Shown here: positions 1 to 64,000 of the stretch, piece by piece
Layout: every line of letters starts with the position of its first letter
Position numbering within the stretch: the stretch's first letter is position 1
Source: Clostridium sp. BJN0013
GTDB taxonomy: Bacteria > Bacillota > Clostridia > Clostridiales > Clostridiaceae
Reading direction: 5' to 3'
Assembly (NCBI RefSeq): GCF_040939125.1
Contig: NZ_CP162495.1
Location: 62,001-126,000, forward strand
Length of the DNA: 64,000 nt
Translations under genes and position numbers: made by a program
The notes under the pieces: model-generated
What the model was told of the DNA's origin: nothing
The model's database searches: none
The model's input: only the letters and a program-made list of their open reading frames with translations

Positions 1-87
1 TTGGTAGATATAGAAAAAAGTTTTAACGAATATATATTGGGGTTAATCAGAGAAGACTTACTGAAAAGAGAAAAGCAAAAAAAATAA
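1..87 (+). CDS. C-terminal end of an unidentified phage protein (partial)
   Basis: An open frame runs from the window edge to a TAA at 85-87 and encodes 28 residues ending in a lysine-rich tail (KREKQKK). The first codon is TTG, which could be a start, but the frame may equally enter from outside the window. Nothing identifies a function. The position upstream of the antirepressor suggests it belongs to the prophage. Confidence 0.35.
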   Translation: MVDIEKSFNEYILGLIREDLLKREKQKK

Positions 88-175
88 AGATAATCTTAAT
101 TCTTTCCACGGAGCAAGATTATCTTTACGCAGAGACTATTCTCTGTGAAATATTGTATCATAAAGGATAGTCTCT
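87..175 (+). promoter_or_regulatory. Two consecutive perfect inverted repeats upstream of the antirepressor gene
   Basis: Two hairpins lie back to back. The first pairs AAGATAATCTT (87-97) with AAGATTATCTT (115-125). The second pairs AGAGACTAT (131-139) with ATAGTCTCT (167-175). Neither is followed by a clean U-run, so a simple terminator is not obvious. They fill the gap between the preceding gene and the RBS of the antirepressor, so an mRNA leader structure or protein-binding sites are both possible. Confidence 0.5.
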
Positions 176-208
176 TTCAAGATTGAAAAAAGAAGGAGAA
201 GATGCAAT

Positions 209-1075
209 GTGAATGAAGTTATAATTGTTAATAGTAATCAATTGAGGATTAAAGAATATAAAAATCAAAGAGTTGTTACAACGTGGGATATTGCCAGATT
301 GCATAATATAGATTCTAAAATAATAAGAGATAATTTTAGAAATAACAAGTCGAAGCTTATAGAAAATGAAGATTATTTTCTAATTCCGAAGCAAAGTAAT
401 TTTGCTAGCGATTTAATCGTCAGCAAAGAAGTTGATTACCATGCTTTAAATGCAGCTAAAGAAATAGTAGCATTCACAGAAAGTGGATATTTGATGATAA
501 CAAAGCCAATGCAAGATGAACTATCTTGGCAAGTACAAAGGCAATTAGTTAAGGGGTATTTTAAATTGCAGGAAATCAAACAAAAGGTTGAAGAAAATTT
601 TAATGAAACGTCAAATAAATCCCCAAATAATCAATTGGAAAAACTTGAAAACGTAAATAAGTCATTAGAGTTTCTAACACCATTATTAGATTATGCCGGA
701 GTAGACAATACTATTAAATTATTAGTAGCTAAATCCTTTTTCTCAAAAGCTGGAATTGATATACCTGTAGACATACAAGCAGATCAAAAATATTACGATA
801 CTAAACAAATAGGTAATATGATAGGGATGTATTCTAAATCAGGTAAGCCAGCATATATGGCAGTAAATGAGATATTAAAATTATTAGACATTGAAGAAAG
901 CGAAAAAACAGCAGTATGGGAAACTAATGGAGCGTGGCAAGGAACAGTTACTAAGTATAGTGATTCGGTGGTAAATAAAGTAAAGGAATGGCTAGAAGAA
1001 AATGATCATCCCGCAGATATACCAAGTAAGAATAAAACTTTCCACGTATCATATAGTGGAGGTGTGCAATTATGA
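209..1075 (+). CDS. Phage antirepressor-like protein with ORF6N domain
   Basis: 288 aa, GTG start with AAGGAG about 10 nt upstream; both nearby ATGs run straight into stops. Residues about 8-110 match the ORF6N DNA-binding domain common in phage antirepressors (VVTTWDIARLHN, then DNFRNNKSKL and EDYFLI, then the FTESGYLMI segment). The centre is a short coiled region (KVEEN...LEKLENVNKS). The C-terminal 100 residues (YYDTKQIGNMIG ... WQGTVTKYS) look like a second DNA- or ligand-binding module that I cannot name. Proteins of this class usually relieve lysogenic repression or control phage promoters. The stop overlaps the start of the next small gene (ATGA), suggesting coupled translation. Confidence 0.75.
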   Translation: MNEVIIVNSNQLRIKEYKNQRVVTTWDIARLHNIDSKIIRDNFRNNKSKLIENEDYFLIPKQSNFASDLIVSKEVDYHALNAAKEIVAFTESGYLMITKPMQDELSWQVQRQLVKGYFKLQEIKQKVEENFNETSNKSPNNQLEKLENVNKSLEFLTPLLDYAGVDNTIKLLVAKSFFSKAGIDIPVDIQADQKYYDTKQIGNMIGMYSKSGKPAYMAVNEILKLLDIEESEKTAVWETNGAWQGTVTKYSDSVVNKVKEWLEENDHPADIPSKNKTFHVSYSGGVQL

Positions 1076-1227
1076 ACACAGCCATCAAACAAACTAAAAG
1101 CTTCAAATTTGCTTCTAATGTTATCGGAAGAGATATTTGCAGCACAGATGAATTGACAAGCAAAGACTATTACGCGCTTATACGATTCTTTTTTAAAGAT
1201 AAATTGGGTGAGGTAATGGAAGCATGA
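1072..1227 (+). CDS. Small phage protein, 51 aa, unknown function
   Basis: The ATG at 1072 overlaps the stop of the upstream antirepressor (ATGA), and its own TGA at 1225-1227 overlaps the ATG of the next gene in the same way. The product starts MNTAIKQTKSFKF and is mixed charged/aromatic with no membrane segment. No family is recognised. The double 4-nt overlaps are the main argument that it is a real, translationally coupled gene. Confidence 0.55.
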   Translation: MNTAIKQTKSFKFASNVIGRDICSTDELTSKDYYALIRFFFKDKLGEVMEA

Positions 1228-1559
1228 ATAAAGAATTTGATAAAAAGAATAGAGTCCCAATGTGGGGCAGAACTGACTATCACTGTGAATATTGTGGTTG
1301 CCCTATTAATTTATGGACACCAATGGAAACATATAAAAGTGATAGATGTTGTGAGTTATATAGTGACTTTTATGATGTAATAGATGAACTAGAAGAAAGA
1401 AAAATACCATATAGATATAGAGATATTTTAAAAGAATGTTTGAAATTTAAACATGAATATCCTGATATTCCAGATTTTGAAGCAAGTTTGCATGAAATGA
1501 TTGAGGAAGATGTAGACACAGGTGTTATTTCAGAATTATATATACAAGAACCCAATTAA
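1224..1559 (+). CDS. Hypothetical acidic phage protein with a CxxC pair
   Basis: 111 aa. The N-terminal part has HCEYCGCPI, a CxxC pair plus extra Cys and His that could bind a metal, and a second CC at about residue 40. The rest is strongly acidic and helical (YDVIDELEERK, EMIEEDVDTG). It is coupled by ATGA overlap to the preceding 51-aa gene and is followed by a terminator, so it closes a three-gene transcription unit with the antirepressor. No family is recognised; a small regulator or host-takeover protein is a guess. Confidence 0.6.
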   Translation: MNKEFDKKNRVPMWGRTDYHCEYCGCPINLWTPMETYKSDRCCELYSDFYDVIDELEERKIPYRYRDILKECLKFKHEYPDIPDFEASLHEMIEEDVDTGVISELYIQEPN

Positions 1560-1589
1560 AAGTAATTAAATAAAACATTTTAAAATACT

Positions 1590-1616
1590 CAAGTCCACTT
1601 TTTAGTGGGCTTTTTT
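1590..1616 (+). terminator. Rho-independent terminator
   Basis: AAGTCCACT / AGTGGGCTT stem (with G-T pairs) followed by TTTTTT. It separates the antirepressor unit from the tail/baseplate unit. Confidence 0.7.
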
Positions 1617-1630
1617 AGTGTGGTGATTAT

Positions 1631-1957
1631 ATGGCAAATCAAGTAATACCTTTAACAACAAGCCCCAACAATACATTTACATGTACTGTAGCTGTAAATG
1701 GTGAAAAGAAGAAATTCTATTTTTTCTTAAGATACAATACAGAAGCCAGATATTGGGTTATGGATTTATCGGATGAAAATAAAGTTCCTATAGTTTCATC
1801 AATACCTCTTATAAGTGGAATAAATATTTTAGAACAATATGAGTATTTACAAATAGGTAGAGCTTATATAGTTAAAACAGATGATAGTTTACTTGCAGAT
1901 ATACCAGATACTACTAATTTAGGTACAGATTTTAAACTTTTATGGATTGACAATTGA
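1631..1957 (+). CDS. Phage baseplate plug-family protein
   Basis: 108 aa. The sequence MANQVIPLTTSPNNTF, then YFFLRYNTEARYWVMDL and the C-terminal LGTDFKLLWIDN, matches the small baseplate 'plug' proteins (Pam3 gp18-like) that precede the hub gene in many contractile-tail phages. These are all-beta proteins that close the centre of the baseplate around the tube tip. It lies 11 nt upstream of the hub/lysozyme gene, the usual order. Confidence 0.65.
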   Translation: MANQVIPLTTSPNNTFTCTVAVNGEKKKFYFFLRYNTEARYWVMDLSDENKVPIVSSIPLISGINILEQYEYLQIGRAYIVKTDDSLLADIPDTTNLGTDFKLLWIDN

Positions 1958-1968
1958 GGTGATTAAAT

Positions 1969-3936
1969 GTGAGTATACAACAAACGGTTTGGAGTTTTTT
2001 AAGAGGCAAAGGCCTTCCTGAGAAAAGCTGCAGTGCGGTTCTTGGCAATATACAAGCGGAATCCGACTTTGATGAAACAAAAATCGAGGTAGGTAGCGGG
2101 AATGGCTTTGGATTATGCCAATGGACTGGCGAAAGGCGAATTCAATTAAAAGCTTACGGAATAGATTTAACACATCAATTAAATTTCTTATGGGCTGAAT
2201 TATCAGGAGATGTTGGAAATACAGGAGCATCATTACAATGGATAGATAGAAGTGGATACTTGTCTCATAGTGCTTTTATGAGTGGAAATGGGAGTATAGC
2301 AGATTTAACAGCGGCAATGTGTTACTGTTGGGAACGCCCTGGGATAGCTCGCTTAGCTATAAGGCAACAGTCAGCACAGGATTACTTTAATCAATTTACA
2401 GGCGCAACAGGTACCCCTAGTGCTAATAACCAACAAACTATGGCCATAGAATCTACAAATTACGAGGTAGTATCAGGAAGTCAAAAACAAGGTCAAATTT
2501 TATATGGTAGAAGATATAGAGTTACAGTAACCGATGCACAAGGGAATGGAATAGATGTATCACAGTTAAGATGTGTATTTCAGGTTAAAAAGACTATTCA
2601 AATGGAACCTAATTTTTCTCAAATAACTATTTATAATTTAAATGCCCAGACTGAAAATGCAATAATGCTATCTGCTACCAGGGTAACACTTGAAGCAGGA
2701 TATGAGGGAAAACAATATGGCTTAATCTTTGATGGAGACATATTGCAAACAATAAGAGATAAAGAAGATAGTACAACATATAGGCTTACAATAATAGCCT
2801 TGGATTCAGATAGAGCCATTAATTATGATATAGCAAATTATTCTGTCTTAAGAGGACAGACCGCTAGAACACTTGTGGATCACATAATAAATAAAGCTCA
2901 ATATCCCGTAGCTTTAGGAAGCATTTCAAGTCAATTAGATAATGCACCAAAGTTAACCAGGGGTAAAGTATTCTTTGGAAAATCCAGCGATTATTTAAGA
3001 CAAATAGCTGAAAGCAATAAATGTAAGTATTACATGGAAGATGGAAAATTAAATATTATAAATGTAGCAGACTTGCCAGAAGGAGAAATATTTGATTTAA
3101 GTCCTTCATCTGGATTAATAGGTACTCCCGAACAAAGTGAATATGGAATAACAGGAAAATGCTTATTAAATCCTAAAATAAAGGTAAATACACTTATACA
3201 CATAGATAATAGTTTAGTTAGAGCAAGACAAATAGACACAACAAATAGTTCAAATACTGTGCCAGCTTCATCTAATAATGCTAGTAGTGGAACAAGGCAG
3301 ACAATTATAGCTAAAGCCGCAGAGATAGTACAAAAATGTCAAGAAGGTAAAGCTATATACGTACTTGGTGGAAGAGGTACCAATTCAGCAGGTCAAGAGA
3401 TGTATGATTGTTCTATATTTGCAGAAACTTGTTATGCGGCAGCAGGAATAACAATGACTGCTCCGAGCGGAAGTCAATATTCTAAGTGTTCAGGGAGTGG
3501 AGGTTTTGTATCTACAGATTTTAATAGATTAAGGACAGAAGGAAAAGCTGGAGATTTATTGTTTGTAGGTGCTGGAGGTAATACTCATGTTGCTATTTAT
3601 GATGGAAACGGCGGCCAATATGCAGCACATAGCCATTACCCTAATGATACTACAAAAGATATAAGGCATGATAGCACTATCGAAGGATACCATTTTACTT
3701 CTTGGGGACGTCTTGCAGAATTAGCTAACTCAGATAATGGTATAGCTCCTAGTGCAAATGGAAATACAACAGGAACTAATGCTGTTCAAACTTCACCATT
3801 CAGATCGCTTGATCAGGACGGTATTTACAGATGTATAGCTTGTACCTATTCAGGAGACACACGGGGTGATCAGTGGGAATGCGAATTTATCACTATAGAT
3901 CAATTAGGGGGAGCGATCCCTATCGTTACTAATTAG
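1969..3936 (+). CDS. Baseplate hub protein with N-terminal tail lysozyme and C-terminal NlpC/P60 peptidase
   Basis: 655 aa, GTG start (the overlapping ATG meets a stop at once). Residues about 3-140 form a phage tail lysozyme domain (VWSFLRGKG, GNIQAESDF with probable catalytic E31, GFGLCQWTGERR). Residues about 155-415 resemble the gp27/gpD-like hub core. A Ser/Asn-rich linker leads to an NlpC/P60-type domain at about 440-580 with YDCSIF (catalytic C481) and GNTHVAIYDG (H540). The tip therefore carries both a glycan hydrolase and a peptidase, which fits local peptidoglycan opening during infection. It sits between plug and spike genes with short gaps. Confidence 0.8.
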   Translation: MSIQQTVWSFLRGKGLPEKSCSAVLGNIQAESDFDETKIEVGSGNGFGLCQWTGERRIQLKAYGIDLTHQLNFLWAELSGDVGNTGASLQWIDRSGYLSHSAFMSGNGSIADLTAAMCYCWERPGIARLAIRQQSAQDYFNQFTGATGTPSANNQQTMAIESTNYEVVSGSQKQGQILYGRRYRVTVTDAQGNGIDVSQLRCVFQVKKTIQMEPNFSQITIYNLNAQTENAIMLSATRVTLEAGYEGKQYGLIFDGDILQTIRDKEDSTTYRLTIIALDSDRAINYDIANYSVLRGQTARTLVDHIINKAQYPVALGSISSQLDNAPKLTRGKVFFGKSSDYLRQIAESNKCKYYMEDGKLNIINVADLPEGEIFDLSPSSGLIGTPEQSEYGITGKCLLNPKIKVNTLIHIDNSLVRARQIDTTNSSNTVPASSNNASSGTRQTIIAKAAEIVQKCQEGKAIYVLGGRGTNSAGQEMYDCSIFAETCYAAAGITMTAPSGSQYSKCSGSGGFVSTDFNRLRTEGKAGDLLFVGAGGNTHVAIYDGNGGQYAAHSHYPNDTTKDIRHDSTIEGYHFTSWGRLAELANSDNGIAPSANGNTTGTNAVQTSPFRSLDQDGIYRCIACTYSGDTRGDQWECEFITIDQLGGAIPIVTN

Positions 3937-3947
3937 GTGGTGTTTAA

Positions 3948-4508
3948 ATGGAATACACGAGAAATATACCAGAATTAATAGGGTCAAATGATGAATTTTA
4001 TAGGAAATTTAAAGAAAATATACAAAGCACCTTGAAAGTTTGTTCGCCTGGCATAATACAATCTTTTAATAAAGATGAACAGACCGTTACTGTGCAAATA
4101 GCGTTAAGAGAATTAATTACACAACCAAATCAAACTAAAGTGTGGAGTAATGTACCATTACTTTTAGATGTGCCTATACAATTACCTCGAGGCTCGAATA
4201 CTGTCTTGACAATGCCAATAAAAGAGGGCGATGAATGTTTGGTGATTTTTAGCGATAGATGCATAGATTCATGGTTTAGTTATGGTGGAGTGCAGAATCA
4301 AATAGAAAAAAGATCTCATGATTACTCGGATGGATTTGCCCTGGTTGGAGTGTGGTCGCAACCTAATGTAATTCCTGATTATTCTACAGAAGCCACAGAA
4401 TTACGTACTATAGATGGAAACACCAAAATTTCTCTAAAAGAAGAAGAAATTAATATAAATGCTGCAACAATAAAAATGAATGGAATTGATGTAACCCCTA
4501 AAGAATAG
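3948..4508 (+). CDS. Gp138-family membrane-puncturing tail spike
   Basis: 186 aa. The body (CSPGIIQSFNKDEQTVTVQI, then VPIQLPRG, then GDECLVIFSDRCIDSW and the short HDYSDGFALVG segment) fits the Gp138 N-terminal OB-fold family of spike proteins. The C-terminal stretch (TKISLKEEEININAATI) looks like a short beta-helical tip. Such a trimer caps the hub and pierces the cell envelope when the tail contracts. It follows the hub gene by 11 nt. Confidence 0.75.
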   Translation: MEYTRNIPELIGSNDEFYRKFKENIQSTLKVCSPGIIQSFNKDEQTVTVQIALRELITQPNQTKVWSNVPLLLDVPIQLPRGSNTVLTMPIKEGDECLVIFSDRCIDSWFSYGGVQNQIEKRSHDYSDGFALVGVWSQPNVIPDYSTEATELRTIDGNTKISLKEEEININAATIKMNGIDVTPKE

Positions 4509-4546
4509 GGGATTTCTTATTTCCAAAATTAAGGTGGTGATAGAAC

Positions 4547-4911
4547 ATGAGGTATAGGGTGCTTGATGAAAACTCTGATTACTCATTCGGGAGATCACAG
4601 CAAAACATTACCTATGGTTGAAAGGAGCTTATGCATGCGGTCAGGCAATTAAGACTAATTTTTTATTACTTAAGGGCGAGTGGTGGGAGTCGATCGATAA
4701 GGGTTTTTCTTTATTCCAAGATATTGTAGGAAAATTTACTTCTCAAACAAGTGTAACGTTAGTGGATTCTTTAGTAAAATCTTATCTCTTAGGCATAGAG
4801 AATGTAACAGCAATAAAATCTTTTGAAAGTAAATTAGAAAACAGAACTTATAGTTTCACAGCAACTGTTATAACACCTTTTGGAAATGTAACAGTTGCAA
4901 AAACTTTTTAG
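4547..4911 (+). pseudogene. gp25-like baseplate wedge gene, frameshifted near the 5' end
   Basis: An ATG at 4547 with GGTGGTGA upstream gives MRYRVLDENSDYSFGRSQQN..TYG, then a TGA at 4619. The rest of the expected protein (from LKGAYACGQAIKTNFLLLKGEWW to the TAA at 4911) is in the next frame from about 4618. Joined, the two pieces form a typical short phage baseplate wedge protein of about 121 aa. One missing base around 4616-4620 (GGTTG) explains it. Without frameshifting, the 97-aa downstream piece would need a TTG start. Alternatives are a sequencing error or a recoding event; I see no obvious slippery heptamer. Confidence 0.7.
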
Positions 4912-4926
4912 AAAGGAGTGGCATAT

Positions 4927-6132
4927 ATGGCTTACTTTTCCCCTTTCGTTGATCAAAGCGGATTAAACCTCACGACCTATGTAGATATCAGAGATAACTT
5001 AATTGCTATGTGTAAAAATATCTTTGGCCAAGATCTTTATCTAGGCGAAGATACGCAGGATTATCAATGGATAGCAACAGTTGTGGAGAAAATCTATGAT
5101 ACTTTACTTGCGTCACAATTGAGTTATAACAATAGAAGCCCAGCCACAGCAGTAAGTACAGGATTAGATGGTATTGTAAAAATAAATGGAATAAAAAGAA
5201 AAGAAGCTACATATAGTACCTGCCCTGCAAGAATAACAGGGAACCCAGGATCTATAATAACAGGTGCTATTGCAGTAGATAAAGGTAACATCAAATGGGA
5301 TTTGCCATCATCTATAATTATCCCAGAATCAGGGGTAGTTGAAGGACTAATATTAACATGCGAACTACCTGGACCTATTGCCGCTTCACCTGGAGATATA
5401 ATTCAAATGTTCAATCCTCAATATGGCTGGACTGGAATAACAAATACAGATTCAGCAGAGTTGGGTTCATACGTGGAGACAGATGCAGAATTAAGGCTTA
5501 GGCAGCAAATAAGTACAGCATTACCTTCACTTACAGTACTAGATGGGATAAAAGGTGCTATAGCAGGACTTACAGGAGTAACAAGAAGTGAAGTATATGA
5601 AAATGATACCAATTTAGTTGATTCAAGAGGATTACCGCCTCATTCAATTACAGTGGTTGTAGAAGGTGGAGTAGATCAAGAAATAGGCAATGCTATTTAT
5701 ATTAAAAAAACTCCAGGATGCTATACCAACGGAACCACAGAAGTACAAATTATAGATTCAAATAATAATTTGATGTGGGATGCCTTTAACGAACCGGTGA
5801 TACGTAGATTTTATAGACCCACATATATCGATATAGATGTAACTATAAATGTAAAAGCGTTAAATTCTACTTATACAACACAAAATACAGCAGATATAAA
5901 AAGCACAGTGGAATTATATTTAAATAGTTTAAAAATAGGGTCAGATCTTTCGTTATCAGCTATATGGGGTTCTGCTCTTTCTTCAATGTCGGATTTAAAA
6001 AATCCGGCTTTTTCTATTGTTTCTGTTACTGCGGCACGACATGGGCAATTCCAAGGCACTTCTGATATAGATATAGCTTTTAATGAGGTTACTAGAGGAA
6101 ACGTGAATTATATAACTGTCAATTTAAGTTAG
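4927..6132 (+). CDS. Baseplate J-family protein
   Basis: 401 aa from the ATG at 4927, which has GAAAGGAG 8 nt upstream; a GTG at 4918 lies inside that RBS. The order of segments is typical of baseplate J/gp47-like wedge proteins: N-terminal FDLTTY-like start, a central TDAELRLRQQISTALPS motif followed by GIKGAIAGLTGV, then SITVVVEGG, and a C-terminal domain ending in FNEVTRGNVNYITVNLS. It links hub to wedge in contractile-tail phages. Neighbours are a gp25-like gene and DUF2612, the standard order. Confidence 0.85.
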   Translation: MAYFSPFVDQSGLNLTTYVDIRDNLIAMCKNIFGQDLYLGEDTQDYQWIATVVEKIYDTLLASQLSYNNRSPATAVSTGLDGIVKINGIKRKEATYSTCPARITGNPGSIITGAIAVDKGNIKWDLPSSIIIPESGVVEGLILTCELPGPIAASPGDIIQMFNPQYGWTGITNTDSAELGSYVETDAELRLRQQISTALPSLTVLDGIKGAIAGLTGVTRSEVYENDTNLVDSRGLPPHSITVVVEGGVDQEIGNAIYIKKTPGCYTNGTTEVQIIDSNNNLMWDAFNEPVIRRFYRPTYIDIDVTINVKALNSTYTTQNTADIKSTVELYLNSLKIGSDLSLSAIWGSALSSMSDLKNPAFSIVSVTAARHGQFQGTSDIDIAFNEVTRGNVNYITVNLS

Positions 6133-6142
6133 AGGTGATGTA

Positions 6143-6781
6143 ATGGCTATAGATGCTTATTTAAATCATATAACAAGTCAACATAGAGATAAACCTAAAT
6201 TTATTGCATGGTTAACAGCTTTCTTAAATAAAGTTGATGATGCCTATAATTGCATAAAGGGTTTTGACAATGATTTTGATATAGATTACGCAATTGGAAA
6301 TCAACTTGATATCTTAGGACAAATTATTGGCGTTAATAGAGTCCTTAATTTTCAACCTACGGAAGATTTTGATCCTAAATTAGATGATGATACTTATAGA
6401 CTTGTCTTAAAGGCAAAAATAGGAAAAAACATGTGGCAAGGCACTCTGCCAGAAATTTATACAATATGGAGTAATATGTTTCCAGATCTAAAATTAAATA
6501 TTATAGATAATCAAGATATGTCCATGACAGCAGTAATTGAAGGTGTCATAGGGCAACTAAAGGAACTTCTAATTGCTAATGGATATATAATCCCTAAGCC
6601 TTCAGGAGTTCGTATTAATTATGTAGGGAAATCGGCTATAAATTTTAAAACTTACTCTTCTATGGTTGTATGTGGAAATACAACTACTACTATTCAAATG
6701 ATGCAGCCTAAATATCCTATAAACTTTAGAACATATCAAAGCATGATTGTAAATGGAAACGTGACAAACATAATATCTTAA
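6143..6781 (+). CDS. Phage DUF2612-family baseplate protein
   Basis: 212 aa. Residues about 1-140 match the DUF2612 tail proteins encoded after baseplate J (FIAWLTAFLNKVDDAY, GNQLDILGQIIGVNR, LDDDTYRLVLKAKI). The C-terminus carries an internal duplication: INFKTYSSMVVCGN at residues 166-179 and INFRTYQSMIVNGN at 193-206, separated by a Thr/Gln-rich spacer. The tail fibre gene follows after 13 nt. Confidence 0.75.
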   Translation: MAIDAYLNHITSQHRDKPKFIAWLTAFLNKVDDAYNCIKGFDNDFDIDYAIGNQLDILGQIIGVNRVLNFQPTEDFDPKLDDDTYRLVLKAKIGKNMWQGTLPEIYTIWSNMFPDLKLNIIDNQDMSMTAVIEGVIGQLKELLIANGYIIPKPSGVRINYVGKSAINFKTYSSMVVCGNTTTTIQMMQPKYPINFRTYQSMIVNGNVTNIIS

Positions 6782-6794
6782 AGGAGAGGTTAAG

Positions 6795-9692
6795 ATGGCT
6801 ATATTTAATAACATGGTTATAACAACAAAAGGAGAAGCTTTATATAACAAAGTTCAAGCAGGAATACCATTAAATTTCACAAAAATGAAAATAGGTTCAG
6901 GGCAATTGGCAGAAGGCGATAATCCCGAAACTTTTACAGGTTTAAAAAATTATAAATTTGATGTTTCTATAAGTTCTGTAACTCAAAACACACAACTTCA
7001 AGTAGCTGTAATTTCAGGAACAATAAATAATACTAATATTACAGAAGGACAATATATATGCGAGCTAGGTTTATTTGCAGAAGATCCAGACGAGGGCGAG
7101 ATTTTATATGGTTATGCAAACGCAGGCACACAAGGAGATTATATAGCCCCAAATAATAAAGGAGCTTTTGCTTGGAACTATCAAGTGAATGCGGCGGTAG
7201 GAAATGCTACAGAGGTTACAGCTATGGTATCAAGTACTACATTTGATTATGCTGTAGCAAGCTCAAGTGCAACCTTTGCAATAATAAGCGGAACAAATCA
7301 AAAAGAAATAAATGAAAGTATAGATACAACTTTGGGTTTAATACAAAACACAGTAAATTTTGAACCTGGAAGTCATATAGCTACACAAGATAATACTACA
7401 AGTTTTATTATAGATGTTCCATATAATCCGGGTACAGATCATGTGGAACTTTTTTATTTGGGTAATCAAAGAATGGAACCGAATGATAATTATACATTAA
7501 CTGGAACAAGAGTTGATTTAGTAGACTGGTCTTTAAAAAGTGGAGAAAAAATTACTTATAACGTATGGAAATTTGTAAATAATGTTCCAATAATGGCAGA
7601 TGGTTCAAACCTACAAGATAATAGCGTAGCTATAAGAAGCTTAACAGAAGATGTGCAAGAAAATGTAAATCAAGTGCCTATACTTATGTCGCAAATGGCA
7701 GATAAAGCGCAAGATAGTGACGATAATAGAACTACAACAGATAAGACTGTGACAGGTGCTATTAATGAGTTAAATAATAATAAAGTTGAAAAAACAGATC
7801 TGGATTCAACTAATGCAGCAGTTGAATCTAAAGCTCCTCAGACGCAAGTTGATTCATTACAAGTGCAATTGAATACTTTAGTATTAGCCGCTGGTTCAGA
7901 AAGTGAAAGCTATGCAGAGATTGTACAGGCAAGAAATAATGAGGATACAATGAATGACAGAATTACAAAGATTGAAACGGGCGAAAGAATAGAATTCACT
8001 GGTTCGGCTATAGAATATGGCTATAGAAAAAGGATTCCGCTAAAATGGATTAGTGGACAGACGGTAAGTGGCACAACTGGCGCAATTACAACTTCTGCTT
8101 CAAATGTTCGTTCAGAACCGATATATATACCATATACCGATTGTTTTGTACTCAGTTCTGAAAGTGTATTGCGTAGTATATATTTTCATAAGTACCCTAA
8201 TATAAATTGTAACGCCGCAGAATATCAAGGTAATAGTGGTTTTTATCTAACAAGTAATGGAGTGAGTGACTCAAGTATAACAGGAAAAACAGTACGGACA
8301 ATAACACCAGGATATTATATTATAACTGGTTCTATTGATTTAAATACAGCGGCAGTAAAATTGTATTCCGGAAAAAGCACGATTTTTGATGATATTAACG
8401 CTTTAATCTCAGGTATACAATCTCAGATTACAAATGGTATTAACGGAGAATTATTGGACTCAAGAAAAGATACATTAGGTAATACTTATACAAAAGTAGG
8501 GGATATAATAAGAACTAACTCAGCTAATACAATAGAACTTGATGCGGTTTTAAATATAGGTTATAAAGCTGAAATAAAACCTATATGGAAAGCAAAAGGT
8601 TTGCGTGAAGATACCGGAGCGGAAGTAACAGACGACGCAAATATATGCACCGACTTTTTATCATTTCCGTTCGTTGAACTTATGATGACTTACAATGTAA
8701 AAACAGTTGTAAAAATATTGAAATATACAACATCAAAGGTATTTGTTGGCATGGCAACAAACGCCTATGTGTATGGTGATGCTGGAACACCATTAAAAGT
8801 TACATTAGAAGCTGGGTATTTGTACCGTTTCAAGATGAACTCATCATACGATATTTCACAATTTCATATATATTGTGGCGTTTCTGATATAGAGAAAAGA
8901 ATAAAATTACTTGAAACCAATCCAACAAAATTTTCCGATTGGAAAGATAAAAAATGGATATCCTATGGTGATTCTCATGTACGTTCTGGTAATAACTTAG
9001 AGACAGGTACATGGCAACAACAAGTACATGATTATTTTGGATTCGCGGAACATTTAGGTTGCGGTGTTGGAGGTTCACCTGTCCAATGGACAGATACTAC
9101 TTTCGGGTGGAATGATATACAACACCCTGCGGGATGGTGCTCGTGGGAAAGGATAAAGGCGCAAATGACTATGGCTGCTCCTGATTTAATTTTTATTATG
9201 GGTGGGTCAAATAGTTTTTCGCTTAATGGTGTTGATGCTCCAGAAGGAGATTTTACATGGAGTACAGCAAATACTACTGATGAAGAATGGATTTCAGACG
9301 GAAATGCAGGGGATTTTGGTTTAACAACATTCAAAGGTGCTTTATCTTCTGTGATTATTAAAATTCAAAAATTATACCCCAATGCTGTAATTGTCTTAGG
9401 CACTATGCCTAACGCTAGAGGCTCAAATGTGGATGGTTCTTATCCAAATTTAACTGCTACAGTAGTAAATGCCTTAGGATTTACTGAGAGGGATTATGCA
9501 AACTGGATGAAAGAAACTGCTGAATACTGGGGCGTTGAATTTGTAGATTTTTACGGAAAATGCCAAGCTAATGTATTTAATAGGGCTAATTATTCAACCG
9601 ATTCAGTGCATTTTAACACTGACTTAGGTAAAAAAGCAATTGGCAGGGTTGCAATTGAAAGTCTATTATCTATAATGCCTTATCAAAGTTAA
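6795..9692 (+). CDS. Tail fibre protein with C-terminal SGNH/GDSL-type hydrolase domain
   Basis: 965 aa. Residues about 1-160 are a tail-collar fibre N-terminus (MAIFNNMVITTKGEALYNKV, then MKIGSG and LFAEDPDEGEILYGY) that attaches to the baseplate. The middle is a long fibre shaft with helical stretches. From about residue 715 there is an SGNH hydrolase: WISYGDSH (Ser727), IMGGSNSF (Asn806) and DSVHFN (Asp936, His939). Such domains de-esterify or deacetylate cell-surface glycans, so this is probably the receptor-binding and surface-modifying protein. A perfect hairpin follows the gene. Confidence 0.8.
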   Translation: MAIFNNMVITTKGEALYNKVQAGIPLNFTKMKIGSGQLAEGDNPETFTGLKNYKFDVSISSVTQNTQLQVAVISGTINNTNITEGQYICELGLFAEDPDEGEILYGYANAGTQGDYIAPNNKGAFAWNYQVNAAVGNATEVTAMVSSTTFDYAVASSSATFAIISGTNQKEINESIDTTLGLIQNTVNFEPGSHIATQDNTTSFIIDVPYNPGTDHVELFYLGNQRMEPNDNYTLTGTRVDLVDWSLKSGEKITYNVWKFVNNVPIMADGSNLQDNSVAIRSLTEDVQENVNQVPILMSQMADKAQDSDDNRTTTDKTVTGAINELNNNKVEKTDLDSTNAAVESKAPQTQVDSLQVQLNTLVLAAGSESESYAEIVQARNNEDTMNDRITKIETGERIEFTGSAIEYGYRKRIPLKWISGQTVSGTTGAITTSASNVRSEPIYIPYTDCFVLSSESVLRSIYFHKYPNINCNAAEYQGNSGFYLTSNGVSDSSITGKTVRTITPGYYIITGSIDLNTAAVKLYSGKSTIFDDINALISGIQSQITNGINGELLDSRKDTLGNTYTKVGDIIRTNSANTIELDAVLNIGYKAEIKPIWKAKGLREDTGAEVTDDANICTDFLSFPFVELMMTYNVKTVVKILKYTTSKVFVGMATNAYVYGDAGTPLKVTLEAGYLYRFKMNSSYDISQFHIYCGVSDIEKRIKLLETNPTKFSDWKDKKWISYGDSHVRSGNNLETGTWQQQVHDYFGFAEHLGCGVGGSPVQWTDTTFGWNDIQHPAGWCSWERIKAQMTMAAPDLIFIMGGSNSFSLNGVDAPEGDFTWSTANTTDEEWISDGNAGDFGLTTFKGALSSVIIKIQKLYPNAVIVLGTMPNARGSNVDGSYPNLTATVVNALGFTERDYANWMKETAEYWGVEFVDFYGKCQANVFNRANYSTDSVHFNTDLGKKAIGRVAIESLLSIMPYQS

Positions 9693-9788
9693 TCCATAAT
9701 ATGAATAGATTCGTATTAACGAATAACTCAATGAATTAAACACTCTAAAGAATAGAGATTATGGTATTGCTTTTAAAGATATAAAAAT

Positions 9789-9819
9789 TTCAAAGAAAAT
9801 TAATATAATTTTCTTTGAA
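9789..9819 (+). terminator. 14-bp perfect hairpin after the tail fibre gene
   Basis: TTCAAAGAAAATTA (9789-9802) pairs exactly with TAATTTTCTTTGAA (9806-9819) around a 3-nt loop. There is no U-run directly after it, so termination is likely but not certain. The remaining bases between 9693 and 9869 show no gene. Confidence 0.55.
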
Positions 9820-9869
9820 TACATATCCACTAATTGGTTAAAATACAAAAGTATTAGGGGGCGAAAACT

Positions 9870-10133
9870 TTGAATTTACAAATAATATTTCAGTGGCACA
9901 AACTATTACATCTTATATTACCAATAATTATTATTCCTATATTTCAGAAACGAGTAGGATTATTGAAAATTTGTATTATTGTATTTATAACTGGTTTACT
10001 TAAAGAGATACGTGATATTGTAATCATAATGGACCCTCTATTAGAATCAGTAATAGATATGATTTCAAATATGATTGGTATACTACTAGGAATTATTACG
10101 GTTAAAATAAAAATGAACTTAGTTAATATTTAG
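9870..10133 (+). CDS. Small membrane protein, YfiM/VanZ-like in outline
   Basis: 87 aa, TTG start with AGGGGGC about 9 nt upstream. It has an N-terminal hydrophobic segment (LILPIIIIPIF), a second at about 32-42, the motif GLLKEIRDIV at about 42-51 and a third segment NMIGILLGIITV. The KE..D followed by D..SN..GI..G pattern recalls small YfiM/DUF2279-like membrane proteins, but the match is weak. It sits between the tail fibre and a terminator in the prophage, so a lysogenic-conversion role is possible. Confidence 0.5.
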   Translation: MNLQIIFQWHKLLHLILPIIIIPIFQKRVGLLKICIIVFITGLLKEIRDIVIIMDPLLESVIDMISNMIGILLGIITVKIKMNLVNI

Positions 10134-10156
10134 TATGCAACAGAAAACTAATACAA

Positions 10157-10197
10157 CATAACACATTAAGAGTTTTGGAGAAATCCAAAGCTCTTTT
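10157..10197 (+). terminator. Terminator, copy 1 of a 41-bp duplicated repeat
   Basis: The hairpin AAGAGTTTTGGA-GAAA-TCCAAAGCTCTTTT lies inside a 41-bp block that recurs identically at 12101-12141. It ends the transcript containing the small membrane protein. Confidence 0.8.
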
Positions 10198-10266
10198 CCT
10201 AATTATAATATTAAAATAAATTCGGTAAGCCGAGAAAATATATATCTTTAGAAAGGACGTGTTATT

Positions 10267-11070
10267 ATGGGAAAGCCTTATCCTTCTGGCGAAATTGATC
10301 AACTTACTCTAGATATTTCTGCTTTGCAAACAGGAAAGTTAGATAATCTTTATGCGGTATCAACTAATTTAGGGAATGTATATTCGATTACTTTAGCAAA
10401 TGTAGAAAGCTTATCAGATATAGAAGGTATACCTATAAGAGTAAAATTCAATACTGAAAGTACAGGTAATGTTTCAATAAAAGTAAATAATTTTGATGCA
10501 GTTGATTTAATGGATTATTTTAATCAGCATGTGACCAACGTAAGGCAAGATTTAATCGCCAATATAGTTTATTGCATACCTTCGACCGGTAGCCCAAATT
10601 TTCAATTATTGGGTAAAGGAGGTGAGGGAAATGCAACAGCGGGAGATATTATAAAAGATAAAACTGCCACAACATCATTAGGATTTATAACAGGTACAGC
10701 TACCATACAAAGCTTAGGAGGCAAATATTATGCAAGTGGAACAGGGACAGTAGATGAAAATGGAATAGCTACAGTTGAAAATTTGAGTTTTCAACCATCT
10801 AAATCTATAATAACAATACCTGGAAGTGGAAGCACTTATTATGACTATATTATGTTAGATACTCCTATAGGCTCATGGTTTTCTTGTATATGGAATGATA
10901 CAGGAACGGTAAGTAATAACGCACCTGTTATGCGTTCAGGGGAGATAGTCACATATAATAGTTCTGGGTTTTCCTGCCAAATTACTGAGGCTGACACTCA
11001 AAGTGGTGGCAACATTCCGGCAACTCAATATGCTGGAGCTACTTTTAACTATATAGCAATAGGGCAATAA
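10267..11070 (+). CDS. Putative phage tail fibre or receptor-binding accessory protein
   Basis: 267 aa, ATG with GAAAGGACG upstream. It is a beta-rich, Ser/Thr/Gly/Asn-rich protein without a signal peptide. Residues about 25-110 resemble phage fibre segments that carry TGNVSIKVN-type strands, and the C-terminal half has GTATIQSLGGKYYASGTGTV followed by a globular end (ATFNYIAIGQ). This fits a minor tail fibre or tip adhesin. It is the first gene of a cassette lying between two identical 41-bp repeats. Exact family not recognised. Confidence 0.6.
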   Translation: MGKPYPSGEIDQLTLDISALQTGKLDNLYAVSTNLGNVYSITLANVESLSDIEGIPIRVKFNTESTGNVSIKVNNFDAVDLMDYFNQHVTNVRQDLIANIVYCIPSTGSPNFQLLGKGGEGNATAGDIIKDKTATTSLGFITGTATIQSLGGKYYASGTGTVDENGIATVENLSFQPSKSIITIPGSGSTYYDYIMLDTPIGSWFSCIWNDTGTVSNNAPVMRSGEIVTYNSSGFSCQITEADTQSGGNIPATQYAGATFNYIAIGQ

Positions 11071-11076
11071 TCATAA

Positions 11077-11115
11077 AGCAAAATAGAAGCTAGAGGTAGC
11101 TTTTTTATTTTGCTC
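11077..11115 (+). terminator. Strong intrinsic terminator
   Basis: AGCAAAATAGAAGCTA pairs with TAGCTTTTTTATTTTGCT around GAGG. It separates the fibre-like gene from the next gene. Confidence 0.75.
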
Positions 11116-11186
11116 TATAAATTATGTAAAGATATAAAAGGGATATTGTCTCTGATTGTTTAATTAACTATTTGGGGGCGATACAA

Positions 11187-11873
11187 ATGAATAAAGAAAT
11201 AAAGGATAAAATAAAAAATAATTTTGAAATAGCTTTGGATGGAGGGACAACTCTATTAGGGGAGTGTTTAAAAGATGTTCTTGTAGCACACATAGCTCCA
11301 GGAGTAGTTACAACATATCTGTCATATAAACAAAAACGTACAGAAAAAAATATTATGGCTATGCTAGATGAGCTTAAAAACAGATTAAATATAATTGAAG
11401 AACATTTGAGGGCTATGGAAGAAGATGAAATTAATCTTATTAAAAATAAAGTGTTTCCTATGATTTTTGATTTTGTCATTGATGAAGCTCAAGAAAGAAA
11501 AATTAAGTATATAGCAAATGGTATCGAAAACATAATTGCATATAAGATTACTGATGAAGATCTAATATTAACTTATTTCGATGTTTTAAGTGAATTAAGA
11601 ATGATTGACTTAAAAGAATTGTTGTATATTAATAATTACCTGATGGCGGGAAATGAAGTGTACAGTTCATCAAGTGAATTTACCGAATCTGATGCAGTAA
11701 AAAGACAAGTATATATTAAATTGCAAAAGTATAATTTAATAATAATTCAACCAATAATAGCAGATTTTGAAGGAAAAGAAATGACAATGGATAGACATAG
11801 GGCTAAAATAAGTGCTTTTGGTAGAAATTTTTTAAAATTTATTTTAGGCCAGGATAAAAATCATAATTTATAA
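11187..11873 (+). CDS. Unknown prophage cassette protein
   Basis: 228 aa from the ATG at 11187 (GGGGGCG about 8 nt upstream); an in-frame TTG at 11172 is less likely. The N-terminus has a short apolar stretch (GGTTLLGECLKDVLVAHIAPG) and then a long charged coiled coil (KNIMAMLDELKNRLNIIEEHLRAMEEDE). The C-terminal 100 residues resemble a winged-helix-like fold in composition (YIKLQKYNLIIIQP ... ISAFGRNFLKFI). It has its own terminator upstream and lies between duplicated repeats, the pattern of a moron gene expressed in the lysogen. Superinfection exclusion is a reasonable but unproven guess. Confidence 0.5.
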   Translation: MNKEIKDKIKNNFEIALDGGTTLLGECLKDVLVAHIAPGVVTTYLSYKQKRTEKNIMAMLDELKNRLNIIEEHLRAMEEDEINLIKNKVFPMIFDFVIDEAQERKIKYIANGIENIIAYKITDEDLILTYFDVLSELRMIDLKELLYINNYLMAGNEVYSSSSEFTESDAVKRQVYIKLQKYNLIIIQPIIADFEGKEMTMDRHRAKISAFGRNFLKFILGQDKNHNL

Positions 11874-11888
11874 TTTGGAGGTTTTATA

Positions 11889-12026
11889 ATGGATGAAACC
11901 ATGAATGATTTTATTAAATGTTGTCTAGAATTAGGGAAGGAATTGCTAGATAAAGATGTGTTAACTCCAAAAGAAGAAGAATTTATTACAAAATTAAATA
12001 ATATAATTGAAAATTATTTAAACTAA
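11889..12026 (+). CDS. Small acidic protein, 45 aa
   Basis: ATG preceded by TTGGAGG, starting 15 nt after the previous stop. It encodes MDETMNDFIKCCLELGKELL followed by a Glu/Asn-rich helix. No family recognised. Good RBS, tight spacing and a terminator just downstream support a real gene in the same unit as the 228-aa protein. Confidence 0.6.
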   Translation: MDETMNDFIKCCLELGKELLDKDVLTPKEEEFITKLNNIIENYLN

Positions 12027-12037
12027 GATCTAAATAT

Positions 12038-12071
12038 TAAGGGGTCTTGAAATAATCAAGGCTCTTTAATT
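12038..12071 (+). terminator. Intrinsic terminator
   Basis: AAGGGGTCTTGA pairs with TCAAGGCTCTTT around AATAA, then TAATTTT. It closes the two-gene cassette unit; a second terminator repeat follows 30 nt later. Confidence 0.65.
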
Positions 12072-12100
12072 TTGCTTAAAACAGGAGAAAATTTATATGT

Positions 12101-12141
12101 CATAACACATTAAGAGTTTTGGAGAAATCCAAAGCTCTTTT
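12101..12141 (+). terminator. Terminator, copy 2 of the 41-bp duplicated repeat
   Basis: Identical over 41 bp to 10157-10197, including flanking CATAACACATT. It ends in a run of six T and stands just before the holin gene. The two copies bracket the 10267-12026 cassette. Confidence 0.8.
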
Positions 12142-12176
12142 TTGGCGTTTAAGAATAACTGTAAGGGAGGTTTAAA

Positions 12177-12599
12177 GTGGAATACCTTATAAATTATTTC
12201 AAAGAATTTACAGGAAAATTACTAGCTATAGGGTTTACAAGTTCTACACTGGGGGCATTACTTACCTGGTGCTTTGGTGGGTGGGAAATGGGGATAAAAG
12301 TATTGGTGTCCTGCATGGTTTTAGACTATATTACAGGGCTTATGTGTGGATGTAAAGAAAAACATCTGAATAGCTCCAGGGGATTTAATGGCCTTAAAAA
12401 GAAATTTACAATACTGTTTGTTTTAATACTGGCGGTACTTTTAGACAGGCTCCTTGGGCAGTGCTGGACATTCCGTACTATGGTTATATATTTTTATGTG
12501 GCAATAGAGGGAATAAGTATATTAGAAAATTCGATTAAATTAGGTGTTCCAGTACCTAAAAAGTTGGAAAATGCACTGGAACAGTTGAAAAATAAATAG
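12177..12599 (+). CDS. Phage holin (holin 4-1 / BhlA-type lysis family)
   Basis: 140 aa, GTG start with GGGAGG upstream. Three hydrophobic segments at about 15-35, 40-58 and 80-96, with the family signature VLDYITGLMCG at about 49-59 followed by GLKKKF. It forms the pore that lets the endolysin reach the wall. The amidase gene follows after 16 nt, a standard lysis pair. Confidence 0.85.
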   Translation: MEYLINYFKEFTGKLLAIGFTSSTLGALLTWCFGGWEMGIKVLVSCMVLDYITGLMCGCKEKHLNSSRGFNGLKKKFTILFVLILAVLLDRLLGQCWTFRTMVIYFYVAIEGISILENSIKLGVPVPKKLENALEQLKNK

Positions 12600-12615
12600 G
12601 AAGGAAGTAATGTAA

Positions 12616-13386
12616 ATGGTAATCACTTATGATTTTGGGCATGGATGTGGTCAGGACAGAGGGGCTTCTGGATACCGTAATGAGGAACATGACTGTAGGG
12701 AATATGGAGCATTGGCCATAAAGAAATTACAGTCTCTAGGACATACTTGTTATGATTGTACACCAGCATCTAGTCCAGCCTTAAATTTAGGACAATCACT
12801 GGCCTATAGGGTGAACAAAGCTAACTCTATAGGTTCACAGTTACATTTATGTTTTCATGTCAACGCCTTTAAAACAGATGTGGCTACAGGCTGTGAGGTA
12901 GAATATGCCAGTGCCGCAGGACAGGCTTATGCAGAAAGGGTATCATCTGAAATTTCTACAGCTTTGGGATTAACCAATAGAGGTGCAAAATTACAAAGTA
13001 GCTTATACGTACTTAGATATACGAATATGGTTGCAATCTTGATTGAACCTTTCTTTTGCGACACCAAGACAGACTGCGACAAATACAACGCTGAAAAACT
13101 GGCAACAGCTATTGTAAAAGGAATCACTGGAATAGATACATCTACACAAACTACACAGACTACTGAACCAATAATACAAACAGTGCCAACCTATGATGAA
13201 ACTGTACCTACAGGGCCAAATATTTGGCAGATACCAGGGATGAACTTCTATGTAGAACAAAGAGCAGATGGTGATATGTCTATTCACCTAGATAGAGGAA
13301 ATTATTTAACACTAAGAAAAGGTGGAGCACCAGAGGTATATTGGAATAACAACCAGGGAGCTGGTGGATCTAAGAGATTATTTTAA
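12616..13386 (+). CDS. N-acetylmuramoyl-L-alanine amidase (endolysin, Amidase_3)
   Basis: 256 aa. The catalytic domain (about 1-175) has Zn ligands H9 (DFGHG), E23/E24 (RNEEHD) and H81 (LCFHVN), with catalytic E144 in LIEPFF. A Thr-rich linker (about 180-195) leads to a C-terminal wall-binding module of about 55 aa (WQIPGMNFYVEQ ... YLTLRKGG). No signal peptide, so export depends on the adjacent holin. It cleaves the amide bond between MurNAc and the stem peptide at the end of the lytic cycle. Confidence 0.88.
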   Translation: MVITYDFGHGCGQDRGASGYRNEEHDCREYGALAIKKLQSLGHTCYDCTPASSPALNLGQSLAYRVNKANSIGSQLHLCFHVNAFKTDVATGCEVEYASAAGQAYAERVSSEISTALGLTNRGAKLQSSLYVLRYTNMVAILIEPFFCDTKTDCDKYNAEKLATAIVKGITGIDTSTQTTQTTEPIIQTVPTYDETVPTGPNIWQIPGMNFYVEQRADGDMSIHLDRGNYLTLRKGGAPEVYWNNNQGAGGSKRLF

Positions 13387-13399
13387 CTAAGGTGATTAC

Positions 13400-14137
13400 A
13401 TGCAAGATTATATGACATTAATACATGGTGAATGTTTGAACGAAATGGATAAATTGATAGAGCAAAAAGTTAAAGTAAATTTAGTCTTAACAGACGAGCC
13501 TTATGGGACAACTGAATGTAAGTGGGATGAAGTAATTCCTTTTCATGAAATGTGGCCCAGGATAAATAATCTTAAAAGAGATATACACACACCTGTAATT
13601 TTATTTGGCAGAGAACCATTTACCAGCAAGCTTATTAATAGCAACATGAAAGAATATAAACATAAATGGATATGGAATAAAAAGCAGAGTGGGAGTCCTC
13701 AAAATGCAAAATATATGCCACTACAAATAGATGAGGATATCATTGTTTTTGCTAAAAGCAGGGTAAATTATTATCCTGTAATGAGAAAAGGCAAAATGCG
13801 AAAAAAGGGAGGATGTAAAAAGCCTATACAGACTATGGGAGAATTTAAAAGGTTAGATTTCTCAAGATATAGCGATCTATATTATCCTACAAATATAATT
13901 GAAATTTATAATCCACGAATTGGAAAAGTCCATCCTACTCAAAAACCAGTGGAATTGATGGAATATTTAATAAAAACATATACCAAAGAAGGAGATCTGA
14001 TATTGGATTTTGCTATGGGAAGTGGAAGTACAGGAGTTGCGTGTAAGAATTTAAATAGGCAATTTATAGGTATAGAGAAAGAAAAGAAATATTACGACAT
14101 TGCAGTTAAAAGAATAAAATTATTAGGAGGTATATAA
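13400..14137 (+). CDS. Phage-encoded DNA methyltransferase (N6-adenine or N4-cytosine, beta class)
   Basis: 245 aa. The motif IV position reads TDEPYG (residues about 31-36) rather than the usual DPPY, and is followed by TTECKWDEVIPF, a stretch typical of phage orphan methyltransferases. The AdoMet-binding motif comes late (LDFAMGSGSTGVA, about residue 201-213), preceded by HPTQKPVELM, so motif order is beta-class. There is no cognate nuclease next to it. It sits unusually inside the lysis block, between amidase and second holin, and probably protects phage DNA against host restriction. The modified base cannot be told from sequence. Confidence 0.8.
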   Translation: MQDYMTLIHGECLNEMDKLIEQKVKVNLVLTDEPYGTTECKWDEVIPFHEMWPRINNLKRDIHTPVILFGREPFTSKLINSNMKEYKHKWIWNKKQSGSPQNAKYMPLQIDEDIIVFAKSRVNYYPVMRKGKMRKKGGCKKPIQTMGEFKRLDFSRYSDLYYPTNIIEIYNPRIGKVHPTQKPVELMEYLIKTYTKEGDLILDFAMGSGSTGVACKNLNRQFIGIEKEKKYYDIAVKRIKLLGGI

Positions 14138-14138
14138 C

Positions 14139-14552
14139 ATGTTAGGAAAAGAATTAGCAAATATAATTACGAGTGGAATTTTAAGTATTTTAGGGGCGTT
14201 GGCTTCTTATGGTGTTACTGTAGGCATAGCTTATCTTAAAAAGAAAAAGGAATCCCTTGTTAAACAAATAGAAATAGACCAATACAACAAGGATTATAAA
14301 ATAGCACAAGACATATTCTATATAGCAGAGCAACAATTTAAATTCATCCCAGCAGCAGGGGAACAGAAGAGAAAAGAGTTCGACAAGCTTTTGGTAGAGA
14401 AAATTCCAGGAATATCTCAAGAAGAAATCGATCATTTTAGAGAGACTATTTGTGGAAAGATAAATTCAGAGGTCAAAGATAGTGGCATATTAGCACCTGC
14501 ATTTATAGAGGGAAAAGATCTTGCAGATGTAGTTACAACTACAACATCATAG
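14139..14552 (+). CDS. Phage holin, LLH family
   Basis: 137 aa. One N-terminal hydrophobic segment (about 9-32, ITSGILSILGALASYGVTVG) followed by a charged, helical cytoplasmic part (KKKKESLVKQ, IAQDIFYIAEQQFKF). This layout and the final SGILAP-type segment fit the LLH holin family. It starts 2 nt after the methyltransferase and ends before a strong terminator. With the holin at 12177 the phage has two holin-like proteins; one may be an antiholin or pinholin. Confidence 0.75.
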   Translation: MLGKELANIITSGILSILGALASYGVTVGIAYLKKKKESLVKQIEIDQYNKDYKIAQDIFYIAEQQFKFIPAAGEQKRKEFDKLLVEKIPGISQEEIDHFRETICGKINSEVKDSGILAPAFIEGKDLADVVTTTTS

Positions 14553-14563
14553 AAATAATTATT

Positions 14564-14591
14564 GCCCCGGTTTTCCGGGGCTTTATTTTTT
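14564..14591 (+). terminator. GC-rich terminator at the end of the lysis block
   Basis: GCCCCGG-TTT-TCCGGGGC followed by TTTATTTTTTT. It lies between two convergent transcripts, and its T-run overlaps the 3' end of the vsr gene on the other strand. Confidence 0.85.
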
Positions 14592-15011
14592 TGAAGATGA
14601 TTTATTTATAGTATCTTCAATTTTATTTATGCAATCCTGAAGGTTTTTTTTCACATCTTTATCCCAAAAGCGAAGGATCGTCCAACCTTTACTTGAAAGT
14701 TCTCTGTTTACATTTTCATCCCTTCGTATGTTCCTCTCAATTTTAGGTATCCAATAATCCCTGTTTGTACCAATTTTGTTTTTCTTCTCTTCCCAATTGT
14801 ATCCATGGAAAAATTCCGAATCTATAAATATTGCAATTTTTAGTTTCGGAAAAACTATGTCCGGTTTTCCAATAATTTTATCATAGTTTTTCCGATAATT
14901 CCTGTGACCGAGTTTCCATAATTCTTTCCGCATAATTATTTCTGATTTTGTGTCTTTACTTTTTATTGATTGCATTATTTTTCTGCGCTGTTGTTTGGTT
15001 ATTTTATCCAT
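14583..15011 (-). CDS. vsr: Very short patch repair endonuclease Vsr
   Basis: 142 aa. The N-terminus KQQRRKIMQSIKSKDTKSE and the core KPDIVFPKLKIAIFID with a catalytic Asp, then FFHGYNW and WTILRFWDKDV, match Vsr/XorII-type nicking enzymes. The zinc-binding Cys of the E. coli enzyme (HGCFWH) is replaced by SEFFHGY. It nicks next to T:G mismatches made by deamination of 5-methylcytosine. It is divergent from the adjacent C5-methyltransferase gene, which would create such mismatches in its own target. Confidence 0.88.
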   Translation of the reverse strand: MDKITKQQRRKIMQSIKSKDTKSEIIMRKELWKLGHRNYRKNYDKIIGKPDIVFPKLKIAIFIDSEFFHGYNWEEKKNKIGTNRDYWIPKIERNIRRDENVNRELSSKGWTILRFWDKDVKKNLQDCINKIEDTINKSSSKK

Positions 15012-15121
15012 ATTCTATTTCATCCGCCCTTCTCAAAACCATATATATATAATATAATACAATTAAATAGGAAATAATAAAAATCTATAATAATATATTT
15101 TGTATTGGAGGCTGGTATTTA

Positions 15122-16126
15122 ATGTCAGTTATAGATATAAATGAAATGCTTACCACAAAACATTTTTCAGCGGTATCATTATTTGCGGGTGCAGGTGGGC
15201 TGGATTTAGGTTTTGAAAACCGAGGGTTTAATATAATTTGGGCTAATGATATAGACGAAGATGCTTGTAAAACGCACCGTATTTGGTCAAACGCTAAAGT
15301 TGTTCAAGGCGATATTGGTAGAATTGACTTTGAGGATATCCCTAGGTCAGACATAGTGTTGGGAGGATTCCCATGCCAAGGTTTTTCATTAGCAGGTCCA
15401 AGGAAAATTGACGACAAAAGGAATAAGCTTTATAGGTATTTTGTTAAGCTAGTAGGGGCTAATCACCCATATGCTTTTGTTGCAGAGAACGTAAAGGGTA
15501 TTTTAACTTTAGGCGGTGGAAATGTGATAGAAGCAATAATAGAAGATTTTTCACAAAAAGGTTATACTGTATACCCAAAGCTTGTTAATGCAGCTGATTA
15601 TAACGTCCCACAAGACAGGTGGAGAGTAATTATGGTTGGATTTAGGAAAGACCTTAATGTTAGCAGTTTTGAAATGCCGAAACCTAATGAGTATAAGGTG
15701 AAACTTATAGATGCGCTGAAAAATATACATAACCCTAATTATAAAGATATTTGCCATGCTTCGTATTCATCTAGATTCATGAGCCGTAATAGAAAACGTG
15801 GCTGGAACCAAGTTAGTTATACTATACCAGCAATGGCTAAGCAAGTGCCATTGCACCCATCAAGCCCGGATATGGTTAAGATAGGGGAAGATAAATGGAG
15901 GTTTGGAAATAATGGTAAAACAAGGCGTTTAAGTTGGCAAGAATGTGCAGCTATACAAACGTTCCCACCTAACATGGAATTTGCAGGTAACCTTACAAGC
16001 AAATATAAACAAATTGGCAATGCTGTACCTGTTAAACTTGCTGAGGCAATAGCATCTAGTATTTTTGATGTATTGAATGCATGTGTACACCTTGAAGGAG
16101 CGCAAGAAGTATTGGGGGTAAAATAA
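15122..16126 (+). CDS. DNA (cytosine-5) methyltransferase, predicted GGCC specificity
   Basis: 334 aa, ATG with GGAGG upstream. Conserved motifs in order: FAGAGGLDLGF (motif I), GGFPCQGFS with catalytic C85 (IV), AENVKG (VI), NVPQDRWRVIMVG (VIII), then the target-recognition region and QIGNAVPVKLAEAIA (X). The stop overlaps the first base of the adjacent endonuclease gene (TAATG), so the two form one unit. Specificity is inferred from the HaeIII-family partner. Confidence 0.9.
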   Translation: MSVIDINEMLTTKHFSAVSLFAGAGGLDLGFENRGFNIIWANDIDEDACKTHRIWSNAKVVQGDIGRIDFEDIPRSDIVLGGFPCQGFSLAGPRKIDDKRNKLYRYFVKLVGANHPYAFVAENVKGILTLGGGNVIEAIIEDFSQKGYTVYPKLVNAADYNVPQDRWRVIMVGFRKDLNVSSFEMPKPNEYKVKLIDALKNIHNPNYKDICHASYSSRFMSRNRKRGWNQVSYTIPAMAKQVPLHPSSPDMVKIGEDKWRFGNNGKTRRLSWQECAAIQTFPPNMEFAGNLTSKYKQIGNAVPVKLAEAIASSIFDVLNACVHLEGAQEVLGVK

Positions 16127-17085
16127 TGGCAATCCAATCTAAAAACGGGAAAGGGTTTGAATATGCTTGTTTAAATGCTTTTGAAGAATATTTAAAAGGC
16201 AAAAATAATATTGTATTAATAGAAAATAATGAAGCTGTAGAAATAGCACGGAAAGATTATTATAAACTGTTACCTACACTGCGGGCTAAAATGGATAAGG
16301 CGGCACAGGCTGCAGCCCGCGTTATATCGCGATTGGAACCAAGGCTCCAGAACCCGATAAACGAGGACAATCTATACCTTACCCTTCAATCGGATAAAAA
16401 GGGAATAGAGGGAGATGTACGAGATCTTATTGCTATAAGGAAAAAGGATGATTGGGAAATAGGGATTAGCTGTAAGCATAACCATTCTGCAGTAAAGCAT
16501 TCAAGGCTTTCAAGAACTTTGGATTTTGGTAGTAAATGGCTAGGTATACCATGTTCAAGTAAATACTTTAATGAAATTTTACCAATATTTGATAGATTAA
16601 ATGAATTAAAAAGACAGGGAAAGGAATGGAAGGAAATATTAAATAAAGACGTGGGAATATATATGCCTGTATTAAATGCATTTATGAAAGAATTGAAAAG
16701 GCTTGAACAAGAGAACCCTAATATTGTGCCACAGAAATTTTTAAGCTATTTATTAGGCAATAGGGATTTTTATAAAGTTATAAGCATTGATAATAAAAAA
16801 TTAACTCAAATTGTAGTATTTTCTATGTATGGCACTTTAAACAAAAGCTCAGGGGAAATTAAACCGCAAGTAAAAATACCACAATTGATTTTACCAGCAA
16901 AATTTTATGATATTAGCTATAAAAATAACTCTAAAAATACAATAATAGCTACGTGTGATAATGGCTGGTCAGTATCAATGAGGATACATAATGCAAAATC
17001 ATTGGTAGAACCGAGCCTTAAATTTGACGTCAATTTGGTTGGAATACCACAAACACTATATACTCAGTCTGAACCATGGCAGTAA
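16126..17085 (+). CDS. HaeIII-family type II restriction endonuclease
   Basis: 319 aa. It starts KNGKGFEYACLNAFEEYL and has EGDVRDLIAIRKKDDWEIGI followed by SCKHNHSAVKHSRLS, the conserved acidic/Lys core of the HaeIII-like endonucleases (recognition GGCC). Length is normal for the family. Start codon overlaps the methyltransferase stop by one base. Together with Vsr this is a complete restriction-modification and repair island just outside the phage lysis block. Confidence 0.85.
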   Translation: MAIQSKNGKGFEYACLNAFEEYLKGKNNIVLIENNEAVEIARKDYYKLLPTLRAKMDKAAQAAARVISRLEPRLQNPINEDNLYLTLQSDKKGIEGDVRDLIAIRKKDDWEIGISCKHNHSAVKHSRLSRTLDFGSKWLGIPCSSKYFNEILPIFDRLNELKRQGKEWKEILNKDVGIYMPVLNAFMKELKRLEQENPNIVPQKFLSYLLGNRDFYKVISIDNKKLTQIVVFSMYGTLNKSSGEIKPQVKIPQLILPAKFYDISYKNNSKNTIIATCDNGWSVSMRIHNAKSLVEPSLKFDVNLVGIPQTLYTQSEPWQ

Positions 17086-17537
17086 TATGTATACCCAATT
17101 TACTATATTTAAAACAGAAGAAAGCTTTATGTCTGAAACCATTTACATGTCTTATAAAATCATATATCATATACTTATAAGGTTAATTGCCTTAACTGAT
17201 TTTTTACAACCAATATAATTTAATTTTTTTCGAATCCACACTCCAAATAGTATGATTGATTAATGATCATACTATTTTTTTGAAAGTTTAAAGGAATTTT
17301 TAATTATACGTAGAATATATACAATATAAATAACAAATAATGTAATTACGGTGAATTAAGTATATTTTTGTCGAATTTGTTGAATATTTGGTAAGCATGT
17401 CCTATACTAAAGAAAAAACCTATCATAAGCCCATTAAACTTATGGATAGGTAAGTGCTTTCAAATCATTTGACTATCTCCATTATATAATAATGTTTTTG
17501 AAGGTGCAAGAATAAATATATATTGGAGGTATATATT
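17086..17537 (+). other. Non-coding interval with terminator and hairpin
   Basis: No convincing gene. A terminator AATAGTATGAT-TGATTA-ATGATCATACTATT plus T-run lies at 17246-17281 and ends the restriction unit. A second imperfect hairpin at 17418-17451 (ACCTATCATAAG with CTTATGGATAGGT) sits about 90 nt before the next gene and may be a leader structure. Confidence 0.55.
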
Positions 17538-18595
17538 ATGGATATGCGAAATGTCTCAGAATTAATAATTGAAAAAGCAATAATACATATTTTAGATAAT
17601 AGAAAAGAAAACCCAGTACTAATTGACTTTCCGTTAGAACTAACGGAGGATATATATTTACTTTTTGAAAGACATATTAAAAATTCTATCAATGATGAAA
17701 GCACAAGAATTGCAAAATTTGATGGTAACATTAATGTAGTAAAAGAATGCTGTAAAAATATAATTGAATCACCTGATAATAAATTTGTATCTGAATCAAA
17801 GGAAATAGCAAAATATTTATTTGATGCTATGAAAAACAGCAATATATCTCCCGCAAATTTTGCAGTATGTATTTATTCAGTTAATAATGAAAAAACATTG
17901 CATTGCTTAAAATGGATTTTAGTAAATTGATACAAACTAAAGTTGAAAATGTAGATGGTGGAAAAAAGAAAATAAAAGTGATTGTAAGTAGTGATGGAAT
18001 TCCGAATAATAAGCAAAAGCTTCAGAAATGTGTCTTTGTAAGACCAGATAATCCCCAAAATGATTATGATATAATATTATTGGATAAGCAAGCTGTAAAG
18101 TCAAAGAAAGATGATATGGTTGCAGATTTCTTTTCTAATACTTTTTTGCATTGCAAGCTAACAAAAACGGATCGAGATAACACAAGGATGTTTAAAGCGT
18201 ATACTCAAAAATTTATTGAAAAAAATTATAGTAGTAATATCGAAAAATCGGAAGATATTAGGTCGCATCTATTCTCAACATTAAAAAGTGCTGAGGAAAT
18301 TAATATTAAATCGTTTGCTGAAGAAGTTTTTGGCGATAACGAGGAAAAAAGAAATGAGTATATTTCTTATATATCAGAAAATTTAGGAGATCTAAAATTT
18401 AATATTGATAAACAATGGGTGGATACTCATGTTAGAAGAAAAAAAATAAAAACAGATACAAATGTTGAAATAAATATTGATTTTGATACCTCACAAGACA
18501 AGGAAAAATTTGACATAAAAAAGCATGAAGATGATGATAAAATGGATATAATAATAAAAAATATATCTAATTATTCTGAGGTTGTAACCAAGTAA
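17538..18595 (+). pseudogene. NA37/YejK-like nucleoid-associated protein gene with a 1-nt frameshift
   Basis: The ATG at 17538 has GGAGG 8 nt upstream (the TTG at 17523 is inside the RBS). The first frame covers about 130 aa and stops at 17930; the second continues from about 17894 to 18595. The junction restores the family hallmark ALLKMDF (as in NdpA/YejK LALLKLDY), followed by QKLQKCVFVRP, DIILLDKQ and VADFFSNTFLHCK. The shift lies in GAAAAAACATT: seven instead of six A's would give one frame of about 352 codons, the usual family size. E. coli YejK binds DNA; here a partner role with the following membrane protein is inferred from adjacency only. Confidence 0.75.
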
Positions 18596-18625
18596 ATTTT
18601 ATGAGTAATAATATGGAGTGATAAT

Positions 18626-20176
18626 ATGAATGGGGTGATAGCTGAATTAAATAAATTTTTAGCTTATATGGACTGGGGAAATGTAGATAACTTAAAATTT
18701 ACAGAAAATGCAAATTACTTTATTTACAGAAAACAATGCATTAGTTCTGAAATAAGAAATATCATAAATTATAATTTTGAAAATTTGTTTCTTATTTTTG
18801 ATTCATCATTAAAAATAATTTTTAGTCATATAAATGAACCAACCCCGTTTATTATATCAGATAAATTTAATAAACAGTATGCAAATGAATATATTGAAGA
18901 AATGTTTATTGCACATGAAACAATAAATGTTGAATTGAATATAAATAAAAATATTCTTAAAAATAAAATTCTTAACTCTGAATTTAAGGATAAATTTAAT
19001 ATAAACTTATTTTTTACTGATAAAATGTTTTTAGAATATGTAAACTTATTATCATATAGAAATTTAGAAAATGAGTTATATTCACAGACTCAAAAAACAA
19101 TAATTATTATTTTCAATAAAACAATATTATTTTATAATGATTTAGTTTTAATTATTGGTGGAAATAAAATTATAGAATTAGAAAATTATATAAAAAATAA
19201 ATTTAATTCTATTTTAGATATGGAATTATATAAAAAAATTATTCGAATGCGAAATGAGCAATGTAATTGGATAGATTGTCCTGAATGGTTATGCCCAGAA
19301 TATATGTATTTTAATTTTTCTGAGGATGATTTTATTTATAATTACGAGCTTAAACAATATTTTCTTTATATGACTGTAAATTTAGCTATACCATTTATTG
19401 CTAATTACACTAATAAAGAAAATAATAAGATATGTAGCTATATAAATGGGTATAAAAAGATAAAAATATATTATATGGATAATATAGTATATGATAACAA
19501 CATGGTATACTTTTTATTTAAACAATATAATTGGGCATATGAAGGTAATAACTCTGATAAATTGAGTATGTTAAGAAATTTAATGACTATATTTCTATGT
19601 GAAGAATGTGAAAGCTCATATTATCAATTAATATTAATTAATTCAGAAGATATATATAAATCTGTCAAAAATAATTTTGATATTTATCTTAAAAATAATG
19701 TTAAAGAATATTTTACAGAAACTCACAAAGTTAGAGAAATGGTTTCTAATAAATTAAAAGAAATTTCGGATGAAATTAGCGATCTAATTGGTAATATGAA
19801 TAAAAACTTTCTAGCAACAATTGGGGTAATATTAGGAGCAGCAATTGGGTATTTGACTAAAGGTAATATATATATATTAAAAATTTCAGCTATGGCTTAT
19901 GGAATATTTATTTTTTTGAATGCAAGTCTAACTATTCCATATTATAAGAAAAGAATTAATGATATTCAAAATGATTATACAGAACATCTTAAAATGTTTA
20001 GCAAAATAGTATTGCCTAAACATATGCCTGAATATGGAATAAGTGGTAATGTTAAAGTTTTTAATAAATATTGGTTTATATATATAGGTATCAATTTTAT
20101 AATTTTAGTATTAACATTTATTTTTGTAATAAAAACTACTTATGCAGTTGACTTTATAAAAAATATTTTACAATAA
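18626..20176 (+). CDS. Unknown protein with a large soluble domain and three C-terminal membrane segments
   Basis: 516 aa, ATG with GGAGTG upstream, starting 30 nt after the NA37-like gene. Residues about 1-380 are soluble, very rich in Asn/Ile/Lys/Tyr, with a WIDCPEWLCPEYMYF motif near residue 214 and CEECESS near 330. A coiled stretch (HKVREMVSNKLKEISDEISDL) precedes three membrane segments at about 396-416, 420-440 and 487-510. No enzyme motif is visible and the family is not recognised. The pairing of a DNA-binding protein with a membrane-anchored protein in a defence-rich island suggests a two-gene anti-phage unit, but that is inference. Confidence 0.55.
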   Translation: MNGVIAELNKFLAYMDWGNVDNLKFTENANYFIYRKQCISSEIRNIINYNFENLFLIFDSSLKIIFSHINEPTPFIISDKFNKQYANEYIEEMFIAHETINVELNINKNILKNKILNSEFKDKFNINLFFTDKMFLEYVNLLSYRNLENELYSQTQKTIIIIFNKTILFYNDLVLIIGGNKIIELENYIKNKFNSILDMELYKKIIRMRNEQCNWIDCPEWLCPEYMYFNFSEDDFIYNYELKQYFLYMTVNLAIPFIANYTNKENNKICSYINGYKKIKIYYMDNIVYDNNMVYFLFKQYNWAYEGNNSDKLSMLRNLMTIFLCEECESSYYQLILINSEDIYKSVKNNFDIYLKNNVKEYFTETHKVREMVSNKLKEISDEISDLIGNMNKNFLATIGVILGAAIGYLTKGNIYILKISAMAYGIFIFLNASLTIPYYKKRINDIQNDYTEHLKMFSKIVLPKHMPEYGISGNVKVFNKYWFIYIGINFIILVLTFIFVIKTTYAVDFIKNILQ

Positions 20177-20240
20177 AAATTTGAAATAATTTTAATGCAG
20201 AGATACAAACTGCAGGTTATAGACCAATAAAAAGATAAAT

Positions 20241-20268
20241 AAAAGCCCCAGACCAATCCAGGGCTTTT
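20241..20268 (+). terminator. Intrinsic terminator after the membrane protein gene
   Basis: AAAAGCCC and GGGCTTTT pair around a loop that contains a second short CCA/TGG-type match. It stands 65 nt after the stop of the 516-aa protein. Confidence 0.6.
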
Positions 20269-20400
20269 ACCAATCAAAACTATTTGGTGAAATAATTATT
20301 TTCATGGTATTAAGCATTATGTCCGAGTTACCATATTTTATACTTGGTTCCTAATTATATTGATATTTTCATGAACCCTGTTATAATAATAATTGGATGG

Positions 20401-20496
20401 AATTTTAGACTACCTATAAGGAATTGAAACTATGAGCCATAGAGGTATTAATTTCGCATTTTAGATAATTTTAGACTACCTATAAGGAAAATGTAA
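20401..20496 (+). CRISPR. Two-repeat CRISPR remnant (one spacer), type I-B-like repeat
   Basis: The block AATTTTAGACTACCTATAAGG recurs at 20401 and 20467, a period of 66 bp, as expected for a 30-bp repeat plus a 36-bp spacer. The first copy ends in ATTGAAAC (20423-20430), the classic 8-nt crRNA handle. The second copy is intact for 23 bp and then degenerates (AATGTAAAA), as terminal repeats do, which places the leader to the left. The spacer is 20431-20466. No cas gene occurs in the window, so any function would need Cas proteins from elsewhere. Confidence 0.75.
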
Positions 20497-21271
20497 AAAG
20501 CTGACCAAAGGCCAGCTAAAAAATTTGAAAGGAATAACTATAATAATAGTATGACCAAAATTTTTAGGTCGCATACAATAACATAGGAAACAATTTTAAT
20601 TAAAATATAAGGTATTCTTTAAATAAAAATTTTTATAATAAAAGCTCTGGCAAACACCAGGGCTTTTTAAGACAGTTCATTTATTATATATTATAATTAG
20701 GTAAAAACTCCAATTGAATTTTAACTGAAGTTTCTTTAATGTTTATTAAAATTAATTGATAACGTAGTAAAAACTGTAGTAATTTGATTAATATATTTCT
20801 ATAAGTTTAGATATATCAAAGTGTACCAGATTTTTATTATTCAAATCCCTCTTTCTCCGCCATAGTATTCATTAATTAGTATCTCTGCTTTCAAATATTA
20901 AATTATCTACATTTTCCAAGATGACCTTTATCCTTGATAAACCTATCTTGCATACAACCTCAAAAATTTCCTTCTCTATACTGTTGAAATTCAATTCCAA
21001 TTCATCTAAAATTATTATTCATACTAAAGCTCCTTTCTATATTTGTTTTCTCAAAATTAATTATAAAAAGTCTCTAGTATCAATAAAAGGCCTTTCAGCT
21101 AGGTAATTGCTGGCGGTCTTTCCTTTTTTTCTGCCTAATAATATTTTACTGTGACTTAATGATATTACGATAAATTTTTAAAATGCATTATAAAATATAA
21201 TAGGTTATTTCTGTCCAAAATGAAAAAGGAAAAATATTGATGTTGAAGAAAAATTTGCGCAATATAAATTT

Positions 21272-21586
21272 TTACTGTGACGAGATATATCCCAATGAGG
21301 AATGCATTCTTTTAGTATTATAATATAATTCAATATATTTAAAGATTTCTTTTTGAGCTTGTTCAGGTGACTCATATCTTAGCTTTTTTATTTCATACTG
21401 ACACGAATAGAGCGCGGTTCCATGACAGGGAATGAACTTCTCTCCGCATTCTTCATATTCACTTATCCAACGATATAAAGAATTATAATTAATAGATAAT
21501 GCTTTTGTTGCATCAGCAACAGACATCTCATCTTCTTATACTAACTTAACTGCTACAATTAATTGTTTATCATAACTTCTTCTCAT
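21272..21586 (-). pseudogene. IS3-family transposase remnant (fused ends of orfA and orfB)
   Basis: Reading from the ATG at 21586: MRRSYDKQLIVAVKLV, an in-frame stop, then EDEMSVADATKAL...LYRWISEYEE, which is the HTH part of orfA. The frame then jumps directly to AQKEIFKYIELYYNTKRMHS and LGYIS, the C-terminal end of an IS3/IS150 orfB integrase. The whole catalytic core between them is deleted. Non-functional. Confidence 0.8.
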
Positions 21587-21855
21587 AAAGCAAACCACCC
21601 TTTCACGTTTTTCTCTTATCTTAGTGTTTATTTTATTGTACCATTTTCATTTTTTAATCTGTCTATCTTAAGAGGAACATATCAAAAACTCATGTAGTAA
21701 TTTTTTATTTATATTAAATTGCATTGTAATTACAATGAATAGTTTACTGTTAACTACATCTAACTGTATATTATGTACAATTAATTGCATACTATATTCA
21801 TTTATGTATTGCATTAAAAATAGATTTTGCTATAATATATATGAGGTGAAAATAC

Positions 21856-22299
21856 ATGGATAATAATATATTAAATGTTGAACAAGCAGTAGAGTTCTTA
21901 GGTGTAAGTGAAAAAACACTAATAAAATTACTTAGGGAAGAACATATACCGGCCAGAAAGATAGGTAGAGAATGGAGGTTTAGTAAAGAGGCTTTAATAA
22001 GATGGTTGTCTTCTGGTGATTCATGCAATTATATTAATAAAGCTGAGATCTATCAGATTTCTGTAGATGAATCTGGTAAGTGTGAGCAACTATTAGACAA
22101 TATTTGCTCACACTTATCAAGTCTAAAAAGTACTAATAATATCAAACTTATTTTAAAAAAACTTGATAAGGATGTAAATATTCCTGAAGATGTGAGTTTA
22201 AGGATGAGTTATAAACAACAAAGAGATATTGAAAAGCTTGAATTTAAGATATACTGGCCTCAGAGAGAGGAGTGTAAAATTGATATAAATCAAAAATAG
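21856..22299 (+). CDS. Excisionase-type helix-turn-helix DNA-binding protein
   Basis: 147 aa, ATG with GAGGTG upstream. Residues about 5-55 are a MerR/excisionase-like HTH (LNVEQAVEFLGVSEKTL, REEHIPARKIGREWRFSKEALIRWL). The C-terminal 90 residues are charged with no recognised fold. It lies 80 nt upstream of an MFS transporter on the same strand and could regulate it. It may also be a leftover of a mobile element, given the IS remnants on both sides. Confidence 0.7.
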   Translation: MDNNILNVEQAVEFLGVSEKTLIKLLREEHIPARKIGREWRFSKEALIRWLSSGDSCNYINKAEIYQISVDESGKCEQLLDNICSHLSSLKSTNNIKLILKKLDKDVNIPEDVSLRMSYKQQRDIEKLEFKIYWPQREECKIDINQK

Positions 22300-22374
22300 A
22301 ATTTTAGAGGAAATTAGGAAAGCTTTTTGAAAATATAGCAACATAACAGTAAATAATCTGGGAACAAAGGTGGG

Positions 22375-23577
22375 ATGGGTGTGTATATTAATAATGAAAA
22401 AAATAAGAAAGTTTTAGGACTTGAACGCAACATCTTTTTTATTGGTATAACTAGTTTTTTAATGGATACAACAACGAAAATGATATACTCTATTATGCCC
22501 CTATTTTTAATGTCTATAGGTGCATCAAAAACAGAGGTATCTCTTATTGAAGGAATTGCAGAGAGTACAGCTTCAGTTCTTAAAGCTGTATCAGGCTGGT
22601 GGAGTGATAAAATTGGCAAAAATAAACCTTTTATGATTATTGGGTATGGCTTTACAGCTATTTTGTCTCCATTGTTTTCAATAGTAACTTCGCCTTTTCA
22701 GGTGCTAGTTATCAGATTTAGCGAAAGGGTTGGAAAGGGAATAAGGACTGCTCCAAGAGATAGTCTTGTAGCTGGCTCATCAAGTAATAGTGAAAAAGGA
22801 AAAAATTTTGGATTTCACAAAGCTATGGACAATAGTGGAGCGATAGTAGGACCTCTACTTACTTTTATAATTTTATCAGCATTTCCTAGTGATTATCGGA
22901 AAATATTTATATTTTCAGCTTTACCTGGGATACTTGGATTACTTACTATAATTTTCTTTGTAAAAGAGGCTAAAAAAAGTAAAGACGCTCTTCCTAAAAA
23001 GATTACCCTTAAGGACTTTTCATATAAATATTATATGTTTCTAGGCATTGCTTTTATATTTACCCTAGGTAACTCAACCGATGCCTTGTTGCTAGTAAAG
23101 GCTAATGACGTTGGTATAAAAGCTTTATTTATACCAATGGTATACTTGATATTTAACTCAGTATCAGTAATATTTGCTGTTCCTATGGGGATTCTCTCTG
23201 ATAAATTTGGTAGAGAAAGACTTATTATCTTTGGATATTTACTTTATTCTGTAATATACTTCAGTTTTGGAAGAACAACTAATAAAATCCTGGTAATTTT
23301 GCTATTTGCATTATATGGACTTTACAGTGCAGCAACAGATGGAGTACAAAAGGCACTAGTCTCAGACCTTATTGATGAAAATAAGAGGGGAACAGGACTG
23401 GGAATATATAATTCATTAATAGGGATAACCTTACTCCCTGCAAGTCTTATAGCTGGTATATTATATGACAAGGTTAATAATAGTGCCCCTTTTTATTTAG
23501 GTGCAGCAATGGCTTTAATTGCTACAATACTAATGTCCTTATTTTATAAGAGATTTGGCAAGATGAGTCAAATATAA
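22375..23577 (+). CDS. MFS transporter
   Basis: About 400 aa with 11-12 hydrophobic segments. The loop motif SGWWSDKIGKNKPFMIIGY at about 79-97 is the MFS signature between helices 2 and 3, and GILSDKFGRERLIIFGY at about 278-294 is its repeat. RVGKGIRTAPRDSLVA is typical of a subgroup of uncharacterised bacterial MFS exporters. AAGGTGG is only 2 nt from the ATG at 22375 but 8 nt from a GTG at 22381, so the GTG may be the true start. Substrate unknown; small-molecule efflux is plausible. Confidence 0.8.
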   Translation: MGVYINNEKNKKVLGLERNIFFIGITSFLMDTTTKMIYSIMPLFLMSIGASKTEVSLIEGIAESTASVLKAVSGWWSDKIGKNKPFMIIGYGFTAILSPLFSIVTSPFQVLVIRFSERVGKGIRTAPRDSLVAGSSSNSEKGKNFGFHKAMDNSGAIVGPLLTFIILSAFPSDYRKIFIFSALPGILGLLTIIFFVKEAKKSKDALPKKITLKDFSYKYYMFLGIAFIFTLGNSTDALLLVKANDVGIKALFIPMVYLIFNSVSVIFAVPMGILSDKFGRERLIIFGYLLYSVIYFSFGRTTNKILVILLFALYGLYSAATDGVQKALVSDLIDENKRGTGLGIYNSLIGITLLPASLIAGILYDKVNNSAPFYLGAAMALIATILMSLFYKRFGKMSQI

Positions 23578-23699
23578 TCTGCAATAAGTAATATGAAAAA
23601 TTAAAAAAATAAGTAATATAATAATTATTTTAAGAAATGATTTTAAAGTCTTTTATAGAATTATATATACTAATAATAATTTAGGGGAGATAGTTATAT

Positions 23700-24260
23700 A
23701 TGTTACAATTAAGCAAAAATGATAAGAATAAGGTGTTAGGTGCTATAAAAGAATGAAAAATTGATGCTGCAGATGTAAGCTTTCCTAATTTTATAGACGC
23801 AATAATATTAAAAATGAAGAATATGGGAATTATAGGTAAGTTAGGTAAAAGCTTTGAAGATAAGAGAAAGCAAAACAAGCATATGCCTTTAGATATACTT
23901 ATTACGCTAGCAATCACAGCAAAGATGAAACTTAAAACAAGCCTGACAGATGTAGCATTTGCAGTAACTGATTGTGAGTTATTATCAGAGCTTGGATGGA
24001 GTATGTGGGATACAGATAGAAACCTTGAAGAAGGCTTATTTGCAGAAGGTGTTATGAGAAATTTGATTCAAAAATATGATGCCAGGGAATTTATAGGTTC
24101 TTACAACCATTATGTTCAAGATGTAGTTATGCCATCCCTTGATATAGCTCCATCTATACATATCCTAGACTGTACTAAAATACGGGTAAACTTAGATAAT
24201 GTAAATTATGAGAATTCTGATGTATGCCAGCTATCCCTCAGAAATAAGAGCACTTCTTGA
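23700..24260 (+). pseudogene. DDE transposase remnant (IS4-superfamily type), truncated
   Basis: The ATG at 23700 opens MLQLSKNDKNKVLGAIKE and meets a TGA at 23754. The same frame then continues with FPNFIDAIILKMKNMG, KQNKHMPLDILITLAITAKMK, LLSELGW and HILDCTKIRVNLDN (the first DDE Asp region) until a stop at 24258-24260. The C-terminal two thirds are missing. The sequence resembles a common clostridial transposase; the exact IS family is not fixed here. Confidence 0.7.
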
Positions 24261-24335
24261 TCCAACCTTGGTTTTAGTATAGCGAGATTGGAGGCTTATA
24301 TCCAAATCACGAATTGCAGGTTATAATCATAATTG

Positions 24336-24400
24336 AAGTCATCCTTTAATGATATTTTTCTGTTTTTTAGTGAAAACATTATATCATAAAGTGATGACTT
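24336..24400 (+). repeat. Near-perfect inverted repeat with 20-nt arms
   Basis: Arms 24336-24355 (AAGTCATCCTTTAATGATAT) and 24381-24400 (ATATCATAAAGTGATGACTT) pair with a few mismatches around a 25-nt loop. It may terminate the gene on the minus strand that ends at 24475, or be an end of a lost IS element. Confidence 0.45.
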
Positions 24401-24474
24401 ATTTAATTTTACAATTACTGTTATTCCACAAGCTATTATTAATATAAATATTATACAATTTTATATTAATAGGT

Positions 24475-24963
24475 TTAGTGCATGTTCATTCCTGGCATAT
24501 TGCTTATTATTTCAGGATTGACCATACCAAAAATCATTGCAATATGTGCAACTATTAAAAATCCACTTATGAGTATAAAGTGAATTTTTAATTTATCGTT
24601 AGAGGATTTAGTTTTAAAGAGTATCCCTAGTTCTATTAATGTTATTGGTACTAGAAATATTACACCACTTAAATAAGATAGTACTGCAATTACATCTACC
24701 CATGTGTGCCATCCATTATTAGTTGTAAGAGGAATTACCACATTTACAAAAAGATATATAAATATTCCTGTAAAATAAATACCGTCAAATATTCCAATGA
24801 TTTTATTTAGAGTTTTTATACCTCCTTTTTCAATTTTATTATAAATTATAAAAAATTCTGTAATAGTAAGTAGTTCAGCACATACTACAGGTATAACCAT
24901 AAAAATAATTAAGTTCCAGGGTTGATTATCCATTAATAAAGACATATAATGTGTCATGTTCAT
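24475..24963 (-). CDS. Small integral membrane protein (DUF6803-like)
   Basis: 162 aa from an ATG at 24963 with GGAGGT 7 nt upstream; a longer GTG start would lie in the RBS. Four to five hydrophobic segments at about 16-40, 60-78, 92-115 and 130-148 are visible. The C-terminus ends MPGMNMH, a Met/His cluster that could bind copper or another soft metal. The outline fits small clostridial membrane proteins of unknown role. It is a lone gene among IS remnants. Confidence 0.65.
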   Translation of the reverse strand: MNMTHYMSLLMDNQPWNLIIFMVIPVVCAELLTITEFFIIYNKIEKGGIKTLNKIIGIFDGIYFTGIFIYLFVNVVIPLTTNNGWHTWVDVIAVLSYLSGVIFLVPITLIELGILFKTKSSNDKLKIHFILISGFLIVAHIAMIFGMVNPEIISNMPGMNMH

Positions 24964-25245
24964 TAGTATTACCTCCACAATAAATATTTTATTAATAATA
25001 CCAAGGAAATATGAAGATCGTATGAAGATTGTACAAAGCGATCAGTATAATTATAGTTGAATGTGAAAGAACAATAAATTACAAAATATAGTTAAAATCT
25101 GATTTATTAATTATAGTATAAGAGTACGATTACTATGGGATTTCCATCACGACAAAAGCATGAAGGTAAGTTTGTGCAACAAAAAATTACCAGTAACTAA
25201 AGTAGAAATTTTATAGTGAAATGACCTTGTAAACATAAACCTACT

Positions 25246-25689
25246 GAAGTTAAAGAATATTTTAGAGATTCCATGGCAGACAAGGGTAAAAATGAAAATA
25301 TGGAGTGTCATCATACTTTGGAGAAAGGCCATGGACGGATAGAAGAAAGGAACTATTATTACTCTGGTGATGTTAGCTGGATGCAGGATAAAAAAGATTG
25401 GATGAAATTAAATAGTATTGGAATGGTCATAAGAAAATGTGAAGAAAATGGAATTAAAACAGAAGAATCCAGCTGCTATATTTGTAGTGTAGCAAATGTA
25501 AAAGATTTTGCATGATCCGTTAGAAAACATTGGGGAATTGAAAGTATTCACTGGAGTCTTGATGTAATTTTTAGGGAAGATCATAATCGGACGCGAACAG
25601 GAAATGCGCCGCAGAATCTTGGTTTACTAAAAGGGCTTGCCCTCAATATGGTTAAAAAGGACGTAAAAAGGTATCCTAAAAAAGTTTGA
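25246..25689 (+). pseudogene. ISAs1-family transposase, C-terminal remnant
   Basis: An open stretch with EVKEYFRDSMADKG, EKGHGRIEERNYY, a TGA at 25513-25515, then RKHWGIESIHWSLDVIF, EDHNRTRTGNAPQNL and LLKGLALNM. These are the conserved C-terminal blocks of ISAs1/H-repeat transposases (YWGIE...HW.LDV.F.ED). The N-terminal two thirds are absent. Confidence 0.8.
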
Positions 25690-25959
25690 AATCCAGAAGA
25701 TTTCAGGCTCTGCCCAGCCGGGAATTATGTCGCAAAAACATGACATATCTCATAACATAAATGATCTAAAAGCATTTAAAAAAATTCTTGAAAAAGAGTT
25801 TTGGAAAGACATGGGTTTATGCTTTTTCCGTGGGGATTTCTACAGGGAAAACGCATGAATAAATAAACTGTAAAGAAGTCTGAAATCATGGGTTTAAGAC
25901 TTCTTTAATTAATTATTATAGTATGATAATTCATATAAATTATATGAGGTATGAATGCT

Positions 25960-26374
25960 ATGATAAAAAATAAAATGATAGATTATTTTGGAATTATAAC
26001 AGATCAGAGACAAAAAGCAAAAATTAAACACAATCTAACAGATATATTATTTATAGCTGTAGTTGGTACGTTGGCAAACTGCGATAGTTAGGTTGCCGTA
26101 GAAGATTTTGCAAATAACAGGAGCAGCTTTTTCAAAAAATATCTTACTTTGCCTATAGGATACCTTCTCATGGTACCATGCAAAGAGTTTTTGAATGGAT
26201 TGATCCAAAGGAATTCCAGAACTTTTAAAGCTTCTGGATATAAGTGGGTGTATTGTGACTACCGATGCAATGAGATGTCAGAAAAAAATAGTAAAAGCCA
26301 TTGTAGATAAAAAATCAGACTACGTATTAGCAATTAAAGGTAATCAAAAACTATTTTATGATGAAGTAAAATAG
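25960..26374 (+). pseudogene. ISAs1-family transposase, N-terminal remnant of a second copy
   Basis: The ATG at 25960 gives MIKNKMIDYFGIITDQRQ, KIKHNLTDILFIAVVGTLA and then a stop. Further pieces follow in other frames, ending with TTDAMRCQKKIVKAIVDKK and DYVLAIKGNQK (the DDE Asp block) and a TAG at 26372-26374. Several frameshifts and deletions are present. It lies downstream of the C-terminal remnant, so these are two separate decayed insertions rather than one split gene. Confidence 0.75.
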
Positions 26375-26464
26375 CTGTAATGGTTATTTTTTAAAAATCT
26401 CCTATTGTGGATGTGATTAAGAAAAATATTCATGCGTAACTCCTGGGGATTTCTATAATTTTTA

Positions 26465-26556
26465 TTGACATTTTATATATTTTATGATAAGCTGAATGAC
26501 AAAGAATGTAAATGGGGTACACCACCTCGGGTGTAACTTGTTTACATTCTTTTTTG
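26465..26556 (+). promoter_or_regulatory. Leader of the thiamine operon with a two-tier terminator hairpin
   Basis: A TTGACA at 26465-26470 is a candidate -35; the -10 is unclear. At 26501-26556, AAAGAATGTAAA pairs with TTTACATTCTTT and is followed by T's, forming a strong terminator. Inside it, TACACC pairs with GGTGTA around CACCTCG. The position just before thiS indicates attenuation. The conserved TPP-riboswitch boxes (CTGAGA, ACCTGATC) are not seen. Confidence 0.6.
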
Positions 26557-26588
26557 TTACTAGTTAAAATTTAAAAAGAGGTGAAAAA

Positions 26589-26783
26589 ATGAAAGTAAAT
26601 GGAATTGTTATCCCACTGAAAGAAGGAATAAACTTAGTTTACTTCCTGCAAAAAAAGGGATATGATCCGAGGAAAATCGCTGTAGAAGTTAATGGTAGAA
26701 TTATTCCACGAGAAACGTATGCAGAAGTACAATTGGGGGATTCGGATACATTGGAAATTGTACATTTTGTTGGAGGAGGATAA
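26589..26783 (+). CDS. thiS: Sulfur carrier protein ThiS
   Basis: 64 aa, ubiquitin-like fold, RBS GAGGTG. It begins MKVNGIVIPLKEG, has VEVNGRIIPRETYAEVQL in the middle, and ends IVHFVGGG, giving the C-terminal Gly-Gly that is adenylated by ThiF and then thiocarboxylated. It donates sulfur to ThiG for thiazole synthesis. First gene of thiS-F-G-H-E. Confidence 0.92.
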   Translation: MKVNGIVIPLKEGINLVYFLQKKGYDPRKIAVEVNGRIIPRETYAEVQLGDSDTLEIVHFVGGG

Positions 26784-26800
26784 CTTTAAGGTAGTGTAAA

Positions 26801-27252
26801 GTGAGAATGGAGATAACTATAAATGGGAAAAAGCAAATAGGTGATTGGAAAACTGCTTTTGAAGTAAGATCTTTCGTTGGAAAAGAAGATAATGTTTTAA
26901 TTATAAATGGATTTCAAGTTCAAGAAGATTGTATTTTACATCTACAAGATGTAATTTAATAGTTATGATATAGTCTGCGAATCATTTAATGATTCGAAAG
27001 CAAAAGCCATGCTAGTTAATACTTTGTTTATAGAACTTCCAAATTGCAAAATTGTTTGTGCTTCTGGTATGGTAGGCTACCACAACTCAAATCTGATTAA
27101 AACTCAAAGGAAAATGAAAAATTTATATATTTGTGGAGATTTGAAGAGTTCTGCATGTCAGGGCAATGGTCTTGCCCCCACGGGTACAAATTTATGCAGG
27201 ACATCAGGCTAATATGGTTTTACGTTTGCTTATTGGAATTGAAGAGGTATAA
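26801..27252 (+). pseudogene. thiF: thiF remnant: N- and C-terminal ends only
   Basis: The 5' piece (GTG 26801 or ATG 26807 to TAA 26959) encodes MEITINGKKQIGDWKTAFEV ... LIINGFQVQED, the ubiquitin-like N-terminal domain of clostridial ThiF. From 26961, in another frame, come YDIVCESFND, KAMLVNTLFIELPN, ASGMVGYHNSN and LYICGD, the C-terminal part. A final frame change gives AGHQANMVLRLLIGIEEV and a stop at 27252. The central Rossmann/adenylation region with the GxGGxG loop and catalytic Cys is missing. As read, ThiS cannot be activated by this gene. Confidence 0.85.
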
Positions 27253-27284
27253 CAAAATGAAATTCACAAAAGGAGAAACTTAAT

Positions 27285-28061
27285 ATGAAACAGAATGATG
27301 ATAAGATTATAATTGGTGGGCATGCATTTAATTCCCGTTTTATTTTAGGATCAGGCAAATTTTCGCTTGAAATGACAAAAATAGTTATAGAGAATGCTGG
27401 TGTAGAAATGGCCACATTGGCACTTCGTCGTGCTAATGTTGGAGGTGAGGGAAATATACTAGATTACATGCCAGAGGGTATTACATTGTTGCCAAATACT
27501 TCTGGAGCTAGAAATGCACAGGAAGCTGTAAGAATTGCAAGATTGGCTCGTGAACTTGGGTGTGGTGATTTTGTAAAAATTGAAGTAATTCATGACTCAA
27601 AATATTTACTTCCAGATAATTATGAAACAATTAAGGCTACAGAAATTTTAGCAAAAGAAGGATTCATTGTAATGCCATATATGTATCCTGATTTAAATGT
27701 AGCACGTTCACTGGTTAATGCAGGTGCTGCTGCCATTATGCCTCTCGGTGCACCCATTGGCAGTAATAAAGGACTTCTAACATATGATTTCATTAAGATA
27801 TTGGTAGATGAAATTGATATTCCAATTATTGTAGATGCAGGTATTGGAAGACCATCTCAAGCTTGTGAAGCGATGGAGATAGGGGTTGATGCAATAATGG
27901 CCAATACGGCTATTGCTACAGCAAAGGATGTGGGGCTTATGGCAAAATCATTTAAATTTGCTATTGAAGCAGGTAGACAAGCATATCTTGCAGGATTAGG
28001 ACGTGTACTTGGCTATGGAGCAGAGGCTTCCAGCCCACTTACTGGGTTTTTAAAATATTGA
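27285..28061 (+). CDS. thiG: Thiazole synthase ThiG
   Basis: 258 aa TIM-barrel enzyme with AAAGGAG upstream. FILGSGKF near the start, [13 protein letters not shown], then DFVKIEVI with the Schiff-base Lys98, and phosphate-binding loops [14 protein letters not shown] and VDAGIGRPS. It joins DXP, dehydroglycine from ThiH and sulfur from ThiS thiocarboxylate into the thiazole phosphate. Full length. Confidence 0.93.
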
Positions 28062-28122
28062 TTTTTAAACAATTTAATTTTAGTAGGCATGTTAAAATTG
28101 AATGTCGGATAGGAGAAAAATA

Positions 28123-29277
28123 GTGAAAAAGGTTAAAACAGATCATATGAAGTATAAGCCAAATATGGAGATAGTTGATTCAAGTATTATGGATACTGTG
28201 TTATATATGGTAGATAGCTATGATTATAAACGCTTTAGTAAAGAAGAAGTAAAAGAGGCTCTTACAAAAGATAATTTAACAATTGAAGATTTTGGTGCAT
28301 TGTTATCACCGGCAGCATTTCCATTTTTAGAACAAATGGCTCAGAAAGCTAAGAATGAGACACAAAAACACTTTGGAAATTCTGTGTCTGTATTTACTCC
28401 GCTTTACATTGCAAATTATTGTGAGAATTATTGTGTTTATTGTGGATTTAATTGTCATAATAAAATACGACGTGCAAAGTTGACTATGGAGGAAATAGAG
28501 AAAGAATTAAAAAATATTTCTGCAACAGGACTTCAAGATATATTGTTGCTTACAGGAGAATCACGGCGAATGTCAGATGTAAGATATATTGGAGAAGCAG
28601 TAAAGTTGGCTGCAAATTATTTTAACCTAGTTGGAATCGAAATATATCCGTTAAATACTGATGAGTATGATTATATACATGATTGTGGTGCAGATTATGT
28701 TTGTGTATATCAGGAAACCTATAGTACAAATAAATATGAAAAAATTCATCTCAGTGGTAATAAACGTATTTATCCTTATCGTTTTAATTCTCAGGAACGT
28801 GCTATAAAGGGTGGTATGAGAGGTGTAGCATTTGGAGCGTTGTTGGGATTAGATGATTTTAGAAAAGATGCTTTTGCTACTGGAATTCACGCTTATTTTA
28901 TACAGAAGAAATATCCACAGGCAGAAATTTCTTTTTCTTCTCCAAGGTTACGTCCGTTTATTAATAACACTAATGAAGATCCACATGGTGTCTATGAAGC
29001 GCAGTTATTACAGGCCATGTTGTCCTATAGACTTTTTATGCCATTTGCAGGTATTACAATTTCTACTAGAGAACGTGCTGGTTTTCGTGATAATGTAGTT
29101 GGAATGTGTGCAACAAAAATTTCGGCAGGTGTGAAAGTTAGTGTGGGAGGTCATGAAGAAGATTCAAAAGGTGATGAGCAATTTGAAATTTCTGATTCAA
29201 GAAGTGTGGACGATGTACACAAAATGCTTTTGAAACGCGGTCTGCAACCAGTATATACTGATTATATTCGTGTATAG
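28123..29277 (+). CDS. thiH: 2-iminoacetate synthase ThiH (radical SAM)
   Basis: About 384 aa from a GTG at 28123 with AGGAG 7 nt upstream; an in-frame ATG at 28102 has no RBS. The radical-SAM Cys triplet is in ANYCENYCVYCGF. Further blocks are LLLTGESRRMSDVRYI, YQETYSTNKYEK, FRKDAFATG and, near the end, STRERAGFRDN. The enzyme splits tyrosine to dehydroglycine and p-cresol, the oxygen-independent route expected in an anaerobe. Confidence 0.92.
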   Translation: MKKVKTDHMKYKPNMEIVDSSIMDTVLYMVDSYDYKRFSKEEVKEALTKDNLTIEDFGALLSPAAFPFLEQMAQKAKNETQKHFGNSVSVFTPLYIANYCENYCVYCGFNCHNKIRRAKLTMEEIEKELKNISATGLQDILLLTGESRRMSDVRYIGEAVKLAANYFNLVGIEIYPLNTDEYDYIHDCGADYVCVYQETYSTNKYEKIHLSGNKRIYPYRFNSQERAIKGGMRGVAFGALLGLDDFRKDAFATGIHAYFIQKKYPQAEISFSSPRLRPFINNTNEDPHGVYEAQLLQAMLSYRLFMPFAGITISTRERAGFRDNVVGMCATKISAGVKVSVGGHEEDSKGDEQFEISDSRSVDDVHKMLLKRGLQPVYTDYIRV

Positions 29278-29290
29278 TAGGTATGATAAA

Positions 29291-29881
29291 ATGGTGATTT
29301 GTGTAACTAATCGATTATTGTGTAAGGATAATTTTTTAAATAGGATTGAACAAATTGCAAGAGCAAAACCTGAGGGAATTATTTTACGAGAAAAGGATCT
29401 ATTAGAATATGAATATGAACAGCTTGCATATTTGTGTCATGAAATCTGTTTACAGTACAAAACATCGTTAATTATTCATACATACATTGAAGTAGCAAAA
29501 AAACTTGGAATTTCAAAAATTCATATGCCTCTAAAAACTTATCTCAAAAATCATGAACAACTTACTGACTTTACAATAAAAGGTACCTCTGTTCATACCA
29601 TAGAAGAAGCTATTCAGGCACAAATATATGGTGCAGACTACATTATTGCTGGACATATTTTTCCTACTGATTGTAAAAAAGGGATGCCTGCACGTGGATT
29701 AGATTTTTTAGAAAGTGTATGCTGTGCTGTATCTATTCCTGTGTTTGCCATTGGTGGAATTAAATTGGAACGTATGATAGATGTATATAGAGCGAAAGCA
29801 TCAGGAGTTTGTATAATGTCTTATTTTATGGAATGTAGTGATCCCGAAAAGGCATGTGATTCATTTAAGGTATTCGATTAG
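29291..29881 (+). CDS. thiE: Thiamine-phosphate synthase ThiE
   Basis: 196 aa from the ATG at 29291 (MVICVTNRLLC); the upstream GTG at 29270 overlaps thiH. The TIM-barrel fold shows ILREKDL (pyrophosphate-binding region), GTSVHTIEEA, IIAGHIFPTDCKKGMPARGL and VFAIGGI. It couples thiazole phosphate with HMP-PP. Some family residues are shifted (HIFPTDCK in place of PVFPTxTK), so a TenI-like role is an alternative. Last gene of the operon. Confidence 0.85.
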   Translation: MVICVTNRLLCKDNFLNRIEQIARAKPEGIILREKDLLEYEYEQLAYLCHEICLQYKTSLIIHTYIEVAKKLGISKIHMPLKTYLKNHEQLTDFTIKGTSVHTIEEAIQAQIYGADYIIAGHIFPTDCKKGMPARGLDFLESVCCAVSIPVFAIGGIKLERMIDVYRAKASGVCIMSYFMECSDPEKACDSFKVFD

Positions 29882-30222
29882 TCATCTCTTAGTCTTTTTA
29901 TACAATAGCTAAAAAGTAGCTAAAATAATTTTGTTTAAATATTTAGGATGTATGGTAATTAAAGTTTCTTATAGCGAAAATTAAAATAGATTTATCCGAA
30001 GGCGGCAATTAGCTAATCCCCAGCTTCTTTAAAGTGGAGGATGATCACTACTATGCCCTTTATAAGTTCTCTTAAGTTTTAGATGGGGAAAAGCACCTCT
30101 TATGAGTAAACTTCATCTGGAACCTAATTGGAGGATCAACTTGGCTTTAGATTAGAAAATACATCTAAAAATATTAAAATTGATTTTAAATATTATTTGT
30201 GTTAATATAATATTTATGATAT
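29882..30222 (+). other. Non-coding interval holding a dispersed element
   Basis: No gene is supported. It contains one copy of the ~90-bp element described separately and AT-rich sequence up to the tRNA. A TATAAT at 30206-30211 is a candidate -10 for the tRNA. Confidence 0.5.
29991..30076 (+). repeat. Dispersed ~90-bp element, copy A
   Basis: CAATTAGCTAAT followed by CCCAGCTTCTTTAAAGTG (30019-30036). The 18-mer is identical to the reverse complement of 33903-33920, and homology extends from TTTATCCGAAGG on the left to CTCTTAAG on the right. Copy A is a few bases shorter than copy B in the middle. Confidence 0.6.
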
Positions 30223-30299
30223 GCATCAGTAGCTCAGTTGGATAGAGCAGTTGGCTACGAACCAGCGTGCCGGGGGTTCAAATCCTCTCTGATGCACCA
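30223..30299 (+). tRNA. tRNA-Arg (anticodon ACG)
   Basis: 77 nt including encoded CCA. Acceptor GCATCAG pairs with CTGATGC, D-arm GCTC/GAGC, anticodon arm GTTGG-CTACGAA-CCAGC and T-loop TTCAAAT. The anticodon ACG (read as ICG) decodes CGN arginine codons. Confidence 0.95.
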
Positions 30300-30806
30300 A
30301 ATTTATTGATATAAGCGGATTTCCAGAGTTGGAAATTTGCTTATATTTTTATTTTAATACAATGGCATAAAAATATTAAATCTATTCCTTTTATTTTTTA
30401 AATCTAAAAGTTTTTCGGTTTTCTTTTTTATAGTATAATTTAAATTTTCCAACTATATATCTCTAATAATGTGTTGTAAGTAAACTTGATATTTGCTTAT
30501 GCAGAAGGATATGTTAAAGTCATATTGAAAATAAGATCTTTTTATGTAATTTAAGAAAAATTTACTATTTAATACTTGATTTTCTATTATTTTACATATA
30601 TAATAATACTTGTCCTAGGGTAAAAACTTAGAGAAAAAAATAGGCATTTGGTTTAATTCCAGGTGCTTATTTTTTATTTTTATTAAATGATTCTAAATTC
30701 AAGTGGTTGCTATTAGGAAATGTTTTCATCTGAATTTTAAAAGAGCTTATTTAGAGCATAGCAGTGTTCATATGGCCATTTCAAAGAAACTAAGTTACTC
30801 TTTAGA
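30300..30806 (+). other. Non-coding interval with two terminators
   Basis: After the tRNA, a terminator at 30311-30350 (ATAAGCGGATTTCC / GGAAATTTGCTTAT plus T's) ends its transcript. A second at 30638-30678 (AATAGGCATTTGG / CCAGGTGCTTATT then T's) is imperfect. The open frame at 30703-30897 overlaps the LysR gene antisense and is not supported. Confidence 0.5.
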
Positions 30807-31711
30807 TTATGATATTTTATGTTTTGAGTCTGTATTATTTGTGCATATCATATTTTTTAATGCATTTAAAGATGGAGATATCCATTTTTGTTTATGATAT
30901 ATCATTTTAGCACATATAGAAATGTTACAATTTTCTATGGCTAGAGTAGCAAGCTCACCTTTATTAATTTCTTGTTGAACTGCAATTTTTGGTAAAAGGG
31001 AAATTCCAAGTCCTATTTTTACACATTGCTTTATAGCTTCTAAGCTACTAAGCTCCATAATGGTATCTATTTTTATATTATGCTCTTTTAATAATTTCTC
31101 TAGTTCTACACGATAGCAACATTCTGCTTCTGGAAGAATAAAAGAATGATTTTCAAGTTCATGTATTTTTATTCTTCTTAAATTAGCAAGGGGATGATCT
31201 GGAGCTGAAATAAAAACTGTAGAATCTTTAAAAATATTAATTTGGGAGATATATTCATGTTGTGACTGATCATGAAGACTAAAAGCAACGTCAATCATAT
31301 TATGAGATAACATTTTTGGAAATTCAGTGCAATCAGCCATTCTAAGTGTTACTTTAACATCCGGATATATAATACAATATTCTTTAAGAATAGGAGGAAG
31401 CCAGAAAACAGAAAGAGTCTCAGCAGCTCCTATTCTAAGTAATCCAGAAATTTTCTCATTTTTATTAAATAATTCTTGAATTTTTTTTTCATCTTGAATC
31501 ATTTTTTCAGCTAGAGAAATTAATTTTTTCCACTTTCATTTAGAAATACTTTTTTTCCGAGACGCTCAAAAAGTTTTGTATTAAGTTCTTTTTCTAAGTT
31601 ACGTATATGATCAGAAACAGAGGATTGCGAGTAATTAAGTTCTTCTCCAGCTTCTCTAAAATTTAATAATTTAGCAACAGTAATAAATGTTTGAAGTTGT
31701 TTAATATCCAT
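30807..31711 (-). pseudogene. LysR-family regulator, frameshifted in an A6 tract
   Basis: The N-terminal piece (31711 to 31520) is a LysR HTH: MDIKQLQTFITVAKLLNFRE, then YSQSSVSDHIRNLEKEL and LNESGKN-stop. The C-terminal piece to 30807 is the substrate-binding domain (LRIGAAETLSVFWLPPIL and, near the end, IKQCVKIGLGISLLPK). Adding one A to the A6 tract (T6 at 31524-31529 on the plus strand) joins them as ESGKKLISLAEKMIQDE, giving a normal ~301-aa protein. No neighbouring target gene is obvious. A base-calling error or phase-variable tract is as likely as real decay. Confidence 0.85.
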
Positions 31712-32119
31712 TAAATCACATCCAATCGTAAAAAGCGATTAAATTAATTAAAATAATCGACTTATCACTATACATATTTTATGCTACATTAGAAACAAGA
31801 GGAATTCAAGTATTACAATCTTTTATATTTATGATTGCAAACTATTTATTTTAAATTTTTATAGTTTAGCTTTTAAGTTTATGTTATAAAGTAATTATTT
31901 TGTATTTTTACACGTAATTATAAATTATAGATATATTATACTATAGTTTAATATATAGGCATTAAATATCTTTCGTACCCTTTTTTATATTAGATTCATT
32001 GTATATTTTAGGAGGTAGTGCTGTTGTTTTATGTATAAGACTAGTTTCTTACCTGTAATCATAAGTGGATTAAATGTTTTATTGAAATATAAAATGTATA
32101 TTTTAAGGGGGAATTTTTT
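31712..32119 (+). other. Non-coding interval upstream of the LysR gene
   Basis: 408 nt of AT-rich sequence between the LysR start and a 25-aa open frame on the other strand. No divergent partner gene of normal size is present, which is unusual for a LysR locus. I see no clear RNA structure. Confidence 0.4.
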
Positions 32120-32197
32120 ATGAAAAAAATTATAGGAACCATATGCATTATATTAGTTATAGTTGCAGCTTTATATTTAATGTACATTATTCAATAA
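32120..32197 (+). CDS. Single-span membrane micropeptide, 25 aa
   Basis: ATG with AAGGGGGAA about 7 nt upstream. The product begins MKKIIGTICIILVIVAALYL and ends MYIIQ: two lysines followed by one hydrophobic segment and almost no tail. Very short, but the RBS is strong and the composition fits small membrane peptides or type I toxin-like peptides. No antisense RNA can be demonstrated here. Confidence 0.4.
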   Translation: MKKIIGTICIILVIVAALYLMYIIQ

Positions 32198-32559
32198 TTT
32201 TTGTTATAGAATAATATTGAGAAATTTAATATCTACAGCATTAATAATATTCATATTTTTAAAGATAAATAATATATAAATAGAACATAAGATATAATAA
32301 CTATAATATAAAAACAATATAATAAAGCTACCTCCTAATAAAAATATTAATACAAAAATATAAGTTTTTAAGGCACTTTAATTCATAGGAATATTTTTCA
32401 AAAAATAGGAAAACCTAAAATAATAAAAGTTATTTTAGAGGCTCCTATTTTTTATATTTAGTTATAATGTTATAGTTATATTAAATATTTAATTTTAAGT
32501 GATTATTAAGGTTAATATAATATTTTATAGTAATGATATTATAAATTATGGAGATAAAT
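32198..32559 (+). other. Non-coding interval with a terminator
   Basis: Mostly AT-rich sequence with no gene. A long imperfect hairpin at 32400-32453 (AAAATAGGA..CCTAAAATAA with TTATTTTAGAGG..TCCTATTTTTT) is a likely terminator for the upstream micropeptide transcript. Confidence 0.5.
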
Positions 32560-32946
32560 ATGGTATTTGATTTATTATTAAAAAAGCAAGAATTTATAAA
32601 ATATGCTATTTCAGGAACAATAAATACATTAATAACATTAATTGTTTATAATATTCTTATACAAATTGGTGTTAATTATATGATATCAAATGGTATAGCA
32701 TATTTTCTTGGAATCGTAAATGGATTTGTACTGGATAAAATTTGGGTATTCAAGTCTAATAAAAACGTAGTTATCTTATTTAGTAAATTTATTATTGTTA
32801 ATATAATTTCTCTTTTTTTTAATTCTACATTGTTATTTATATTAGTAAATAATATTGGTTTAGATAACATACTTTCACAGTTAATATCAACCATTTCTAC
32901 AGGTATGTTTAATTACATAATGAATAGGGTATGGACATTTTCTTAA
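32560..32946 (+). CDS. GtrA-family membrane protein
   Basis: 128 aa from the ATG at 32560 with GGAG 6 nt upstream (the ATG at 32548 is part of the RBS region). Four hydrophobic segments. Signature FIKYAISGTINTLITLIVYN at the start, GIVNGFVLDKIWVFKSN in the middle and FNYIMNRVWTFS at the end. GtrA proteins are proposed to flip lipid-linked sugars; no glycosyltransferase gene lies beside it. Confidence 0.85.
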   Translation: MVFDLLLKKQEFIKYAISGTINTLITLIVYNILIQIGVNYMISNGIAYFLGIVNGFVLDKIWVFKSNKNVVILFSKFIIVNIISLFFNSTLLFILVNNIGLDNILSQLISTISTGMFNYIMNRVWTFS

Positions 32947-32982
32947 ATATTTGTATGAATTAATGAAGTGGGATGTGTATAT

Positions 32983-33849
32983 ATGCCTATAAATCAATGC
33001 AAAAGGTATTTTTTAAAGGAATGTAATAGTATTGATGAATTTTGGAAGGAACTATGTCCTGAAAAGCCTTTAGGACATAAAAGAGGAAGATTTATTTATA
33101 GAGGTCAAAGAGATGATACATGGCCTTTAGTTCCCAGTATATTAAGAATTAATGAAAAAATTAATGGTAAAAGTCCTATAAGATGTGAAGAGCAAGTACG
33201 TAATGAACTTATGATATTAAATTATTTTGTGGATCAATGTGATTTGATTGGAATCAGTATCATAAATGATTCTTTGGAATTTCGAAAAAAATACTTAGAT
33301 TTTAAAGTAGGGAATGGAAATGATAAATCTTTTATTGATCCATCAAATTGGCCCAGTGAGGAATTGTTAGAATTAATGGCATTAGCACAGCATTGTGGAG
33401 TGCCAACTAGTCTGATTGATTGGTCAAAACGTTCATATGTAGCTGCATATTTTGCTGCTTCATCAGCTTTGAAACATTATGAAGAAAATAATGATAAAAA
33501 ATTGGCAGTATGGGCTTTGGATATAGAAAAGATTAAGTTATATAAAAATATTAAGTTAATTAAGGTTCCAGGTTCAACTAGTAACAACCTTGCTGCTCAG
33601 TCTGGTCTATTTACTTTTCTTAAACAACCAGGTAAAATGGGGGATATATTTTCCCCTAAATTTTTAGAAAATGAATTTAAAAATACACCAGATACTCCTT
33701 TATGGAAAATAACATTACCTGTTAAATATTCTGTAGAAATACTTAAGTTGTGTAAGTTATATGGAGTTTCAGGTGCAACCTTATTTCCTAATTATAATGG
33801 TGCTTCACGTTCTGTTCTTGACTATATAAACACTATTTTAATAAAGTGA
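32983..33849 (+). CDS. FRG-domain protein
   Basis: 288 aa from the ATG at 32983; a GTG at 32968 is possible. The FRG signature is FIYRGQRDDTWPLVPSILR at about 25-44, with a second block LMALAQHCGVPTSLIDWS and VAAYFAASSAL at about 120-150. The domain is named for its conserved F-x-RG residues, is widespread in phage and defence islands, and has unknown biochemical activity. The gene is alone between GtrA and a dispersed repeat. Confidence 0.8.
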   Translation: MPINQCKRYFLKECNSIDEFWKELCPEKPLGHKRGRFIYRGQRDDTWPLVPSILRINEKINGKSPIRCEEQVRNELMILNYFVDQCDLIGISIINDSLEFRKKYLDFKVGNGNDKSFIDPSNWPSEELLELMALAQHCGVPTSLIDWSKRSYVAAYFAASSALKHYEENNDKKLAVWALDIEKIKLYKNIKLIKVPGSTSNNLAAQSGLFTFLKQPGKMGDIFSPKFLENEFKNTPDTPLWKITLPVKYSVEILKLCKLYGVSGATLFPNYNGASRSVLDYINTILIK

Positions 33850-33864
33850 ATCTTATAAAGGAAC

Positions 33865-33956
33865 TTTATTCAAGAGTATAACAATGCCTAAGTGCCTACA
33901 CTCACTTTAAAGAAGCTGGGTGTGGAATGTTAGCTAATTGGGAAACCTTGAATAAA
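33865..33956 (-). repeat. Dispersed ~90-bp element, copy B, with 10-bp terminal inverted repeats
   Basis: TTTATTCAAG (33865-33874) and CTTGAATAAA (33947-33956) are perfect inverted ends. Between them lie CACTTTAAAGAAGCTGGG and TTAGCTAATTG, matching copy A in reverse orientation. The structure resembles a MITE or a structured RNA element. Confidence 0.6.
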
Positions 33957-33975
33957 TATAAATTAATTAAGATAT

Positions 33976-35079
33976 TTATTTTCTAAATTTTACAATAATA
34001 TTTACTACCTCAGAGGTTGACCCTATACGTATAGGTGGTCCCCAGGTACCGGCGCCACAGGATACTATAACCTGTAATCTTCCAGTTTTAAGATATCCGT
34101 AATGAATTTTAAAAAGTTTATTTGTTATAATATTAAAGGGAAAAAATTGTCCTTTATGAGTGTGACCGGATAATTGTAAATCAATCCCAGCATTTTCTGA
34201 CTCATGAATATTTATGGGCTGATGATCTAGCATAATTATAGGTAATTTATTGTTTATTCCTTCCATAAGTTCTGATAATTTCATTCGTTTTTGTTTACTT
34301 ATCATTTCATAAGACTTATCTTCACGTCCAATAATATAAAAGCTGTTTGCTATTTCTACTATATTATCCCTAAGTACATTAATTTTTGCTTCATTAAGTT
34401 TATCTACTACATATGATAAATCTCCACTTAAGTAATCATGGTTTCCTAGGCAGGCATATACACCATATTTACTGTTGATTTTATGAAAATCATTTATTAT
34501 TTTATGCTTTATAAAAGGTAATATATCGTCTAGTATATCTCCTGTAATGAAAACAATATCTGGATTTAAATTGTTTATAGTATTAATTATTTTGTTTTGT
34601 CTTTTGTCATTTATATTACTAATATGTATGTCAGATATCATAACGATGTTAAGTTCTTTTAAAATAGTTTCATTTTTAGGTATGGTTAAATTATATGATG
34701 TGATTTTAAGTTTTTTGCCATTAAATGTGCCATATATCAGTAAGATTATTATTAATATAATAACAGATAGTACAAATAAATTAGCAAATATATAAGTATT
34801 GTTACTTAGATTTTCAGAAAAATGTATCAACTTATTTAAAAAAACAATAATATTGAAAATTACAATGGAAATTATAAAATAAGATAAAATGACTAGCCAA
34901 TAGGAACCCAGAGTATAAAAAATGCTTCGGAGAGAATAAGGTAGAAATTTATTTGCAGCGATTCCAATAATTACACATATAACAATAATAGAAAAAAATG
35001 CCCAGTAAATATTTTGATTTAAAAAAGCTATATTCATACTAAGAAGATGCCATCCACAAAGTCCTATATAGTAATTCAA
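33976..35079 (-). CDS. Membrane-anchored metallophosphoesterase
   Basis: 367 aa from a TTG at 35079. About four N-terminal hydrophobic segments are followed by a calcineurin-like phosphoesterase domain: MISDIHISN, FITGDILDD, YACLGNHDYL, LDHQP and LSGHTHKGQ, the metal ligands of the YkuE-type family. The frame stays open upstream with a further hydrophobic stretch (YYVLTSIFILLFGAL) but no good start codon, so the true N-terminus may be longer with a rare start. Substrate unknown; related enzymes act on lipid or sugar phosphates at the membrane. Confidence 0.8.
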   Translation of the reverse strand: MNYYIGLCGWHLLSMNIAFLNQNIYWAFFSIIVICVIIGIAANKFLPYSLRSIFYTLGSYWLVILSYFIISIVIFNIIVFLNKLIHFSENLSNNTYIFANLFVLSVIILIIILLIYGTFNGKKLKITSYNLTIPKNETILKELNIVMISDIHISNINDKRQNKIINTINNLNPDIVFITGDILDDILPFIKHKIINDFHKINSKYGVYACLGNHDYLSGDLSYVVDKLNEAKINVLRDNIVEIANSFYIIGREDKSYEMISKQKRMKLSELMEGINNKLPIIMLDHQPINIHESENAGIDLQLSGHTHKGQFFPFNIITNKLFKIHYGYLKTGRLQVIVSCGAGTWGPPIRIGSTSEVVNIIVKFRK

Positions 35080-35216
35080 TGCTCCAAATAATAGTATGAA
35101 TATACTTGTTAATACATAATAAGTCAGTTTAATGCACCCACTTTCAAAAATATTTAGTGTGTCTATTTTAACCTTGAAATATAGGTAATTTAAGTATATT
35201 AGAATATAACTTTATA

Positions 35217-35906
35217 TCAAACCCTAAGTCTATATCCTGCACCCCATACCGTTTCTATGTATTGGGGCTTAGAGGCATGAAGTTCTATCTTCTCACGTAT
35301 TCTTCTTATATGTACTGTAACAGTGGCATTATCACCTATGGAGCCAAGGCCCCATATTTTTTCAAACAATTCTTCCCTGCTGAATACTCTGTTGGGATTC
35401 TCCGCCATATATAGTAAAATGTCAAATTCTTTTTGGGCCAAAGTTACTTCCTTGCCATTTACAAAGACTTGTCTGGAGTCTTTCAATATTTCCAATCCTC
35501 TTATTATTAATTTATTGCGTTTTAAATTAAATTTACTTTTGATTCTTTCATAATTTTGAATATGTGATTTAACTCTTGCAACTAGTTCGCCGGGGCTAAA
35601 AGGTTTTGTAATATAATCATCTGCCCCTAAGGTGAATCCCTTAATTTTATCAATTTCCTCTTTTTTAGCAGAAACTAAAAGTATGGGGATATCCTTTTTA
35701 TCCTGTATACTGCGTAAAATACTGTAGCCATTAATTTTAGGGAGCATTATATCTAGAATCAATAAGTCGAATTTATTATTATTTAAGATATTTAAGCCTT
35801 TTACTCCTTCTGTGCATATAGTGACTTCGAATCCTTCTAATTCAAGATAATCCTTTTGGAGTTCTGCTATGCTTAAATCATCTTCAATTATTAAAATCTT
35901 TCTCAT
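35217..35906 (-). CDS. OmpR-family response regulator
   Basis: 229 aa. The receiver domain (1-120) has D9/D10, phosphoacceptor D52 (LLILDIMLP), S79 and K101. The winged-helix domain (about 130-228) ends ATVTVHIRRIREKIE and YIETVWGAGYRLRV. It follows the sensor kinase on the same strand and probably controls the ABC transporter and secreted protein upstream. Confidence 0.92.
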   Translation of the reverse strand: MRKILIIEDDLSIAELQKDYLELEGFEVTICTEGVKGLNILNNNKFDLLILDIMLPKINGYSILRSIQDKKDIPILLVSAKKEEIDKIKGFTLGADDYITKPFSPGELVARVKSHIQNYERIKSKFNLKRNKLIIRGLEILKDSRQVFVNGKEVTLAQKEFDILLYMAENPNRVFSREELFEKIWGLGSIGDNATVTVHIRRIREKIELHASKPQYIETVWGAGYRLRV

Positions 35907-35992
35907 AAATAACCTCTTTCATACATTTGGTATTATGTATTTGATTTGTTTTTTATATTGATTAAAGGAAAGGTTGTCCTGATATAGATCTC

Positions 35993-37429
35993 TTAACTAA
36001 CTTTTCCAATGGATATTAGTATACTTGTTCCTTTGAGTTCATTAGATACAGCCCATATCTTACCATTATGGCCTTCTACAATTTGTTTTGATATAGCAAG
36101 ACCTAAACCACTTCCTGAAGCATTGCTTCTTGAAGAATCTCCTCTATAGAACTTATTAAATATTTTATTTACATCATTTTCATTAATACCACATCCATTA
36201 TCTTTTATTTCAATTATTATACTTGAAGCAGTTTCCCTGAGAAATATAATTATTTTTCCTTCTTCTTTATCCATATATTTTCTAGAATTATCAATTATAT
36301 TTAATATGACTCTCATGAATCTCTCTTTATCTATCATAACATATTTTGAATTTTTCAAGTGACTTTGTAAGTTTATTTTTATGTTAAATTTATTAAGTTC
36401 TGGTTCACTTTCAAGAATACAGTAATTAAAATAGTCCACAACATCTGTCTTTTCGTAGTTGAAGGGAATCTGTTTTAAATTTAACTTAGAATATAAAAGC
36501 AGATCATCTATCATATTGTTAATTTGCATTGTTTTTTTATGTATAGTTTTCAAATAATGTTCTAGTTTTTCAGGAGTGTTAGCTACACCGTCTAAAATCC
36601 CTTGGACATATCCTTCTATAGAAGTTATTGGAGTCTTTAAATCATGAGATATACTGGAAACAAGTAATTTTCGGTTGTCGTCATATTTTATTTTTGCATT
36701 AATTGAATCTTTCAATTTTATCCTCATCTGTTCAAAATCAGTACAAAGTTCTCTTATCTCTTTATCTCCCGTTTCTGCAATTTCAAAATTTAATTCTCCA
36801 TTTCGTATTTTTGACATGGATTCTTTTAGCAATGTTATAGGAGTCAATATTTTTTTGGAAAATATATATGATACAAGAATACTTGTTAGAATAGACGAAA
36901 TCAAAAATATAGCTAAAATAGCTATTATAAAGTTTTTCAAAACGTCCGTTTCTTTTCTTATAGGAGTTAAAAATATTACCTTTCCTTGTAATTCATTATT
37001 AAATTGAAGAGGAAAAGATTTTACGGAATAATAGGTAGTTCCTATAGTTACCAGATTTTTTGAAGATTTATTATTTGCCTCACTTAATGAATTTTCTATA
37101 TCCATTTTATCCATATTATCGGAATAAAATATAATAGCATCATTTTTTATTATTATAATCTTACCATCTATAAGTGCAAGTTTTTGATTTAAAAACTTTT
37201 CAAATTCTGTACCTTTTATATTTTTAATATTAGATTTGGATATTTCTTTTATCGTATTTAATAATTCAGACCTTATGTATGCAGATTCTTTAAATTTATC
37301 ATAGTTTATACTGGTGTCAAAAAATTTTGAAGATATTGATACAAATATAATTGCAATTATGCTTGCGATTATAAAAGGAATTATTATTGTTAAAGTATTA
37401 TAAAGAATCATTCGTCTTTTTATGTTCAT
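35993..37429 (-). CDS. Sensor histidine kinase
   Basis: 478 aa from an ATG at 37429 with GAGGTG upstream; a longer frame overlaps the permease gene. Two membrane segments (about 10-34 and 167-192) flank an extracytoplasmic sensor, then HAMP, HisKA with H262 (SSISHDLKTP) and HATPase with NIIDNSRKY, KDNGCGI and GSGLGLAISK. Pairs with the response regulator. The set kinase/regulator/ABC transporter is typical of envelope-stress or peptide-resistance modules. Confidence 0.9.
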   Translation of the reverse strand: MNIKRRMILYNTLTIIIPFIIASIIAIIFVSISSKFFDTSINYDKFKESAYIRSELLNTIKEISKSNIKNIKGTEFEKFLNQKLALIDGKIIIIKNDAIIFYSDNMDKMDIENSLSEANNKSSKNLVTIGTTYYSVKSFPLQFNNELQGKVIFLTPIRKETDVLKNFIIAILAIFLISSILTSILVSYIFSKKILTPITLLKESMSKIRNGELNFEIAETGDKEIRELCTDFEQMRIKLKDSINAKIKYDDNRKLLVSSISHDLKTPITSIEGYVQGILDGVANTPEKLEHYLKTIHKKTMQINNMIDDLLLYSKLNLKQIPFNYEKTDVVDYFNYCILESEPELNKFNIKINLQSHLKNSKYVMIDKERFMRVILNIIDNSRKYMDKEEGKIIIFLRETASSIIIEIKDNGCGINENDVNKIFNKFYRGDSSRSNASGSGLGLAISKQIVEGHNGKIWAVSNELKGTSILISIGKVS

Positions 37430-37442
37430 ATAAATTAACACC

Positions 37443-38195
37443 TCAAAAATCTTTTTTATCAAACATATAATAAGCTGTTGTAAATAATATTATAATATAA
37501 CTTAACATCATTATAAAATTACGAAATACTTTTATAAACGGTATATTATCCATAATCCATAGAGTATGCCACCCCATAATGGATGTAAATAAAATTCCCG
37601 AATAAGATGGAAAGAAAATAGCAAGTACTTTAAATGAAATAAATACTAGTACAGAAAGAAAAAATACGGCTATTCCACTTTTTAATATATTTGTGAACAA
37701 AACAATCATAAGACATAGGATTATCATAGGTATTAAAGTTACTATGTAGGAAATTACTATTTTAATAATATTCTCCCAAGTAAAAGAATTAGCATTAAAT
37801 ATTAGTCCTGATATTATAGAAAAGACCATTATAATCATTAAAGTTATAAATATAATTATAATTATTGCACTTATTTTTACAATAAAAAGCTTTAATCTTG
37901 AGATAGGTTTTGTTAGACATATTTTCATAGTATTATGAGAAGATTCACCAGAAAAACTATCAATAGTAATAAGAGCTATGAGCAAAGGTAACAGTGTGTT
38001 TATAAATACAGAAAGAACCAGCAGGGAAAATTCTGTGCTGGAAACACCTCTGAGTCCAAAATTATTTCTTACCACTAAAATAAAAACTTGTCCAAGTATA
38101 ATAAATATTATGGACAATATAGCTACTATTAAAACTTTTTTATTTTTATATAATTTTTCCAATTCATTTATTAGTGTTGCTTTAATTCCTGTCAT
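37443..38195 (-). CDS. ABC transporter permease (ABC-2 type)
   Basis: 250 aa with six hydrophobic segments. The start MTGIKATLINELEKLYKNKK and the FSGESSHNTMKICLTKPISR loop fit bacitracin/lantibiotic-type ABC-2 permeases. Its start overlaps the ATPase gene by 14 nt, so the two are translationally coupled. Likely exports or expels an antimicrobial peptide or lipid II-binding drug. Confidence 0.85.
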   Translation of the reverse strand: MTGIKATLINELEKLYKNKKVLIVAILSIIFIILGQVFILVVRNNFGLRGVSSTEFSLLVLSVFINTLLPLLIALITIDSFSGESSHNTMKICLTKPISRLKLFIVKISAIIIIIFITLMIIMVFSIISGLIFNANSFTWENIIKIVISYIVTLIPMIILCLMIVLFTNILKSGIAVFFLSVLVFISFKVLAIFFPSYSGILFTSIMGWHTLWIMDNIPFIKVFRNFIMMLSYIIILFTTAYYMFDKKDF

Positions 38196-38907
38196 TTCTA
38201 TCTACCTCACTTATAAAATAATTTTCTAAAGAAGCATAGTTGTTTAATATATTCTTAGTAGTATCTACATTAATAAGATTTCCATTATACAGAACACCAA
38301 TATGTGTACAAGTTAATTCAATATCATGTATTAGATGACTGGAAATAAAAAAAGTAGTATTTTTATTTTCTGCTAAATTTTTTATTATGTTTCTTACATC
38401 AATCATCCCTTCCACATCCAGACCGTTTAAAGGCTCATCCAAAATTATAATTTCAGGATCACATAAAATTGAAGATGCAATTCCAAGTCTTTGTTTCATT
38501 CCCAGGGAAAATTTTTCAGGTTTTTCATCTTTATATTTTAAAAGGCCTACCATATTTAAAACCTCTTCAATTTTAGCATCATCTATATTATCATAATATC
38601 TAGAAAACTGTTTTAAATTTTGAAAAGCGGTTAGATAAGAATAAGCTTCTGCATTTTCTATAATACACCCTACTTTATAAATAGCCTTTTCAAATTCTTC
38701 CAATATACTGTAACCTAATATTTTAACATCTCCTCTATCTGGTTTCACAAGTCCTGTCATTATTTTCATGGCAGTGGTTTTTCCTGCACCGTTCGGCCCT
38801 AAAAAACCAAAAATCTGGCCTCTGTATATATCTAAATTAATATTTTGTATACCTCTTCCGTTTTTGTATACTTTAGATAAATTGATTAGTTCAATAACTT
38901 TTTCCAT
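38182..38907 (-). CDS. ABC transporter ATP-binding protein (BcrA-type)
   Basis: 241 aa, AGGAGGG upstream. Walker A GPNGAGKTTAMK, Q-loop region, signature FSLGMKQRLGIA, Walker B EIIILDEPLNG and switch His in ISSHLIHD. It powers the adjacent permease. First gene after the terminator that follows the secreted protein gene. Confidence 0.93.
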   Translation of the reverse strand: MEKVIELINLSKVYKNGRGIQNINLDIYRGQIFGFLGPNGAGKTTAMKIMTGLVKPDRGDVKILGYSILEEFEKAIYKVGCIIENAEAYSYLTAFQNLKQFSRYYDNIDDAKIEEVLNMVGLLKYKDEKPEKFSLGMKQRLGIASSILCDPEIIILDEPLNGLDVEGMIDVRNIIKNLAENKNTTFFISSHLIHDIELTCTHIGVLYNGNLINVDTTKNILNNYASLENYFISEVDRNDRN

Positions 38908-38943
38908 TTAAATCCCTCCTAAAATTTGGTTTTATCTATCTGA

Positions 38944-38980
38944 AAACAATTTGCCGGTAATATTCCGGCAAATTGTTTTT
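38944..38980 (-). terminator. Terminator between secreted protein and ABC genes
   Basis: AACAATTTGCCGG and CCGGCAAATTGTT pair around TAATATT; on the minus strand TTTT follows. It would lower transcription from the secreted protein gene into the ABC transporter. Confidence 0.7.
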
Positions 38981-39002
38981 AATATATATTTTATCCTAGG
39001 AT

Positions 39003-40262
39003 CTAGTCTAATACTTTTCTATAGGTACCATCTAATATTATATTTGAGTTTGTATAATTGTTAATATTGAAATATATACTCGCATTATTAGGTTGAATAT
39101 AAATATCTCCAGATACATTTTCATTAGATTCTGTTGTGCCATTGAATTTACCACTGAAGTTATCCTGGTTTTCACCTAAAGTTCCAGTGAATTTTATACT
39201 TTCATTACCATTTGCATAATTTTCATATCCTTTTAAATACTCTTTAGAATAACTTCCAGTTATAGTCTTATTATCTATTTTTTCAATGTTCACAACAGCT
39301 TTTCCTATTTTTGTAAATTTATCATCATCTTCTACTATAATATCTGATGTATATTTTCCCTCATATTTCTGAGGATTAGTTAATTTAGTATAATCTCTTT
39401 CTATATTTTTTATTACTTTTTCTTTAGATAAATCAGGTTTTGTTACAGTAGTTGAATTTATATTTTCTATTTTTACTAAAACTTCTAAAGTAACCTGATG
39501 TTCAGCACCATTTTTGTCCGTACCATTTAAAGTTCCAGAAGCCAAAATATTTTTAATTAAACCATTTTTATCCGTAGTCATATTGCCTTTTACACCATTT
39601 ACAAAAATATTTTTTGTGAGTTTAGGTATAACATCTTCACTGCTATTTGTATTGCCATAGGAACTTTTAAACTGAAAAGATGTAAGGGCATTTATAAGAG
39701 TAGGAATTTGAGTATTATTTAAAGAGCCAGATATCTCTTTAGTCCCATCCTGCTTTTCAGTAACTGTTACAGAATCCTTTAAATTTCCTACAAGGGCATC
39801 TGCTATTTTTTCGATATCAGCTGCCTTATCTTCCTTAAAAGGATTTTCTAATACACTATGATTTTTATCTTTTTCATTAGAATATTCAGTTAAATAGTAC
39901 ACATTTTCATTGGCATTGGGACTTTTAGTTATATAACCACTTTTATCTCTATAAAAATAATTTTCTGTTTTAGTGGAGCCTTTAATACTGGCATTTGTAC
40001 TTTCCTCTGAATTTTTAGATATATCATACTTATTAATTAAACTTTCTGATATTATTGTATTTCCATTATCTTTTACCACAAAGGATGCATCTACGGTGAA
40101 GTTTGAAAGGGTGCTAGTACAATTTTCTGCAGTATATTTTAAAGAATCTTTTAATTGATCATAACCACTTTTAGATGCTACTTCAGCCATAGCAGTAGTG
40201 GCAAACATCATAATTCCCACTGTAAAACTTATGGTCATAGCTGTTTTTTTCTTAAGTTTCAT
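39003..40262 (-). CDS. Secreted or surface protein of unknown function
   Basis: 419 aa with a clear signal peptide (MKLKKKTAMTISFTVGIMMF, cleavage after TTAMA). The mature part is Asn/Ser/Thr/Lys-rich and beta-predicted, with no Cys, no anchor and no catalytic motif. Similar exported proteins occur next to regulator/kinase/ABC sets in clostridia. GGAGA lies upstream. A role in sensing or binding the transporter substrate is only inferred from position. Confidence 0.65.
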   Translation of the reverse strand: MKLKKKTAMTISFTVGIMMFATTAMAEVASKSGYDQLKDSLKYTAENCTSTLSNFTVDASFVVKDNGNTIISESLINKYDISKNSEESTNASIKGSTKTENYFYRDKSGYITKSPNANENVYYLTEYSNEKDKNHSVLENPFKEDKAADIEKIADALVGNLKDSVTVTEKQDGTKEISGSLNNTQIPTLINALTSFQFKSSYGNTNSSEDVIPKLTKNIFVNGVKGNMTTDKNGLIKNILASGTLNGTDKNGAEHQVTLEVLVKIENINSTTVTKPDLSKEKVIKNIERDYTKLTNPQKYEGKYTSDIIVEDDDKFTKIGKAVVNIEKIDNKTITGSYSKEYLKGYENYANGNESIKFTGTLGENQDNFSGKFNGTTESNENVSGDIYIQPNNASIYFNINNYTNSNIILDGTYRKVLD

Positions 40263-40582
40263 TTCTTCATCTCCTTTTTATATTTTATGGGGAAGTACTT
40301 CCTAATTATATTTTAAAATATGTATCTCTATTTTATCTAAACTAATTATAAACAAAATCTAAACTTTTTAGGGTGATAAGATATAATAAATTAGGTGTAA
40401 TTTATTTTGTTAAATACATTAAATATAAAAATTTTAAAGAAATATTAGAAGTTTATTTATAAATTTGAAAAATTTGATTTATATAGTCTGGTGTGTTATA
40501 TTTAACAGTAGCTTAAATAACCAGTAAATGATTTAAACACGGATATATTTTAATTATCACTGAAAGTAAGGAGAGTATAAAT
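40263..40582 (+). other. Non-coding interval
   Basis: AT-rich spacer between divergent genes (secreted protein to the left, 53-aa protein to the right). It should contain both promoters. I see no strong hairpin or riboswitch. Confidence 0.4.
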
Positions 40583-40744
40583 ATGGAAAATATAGGCATT
40601 AACAATTTTATTTCTATTGTTATAGGAATATTTTTAGTTTTATTATGTTGTATAATTTCTTATCTTTTTCAAAAGCACCTATTTAGTAAATATAAAAATA
40701 AAGTAAAAAATATAGTAGATAAGGATGATAAACCTATATCTTAA
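40583..40744 (+). CDS. Small single-span membrane protein, 53 aa
   Basis: ATG with AAGGAGAG about 8 nt upstream. Residues 8-29 are hydrophobic (FISIVIGIFLVLLCCIISYLF), followed by a lysine-rich cytoplasmic tail. It converges on the ger operon and ends 1 nt before the gerAB-like stop. Function unknown. Confidence 0.6.
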   Translation: MENIGINNFISIVIGIFLVLLCCIISYLFQKHLFSKYKNKVKNIVDKDDKPIS

Positions 40745-40745
40745 G

Positions 40746-41834
40746 TTATCCTCTTTTCTTTAAAAGTAGTGCTGTAAAAAAAAGAAACATTTCCAATCCA
40801 CTCTCAACCAATATAGCCATAAAAGGATATGAATAAAGACCAAAGGCTACTAACTCCATGCTATTTTTAAATGAGGTCATGCTGATAACAAAAGAAAGTA
40901 GTACAGTCGGCAATACAAGAGGTTTATATGTACTTAATCCTATAATTTGAGATATCCCTAAACTGAAAGCCCATATCATATTTGATGAAGCTATAATCCC
41001 CGCTCCAATAAAAATCATGAGCCAGATAGCTTCCACACGTTCAAAAAATTCACCAATGTGGACAAATCTTGTGATTTCAAGGATAGCATTAAGCATATTT
41101 TTGGCTTGTGGATAACTAAATATTCCTATTGTACTAATAATAAATATAATAATAATGAAAGTACCTATGCTCACAGCAATAAATTTTCCAATAAAGCCAT
41201 TCTCAGGGTGATTACAAATGGGGATGTACATTCCCATGATAATACATATTCCTATGAAAGATAAAATAATGGGAGTACCTGTTAAAGTTGGATATAGACC
41301 AACCTCAAACTGTGGTTTAAGCCTATCTATTTTTATATCCGGGATAATAAATAAAAAAAGTACAATGGAACTAAATAAATATACCGGTCCTAAAATTTCA
41401 CACACTCTTCCTATTACTTCTATCCCTTTTATAACAGCATAACCAATTACAATATAAGAAGCAATGAGAAATACCAATTCTGAAGTTTTAGGAAAGAATA
41501 CTACATTAAGAATCATACTTAATGCCCTTTGTAATGTAGCAGAAACCAGTAAAAAGAAAATAGGAAATAATATTCCTATAATTTTACCCAACTTTTTTCC
41601 AAGAATAGTCATACTGTATTGCACCATGTTCTGCCCTGGAAATCTTATGCCCATATAAGCATAGACCACAGCTAAGAGAACATCCAAAAACCAGGCTAAA
41701 ATTGCAGCTAACCAGGCATCTCTTCTTGCCTGAAAGATTAATAGTGATAATACTTGCAAGCCGGTAAAAGAGGTAATAATACAAAAAAGTAACCATATAA
41801 ATTGATTTGTACTAATAACTTCTTTTTCATGCAT
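40746..41834 (-). CDS. Spore germination receptor B subunit (GerAB/GerKB type)
   Basis: 362 aa with about ten membrane segments, APC-superfamily fold. It starts EVISTNQFIWLLFCII and has GIRFPGQNMVQYS near residue 62 and RVCEILGPVYLFS near 144, typical of GerAB. The B subunit forms the nutrient-binding and conducting part of the receptor in the spore inner membrane. It is the last gene of the operon, downstream of the IS110 insertion. Confidence 0.88.
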   Translation of the reverse strand: MHEKEVISTNQFIWLLFCIITSFTGLQVLSLLIFQARRDAWLAAILAWFLDVLLAVVYAYMGIRFPGQNMVQYSMTILGKKLGKIIGILFPIFFLLVSATLQRALSMILNVVFFPKTSELVFLIASYIVIGYAVIKGIEVIGRVCEILGPVYLFSSIVLFLFIIPDIKIDRLKPQFEVGLYPTLTGTPIILSFIGICIIMGMYIPICNHPENGFIGKFIAVSIGTFIIIIFIISTIGIFSYPQAKNMLNAILEITRFVHIGEFFERVEAIWLMIFIGAGIIASSNMIWAFSLGISQIIGLSTYKPLVLPTVLLSFVISMTSFKNSMELVAFGLYSYPFMAILVESGLEMFLFFTALLLKKRG

Positions 41835-41852
41835 ATTTTATTCATCTCCCGT

Positions 41853-42071
41853 TTATAATTTATTAAAAAATATTTTTCCTAAGGGTTCAAATAATTTTCC
41901 TATAAGATTTATTGGAGTCATTATACCTAAGTTTTTACCAATTTGGAGAAATAAGCATATTAATAATATAAACCCCACGGACAATAATTCTTTCCACATT
42001 TTTTTTTTCATTAAAGGGATTCCTTCCAGTATACATATTAGCAATATTGAAATAATTATAATTGCTGTCAT
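41853..42071 (-). CDS. Small two-span membrane protein, candidate germination receptor D subunit
   Basis: 72 aa with AAGGAGG about 10 nt upstream. Two hydrophobic segments at about 3-18 and 30-48 joined by a short basic loop (LMKKKMWKE). Such small two-span proteins accompany several gerA-type operons. The 18-nt gap to gerAB suggests co-translation. Role inferred from context only. Confidence 0.6.
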   Translation of the reverse strand: MTAIIIISILLICILEGIPLMKKKMWKELLSVGFILLICLFLQIGKNLGIMTPINLIGKLFEPLGKIFFNKL

Positions 42072-42283
42072 TTAGCTTTTTCCTCCTTAAGGTACCTTAA
42101 AACTAGTTAGTATACTTAATCATTTGATATAACAGAATCTTTAATTATACCTATATTAGTTATTTTAATTTTAAAAGTAATTTTATAATTTATATTTGGA
42201 AATATTTTATCCCAATTATTTTTCATAATAATCCACTTTTGGGGATGATTAACTTGAAAGAAATTCAGGTGTTTTTGAACATG

Positions 42284-42312
42284 ACAAAAAGACCTATTAA
42301 AATGAGGTCAAA
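42284..42312 (-). terminator. Terminator downstream of the IS110 transposase
   Basis: On the minus strand GACCT-CATTTTAAT-AGGTC is followed by TTTTT. It lies in the ger operon, upstream of the D and B genes, and would reduce their read-through transcription. Confidence 0.6.
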
Positions 42313-42343
42313 AAAAGAGACTTATATTATTTATAATTAAAAA

Positions 42344-43615
42344 TCAACTTATTTTCGGTGATATCTCTTGACTTACTTTTGTTACTTCAAAGCCTTGAGC
42401 TTGAAGAAATAAAATAATTCTATCTATATCAGGTTGAAAATGTCGAGAAGTGTTTTCTCTTTTTAGATATTTTTCATAAATAGAATTATCAAAGGCTTCA
42501 TTTTTTAAAAGCATATTATAAATACAGGTTAAAAGCATTCTTGCTATAGCAATAATTGCTCTTTTGTGCCCACGTCTTTTCTTTATACTTTCATAACGAT
42601 ATTTAAAGTATGGGCAGGACTTGTTTTTTATTGCTGCATTAGCACACTGAATAAGTATTGGCTTTAAATAAGCTCCGGCACGGCTTATACGAACACTTTT
42701 CTTTTTGCCAGCACTTTCATTATTTTGTGGTGTAAGACCTGCCCAAGAACACAGATGTTTAGCATCTGGAAAGACTGACATATCCACTCCAATTTCAGAA
42801 ATTATAGTTGTAGCAGATTGTGTAGTTATCCCAGGGGCAGAAGCAATAAGCTCAATTTGTGACTTAAATTCACTTGAAATTAATGAAATGGCAGTATCAA
42901 GTTGAGAAATACAATTGTTAATATAATCATAATGATTCAAGCATACAGACATCTTTGCTGTTTGATTTTTAGAGATGCTTCCTTGCATAGCAATCTTAAT
43001 TTCGTCAGCCTTAGATAACATACTCTTGTGTAGAAATTGAGTATAGTCTATATCTAATTTATCAGGATGCTCCATGGCATATTTAATTATAGCTGATGAT
43101 GATTTACCAAAGGTATCTGATACTACGCTTGAAATCATGATATTTGAAACTGTTAATGAATTTTGGAATCTGTTTTTCTCACTTGAACGGAAATTTGTAA
43201 GTTTAAAGCGATAGCGCATAAGGTCTCGTAGTTCTCTTATGGCCTTTGGAGGAATAAAACTTCCTTTAACTAATCCATGCTTATGTAAGTCTGCAAGCCA
43301 TAGAGAATCTTTTTTATCAGTTTTTTTGCCGGGAATGTTTTTAACGTACTTTGGGTTAGCCAGAGTAATATTACAGGAATCTTCAAGTATGTTATAGATA
43401 GGTATCCAGTACTTTCCGGTGCTTTCCATACAAACTTCTTTACAGTTATGCTCAGATAACCACTCTTTTAAATGGAAAAGATTCTTTGAGTAAGTACTGA
43501 ATTGTTTGGTTGCATAGGTAGTGATGTTATTCTCATTGGTTGATGTTACAGTTGCAACTACAAATTTTTTGTGAACATCAATACCGCAACAAATAGGATA
43601 AACGATTTTTAACAT
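42344..43615 (-). CDS. IS110-family transposase
   Basis: 423 aa. The N-terminal DEDD domain starts CGIDVHKKFVVATV and includes CMESTGKYWIPIYN and GKKTDKKDSLWLADL. The C-terminal domain has IASAPGITTQSATTIISEIG and LCSWAGLTPQNNESAGKK, the catalytic-Ser part of the family. Full length and intact. It lies in the same orientation as the ger operon, between the C and D genes. Recombinases of this family use an RNA guide made from the non-coding end of the element. Confidence 0.92.
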   Translation of the reverse strand: MLKIVYPICCGIDVHKKFVVATVTSTNENNITTYATKQFSTYSKNLFHLKEWLSEHNCKEVCMESTGKYWIPIYNILEDSCNITLANPKYVKNIPGKKTDKKDSLWLADLHKHGLVKGSFIPPKAIRELRDLMRYRFKLTNFRSSEKNRFQNSLTVSNIMISSVVSDTFGKSSSAIIKYAMEHPDKLDIDYTQFLHKSMLSKADEIKIAMQGSISKNQTAKMSVCLNHYDYINNCISQLDTAISLISSEFKSQIELIASAPGITTQSATTIISEIGVDMSVFPDAKHLCSWAGLTPQNNESAGKKKSVRISRAGAYLKPILIQCANAAIKNKSCPYFKYRYESIKKRRGHKRAIIAIARMLLTCIYNMLLKNEAFDNSIYEKYLKRENTSRHFQPDIDRIILFLQAQGFEVTKVSQEISPKIS

Positions 43616-43643
43616 TTATATCACCTACAAATAAAAAAATAAA

Positions 43644-43825
43644 GTACACAGGTGTTGACTGAATACTCATACTTTTAAACGGTCTTTGTTTAAACAAAGA
43701 TTAACTTACGTGCCCTAGGGCACACTTATTTGTACTTAAAAGAGTAATCGGCACATGTTATTATACGGATTACAGTGAAGTGCAATCACACTCACCCCGC
43801 CGTGCTCTGTAGTACACCTGTATAC
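43644..43825 (-). ncRNA. Candidate bridge RNA region of the IS110 element
   Basis: About 180 nt between the transposase start and the end of gerAC. It is closed by an inverted repeat, GTACACAGGTGT (43644-43655) with ACACCTGTATAC (43814-43825), one mismatch. Inside are a perfect 18-bp palindrome TCTTTGTTTAAACAAAGA (43683-43700), a 14-bp palindrome GTGCCCTAGGGCAC (43710-43723) and GTAATC/GATTAC (43744-43773). Size, position 5' of the recombinase and dense structure match the non-coding end that yields bridge RNA in IS110 elements. Exact ends and guide loops are not established. Confidence 0.55.
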
Positions 43826-43834
43826 TTGTCTATA

Positions 43835-44962
43835 TTATTCACAGTAATTGGTAATTTTAATCACTCTTTCATTAATTTTTGTGCCTTGAGCACAGCGAAA
43901 GGAATGAATGTTATTATGTATTTTTGTTGAAAAACCAACAAAATCTGCATTGAAATGTTTTTGTGATTTATCTATTAATTCACTTAGCTGGTTTTTTAGT
44001 ACTATTTCAATATTATGTTCCATTTTCTCTATTATTTCAGGGCTCACATCAATGTTTTGTATTTCTTTAATAAAAGCATCTCCTGTACATTGAATTTCTA
44101 TATTAACCCCATCTTCAGTCATATGAGGAATTATTTTATTAGATTTTTTTAAAACTTCTACAGTTATATTCTCATTATTTTTTACTGATTTAGTGAGAGG
44201 CATAACCATATGGCCTTTTGAATAATCGATTAACCACAACAAATTTTTGGATTCTTCATTTGTTAATATTCCAATTAAACGGCTATTTTTAAAAATAGCT
44301 GTTTTTTCAATTATAATTTTTCCATTAATATCATCTTTTGATTTTTCAAGTTCAATTACAGGGGCAAAGCTTGTTCTTGATTCCTTTTTTGATTCTATAA
44401 TAAAGTCGTTTAGACTGACAGGTAAAATAGATGGATACTTTTCAAATCGGTTCATCATATTAGTTATACCCCTTGAAGTAATATCTTCCCCAGATAGTCT
44501 ACTCTCTAAAATTTCCCGGGCTGTTTTATTTGCAACAAGTATCCAATTAGTACTACGAATTTGACGATGTCTATTTAAATAGTCCATTACTTCAGAAACT
44601 CCTGATTCACATAAATTTCTTGAAAAAATAATTGTTTTAGCATGTGAAAAATCCAGAGTTGCAGAATTATTCTTTGAGAAGTTTTGGATTGCATCAAAAA
44701 TAGAAGTTCCTGTGCTTACTGTTACAATAGATTTATTTTCTTTGCCGGATGTATTATTGTCACTTTTACCAGATCTAGGATTAATAATTTCTAATGTTAA
44801 AAGAAATGGTCTATCACCGGATATTTTATCAATACCCATACCCATTACAACAGAAACTTCATTTAGTTCAGTTTTATCGCTGCTGCAGCCATAAAGGAAA
44901 ATGGAAAACATAAAAATGAAAATATTAAATAATATTAATTTATACTTTACAGTATATTTCAT
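43835..44962 (-). CDS. Spore germination receptor C subunit (GerAC type lipoprotein)
   Basis: 375 aa. Signal peptide with lipobox IFLYGCSSDK (C26 lipidated). It has VVMGMGIDKI, then GTSIFDAIQNFSKNN and the LDFSHAKTIIFSR stretch typical of GerAC domain 1. It is anchored on the outer face of the spore inner membrane with A and B subunits. Its stop lies just outside the IS110 element and the protein looks complete. Confidence 0.9.
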   Translation of the reverse strand: MKYTVKYKLILFNIFIFMFSIFLYGCSSDKTELNEVSVVMGMGIDKISGDRPFLLTLEIINPRSGKSDNNTSGKENKSIVTVSTGTSIFDAIQNFSKNNSATLDFSHAKTIIFSRNLCESGVSEVMDYLNRHRQIRSTNWILVANKTAREILESRLSGEDITSRGITNMMNRFEKYPSILPVSLNDFIIESKKESRTSFAPVIELEKSKDDINGKIIIEKTAIFKNSRLIGILTNEESKNLLWLIDYSKGHMVMPLTKSVKNNENITVEVLKKSNKIIPHMTEDGVNIEIQCTGDAFIKEIQNIDVSPEIIEKMEHNIEIVLKNQLSELIDKSQKHFNADFVGFSTKIHNNIHSFRCAQGTKINERVIKITNYCE

Positions 44963-44965
44963 ATC

Positions 44966-46576
44966 TTATTGCCTCTTCTCATCTTTTTTATTTTCATCAG
45001 GTGGCTCAGGTTTTAAATAGTTTTTTTGCCGTTGTAAGTTACTGGCATAATGGGGTCTATGACTCATATGCCACCATGGAAATCTTATTATAACATCTCT
45101 AAATTCTTTTAGGTTTAGAGGTGAAATAGGGGAAAGATAATTTACACCAAAGGATCTTAGTGATGACAGATGAATTAAAATTAGAATGACACCAAGCATA
45201 ATCCCATATAAACCTAAAAATCCTCCTAGAAAAATCATACAAAAACGTAAAATACGAATAGCATAACCCATATCATAAGACGGTATGCTAAAAGAAGCTA
45301 TTGCTGTAATAGCTATAATAATAACTGTAATAGGTGAGACAATACCAGCTCTAACAGCTGCCTCGCCAATAACAATTGCACCAACCATACCTACAGTTTG
45401 ATTAGCGGGTGAAGGAAGGCGTATTCCTGCTTCTCTAAATGCTTCAAAGGTGATTTCCATCATTAGTGCTTCAATAAGAATAGGAAAAGGAACTCCACGT
45501 GCAGCTCCAAGAATACCAATAAGTAGTGGAGTGGGAATCATTTCTTTATGATACAAAATAATTGCCACAAAGCACCCAGGCAGTAAAAGTGAAATTCCAA
45601 AAAAAATCAGTCGTATTAATCGAATGAATAAAGCAGTTGGATATCTTTCATAATAATCTTCGCTAGCTTGTAAAAATTGAATCATAGTGGCAGGAAGTAT
45701 CAAAACACAAGGTGTACCATCTATTAAAACGGCTACTCTACCTTCTAAAATACCAGCTGCTACTCTATCTGGTCTCTCACTATGTTGAATTTGTGGAAAT
45801 AATGTATAGGAAGTATCTTCTATTAGTTCCTCTATGTATCCACTTTCCAAAATAGAATCTACATCTATTTTTTTAATTCTTTTTCTTACCTCTTTAACAA
45901 TATTGTCATTTACTATTCCCTGTAAATAAGTAATATTTATTTTTGTTTGTGTCTGTGTGCCTACTATGAATTCTTCAGTCTTTAATTGATGGGATTTAAT
46001 CTTTCGTCTAAGCTGAGAGATGTTTATGGAAATGTTTGCTGTAAATCCTTCATTGGATCCCCTAAGTACCTTTTCCACATTTGTCTCTGATATATTTTTT
46101 TCTTTCCAGCCTGGGGTTACGATTTTTAAGGCTTTAATGTCTCCATCTAATAAAAATACAGTATTTCCATTTAATAAAGCATATACCACTTCTCCAATAG
46201 TTGATATTTCACTTGTGTTAGCAATCCGAAGAAAATGTTTCTTAGTTATTTCTATAATATGGTTTGATGCTAAATCTTCTGGTGGTATTTTTTTAATACC
46301 CATAATTGATGTTATTATATTTTCATTAATTAATTTAACATCTGCCAGGCCATTTATGAAGATAAGCACAGAGGAGCGTTTAATTGTATCTATAACAAAT
46401 TCGTGATAAACTATATCGGTGCAATTGGAAAATAAGTTATATAAAATATTTAAATTATCTGAAAGAGATTTATTTAAAGGCAAATTTTCTTCACTATAAG
46501 GTAATTTCTGTTCATAAATAGGGGTTGAAGTTGAAATATTGTTAGAATTAAAGAATTTTTTCACAATTAAAATCAC
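44966..46576 (-). CDS. Spore germination receptor A subunit (GerAA type)
   Basis: 536 aa. N-terminal soluble domains (about 1-280) precede membrane segments from about residue 310. Family hallmarks: GNTVFLLDG, SERPDRVAAGILEGRVAVLIDG, LLPGCFVAIILYHKEMIPT, FEAFREAGIRLPSP and the C-terminal PWWHMSHRPHYASN. It forms oligomeric ion-conducting assemblies in GerA receptors. Three nt separate it from gerAC. First gene of the operon. Confidence 0.92.
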   Translation of the reverse strand: MILIVKKFFNSNNISTSTPIYEQKLPYSEENLPLNKSLSDNLNILYNLFSNCTDIVYHEFVIDTIKRSSVLIFINGLADVKLINENIITSIMGIKKIPPEDLASNHIIEITKKHFLRIANTSEISTIGEVVYALLNGNTVFLLDGDIKALKIVTPGWKEKNISETNVEKVLRGSNEGFTANISINISQLRRKIKSHQLKTEEFIVGTQTQTKINITYLQGIVNDNIVKEVRKRIKKIDVDSILESGYIEELIEDTSYTLFPQIQHSERPDRVAAGILEGRVAVLIDGTPCVLILPATMIQFLQASEDYYERYPTALFIRLIRLIFFGISLLLPGCFVAIILYHKEMIPTPLLIGILGAARGVPFPILIEALMMEITFEAFREAGIRLPSPANQTVGMVGAIVIGEAAVRAGIVSPITVIIIAITAIASFSIPSYDMGYAIRILRFCMIFLGGFLGLYGIMLGVILILIHLSSLRSFGVNYLSPISPLNLKEFRDVIIRFPWWHMSHRPHYASNLQRQKNYLKPEPPDENKKDEKRQ

Positions 46577-46702
46577 TCCAATAAAAATTATATTTTATAA
46601 TTTATGATTATTCTTTGCATTATGGAGGAAAATATTCAATTAGATATTATTATGGACTGCACTTCTTGAATATTGTAATAAAGCATCTGAAAATAAATAT
46701 TT

Positions 46703-47593
46703 TTAATAATATCTGGTACCTATACTTTCTCCCATAAGTACCTTAGTTTCATAGCCAATTCTTGATTGTTCTAGTAAGTCTTTATGAATTTTTACTTTAT
46801 TTTGCTCAAAAAATAATATAATTGTAGAGCCGCCAAATTTAAAATAACCTTTTTCATCTCCTTTTGATACATGTTTTCCCGGAAAATATGTCTGTACTAT
46901 ACTTCCTACACAGGTAGCACCTATTTCTATATAAAGTATATCTCCAAAATTTTTTGAATGAAAAATGCTCCACTCTCTTTTATTTCTACAAAAAATGTTA
47001 GGAATGTTTCTTAAGGCAATTGGATTCACAGAGTAATAATCTCCTCTAATTTTATAAGTAGGATCACATACTCCATGATCTATAAAGTGGAATCTATGAT
47101 AATCGGTTGGACAAAGTCTTAGTATTAAGCAGGTACCTTTATGAAATCTTTTGGCAATGTGAGTATTGTCTATAAGATTATATAAACTATATGTACATCC
47201 TTTGATTTGAACAATTTTATTCAAATTTATATTTTCATAGATTTGTAATCTGCCATCTCCAGGGGATATTAAAACTTTTTTATTCATATCAATAGGTCTG
47301 GCATTATTTTTAAGGGTTCGTGAAAAAAAATCATTGAAACATTTAAAATCATCTGCATGTTCTTCATAGTCATCCATATTTATATTGAAATTTTTTATAA
47401 AAGAATAAATATTTTTTTTACTGTATTTACTATTACAAAAATAACCATATAGTTTAGAAAATATTTTCTTTTTAATTACAAGTTCTAAAAGTTTCATTCC
47501 AAGGGGAGAACAGTAAGTCCATTTTAAATACTTCTCACTTGCTACTTGTTCAATCTCATATTGTTTTGTTTTTCTATTAAAATATTTAATCAT
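46703..47593 (-). CDS. psd: Phosphatidylserine decarboxylase proenzyme
   Basis: 296 aa. SPGDGRLQ at 110-117 (catalytic Asp113), [11 protein letters not shown] at 164-174 and the self-cleavage site [10 protein letters not shown] with processing between G255 and S256 to form the pyruvoyl group. It converts phosphatidylserine to phosphatidylethanolamine at the membrane. No pssA gene is adjacent; a TetR gene is divergent. Confidence 0.93.
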
Positions 47594-47796
47594 TTTTACC
47601 TACCTCTAGAGTTATTTTGATTTTTATTTTAAATCTTTTATAGTTTATTTTAACATTATAGTCAGTGTATAGAAATAGTTTACATAGCTAATATTTAAAA
47701 AGTTGTTGAGTTGTTTTAATAACGTAAGTATAATAAAGTTATATATAATTGTACTCACCAGTCGATAATTAATAATAGAAATCTGGGGTGGTCTTC

Positions 47797-48369
47797 ATGA
47801 ATGATACAAAGAGGATAATTTTTGAATCTGCTATAAAGATTTTTTGAAAAAATGGATATAATGGAGCAACTATGGATGCTATAGCTGCAGATGCTGGTGT
47901 AGCAAAGGGAACTTTATATTATCATTTCAAAAGTAAAGAAGAAATATTTAAATATATAATAGAAGAGAGAATGAATATACTTATAGAAAAAATAGAAATT
48001 GATTCTAAAAAAGAAAAGAAGGCTCTAAATAAGATAAAAATTTTGTGTAAAGCTCAATGGGGATTAGTCTATGAAAATAGAGATTTTATTAAAGTAGTAA
48101 TGAGTCAACTATGGGGGCAGGAAATAAGGCAGATAGAACTGAGAGAATATATAAGATCATATATAATTTATACACAGAACTACCTGGAGCAGTCTATGGT
48201 GAAAGGCAGTATAAAAAAGTGTGATTCATCCTTTTTAGCTTATACTTTATTTGGAACTATTTGTTCTGTTGCCGTTTATGAATTAATGAATGAAGATAAG
48301 AAGGATTTGGATGATATGATAGAAAATCTCATGAACTATATTTTAAATGGAATAAAAAAAGGAGAGTGA
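47797..48369 (+). pseudogene. TetR-family regulator with an in-frame TGA at codon 17
   Basis: The ATG at 47797 with GGGGTGG upstream gives MNDTKRIIFESAIKIF, a TGA at 47845-47847, then KNGYNGATMDAIAADAGVAKGTLYYHFKSKEE. That is an otherwise intact TetR HTH and ligand domain of about 190 aa. A TCA-to-TGA change in IFSKNGY would explain it. Re-initiation at the ATG at 47872 would lose the first helix of the DNA-binding domain. Located divergent from psd and convergent with the UbiB-like kinase gene. Confidence 0.8.
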
Positions 48370-48380
48370 TTTAATCTCCT

Positions 48381-49982
48381 TTAAAGTTTACCTGATTTTA
48401 GTATAGAAATTATAAGTGTAATACCAATAAATATAAAAAGCATGAAATCTATAATACCGATTAAAGGTATATTGTAAATTTTAGGACCTATATTCAGATT
48501 TAATATTAAAGAGGAACTTATAATCATAGAACATACTATGAGGGAAATTGACAGTCTATTTACCATTCTATTTAATTGATTTATAGAATCGTCAATTTTA
48601 TTAAATTTTAGCTGAATTTTAGCTCTTCCATTGAGTATACCATCTATTAATTCTACTGTTTTCATTGGAAGCTTTGAAAAATTTTTAGTAAAATTATAAG
48701 AGTTTATAAGTATATCCTCTAAATTTATACCTTCAAAGTAATAAAATTTATTATTTTGTTTTAAAAAAGGTATGGCTATGTCTAAAATGTTGATTTCAGG
48801 TGAAATTTCAGTTATCAAACCCTCTATTATAATTAGGCTCTTTACTAATAATATCAAATTTTTAGGCAAAACTATCTTATTATTTTTTGCACACTTGAAA
48901 ATTTCTGTCATTAATACTGAAATTTTTATGTTTTTAAGTGATGTAGATAAGTAATTTACTAAAAACATTTCTATATCTTCATATAGTTTATTTCTATCTA
49001 TAAGCTCTTTTTTTACGCCTAAGGATATAATTGAAGATACAAGCATATCTGTATCTTTTTGTACTATGGCTATAATAATTTGGTTCAAAAGTAACTTAAG
49101 TTCAGGTGAAATTATACCCATTATCCCAAAGTCTATAAAACATATTTTAGTGTTAAGTATCATTAAATTGCCAGCATGGGGATCTCCGTGAAAAAATCCA
49201 TCAGTGAATACCTGCTTGAAGAAAAATAGGGCAAGCTTTTCACCTAAATCCTGTAGATCATAATTCTTCTTTTTCAATTTAGCCATATCATTTATTTTAA
49301 ATCCATGAATTTTTTCCATTGTTAATACTTTAATTCCAGAGAGTTCTTTTACTACATAAGGGGTATAACAAAAATTAATATTTTTGTTTAGTTCTTTAAA
49401 TTTTATCATATTTTCACATTCTAATTTAAAATTTAGTTCCCGTTTAGTGGAGAATAGTAATTCATCTAAAGCTTCTTCAGGATCTATTAAAACATTTTTA
49501 AATTTATTTCTGCTAAGTTTTATAATTTTATATAATAAAGATATATCAGTTTCCATTTTTTCTTTTATTCCAGGTCTTTGTATCTTTACAATAACTTTTC
49601 TTCCATCTTTTAAAGTGGCATTATGTACTTGGGCTATAGAGCCAGAAGCTAAGGGAGTTTCTTCAAAATACAAAAAACAATCTTTTATATTTTTGTTGAA
49701 CTCATTAAAAAATACTTTGTCTATGTGTTCATACTTTTCAGGAAGTACTTCATCTTGAAGTTTTGAAAGTTCTTCAATATATTTTAGGGGTAATATATCC
49801 GGCCGTGAACTCAGTATTTGACCTATCTTTATGAATGTAGGTCCTAAAGTTTCAAATGCTTTTCTAAGATTTTCAGGGGATTTTTTATTCCTAGAATTTT
49901 TAGTATCTATTAAAAATTTAAAACCATATTTAGTTAGTACTTTTAGTATTTCTTTAAATCTCTTTGAAGATTTTTTATTCAT
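48381..49982 (-). CDS. UbiB/AarF (ABC1) family atypical kinase
   Basis: 533 aa. The ABC1 domain begins with the KxGQ motif FETLGPTFIKIGQILSSRPD, has ASGSIAQVHNATLKDG (Ala-rich nucleotide loop), VIVKIQRPGI, FFHGDPHAGNLMI and CFIDFGIMG. Two C-terminal membrane segments (about 480-500 and 508-528) anchor it. Anaerobes without ubiquinone often have this gene; it probably acts in lipid or membrane metabolism. A phasin-like gene precedes it on the same strand. Confidence 0.9.
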   Translation of the reverse strand: MNKKSSKRFKEILKVLTKYGFKFLIDTKNSRNKKSPENLRKAFETLGPTFIKIGQILSSRPDILPLKYIEELSKLQDEVLPEKYEHIDKVFFNEFNKNIKDCFLYFEETPLASGSIAQVHNATLKDGRKVIVKIQRPGIKEKMETDISLLYKIIKLSRNKFKNVLIDPEEALDELLFSTKRELNFKLECENMIKFKELNKNINFCYTPYVVKELSGIKVLTMEKIHGFKINDMAKLKKKNYDLQDLGEKLALFFFKQVFTDGFFHGDPHAGNLMILNTKICFIDFGIMGIISPELKLLLNQIIIAIVQKDTDMLVSSIISLGVKKELIDRNKLYEDIEMFLVNYLSTSLKNIKISVLMTEIFKCAKNNKIVLPKNLILLVKSLIIIEGLITEISPEINILDIAIPFLKQNNKFYYFEGINLEDILINSYNFTKNFSKLPMKTVELIDGILNGRAKIQLKFNKIDDSINQLNRMVNRLSISLIVCSMIISSSLILNLNIGPKIYNIPLIGIIDFMLFIFIGITLIISILKSGKL

Positions 49983-50014
49983 AAATATATTGGATAACTA
50001 AAGCCATAAAGGCT

Positions 50015-50317
50015 TTAGTCATCATTATCTGTTTTACTTTCAAGTTTAGTCAATCGTTCATTTAAAGATGATATGTCATCTTTAGTGGCAAAGTTCATAC
50101 TAGCTAATATGGATGTGAGTTCATTTTTAGTTAAAGGTTTTATTTGTTCCTTTTTAGCTAGGGCAGTTTTCTTTAGTTCTTCTGATAACTGCTTTCCTTC
50201 ATCCACCGTTATCTTTCCTTTTTGAACCATTTCTTGAATTAGTTTTAATGCCTTTTCATAAGTATATGCAGCAGAGCCTATTCCTGCTAAAAATAAATTT
50301 TTTAATTCATTAATCAT
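50015..50317 (-). CDS. Phasin-like small helical protein
   Basis: 100 aa from an ATG at 50317 with AAGGAGG upstream; an upstream extension in the same frame is not needed. It is helical: LKNLFLAGIGSAAYTYEKAL, LIQEMVQKGKITVDEGKQL, then a C-terminal coiled coil SLNERLTKLES. This fits the PHA-granule regulator/phasin-like family often encoded beside UbiB kinases. It lies 32 nt upstream of the kinase gene, probably one unit. Confidence 0.75.
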   Translation of the reverse strand: MINELKNLFLAGIGSAAYTYEKALKLIQEMVQKGKITVDEGKQLSEELKKTALAKKEQIKPLTKNELTSILASMNFATKDDISSLNERLTKLESKTDNDD

Positions 50318-50402
50318 AATGAACCTCCTTGTAAAATAATTTTTAATTTTGTGGACGGATATATACATTTTTATAGGTATCATCATAAAAGGTAAAAACA
50401 AA

Positions 50403-50431
50403 TTGACAATTATTATAAACTATATTAAAAT
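50403..50431 (+). promoter_or_regulatory. Promoter for tRNA-Arg(CCT)
   Basis: TTGACA (50403-50408), 17-nt spacer, TAAAAT (50426-50431); the tRNA begins 27 nt further. Confidence 0.65.
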
Positions 50432-50458
50432 ATTAAAGTAGCAATTTTACATAAGTAT

Positions 50459-50535
50459 GCGCTCGTAGCTCAGTAGGATAGAGCAGCGGTTTCCTAAACC
50501 GCGTGCCGGGGGTTCGATTCCTCTCGGGCGCACCA
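50459..50535 (+). tRNA. tRNA-Arg (anticodon CCT)
   Basis: 77 nt with encoded CCA. Acceptor GCGCTCG / CGGGCGC, anticodon arm GCGGT-TTCCTAA-ACCGC, T-loop TTCGATT. Decodes AGG. Confidence 0.95.
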
Positions 50536-50711
50536 TAGGTCTTGTAAATGTATTATTTACAAGATATTTATTTTATGATATATATTTATTTCTAGTATAC
50601 CCTTATTTTATATTTTATTTATTATTGGCAATTTATATGTTTGTTTATTAAAAAAGTATTTTTATTGAGTTTGAATTGTTAAACACAGAATAATTTATTT
50701 TTGAGGTATTT

Positions 50712-51149
50712 ATGGATAATTTTATACTTGAAGCCATAAAAGAGGCTAAAGTAGCATTAGAGTTAGGGGAAGTTCCAGTAGGGGCTGTTATAGTGAAAAA
50801 TAATAAGATAATATCAAGATATCATAATTTAAAAGAAACATTGAAAGATAGTACTGCCCATGCTGAAATACTTGCTATAAGAAATGCTTCAAAAGTACTT
50901 AAAAATTGGAGATTAAAAGATTGCAGTATGTATGTTACATTAGAGCCTTGTCCTATGTGTGCAGGAGCTATAATGCAGTGTAGGATAAATAAGCTATTTA
51001 TAGGAACATTTGATCCTATTATGGGTGCTTGTGGCTCCGTAGTTAATATATTGCAAAATAACTTTCTGAATCATTGGGTAGATATTCAAAGGCTATATAA
51101 TGACGAGTGTAGTAATATGTTAAAAGAATTTTTTAGAAATAGAAGATAG
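50712..51149 (+). CDS. tadA: tRNA adenosine(34) deaminase TadA
   Basis: 145 aa. Zinc site TAHAEI (H50, proton-shuttle E52) and EPCPMC (C80, C83), plus VPVGAVIV and ALRNAS-type segments. Converts A34 to inosine in tRNA-Arg(ACG), which is also encoded in this window at 30223. In clostridia it is commonly followed by the SRP RNA and dnaX; here tRNA-Ser and an integrated element follow instead. Confidence 0.93.
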   Translation: MDNFILEAIKEAKVALELGEVPVGAVIVKNNKIISRYHNLKETLKDSTAHAEILAIRNASKVLKNWRLKDCSMYVTLEPCPMCAGAIMQCRINKLFIGTFDPIMGACGSVVNILQNNFLNHWVDIQRLYNDECSNMLKEFFRNRR

Positions 51150-51188
51150 GGTATCAGCTAATTCCTGTCTTTGGATAAATTTTTATAT

Positions 51189-51230
51189 GGAAGCGTATCG
51201 AAGTGGTCATAACGGGCCTGACTCGAAATC
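51189..51230 (+). pseudogene. Truncated 5' half of a tRNA-Ser gene
   Basis: GGAAGCGTATCGAAGTGGTC and following bases match the intact tRNA-Ser at 51267 for about 33 nt. An anticodon arm with CTCGAAA follows, whose 3' strand (TCATG) pairs poorly. The variable and T arms are missing. It lies 37 nt upstream of the complete copy. Confidence 0.75.
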
Positions 51231-51266
51231 ATGTTACTTGCTCCAAAAACTGAATAATTATTAAAT

Positions 51267-51355
51267 GGAAGCGTATCGAAGTGGTCATAACGAGCCGCAC
51301 TCGAAATGCGGTAGTCCGCAAGGGCTCGTGGGTTCGAATCCCACCGCTTCCGCCA
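51267..51355 (+). tRNA. tRNA-Ser (anticodon CGA), integration site of the downstream element
   Basis: 89 nt with long variable arm and CCA. Acceptor GGAAGCG / CGCTTCC, anticodon arm CCGCA-CTCGAAA-TGCGG, variable arm around GTCCGCAAGGGC, T-loop TTCGAAT. Decodes TCG. The integrase gene and a sharp rise in G+C follow directly, so its 3' end is the likely attachment site. Confidence 0.93.
51333..51355 (+). other. Candidate attachment site (3' end of tRNA-Ser)
   Basis: Tyrosine-recombinase elements usually integrate into the T-arm/acceptor part of a tRNA, keeping it intact. The other att copy would be at the far end of the element, outside the window, so the core length cannot be set. Confidence 0.5.
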
Positions 51356-51363
51356 ACAACAAT

Positions 51364-51397
51364 CCCGCGTAAATCAAGGGTTTACGCGGGTTTTCTT
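51364..51397 (+). terminator. Terminator at the element's left edge
   Basis: CCCGCGTAAA-TCAAGG-GTTTACGCGGG followed by TTTTC. Ends the tRNA-Ser transcript inside the mobile element. Confidence 0.8.
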
Positions 51398-51589
51398 ATG
51401 CCTTTTTCTGGTGCCCGGTTTGGCTTATAACGGCTAAAATGGTGCCGGTGGTGCTCTGATTTGTGGTGCCCGGCTCGTTTTCCGTTATACACTCTATACA
51501 CGGAAAATGTATGCCGTGGTGCCCTAATGGTGCCCGGAACTCCTAAAAACATATAAAAAGCAGCGTGGAGCTATAAAAAGATACATCTG

Positions 51590-52891
51590 TCATAGCTCCA
51601 TTTCGCTGCTTTTCTTTTTCTCTTTAGGAACTGCTTCTTTACTTCTTTTTTCTTTTCCTGTGTTGGGCTTTCGTGGCTGTAATGCCTTATGGTAAGTTTC
51701 TAGTACCGTTTTCTTACGCTCAATCCGCACATCAACATACTGTGCTGTAACAGCTTCAAGGTTGGTAGAAATACCAAGCGACATACCGATACCTTTCAGC
51801 GTATGCCCCAATATCTCGCCTACCGTGTAGAAATCGCCTGTTAGCTGGTGCATATTGGTCGCTGCCGTGTGTCTTAAATCGTGGAAACGAATGTGCGGCA
51901 TTTCAAGGTGACGGATAAGCTGACCGAAGTTAGCTGACATTCTATCACGTCGGTACGGAGAACCGTCCGGCTTTGCGATAAACAATTTGTTGTCATAGTA
52001 TTCCCCGCCGCCCGCAGTAATCAAATCCTTTTGCCTATAAAGCAAATCAAACTGCCGCAGGAAATACGGCAGCGTTTCTTCTGTAATAGGCAAAATACGG
52101 TCGTTGGATTTGGTCGGTGCCATTTCTGTTATGATTTTCGTACCGGGCGGTACTTGGAAAGGCATTTGCTCGACAACGCCAAACTGCATTTTGTCGAGGT
52201 CAATGTTAGTTGTCCGCAGTCCGATAATCTCACTCATACGCAGACCATACATTCCTGCCAGCACAACAGGCATTTCCCATTCCGTACCAACTACATTACT
52301 CATAAATTTTTGCATTTGTTCTATGGTGTACGGGTCGGGCGTTTTCCCTTGCTTTCCAAACTTTGTAATAATATCGCGGGCAGGATTATGTTCGATATAG
52401 TGATACTTCCGTGCGTGTTCCATTGATACACTTAAAATACGCTGTGCATAACGGACGGTACTATGAGATAGCCCTTTGTCAAAAAGCTGCTGAAACATAT
52501 GGTCAAGCATGGCCGGAGTGAGTTGATTAAGCTGCACATGGCCGATATACGGCAGGATATGGTTTTTGATGTGGCTTTTATATCCTGCAAAGGTACTCGG
52601 ACGCAAATTTGCCTTGCCGTGATTTTCTACCCATTCTTCCAAGTATTCTTTTACAGTCTGCTTGCCTTGTGAAGCAACGATAGGAGTATATACAGGGTTT
52701 GCAAGTTTCGTTTTCATTTCCGCTTCATGCTGTGTCGCTTCTTTTTTCGTGGCAAACCCCTTTTTGGAATAGGTCTTTTTCCCCTCCGGCGAATTGTATT
52801 TTATATTTACGTCGTAGACTGTACCGGGCTTGCCCGTCAATACGCCGTTGCCATCACGTTTATTTTGTACTTTTCTTGCTGATACTGCCAT
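51590..52891 (-). CDS. int: Tyrosine recombinase/integrase
   Basis: 433 aa. An AP2-like arm-binding N-terminus (VYDVNIKYNSPEGKKTYSKK) is followed by a SAM-like core-binding domain (YLEEWVENHGKANLRPSTFA) and the catalytic domain. Catalytic residues are Arg in YGLRMSEIIGLR, HDLRHTAATN (H..R), LGH and the Tyr in AVTAQYVDV. The C-terminal tail is basic and Lys-rich. Located 235 nt from the tRNA-Ser 3' end, facing it. Confidence 0.92.
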   Translation of the reverse strand: MAVSARKVQNKRDGNGVLTGKPGTVYDVNIKYNSPEGKKTYSKKGFATKKEATQHEAEMKTKLANPVYTPIVASQGKQTVKEYLEEWVENHGKANLRPSTFAGYKSHIKNHILPYIGHVQLNQLTPAMLDHMFQQLFDKGLSHSTVRYAQRILSVSMEHARKYHYIEHNPARDIITKFGKQGKTPDPYTIEQMQKFMSNVVGTEWEMPVVLAGMYGLRMSEIIGLRTTNIDLDKMQFGVVEQMPFQVPPGTKIITEMAPTKSNDRILPITEETLPYFLRQFDLLYRQKDLITAGGGEYYDNKLFIAKPDGSPYRRDRMSANFGQLIRHLEMPHIRFHDLRHTAATNMHQLTGDFYTVGEILGHTLKGIGMSLGISTNLEAVTAQYVDVRIERKKTVLETYHKALQPRKPNTGKEKRSKEAVPKEKKKSSEMEL

Positions 52892-52894
52892 AGC

Positions 52895-53122
52895 TTACCC
52901 CTCCTTTGCAACAGGGGGATTAACGGGTCGTTTTGCTCTTTCGTACCAATTCCAAATAGCAGCGTCAGCAATCAGGCGGCGATTGCCATTTTGGATATAC
53001 TCCAGTTCTCCGCTATCCATAAGCTCACGCAATTTATTTTCACCTATACCGCTAATCCGGCTCATTTGTTCCACCGTTTTCAGCATAGGAAGTAATTGCG
53101 GTTGATTTTCCTTTTTCGCCAT
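52895..53122 (-). CDS. xis: Excisionase-like DNA-binding protein
   Basis: 75 aa from an ATG at 53122 with a GGGGG RBS (an in-frame ATG at 53140 overlaps that RBS). HTH: MLKTVEQMSRISGIGENKLR, ELMDSGELEYIQNGNRRLI and WNWYERAKR. Matches the excisionase family placed just upstream of int in Tn916-like elements. Stops 3 nt before the int start. Confidence 0.82.
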   Translation of the reverse strand: MAKKENQPQLLPMLKTVEQMSRISGIGENKLRELMDSGELEYIQNGNRRLIADAAIWNWYERAKRPVNPPVAKEG

Positions 53123-53530
53123 AGAAATACCCCCTTTCATAAAATTGGCTAAAAGGTTGCATTTATAAAGAGGCTTTAATCGGACGGTTTTAGCAAAACC
53201 TCACGGGAATTTCACCCCTGCATGGTTCTCATGCAGCCCTATTCATTGCCTGCGACGCTTTGAACGCTCGGACTATGGCTATAAGGGAGTATCATTGTAC
53301 CTTTTTGCACGTCGTCGCCCGCAAGCCGCTACACTTGCTTTGAATTGTGGTGTTGTTCGCTCTCTCTGGAATAGAGGTCATGGCGCACCCAACCTATGGC
53401 TCGGCACAAAAAGAACGTATCCGATTTGCCTTATACTGCGTCGGCATTTTCTTCCGTCGCTTTCTTTGTCAAAGAGCAAAAGCAAGGTGAGGTTTTACAC
53501 TCTGCGGAAAGGGGGCGCAGCTTGCTTAAC
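53123..53530 (-). other. Non-coding region between the HTH gene and xis, probably structured RNA
   Basis: About 400 nt, GC-rich, no supported gene; the open frame on the plus strand has no RBS. On the minus strand, just before xis, GGGCTGCATG-AGAAC-CATGCAGGGG forms a strong hairpin and is followed by GTGAAATTCCCGTGAGG and GGTTTTGCTAAAACC. It lies between two genes on the same strand and would be the 5' leader of the xis-int message. Confidence 0.45.
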
Positions 53531-53782
53531 TCAAACCTTGAATGAAAGGACAGCCCGCATCAGCTTTGACCGCAAGCGGTCGCGTATGTCCTCGTCTATG
53601 CCGTAATAGATATTGCCGCGTTCGTCGCGGAGCTTCCGCATAGACAAAGTGGCTATGTAGCTTTCGTAATGCTGTACGACAATCTTCATAGCTTCCGGGT
53701 CGCCCTTTGTTGCAGCTATGATTACCGGGTAGGGTAACAAGCCGCGTTCGTCGTTTTCGGTGTTACCAATCATTTCAATCAT
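53531..53782 (-). CDS. HTH-domain protein of Tn916-like elements
   Basis: 83 aa. LPYPVIIAATKGDPEAMKIV, HYESYIATLSMRKLRDERG and YYGIDEDIRDRLRSKLMRAV match the helix-turn-helix family (HTH_16) that is paired with a small sigma-like factor in these elements. The start overlaps the stop of the sigma-like gene (ATGATTGA), so they are coupled. Likely regulator of excision or transfer. Confidence 0.8.
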   Translation of the reverse strand: MIEMIGNTENDERGLLPYPVIIAATKGDPEAMKIVVQHYESYIATLSMRKLRDERGNIYYGIDEDIRDRLRSKLMRAVLSFKV

Positions 53783-54206
53783 AGGCGCGTTCCTCCAAAT
53801 AGCGTTTTAGAAGCTCAAAAGAGCTTGTCCGTCTGTACTGTACGGTGCTGCGCGGAATTGCGTGCAACTTTGCAATTTCCGCGTCGCTCATTTCAAAGAA
53901 GTAATACAGTAAGACGGCGTTGCGTTTTTCTTCCGGCAAGCTGTACAGGGCTTCGGCAAGCAGCTTTGCGGTGATTTCCTTTCCCGCCACGCAAAAGGAT
54001 TGTTCAGCTTCATCATCCGCAAAATAGCGGTCATAGGTGAAAAGCTGATTTTCCTCCTGTGCGGACAGGTCAGAAAAAGTCACTTCGCGTAGCTGCTGCC
54101 GCTTCGTGTCCCTGTGGGCGTTGACTGCTTCGTTTTTCAACGCCCGTTTGCAATAGCCGTTAAAGGCGCAACGGATTTGCCATTGGGTACGAACAGGTTC
54201 ATTCAT
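53775..54206 (-). CDS. Sigma-70 family small sigma factor-like protein
   Basis: 143 aa from an ATG at 54206 with GAGGTGAG upstream; longer frames have no RBS. The C-terminal half is a sigma region-4 HTH: LAEALYSLPEEKRNAVLLYY and FEMSDAEIAKLHAIPRSTVQ, then YRRTSSFELLKRYL. The N-terminal part replaces region 2 with a short basic segment. Such proteins activate xis/int expression in Tn916-type elements. Confidence 0.8.
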   Translation of the reverse strand: MNEPVRTQWQIRCAFNGYCKRALKNEAVNAHRDTKRQQLREVTFSDLSAQEENQLFTYDRYFADDEAEQSFCVAGKEITAKLLAEALYSLPEEKRNAVLLYYFFEMSDAEIAKLHAIPRSTVQYRRTSSFELLKRYLEERAYD

Positions 54207-54723
54207 GGTACTCACCTCCTTTCGCAACCGCGAAAGCGGGTGATGATTTCCCCTTTCGTAAACCCTCAACACCGGGCATTTTGGAAATGCCGGAAATGTT
54301 GGCTGTTTTTTCAAAAAAACTTTTGAGAAAAACGCAAAAAAGCTCGGCTGCATAAAGCGACCGAGCAAAAGGGAATTATTGGCATTTATATGGTGATGTG
54401 TGTGTTCATGTTGATGGTTAGAATATCCCGTTAGTGGATAAAGACTTTTTTTGACAAGTAGAATGGTATCAAATTATGTAGAAGGCAAATAAACACGGCG
54501 GCATCCTCCTTTTGCCGCCGTGTTCTTAAAAAAGGGCAAATTTAATACACCCTCCGCTATCTAATTTTTTGAAAAGAAAACGGCGGCTTTGATTTATTTC
54601 AAAACCGCCATCGAACGGATATGTACTACATTACCGCCAAACAACGGTCTTGTATTTGCTGCCGCGTAGCACGATACAGTCACAATAAAAGAAAGAGCCG
54701 ACAACTGCGATTTCCATTCACGG
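54207..54723 (-). other. Non-coding interval with two GC-rich hairpins
   Basis: No gene is supported. AACACGGCGGCA-TCCTCCTTT-TGCCGCCGTGTT (54492-54525) and GGCGGCTTTGA..TCAAAACCGCC (about 54581-54611) are strong terminator-like hairpins that separate the KTR gene from the sigma-like gene. The rest should include the sigma gene promoter. Confidence 0.6.
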
Positions 54724-54912
54724 TTATTGGCTCTGCGTCTTAGCGTCTGGCTCTTTGATAACTGACATATTTAGTTGTCGTACATTGATTAGCGTTTCCT
54801 GTTTGCACTTTGGACAGAATAGCGGGAAGTTTTCAAGTATTGTGTCTCCACGTATCCTAATGCGAGTTTTATTTTTGCAGACAGGACATAATAACCATCT
54901 ACTTTGCTCCAT
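54724..54912 (-). CDS. Cysteine-rich KTR-domain protein
   Basis: 62 aa. Two CxxC knuckles, WLLCPVCKNKTRIRIRGDT and FPLFCPKCKQETLINV, form a zinc ribbon; KTR is conserved. A common small cargo gene of Firmicutes conjugative elements, function unknown. Confidence 0.85.
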   Translation of the reverse strand: MEQSRWLLCPVCKNKTRIRIRGDTILENFPLFCPKCKQETLINVRQLNMSVIKEPDAKTQSQ

Positions 54913-54921
54913 GTCTGTACC

Positions 54922-55371
54922 TCAATAATTCTCATTTTCATTTCTTTTGCTACTTACAGCTTTGGATAACATGCGTATAAATATATTTTTTTCTTCCATG
55001 TCTAATTTTTGCAACATATCCTCGAAAATTGCATATTCGATGTTGCGATGTTCATGTTGAGCTTGCAAACCTACTTCCGTTAATTCTAAATTGTAGGCTC
55101 GCTTATCCTCTTTGCATAGATTTCTTTTAACTAACCCCTTTGATTCAAGACGATTTATTGCACTTGTTAAGGTGCTTTTGGGAAGTTCTAATTGACTACT
55201 AATTTCCTTTAGCATACAGTTAGGGCGATTTTCTACAACTTGAAGAATACTTAATTCCACCATTGATACACCCAATATAGCTGGATATTTCCCGCTATTC
55301 ATCTCCGCTTTCATACGCATACCTACTATATGCCATAAGTCATTTAGCTCTTTTACTTTATCTATTGACAT
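54922..55371 (-). CDS. MarR-family transcriptional regulator
   Basis: 149 aa from an ATG at 55371 with GGAGGG 5-6 nt upstream. Winged-helix: VSMVELSILQVVENRPN, LKEISSQLELPKSTLTSAIN, RLESKGLVKRNLCKEDKR. Divergent from an acetyltransferase gene; a perfect palindrome lies in the shared promoter, so autoregulation and control of the GNAT gene are likely. Confidence 0.88.
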   Translation of the reverse strand: MSIDKVKELNDLWHIVGMRMKAEMNSGKYPAILGVSMVELSILQVVENRPNCMLKEISSQLELPKSTLTSAINRLESKGLVKRNLCKEDKRAYNLELTEVGLQAQHEHRNIEYAIFEDMLQKLDMEEKNIFIRMLSKAVSSKRNENENY

Positions 55372-55386
55372 AATTCCCTCCACATG

Positions 55387-55434
55387 GTACGATAATCGTA
55401 CTATTATAGTACGACATTCGCACTAAAATGTCAA
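55387..55434 (-). promoter_or_regulatory. MarR promoter with palindromic operator
   Basis: GTACGATAATCGTAC (55387-55401) is a perfect 15-bp palindrome. On the minus strand TTGACA (55434-55429), 17 nt and TACTAT (55411-55406) form a promoter, with the palindrome just downstream of the -10. A half-similar GTACGACATTCGCAC lies at 55409-55423. Confidence 0.7.
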
Positions 55435-55456
55435 CAGAAATAAGGCGGTGTTTTAT

Positions 55457-55963
55457 ATGGACTTTCAAGTTATTCGTGCAACTAAGGACAACGCTATTGA
55501 AATGGGCTTTGTTCATTCACAATCATGGCAAAAAGCATATAGAGGGATTATAGCAGATGAAATAGTAGATAGTTTTACTCCGGAAAAAAGAGCAGAAATA
55601 TTTGCTGACGCTATTTCTACACGCCCCGAAGAATACTATCTATTTAGGGTTGATGGACGTCCTGCGGGGATAGCATCATTAAATAAGAGCCATGAAGAAA
55701 ATGCTCCTGACTATATAGGTGAGATTTATTCAATATACTTTCATCCTGAGTTTTGGGGAACCTCTGCTACACATAAGGGATTGCAATTTTGTGTAGAGCG
55801 GCTAAAATTACTGGGATATACTCAAGTCAAAATATGGGTATTAAAAGACAACTTTCGTGCACGCAGTTTCTATGAAAAAAATGGTTTTTATTTTGACGGT
55901 TTTGAACAAGAAATAAATATAGGTAAACCATTAGTAGAAATACGTTATTCAAAGAAAATATAG
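55457..55963 (+). CDS. GNAT-family N-acetyltransferase
   Basis: 168 aa from the ATG at 55457 (AAGGCGGTG upstream). FVHSQSWQKAYRGIIADEIV at the start, GEIYSIYFHPEFWGTSATHK (acetyl-CoA loop region) and VLKDNFRARSFYEKNGFYFDG near the end. Related enzymes acetylate small molecules, including antibiotics or polyamines; substrate unknown. Cargo with the divergent MarR. Confidence 0.88.
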   Translation: MDFQVIRATKDNAIEMGFVHSQSWQKAYRGIIADEIVDSFTPEKRAEIFADAISTRPEEYYLFRVDGRPAGIASLNKSHEENAPDYIGEIYSIYFHPEFWGTSATHKGLQFCVERLKLLGYTQVKIWVLKDNFRARSFYEKNGFYFDGFEQEINIGKPLVEIRYSKKI

Positions 55964-55984
55964 TATTTCCCTAATCTAATCTTT

Positions 55985-56016
55985 TACCGGGCAGTTAAAA
56001 TTGCCCGGTATTTTTG
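55985..56016 (+). terminator. Terminator after the GNAT gene
   Basis: ACCGGGCA-GTTAAAAT-TGCCCGGT followed by ATTTTTG. Confidence 0.85.
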
Positions 56017-56113
56017 TTGTTCAAATTTATGCTCTATTACAATCAATCATATGATATGTGTACTCATATCTAAAAGAAAAGGTGAACAGTAAAATGTAGT
56101 AGGGTGAAATATT

Positions 56114-56467
56114 ATGAAGCGAGAAGTCAAGAAATACGATTTTAAGGCTTTCGGTCAAGCCATAAAAGCAGCACGAAATGCAAAAGGAATATCGAGAAAC
56201 CAATTAGCAGACCAAATGCACATTGCCCCTCGATACATTGCGTCCATTGAGAATAGCGGACAGCACCCAAGCCTGCAAATCTTTTATGAGCTTGTTATCC
56301 TTTTGGACATATCGGTAGACCAATTCTTTTTTCCAGACAAGGAAATGGACAAATCCACGCAGCGCAGACAGCTTGAAAGCCTGCTTGACGATATGAGCGA
56401 CAAGGGATTGCGGATAGTTACCGCTACGGCGAAAGAGATTAAGGAAGTCGAAACAGAGGACGAATAA
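56114..56467 (+). CDS. XRE-family helix-turn-helix regulator
   Basis: 117 aa. Residues about 11-70 are an HTH_3 domain: FGQAIKAARNAKGISRNQLA, MHIAPRYIASIENSGQHPS and LVILLDISVDQFFF. The C-terminal tail is charged. It precedes the oriT/mob region and is the usual repressor at this place in such elements. Confidence 0.88.
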   Translation: MKREVKKYDFKAFGQAIKAARNAKGISRNQLADQMHIAPRYIASIENSGQHPSLQIFYELVILLDISVDQFFFPDKEMDKSTQRRQLESLLDDMSDKGLRIVTATAKEIKEVETEDE

Positions 56468-56471
56468 ACGT

Positions 56472-56649
56472 CTACAACACAACTGAATAGGATTGAGAAG
56501 CGTTGCAGCCGATACGGTTCGCAGCGTTTTTCTTTTGCGCTCGTTTGGCAAATTTGCACTTTCAGTTGTTGTAGGTAGTGAAAGGAAAGTTTCTTAGCAA
56601 GCATAGGAAGCGGGTACCCGCTTCCGTATTTTGCCCTGCAAAATGCTTG
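56472..56649 (+). other. Candidate origin of transfer (oriT) with nested inverted repeats
   Basis: CTACAACACAACTGAA (56472-56487) pairs with TTCAGTTGTTGTAG (56561-56574). Within lies a terminator-like hairpin (GCGTTGC / GCAGCGTTTTT, about 56498-56532). Then comes a perfect 20-bp palindrome GGAAGCGGGTACCCGCTTCC (56606-56625), enclosed together with ATTTTGC/GCAAAAT by CAAGCAT (56598-56604) and ATGCTTG (56643-56649). Position directly upstream of mobC and relaxase is where oriT is expected. Confidence 0.6.
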
Positions 56650-56696
56650 TTGGGAAGTATCCCAAACCCTCTAAAAACGGAAAGGAGCGGCGGCGT

Positions 56697-57026
56697 ATGA
56701 ACGGACGAAAAAGGACAGTGCAAATCAAGTTTCGTGTGACGGAAGAAGAACGCACATTGATAGAGGAAAAAATGAAGCTCATACCCACCCGCAATATGGC
56801 GGCGTATCTGCGGAAAATGGCAATCGACGGGTATATCATTCAGATAGACCATAGCGACATAAAGGCAATGACAGCAGAGATACAGAAAATCGGGGTCAAT
56901 GTCAATCAGATAGCAAAGCGCGTTAATGCGACGGGCAGCGCATACCAAGAGGACATAGAGGAAATCAAGGGGGTGCTTAACGAGATATGGCGGTTACAAA
57001 GATTAAACCTATTAAAAGAACGTTAA
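56697..57026 (+). CDS. mobC: MobC-family relaxosome protein
   Basis: 109 aa from the ATG at 56697 with AAAGGAGCGG upstream. Ribbon-helix-helix N-terminus RTVQIKFRVTEEERTLIEEK and the conserved RNMAAYLRKMAIDGYII, then IQKIGVNVNQIAKRVNATGS. It helps the relaxase melt oriT. Its 3' end overlaps the relaxase gene by 40 nt. Confidence 0.9.
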   Translation: MNGRKRTVQIKFRVTEEERTLIEEKMKLIPTRNMAAYLRKMAIDGYIIQIDHSDIKAMTAEIQKIGVNVNQIAKRVNATGSAYQEDIEEIKGVLNEIWRLQRLNLLKER

Positions 57027-58339
57027 GCAAAGCCCTTGACTATATCCAAAACCCGGACAAGACAGACGGAAAAATGCTTGTTTCCTCTTTCGGCTGTTCC
57101 TTTGAAACGGCAGACATTGAGTTCGGATTTACCCTTTCGCAAGCATTGGATAAAGGGAACAACCTCGCCCACCATTTGATACAAGCCTTTGAACCAGGGG
57201 AAGTGGATTATCAGACCGCCCATGAAATCGGACGGCAGCTTGCCGACGCTGTTACCAAAGGACAGCATGAGTATGTTTTGACGACGCATATTGACAAGGG
57301 TCACGTCCATAATCACATCATTTTCTGCGCGGTCAATTTCGTAGACCACCGCAAATACAATTCCAACAAACGCACCTATTACGGCATACGGAACATGAGC
57401 GACAAGCTGTGCCGGGAACATAACTTATCTGTTGTCGTTCCGGGCAAAGGAAGCAAGGGAAAAAGCTATGCGGAGTACCAAGCAGAAAAGACGGGTACGA
57501 GTTGGAAAGGAAAGCTGAAAATTGCGGTTGATACCCTTATCCCCCAAGTGTCCGATTTTGAAGAATTATTGAGCCGTTTGGAAGCGGCGGGTTATGAAAT
57601 TAAGCAGGGAAAATATATATCATGCCGCGCACCCGGACAGGAACGGTTTACACGTTTGAAAACCCTCGGTGCAGACTATACAGAGGAAGCCCTAACAGAA
57701 CGTATCAAGGGCAGACGTACCCGCACCACCAAAGCTCCACGGACAGAGAAAAAGGGCATTTCCCTGCTGATAGATATTGAAAACAGTATCAAGGTTCAGG
57801 AGAGCCGGGGTTATGAGCAATGGGCGAAAATCCACAATCTGAAACAGGCTGCTAAGACCATGAATTTCCTAACAGAAAATCGTATAGAGCAATATGCAGA
57901 CTTGACCGCCAAAATTGCGGAAATTGCGGCAGAGAACGAACAGGCCGCTGACGCATTAAAGGCCGTCGAAACCCGGCTTGCGGACATGGCGGTGCTGATT
58001 AAGAATATCACTACCTACCAAAAGACAAAGCCCGCCTATGACGCATACCGTAAAGCAAAAAACAAAGAAAAATATCGCGCAGAGCATGAGAGTAATATTA
58101 TCCTGTATGAAGCCGTAGCCAAAGCATTACGAGCGGCGCAGATCGGCGGCAAGCTGCCCAATGTTGCCGCCCTACAAACGGAATATGCAAAACTCCGAGA
58201 GCAGAAAGAAGCCCTATACGCTAATTATGGCAAACTGAAAAAACAGGTCAAGGAGTATGAAGTTATCAAACGGAACATAGACAGTATTTTGCGGCAGGAC
58301 AGACAGCCGGAAAAAGGAAAGGAAACAGAACGGGGATAA
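56987..58339 (+). CDS. Relaxase/mobilization nuclease (MobA/VirD2 family)
   Basis: 450 aa. ATG overlaps mobC by 40 nt. The relaxase domain (about 1-200) has a probable catalytic Tyr19 (KALDYIQNP) and the metal-binding histidines in THIDKGHVHNHIIF (H106, H108, H110). The C-terminal half is a long coiled coil rich in Ala/Lys/Glu. It nicks oriT and pilots the strand into the recipient. Confidence 0.92.
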   Translation: MAVTKIKPIKRTLSKALDYIQNPDKTDGKMLVSSFGCSFETADIEFGFTLSQALDKGNNLAHHLIQAFEPGEVDYQTAHEIGRQLADAVTKGQHEYVLTTHIDKGHVHNHIIFCAVNFVDHRKYNSNKRTYYGIRNMSDKLCREHNLSVVVPGKGSKGKSYAEYQAEKTGTSWKGKLKIAVDTLIPQVSDFEELLSRLEAAGYEIKQGKYISCRAPGQERFTRLKTLGADYTEEALTERIKGRRTRTTKAPRTEKKGISLLIDIENSIKVQESRGYEQWAKIHNLKQAAKTMNFLTENRIEQYADLTAKIAEIAAENEQAADALKAVETRLADMAVLIKNITTYQKTKPAYDAYRKAKNKEKYRAEHESNIILYEAVAKALRAAQIGGKLPNVAALQTEYAKLREQKEALYANYGKLKKQVKEYEVIKRNIDSILRQDRQPEKGKETERG

Positions 58340-58414
58340 GGCCCGTTTTATGGTAGAAATATAATAAAAAAAGTGGTAAAATATAGTTATCCAACAAAGA
58401 CAGGAGTTTCCAGA

Positions 58415-58648
58415 ATGACAGAAAGTAATATGCCGGATTACGGTACAATCCAAGCCGCCGTTGCGGGTGAAAAATGGGCGATTGGAAAGGTGCTTGACTG
58501 TTATTCCTGCGAATTAGATAAGCTCGCCACGGTTGAAAAAAAGCGGCCGAACGGAAGCGTAAAAAAGGAAATTGACGAGGATATGCGGCAAGCTCTTGCG
58601 CTGAAGCTCATAGAAGCTATCCCGCAATTTCTGTTAGAAAAGGGGTGA
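58415..58648 (+). CDS. HTH-domain protein (HTH_16-like)
   Basis: 77 aa from the ATG at 58415 with CAGGAG upstream. MPDYGTIQAAVAGEKWAIGK, VLDCYSCELDKLATVEKK and VKKEIDEDMRQALALKLIEA are homologous in outline to the 83-aa HTH protein at 53531. A second small regulator of the element. Confidence 0.75.
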   Translation: MTESNMPDYGTIQAAVAGEKWAIGKVLDCYSCELDKLATVEKKRPNGSVKKEIDEDMRQALALKLIEAIPQFLLEKG

Positions 58649-58652
58649 CGAT

Positions 58653-59021
58653 ATGACACGCGGGAAGATATGGAAAGATTTTTTTAAGAAAACAGTTTTA
58701 CCCGTCGTTATTGCATTGTTTTTATTCTTCATGTTCAAATCGATATTTACCAATAACGGCGAAACGAATTACTTTTATGTGTGGCTGTGCTGCGGTATTC
58801 CGTTCGGTATTCGCCGTATGTTCGTATGGCTTGTGCCGCATGGGTATGACTTAGGCGGTACGGTGGGAATTATCGCCCTCAACTTCATTTTGGGCGGTAT
58901 CATTGGCGGCGTCATTCTAATATGGCGGCTTATTTGCGCTGTTTGGTACATACCCTTGACTGTGTACCGATTGTTGACGATAGGCAAAGGCAATACGATT
59001 GAAATTAAATTAGAAGAATGA
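58653..59021 (+). CDS. DUF6050-like membrane protein
   Basis: 122 aa, RBS GGGGTGACG, 4 nt after the HTH gene. Three hydrophobic segments: VLPVVIALFLFFMF, GGTVGIIALNFILGGIIGGV and LICAVWYIPLTVY. The FGIRRMFVWLVPHGYDLGGT stretch is typical of a family restricted to Firmicutes conjugative elements. Function unknown, probably part of the transfer or entry-exclusion apparatus. Confidence 0.75.
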   Translation: MTRGKIWKDFFKKTVLPVVIALFLFFMFKSIFTNNGETNYFYVWLCCGIPFGIRRMFVWLVPHGYDLGGTVGIIALNFILGGIIGGVILIWRLICAVWYIPLTVYRLLTIGKGNTIEIKLEE

Positions 59022-59031
59022 GGATATACAT

Positions 59032-59502
59032 ATGAGATTTTCAGAATTATTAAACAGATTAACAGGCATTAGCTGTCCCGTTTTCGGAATTTCATGGAAC
59101 CCTGTTGATACAGAAAGAAGTATCGCCAGAAGAATAATTGTTTTTCTCGAACCGCGCCGCGTTCTGTACTCCGCGTATGAGTACGAGTCGGTTTGTCCCT
59201 GTATTACTTCTGTAACAGAGATTAAAAACTATTTGACTTCTGAATTACAGCAAATCGACGAAAAGGGTGAGCTTAATTCCTATGTACGAGCAATGCGAAA
59301 TGCTTGTAATAAGTTTCTAAGTAAATGCCCTGATAGCAAGAAGTTTCGTTGTTACGCTTGTGAAAGTGGAAACATTGATAACTGGATTTTTACGTCGGCC
59401 GTTGGTGAGTTGCGCGGCGTATTTGGTGTTATGATTGGACAAATTGCAAAAGCGTATGGTCTTGATGTTGAGGACGATTTGGCTCAAATAATACCAGATT
59501 AA
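59032..59502 (+). CDS. Hypothetical cargo protein, 156 aa
   Basis: Starts RFSELLNRLTGISCPVFGIS, then WNPVDTERSIARRIIVFLEP and a Cys-containing middle (YESVCPC, KFRCYACESG). The end, FTSAVGELRGVFGVMIGQIA, looks like an amphipathic helix. Lower G+C than the mob genes. I do not recognise an enzyme motif. Start RRIIVFLEPRRVLYSAYE resembles proteins of unknown function encoded in defence-type cargo. The HNH-like gene follows after 93 nt. Confidence 0.55.
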   Translation: MRFSELLNRLTGISCPVFGISWNPVDTERSIARRIIVFLEPRRVLYSAYEYESVCPCITSVTEIKNYLTSELQQIDEKGELNSYVRAMRNACNKFLSKCPDSKKFRCYACESGNIDNWIFTSAVGELRGVFGVMIGQIAKAYGLDVEDDLAQIIPD

Positions 59503-59595
59503 TTTAAGAGAAAAAAATATTGATAAGCATATGATGATTTATACTGTTGATTTGTCCGCAAAGTCAAAGAATTTTAGGTACATGGGAGGTTTGAA

Positions 59596-60891
59596 ATGTG
59601 CAAATGTATATACTGTAATTCAGAAGATTTATCAGTTTCAGATATTATTTCATATGCTTTAACTGGCACTAAATTAACGAGAAGATTTGTTTGTCATAAA
59701 CACAATGCTTTTACAAATGACAACTTTGAAAAAAGAGCAATTTCAAACCTCGACTTTTTTAGAAGTTCATTAGGATTATCGGATAGAAAAGGTGCTGAAA
59801 TAAAATATAAGGCTAATGTTATCATAGACGGAATAACTATTCCCAACATTTCAGTCAGTGGAAGAAAGTCAATTTATGAGGATAAAAAACGGTTATTTCC
59901 AACAGAAGAAAACGGAAAAAAAGTTTTGGTAGGCAACATTGAAAAGCTCAAACAAAAAAAAGATGTTGTTACAGAAGAAATAAAACTATTGGATATGAGC
60001 GACGTAGTTGTGAGTGTTACATTTTCAATAGAGGAATTATTTGCTTCTGATGAAATGCTACATACTGTTGCTAAAATCGCATACGAATGGTTTTGTGCCG
60101 TTAATGAGATAAATGAGTTTGTTCCAGAATGTTATAAAGAGATTGTAGATAGTATTTTAATGGAGCAACCAATAAAGGATGTTGTTGAAATTGTTGTTGA
60201 TGGAAATCTTGATTATGCTCTAAAAGATATTTGTCATTTGGGTAGTCATGGTTTGTTTGAATATGTTGATACAAATGGGTGTCGATATGTGATATATAAT
60301 TTTTGGGGTATTATTTATTATAAAATCCGAATTTGTAATACGGGTTTTCCGAATACAGATATTTGCAACTGCTACAATCTCTATTTATATAATTTAGATG
60401 GCGATCAATCTCGAACGGTATTTGGAACAATGGGAAAATCAAATTTTATTTCTATGCCTGCACGAGAAGCGATAAAACAGTATCATAAAGTATATTCGCA
60501 AAAATTAGAACAGCTTGTAAAAACGATTGTGTTATCTCTTAGAAAAACCAAAGTATTAGTTGATGAATTGAGAAAAGCGCTTTATACATATAAACAACCG
60601 CCCCACGATTTCGCAAGACTTGTTGACTATGAAGATAATGACAGGGTAATGGCTATTCGAATAATATTTTTTTTGCTTGAACACGAGGACGAATATATAT
60701 TTGACAAGACCTATAACGAAAATCTAAAGCAACTTTTAGGGATAGATGATACCCTGATTTTTGATGTTGAGGAAAATAAGACTTATGTAAAATATCTTTT
60801 AGATTTACATGAGAAGAGTGTTTTGAGCAGTAATATTGAAAATGGATTATCTCTATTTGATAGAATATTTGCGAATGAACAATCTAAATAA
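59596..60891 (+). CDS. Cargo protein with N-terminal HNH-like zinc domain
   Basis: 431 aa, ATG-type start (ATGTGCAAATG; GGGAGG upstream). The first 55 residues, CKCIYCNSEDL, SDIISYALTGTKLTRRFVC and HKHNAFTNDNFEK, match the layout of HNH endonuclease zinc fingers (CxxC ... vCxxHN..f...E). The remaining ~370 residues are unknown, with no membrane segment. Base composition is AT-rich compared with the element's core genes, indicating separate acquisition. A defence nuclease is the most attractive reading but is unproven. Confidence 0.6.
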   Translation: MCKCIYCNSEDLSVSDIISYALTGTKLTRRFVCHKHNAFTNDNFEKRAISNLDFFRSSLGLSDRKGAEIKYKANVIIDGITIPNISVSGRKSIYEDKKRLFPTEENGKKVLVGNIEKLKQKKDVVTEEIKLLDMSDVVVSVTFSIEELFASDEMLHTVAKIAYEWFCAVNEINEFVPECYKEIVDSILMEQPIKDVVEIVVDGNLDYALKDICHLGSHGLFEYVDTNGCRYVIYNFWGIIYYKIRICNTGFPNTDICNCYNLYLYNLDGDQSRTVFGTMGKSNFISMPAREAIKQYHKVYSQKLEQLVKTIVLSLRKTKVLVDELRKALYTYKQPPHDFARLVDYEDNDRVMAIRIIFFLLEHEDEYIFDKTYNENLKQLLGIDDTLIFDVEENKTYVKYLLDLHEKSVLSSNIENGLSLFDRIFANEQSK

Positions 60892-60945
60892 AAAACAACG
60901 GGGCGCGGCAGCCAATTCATGGCCACCGCGCCCCGTTGTTTTTAT
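60892..60945 (+). terminator. Very strong terminator after the cargo genes
   Basis: AAAACAACGGGGCGCGG pairs with CCGCGCCCCGTTGTTTT around 17 nt. It isolates the cargo from the convergent genes to the right. Confidence 0.85.
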
Positions 60946-61065
60946 GGGTGCAGTTTTAAATATCAGTTACGGAGTAGAACGTCGTTTTTGAGGGGTTAGG
61001 TATAAACACCTCACTCTATGAAAAACAAGCTGAAAACACCGCATGATATAAGACTTATTTCGCCC

Positions 61066-61431
61066 CTATTGCGTAACAAGGGTGCGTCTTTTTCTCATGC
61101 GCTTGGCTGCTTGCCTGTTGGTAATTCGTTTGCGGCAATTTGGGCAATATTTCACGTTGTTTGAGCTTGACGCAAAGGGCGCGCCGCACACCAGGCACCG
61201 CCGTTTGTCCTCGGCGGCGTAAAGCTCTGTATATAATACTTTATCAAGGGGCAGAACGCCGTCGCGAAACCATTTGCAAAGCAGGGAATATGAAATAAGC
61301 TGCGGACATATATGCTCGTCCCCGTCGTCAAGCAATATACAATTCCCGCCAAAGCAGTTGCAGCACTCTTTTTTCACAAGGGCGTTTACCCGTCTGCTTT
61401 GGGGCGGCGTCAGCCGTTTTATTTTGCTCAT
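61066..61431 (-). CDS. Cysteine-rich VLP-domain protein
   Basis: 121 aa from an ATG at 61431 overlapping the stop of the TnpW gene (ATGA). KIKRLTPPQSRRVNALVKKE, CCNCFGGNCILLD, the CPQ..SYSLLCKWF segment and VLPLD, then a zinc ribbon CLVCGAPF ... YCPNCRKR and a basic tail. Common in Firmicutes mobile elements; probably DNA-binding. Confidence 0.85.
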   Translation of the reverse strand: MSKIKRLTPPQSRRVNALVKKECCNCFGGNCILLDDGDEHICPQLISYSLLCKWFRDGVLPLDKVLYTELYAAEDKRRCLVCGAPFASSSNNVKYCPNCRKRITNRQAAKRMRKRRTLVTQ

Positions 61432-61640
61432 ACCTCGTCGGCAGCGAAAAAAACACATTTCGCAAACTCCATTTCGGTCATGCTTTCCACTTTCGCAAGG
61501 GTACGGGTGGCAAAGTCCTGCATTTTCCCGTCCATAAAGGGCAAGGCGGCTTTCATACTTACAATAACCCCCTGTCTGCTCCCTGTCATGTAAATGCTCA
61601 AAAGGTTTGTTTCCTCAACGGTAAATTTTTTCATGCTCAT
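61428..61640 (-). CDS. TnpW-like transposon-encoded protein
   Basis: 70 aa. KKFTVEETNLLSIYMTGSRQ, VIVSMKAALPFMDGKMQDFA and RTLAKVESMTEMEFAKCVF match TnpW family proteins of Tn1549/Tn4451-like elements. ATGA overlaps at both ends couple it to its neighbours. Role unknown. Confidence 0.85.
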   Translation of the reverse strand: MSMKKFTVEETNLLSIYMTGSRQGVIVSMKAALPFMDGKMQDFATRTLAKVESMTEMEFAKCVFFAADEV

Positions 61641-64000
61641 ACCTCCAAATCGTGATTTTTCTGTTTTGCGGTTTTCTTCTGTGCTGCCCGTTCCTTATAA
61701 GCTTTTAGCTGCGCCCGGATAGAGGGCTTTTCTTCCGGCTTGCCGACGCGCTCCTTATCGGCTTTGATTGCATTTGCAAGGTCAATAAGGGAAATAGGTT
61801 CACCCGCTTTTGCTTTCTGCTCCAATTCTCCTACGGTGGGCGTCTGCGGTGTGTTGTTGATAATCCCGTCAAAATTGTTGTCGTTCTGCTCTACGGTATC
61901 CTCAATATGCTTCAAATAATTTTGGGGCTGCTCAACCGCTACGGCAAAAGCCCGTGTGCCATTCCCCATGATGTAATATTTTCCGTCCTCCGAATTGTGA
62001 TGAATGCCATACCCGGCTTCTTTCATTTGTTCCATGCTCATAGAGGTTAAGCGGAAGCTGCCGCGCGGTGTTGTGATTTTCTCCCCGGTCAAAAATTCGT
62101 CCGGGGTCAGTTCTTTTTGCCGCTCTTGCAAAAACTCTGGTACTTGCCGATAGCCGAAACTGTCAACATAATGGGCGGCGTCCTGCCCGTTCTGATAAAG
62201 CACCACCACGTCGGAAACGGAAAGACTATGTCCCTTAAAATCTTTCGGGTGGTCGATATTGAAACGGATATAAATATCTTCAAGGGAAGTTCCCTGTGTA
62301 AGGGGCGCGGAATAGATAAGGTCATAGTTCGCCGGGTCAACCATGTTTCCCGCCGCTTGCAGACGGTCATAAGGCTCAAAGCGCAAATTCCGCGTTTCGT
62401 CGCCATGCTTTAACTGATAAATGGAATAAGTATCTTTGTCCTGCTCGGCTTCCTGCGTCGGCTGTTCAACGTCGTCGGTTTGCTGCTGTGCTTGCGGCGG
62501 TTCCTGCGGTTTTGCCTTTTCTGCCCGGATATGCGCTCTCTGTAATTCCGTAGGCTTTTCCCCGGTGAGGGGCTGAATGGCTTTTATATAATTTGCAGCA
62601 AAATAGGCATTATCGGTAAGCTGCCGCTGCCATGCTTCGGCGTTGGGTGACCAACGAAAACCGTTGTTTTTAAGCTCTGTCCGCGTCGCTTCGCCCGGCT
62701 TTTCCTCAAAAAAGATTTGCAGACGGTTGACTTCGGTATTGGCTTCTACCTTACCGCCCGCAAACTCCCAACCAACATAGCCGACGGTCTGTTTCTGCGA
62801 TAAATCCTTTATACGGTTTTTCAAGCGTCGTATCTCTGCGCTGTTATTTGATAACGCCCATGTAGGATAGGGCTTGCCCTCAAGATGATAACCTTGCGCC
62901 ATACTCGCTTTCAGTTTTTCAATGTTTTCCGGCGACAAATGAGGGCAGCCGTCAAGGGTTTTGTTCTTGCGGTAATAGGCGTTTACGGCTTTCATGGTTT
63001 CCTGTGATTGCTCCAAGCCCACAAGTTTGCTTTCCAACTTCTGAACGGCTTGCGGGTCGTCCGCGCTGATACCGCCCATGCCCGTACTGCGGATTTTGTC
63101 AAGCAATCCCTGTATTTCCTGCCATTCACCCCAATTTCTATCACGGGCGGCGTTCTGTTTTTCTTTCTGTCTAACGGGGAAATTACTGCCCCCCGCAATC
63201 AGGATAGAGGGAACGCGGGCGTCAATAGAAAATCGGCTATTCATGTTTGCTGCAAGTTTCCGGGAATAGGTATCAAGCAAGCTGTCGATTTTCTCATGGT
63301 ATATAGGGTCAACTCGCTTTTTCTGCCGTTCTGCAAGCGCGGCGACTTCCTCTACATACTGCCGGTATTCAGCCGTTGCGCTGCCCGGTTTATAATCATA
63401 AAAGCTGTTTGCGTCTTTTGCGCGGCGGGCGGCTGTTTCGTTGATAGAGTAAAACTGAACGACGGGCTGTGTTTGTTGCTCCGCCGCAGGTTGCGGCTCA
63501 TCGCTGCGTTGTTCAACCTTGTTTTGGGGCTGTCCGGTCTGTGGCGGCTCCGGTGTAATTTTTTGCTCCTGTTCCTCGGATTTTTCCGACATTGCTTGTT
63601 CCATATGCTGCTCCTTTTGGATTTCCGCAAAATGCCCGTCAATGGTGTCAATCAGCGTCGCGGCGGTACTGCGGATTGTTTCAAGAGAGCTTTTCAGTTC
63701 CGCAAGCTCACGCCCGCTGCTCCACCCGGCAACATATCCGAAAGAGTAGTCCGACGTATCAAGCCCGTAATACTGGCATACGGTATAAGCGACGCTTTCC
63801 GCTTGTACCTCGCGGGTACGACGGTCTGGACGTTCCGGCGCGTCCCGGTCGGTGTCATGTAGGGTTGCATGGGCGATTTCGTGAATGGCGGTTTTGATGT
63901 TCTGTAATTCACTCATGCCCTCATTGATTACAATGCGGCGTTCTTCATAATTGCAGCGGCCTTTGGTGCTGTCGTCCATACTCTCAAAGGTAATGTCAAA
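61637..64000 (-). CDS. Large multidomain element protein (ArdC-like metalloprotease, YodL and DUF4316-type), 5' end outside window
   Basis: The frame is open to the window edge (residues FDITFES precede the Met at 63979), so the start is missing. Near the beginning, TAIHEIAHATLH with a downstream Glu (QAESVAYTVCQYYG) is a zinc protease core as in ArdC-type antirestriction proteins. A Gln/Pro-rich linker follows. Later come a FEEKPGEATRTELKNNGFRW domain and the YodL domain (YQLKHGDETRNLRF to FKGHSLSVSDVVVLYQNG). The C-terminal GYGIHHNSEDGKYYIMGNG region is DUF4316-like. Such proteins are expressed on entry into a recipient and may protect incoming DNA. Confidence 0.8.
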   Translation of the reverse strand, partial: FDITFESMDDSTKGRCNYEERRIVINEGMSELQNIKTAIHEIAHATLHDTDRDAPERPDRRTREVQAESVAYTVCQYYGLDTSDYSFGYVAGWSSGRELAELKSSLETIRSTAATLIDTIDGHFAEIQKEQHMEQAMSEKSEEQEQKITPEPPQTGQPQNKVEQRSDEPQPAAEQQTQPVVQFYSINETAARRAKDANSFYDYKPGSATAEYRQYVEEVAALAERQKKRVDPIYHEKIDSLLDTYSRKLAANMNSRFSIDARVPSILIAGGSNFPVRQKEKQNAARDRNWGEWQEIQGLLDKIRSTGMGGISADDPQAVQKLESKLVGLEQSQETMKAVNAYYRKNKTLDGCPHLSPENIEKLKASMAQGYHLEGKPYPTWALSNNSAEIRRLKNRIKDLSQKQTVGYVGWEFAGGKVEANTEVNRLQIFFEEKPGEATRTELKNNGFRWSPNAEAWQRQLTDNAYFAANYIKAIQPLTGEKPTELQRAHIRAEKAKPQEPPQAQQQTDDVEQPTQEAEQDKDTYSIYQLKHGDETRNLRFEPYDRLQAAGNMVDPANYDLIYSAPLTQGTSLEDIYIRFNIDHPKDFKGHSLSVSDVVVLYQNGQDAAHYVDSFGYRQVPEFLQERQKELTPDEFLTGEKITTPRGSFRLTSMSMEQMKEAGYGIHHNSEDGKYYIMGNGTRAFAVAVEQPQNYLKHIEDTVEQNDNNFDGIINNTPQTPTVGELEQKAKAGEPISLIDLANAIKADKERVGKPEEKPSIRAQLKAYKERAAQKKTAKQKNHDLEV

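What the first reader, a model, noticed from the sequence alone, without database searches (positions are those of the whole stretch)
17538..20176. Possible two-gene anti-phage unit: NA37-like DNA-binding protein plus membrane-anchored partner
A NA37/YejK-family gene lies 30 nt upstream of a 516-aa protein with a large soluble part, a coiled coil and three C-terminal membrane segments. Both follow a complete restriction-modification set next to a prophage. The pairing of a nucleoid-associated protein with a membrane sensor is reminiscent of Kiwa (KwaA membrane, KwaB DNA-binding) in logic, though I see no sequence identity with those proteins. Neither the pair nor the 516-aa family is known to me as a named system.
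Basis: partly seen in the sequence, partly recalled or inferred. Interest (0 to 1): 0.75.

Follow-up and report, generated by a model that had tools for sequence, protein, structure and literature searches.

The report
Membrane-anchored NA37 phage-defence candidate pair
At the end of a bacterial prophage sits a two-gene unit, a DNA-binding (NA37-type) gene followed by an unknown membrane protein; the same pair recurs in distant bacteria, mostly on mobile elements or beside phage-defence genes, so it is a good untested candidate for a new anti-virus system, although the DNA-binding gene is broken in this copy.

Summary
The pair is real, but the NA37 gene is not intact: it lies in two overlapping frames (17538-17930, 17903-18595), each matching PF04245. 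Two metagenomic phage contigs carry the same split. The 516-aa partner (18626-20176) has no Pfam, NCBIfam, PADLOC, PHROG or confident PDB or fold match. Searches gave 13 distinct loci with a full-length or split partner gene, down to about 15% identity. In 12 of the 12 whose 5' side could be read, an NA37-like gene lies upstream on the same strand (two of the 12 are broken); ten intact pairs have gaps of 5-39 nt and correlated protein distances. The 30 best-scoring clostridial NA37 genes lack the partner (0 of 30). Ten of 13 loci (one weakly) lie on prophages, a Tn7-like element or an ICE-like region, or beside Cas3, caspase, TIR, SIR2, KAP or restriction genes. Neither protein is detectably related to KwaA or KwaB, while controls score strongly. 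Best reading: an unnamed two-gene anti-mobile-element unit that anchors an NA37 protein at the membrane, Kiwa-like in logic, not in descent. Function is untested; this copy may be dead. Side finding: the same prophage end carries a leader-bearing one-spacer CRISPR array matching the host's.

The parts
17538..17930 (+). NA37 (PF04245) gene, first piece (N-terminal part)
   Evidence: PF04245 7.2e-18, profile 1-122 of 325; phrog_1974 4.6e-29
17903..18595 (+). NA37 (PF04245) gene, second piece, in another frame; coordinates are the mechanical ORF
   Evidence: PF04245 6.6e-23, profile 123-323; phrog_1974 8.1e-46
18626..20176 (+). 516-aa partner: soluble N-terminal part, long helix, hydrophobic C-terminal segments; family without a name
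   Evidence: relatives; hydropathy; model; no hit
15122..16126 (+). C5 cytosine methylase of a HaeIII-type system (neighbour in the same prophage end)
   Evidence: PF00145 2.4e-77
16126..17085 (+). HaeIII-type restriction endonuclease (neighbour)
   Evidence: PF09556 1.1e-122; REase_II 1.1e-135
14583..15011 (-). Vsr mismatch endonuclease (neighbour)
   Evidence: PF03852 2.3e-25
20401..20489 (+). mini-CRISPR: two repeats, one spacer of about 37 nt, leader upstream (same prophage end; not part of the pair)
20840..20875 (.). right end of the prophage (attachment site, tRNA-3'-end-like by eye); inferred from the break in identity with phage contigs L028 and L029
   Evidence: no whole tRNA found in 18000-26000

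Best explanation
A two-gene anti-mobile-element (superinfection exclusion / phage defence) unit carried as accessory cargo by prophages and other mobile elements. Shown here: the two genes are a conserved, co-diverging pair; the second protein is probably membrane-anchored at its C terminus; the NA37 member differs from the ordinary NA37 genes, which lack the partner; the surroundings are mostly mobile or defensive. Inferred: the NA37-like protein binds DNA, is held at the membrane by the soluble part and long helix of its partner, and after phage entry this complex captures or silences the incoming DNA, or trips the membrane part. In this window the NA37 gene is split, so this copy is probably inactive or altered.
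For: NA37-like gene upstream in 12 of 12 readable loci, same strand; gaps 5-39 nt in the 10 intact pairs compared. Distances of the two proteins over these 10 pairs: Mantel r 0.856, 0 of 20000 permutations as high; within clade 1 alone (6 pairs) r 0.71, 20 of 720. Other NA37 genes: of the 30 best-scoring clostridial loci, 0 of 30 have a large membrane-protein ORF starting within 250 nt downstream (28 read, L088 and L093), and 5 of 5 phage contigs L038-L042 lack the partner. G311 and G342 each hold a second NA37 gene on another contig but only one partner. Surroundings: prophage end (window; L026/L030; L044 after an amidase), phage genes with integrase (L012), viral contig with C5 methylases and HNH (L043), Tn7-like element with TniQ, TniB, TnsA/transposase and HsdM (L033), Cas3, caspase and TIR (L013), KAP NTPase, PLD and HNH (L016), SIR2 (L031).
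Against: No activity data for any member. No background rate for defence or mobile neighbours was computed. Two loci (L011, L017), and the one readable side of L032, show no such neighbours, and L027's ICE-like label is weak. The window's NA37 gene is split; in G079 the membrane gene is in two ORFs and the NA37-like ORF is short; G696 keeps only a 131-aa C-terminal piece and G126 at most a 31-residue one. DNA binding of the paired NA37 branch rests on the family name. The fold model is weak (mean pLDDT 66, pTM 0.35) with no match at E <= 0.001 in PDB or BFVD. Much of the whole-set distance correlation may come from the split into two clades.
Confidence: 0.5

Rival explanations
1. Abortive-infection variant: the NA37-like protein is the sensor (of phage DNA topology or replication) and the membrane protein is the effector that damages the membrane when triggered.
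For: Large soluble part joined by a long helix to C-terminal hydrophobic segments; nearly invariant residues cluster around 224 and 301-318, with single ones at 106, 108, 362 and 394, outside the hydrophobic segments, as a regulated effector could show; context as for the best explanation.
Against: No pore-former or toxin family hit and no confident fold match; two pore-forming-toxin chains among the chance-level PDB rows (E 1.3 and above) mean nothing. Nothing shows which protein is the sensor.
Confidence: 0.25
2. Phage housekeeping: a lysogeny, segregation or replication aid that tethers the prophage or phage nucleoid to the membrane; no defence role.
For: Several members lie in prophages, and NA37 genes without the partner occur in phage genomes.
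Against: The pair is also outside recognised phages: beside KAP/PLD/HNH (L016), SIR2 (L031), Cas3/caspase/TIR (L013), on a Tn7-like element (L033), and alone between housekeeping genes (L011); in the window it lies between lysis genes and attachment site, beside a restriction system.
Confidence: 0.17
3. A divergent Kiwa: NA37-like protein = KwaB, membrane protein = KwaA.
For: Same logic (membrane protein plus DNA-binding protein, two genes).
Against: hhalign of the paired NA37 proteins against clostridial KwaB: probability 0.1; membrane protein against KwaA 0.1 and against KwaB 0.1 (the Kiwa alignments hold only 4 and 3 sequences). Controls with 3 or 4 sequences a side: the two clades of the pair's NA37 proteins 92.5 (E 4.8e-7), of its membrane proteins 99.2 (E 1.6e-19). 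No PADLOC Kiwa hit. Membrane protein about 490-516 aa against 186-214 for the three KwaA.
Confidence: 0.04
4. Chance neighbours or a decayed remnant without meaning.
For: The NA37 gene is split here.
Against: 12 of 12 readable loci keep the pair (see best explanation).
Confidence: 0.04

Closest known systems
NA37 / YejK (NdpA) nucleoid-associated proteins, PF04245
   Same: The first gene belongs to this family: both window pieces and the intact relatives L026, L027 (scanned as its copy L007) and L021 pass the curated cut-off, and G311's copy (L008) does too.
   Different: Bound to a partner; NA37 genes are widespread (75 of 381 clostridial genomes) and the 30 best-scoring ones have no such neighbour. 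Clade 2 copies L009 and L023 do not reach the Pfam cut-off.
Kiwa (KwaA + KwaB, PF16162)
   Same: Two genes; membrane protein plus DNA-binding protein; can also sit beside an amidase-like gene (L050, by eye). Mechanism seen in passages of the review PMC12904381.
   Different: No profile relation for either protein; partner more than twice as long, hydrophobic segments at its C terminus.
phrog_30064 and phrog_32650 (PHROGs v4, unknown function)
   Same: Clade 2 members of the pair fall in these two families: L043 2.8e-68 and 6.6e-93, L044 4.6e-24 and 3e-47.
   Different: Both families have no name or function there; the membrane proteins of the window and of L026 have no PHROG hit.
Prophage antiviral hotspots (PMC9122126, passages)
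   Same: Small variable loci of prophages holding defence genes.
   Different: That paper describes other phages; its main text has no occurrence of nucleoid, NA37 or YejK.

Membership tests
NA37 (PF04245) | Profile match over the curated cut-off | tested here: met
   both window pieces; for relatives. Not met by L002, L003, L004, L009 (E 0.0051) and L023; these are joined by alignment and by hhalign of the two clades. L043 and L044 were not scanned against Pfam; they match phrog_30064.
NA37 (PF04245) | One intact gene of about 340 aa | tested here: not met
   Window: two frames. Ten intact relatives: one frame.
NA37 (PF04245) | Binds DNA / nucleoid-associated | not testable with these tools
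   Family knowledge, recalled.
Kiwa | KwaB (PF16162) homologue | tested here: not met
   no PF16162 hit (probability 0.1)
Kiwa | KwaA homologue, small membrane protein | tested here: not met
   (probability 0.1); lengths. The three KwaA were taken by position and hydrophobicity, not by a family hit.
Kiwa | Membrane complex that blocks phage DNA | not testable with these tools
   Needs experiment.
Named systems in PADLOC-DB 2.0.0 (2023) | Any model hit by either protein | tested here: not met
   none for the pair; one chance-level Cas5f hit (E 0.028) for L021's NA37-like protein
Conserved two-gene unit | Partner found with NA37-like gene, not without | tested here: met
   12 of 12 readable loci; the 13th (L022/L032) ends at the contig edge
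Anti-phage system | Protects cells from phage | not testable with these tools
   No assay.

The most novel reading that the evidence does not exclude
An unnamed, rare but widely scattered family of two-gene phage defence systems in Clostridia and their phylum in which a relative of a chromosome-organising NA37 protein has been recruited to the membrane by a dedicated anchor: a second, independently evolved solution of the Kiwa kind, with two deep clades, found at prophage ends where it can sit with restriction enzymes and, here, a mini-CRISPR array.
Probability: 0.35. Interest if true: 0.75.

Novelty: new variant of a known kind. Interest (0 to 1): 0.55.

Why it matters
If true, nucleoid proteins of the NA37 family, whose cellular role is ill-defined (recalled), have been taken into immunity, and membrane tethering of a DNA-binding protein evolved twice. 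It also gives a testable intact pair from Tissierella praeacuta.

Tried and rejected
Kiwa homology: rejected at sequence level (controls 88-89). Named PADLOC systems: none. Relatives in the annotated phage and plasmid collections: none for the window protein in either, none in plasmids for L043's, none in phages for L044's. Solved structures by sequence: no hit for the NA37 set at E <= 10, only three BiP chains at E 1.6-1.7 for the membrane protein. Fold search: 0 matches at E <= 0.001 in PDB and BFVD with a weak model; a model of the NA37 partner was asked for twice and not obtained. Viral-contig scans with L009's and L008's membrane proteins and the clade 2 NA37 alignment found no relative.

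Rows dropped before counts: profile hits judged false from their ORFs by eye (L010, L024, L061, L062), a 131-aa C-terminal piece (L025, G696) and a possible 31-residue piece (L005, G126). L028 and L029 are copies of the window's unit and L030/L037 of L026's; L006 and L007 are the same genes as in L026 and L027; none is counted twice. In one search my script read L093 on the wrong strand and found no gene in L088; both were read again. Programmed frameshifting as the reason for the split was considered; it is not excluded, but the ten intact relatives use one frame and no test was run.

Print: searches listed no paper that I could recognise as describing an NA37-plus-membrane defence pair; I saw listings only, except passages of PMC12904381, PMC8649781 and PMC9122126, a term search without hits in PMC11514479, and abstract and outline of PMC6858448. 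The Kiwa primary paper is not held.

Full report
1. What is there. The 516-aa ORF is at 18626-20176 and an NA37 gene lies 30 nt upstream. The NA37 gene is not intact. Its N-terminal part is ORF 17538-17930 and its C-terminal part is ORF 17903-18595 in another frame; each passes the PF04245 cut-off on its own. No other NA37 match is in this 4.1-Mb genome. Upstream are a HaeIII-type methylase and endonuclease, a Vsr gene, an N4/N6 methylase, an amidase and a large GDSL-domain protein with weak tail-fibre similarity. The 516-aa protein has no Pfam, PADLOC, NCBIfam or PHROG hit.

2. Where it sits. Window 10626-20875 matches viral contig L028 at 99.8%, and 12112-20875 matches L029 with three differences, at 20866, 20867 and 20870. 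In both contigs the next genes are on the other strand, beginning with a 389-aa gene that in L028 is a phage integrase (PF00589 5.3e-32). So the pair is the last protein-coding unit found before the prophage's end near 20866-20875, after the lysis genes. The sequence there looks like the 3' end of a tRNA gene (by eye; no whole tRNA was found in 18000-26000). Both phage contigs carry the same split NA37 gene.

3. Relatives. A single-protein search of 206 genomes of the family matched 5, one of them over 31 residues only. Profiles matched 6 of 391 class genomes (one judged false), 7 of 391 with a wider profile (two judged false) and 6 of 398 phylum genomes (one judged false and one a 131-aa piece). 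These samples overlap and include the window's genome. The unit is therefore rare (about 1%) and patchy. Named loci are Tissierella praeacuta DSM 18095 (L026) and a Eubacteriales MAG (L027). Viral contigs added L043 and L044. In all, 13 distinct loci: window, L002, L003, L004, L008, L009, L021, L022, L023, L026, L027, L043, L044. In L004 the membrane gene is in two ORFs (the 139-aa piece matches L044's protein, E 2e-8) and the NA37-like ORF is short (236 aa).

4. The pair is conserved. L022's contig ends just 5' of its gene. In the other 12 of 12 an NA37-like gene lies upstream of the membrane gene on the same strand. Five of these pass the Pfam cut-off (window pieces, L026, L027, L021, L008). 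L002, L003 and L004 have no NA37 hit and are placed by alignment. L009 is below the cut-off (E 0.0051) and L023 has no NA37 hit, but the two NA37 clades match by hhalign (probability 92.5, E 4.8e-7), as do the membrane-protein clades (99.2, E 1.6e-19). L043 and L044 match phrog_30064. Gaps are 5-39 nt in the 10 intact pairs. Distances of the two proteins over these 10 correlate (r 0.856, 0 of 20000 permutations; within clade 1 r 0.71, 20 of 720), so the genes appear to travel together.

5. Ordinary NA37 genes differ. 75 of 381 class genomes have a PF04245 match. Of the 30 best-scoring loci returned, 0 of 30 have a large membrane-protein ORF starting within 250 nt downstream (28, two re-read); these 30 are the most canonical members, so the sample is biased. 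Four paired genomes are among the 75 (G000, G311, G342, G456). G311, G342 and G487 each hold an NA37 gene on a contig other than that of their pair and only one partner match. Five phage contigs with NA37 (L038-L042; L038 and L039 carry the same protein) have no partner.

6. Surroundings, 13 loci. Mobile or defence context in 10: window, L026 (lysis-type genes upstream, by eye), L044 (amidase PF01520), L012 (integrase PF00589; other phage genes by eye), L043 (viral contig, two C5 methylases of which one was checked, HNH), L033 (TniQ, TniB, TnsA-like plus integrase core, HsdM with specificity domain), L013 (Cas3, caspase, TIR), L016 (KAP NTPase, PLD, HNH), L031 (SIR2) and, weakly, L027 (ICE-like: a TrwB match below its cut-off and a reverse transcriptase by eye). 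None seen in L011 (mutS/mutL and ilvE region, by eye), L017 and the one readable side of L032. Pfam labels are; other labels are by eye. No background rate was computed.

7. Protein anatomy. The partner has hydrophobic segments near its C terminus: at least two in 12 of 12 and three in 6 of 12 members at the threshold used, the window protein among the six. A further hydrophobic stretch at 159-177 of the window protein is against a simple topology; the model gives a strand at 157-162 and low confidence from 165. The model (mean pLDDT 66, pTM 0.35, five sequences) shows a mixed alpha/beta soluble part and long helices 340-410, 415-459 and 471-502, consistent with a stalk entering the membrane. 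No fold match at E <= 0.001. Over 12 sequences the invariant or nearly invariant residues are M1, I106, K108, P224, Y301, W303, Y305, D311, R317, N318, Y362 and N394; I recognise no catalytic motif.

8. Mechanism. Shown: pairing, co-divergence, probable membrane anchoring, accessory context. Inferred: the NA37-like protein binds DNA (family knowledge, recalled), the partner holds it at the membrane, and the complex blocks incoming DNA or triggers the membrane part. A review says that KwaA senses infection at the membrane and KwaB binds injecting DNA without cutting it (PMC12904381, passages); that is the nearest working analogy. By descent it does not look like Kiwa: three profile comparisons gave probability 0.1, using four KwaB and three KwaA proteins from clostridial genomes (KwaA taken by position and hydrophobicity).

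9. State of this copy. With its NA37 gene split in the prophage and in two phage contigs, this unit is probably inactive or works differently. Broken or partial copies elsewhere (G079, G696, perhaps G126) would fit repeated gain and loss.

10. Verdict. A real, conserved, unnamed pair and a good defence candidate, but with no functional evidence. Five paper searches showed no paper on it in their listings; the library is open-access only, so this does not prove absence.

11. Side finding. At 20401-20489, between the pair and the attachment site, are two copies of the host's CRISPR repeat (the second matching over 23 nt only) with one spacer of about 37 nt. Of the nucleotides before the first repeat, 44 match the end of the leader region of the host's large array at 97.7% (E 1.9e-18). 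The phage contigs carry the spacer too. No target was found: no phage record covers 80% of the 41-nt query, the exact 25-nt core occurs in viral contigs only in these two phages, and in 13 genus genomes only here at up to 3 mismatches. Leader-bearing virus mini-arrays are known from archaeal viruses (PMC6858448, abstract and outline).

Noticed in passing
window 20401-20489 (also L028, L029): Prophage-borne mini-CRISPR: two repeats matching the host's arrays, one spacer of about 37 nt, and 44 nt of upstream sequence 97.7% identical to that before the host's big array. Target of the spacer unknown.
   Followed up: partly
L065 3955-18620 (G000:C1 about 1.964-1.979 Mb): By eye: cas-type genes (Cas4/Cas1-like, Cas6-like, Cas10 and RAMP-like) near arrays with a variant repeat, so the host may have machinery that could use the prophage mini-array.
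   Followed up: partly
L019 (G126) 15110-15149 and 15471-15566: Two short matches to window 20629-20667 (40 nt, 90%) and 14497-14592 (96 nt, 94.8%, opposite strand), some 5 kb from a possible 31-residue piece of the membrane protein. Meaning unclear.
   Followed up: no
L028 against L029: Two phage contigs share an 11095-bp block (99.96%) holding the pair, restriction genes and integrase, but differ on both sides of it.
   Followed up: no
L013 433-19832: Dense defence neighbourhood: Cas3, caspase-domain protein, a broken copy of the pair, TIR protein.
   Followed up: partly
L048 911-2382, L050 1147-2667, L049 482-2058: Clostridial Kiwa-like loci: KwaB (PF16162) comes first in L048 and L050 and second in L049; L050's lies next to an amidase-like gene (labels other than KwaB by eye).
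   Followed up: no
L017 7909-8982: 357-aa gene of unknown family directly downstream of a clade 2 pair; no Pfam hit.
   Followed up: no
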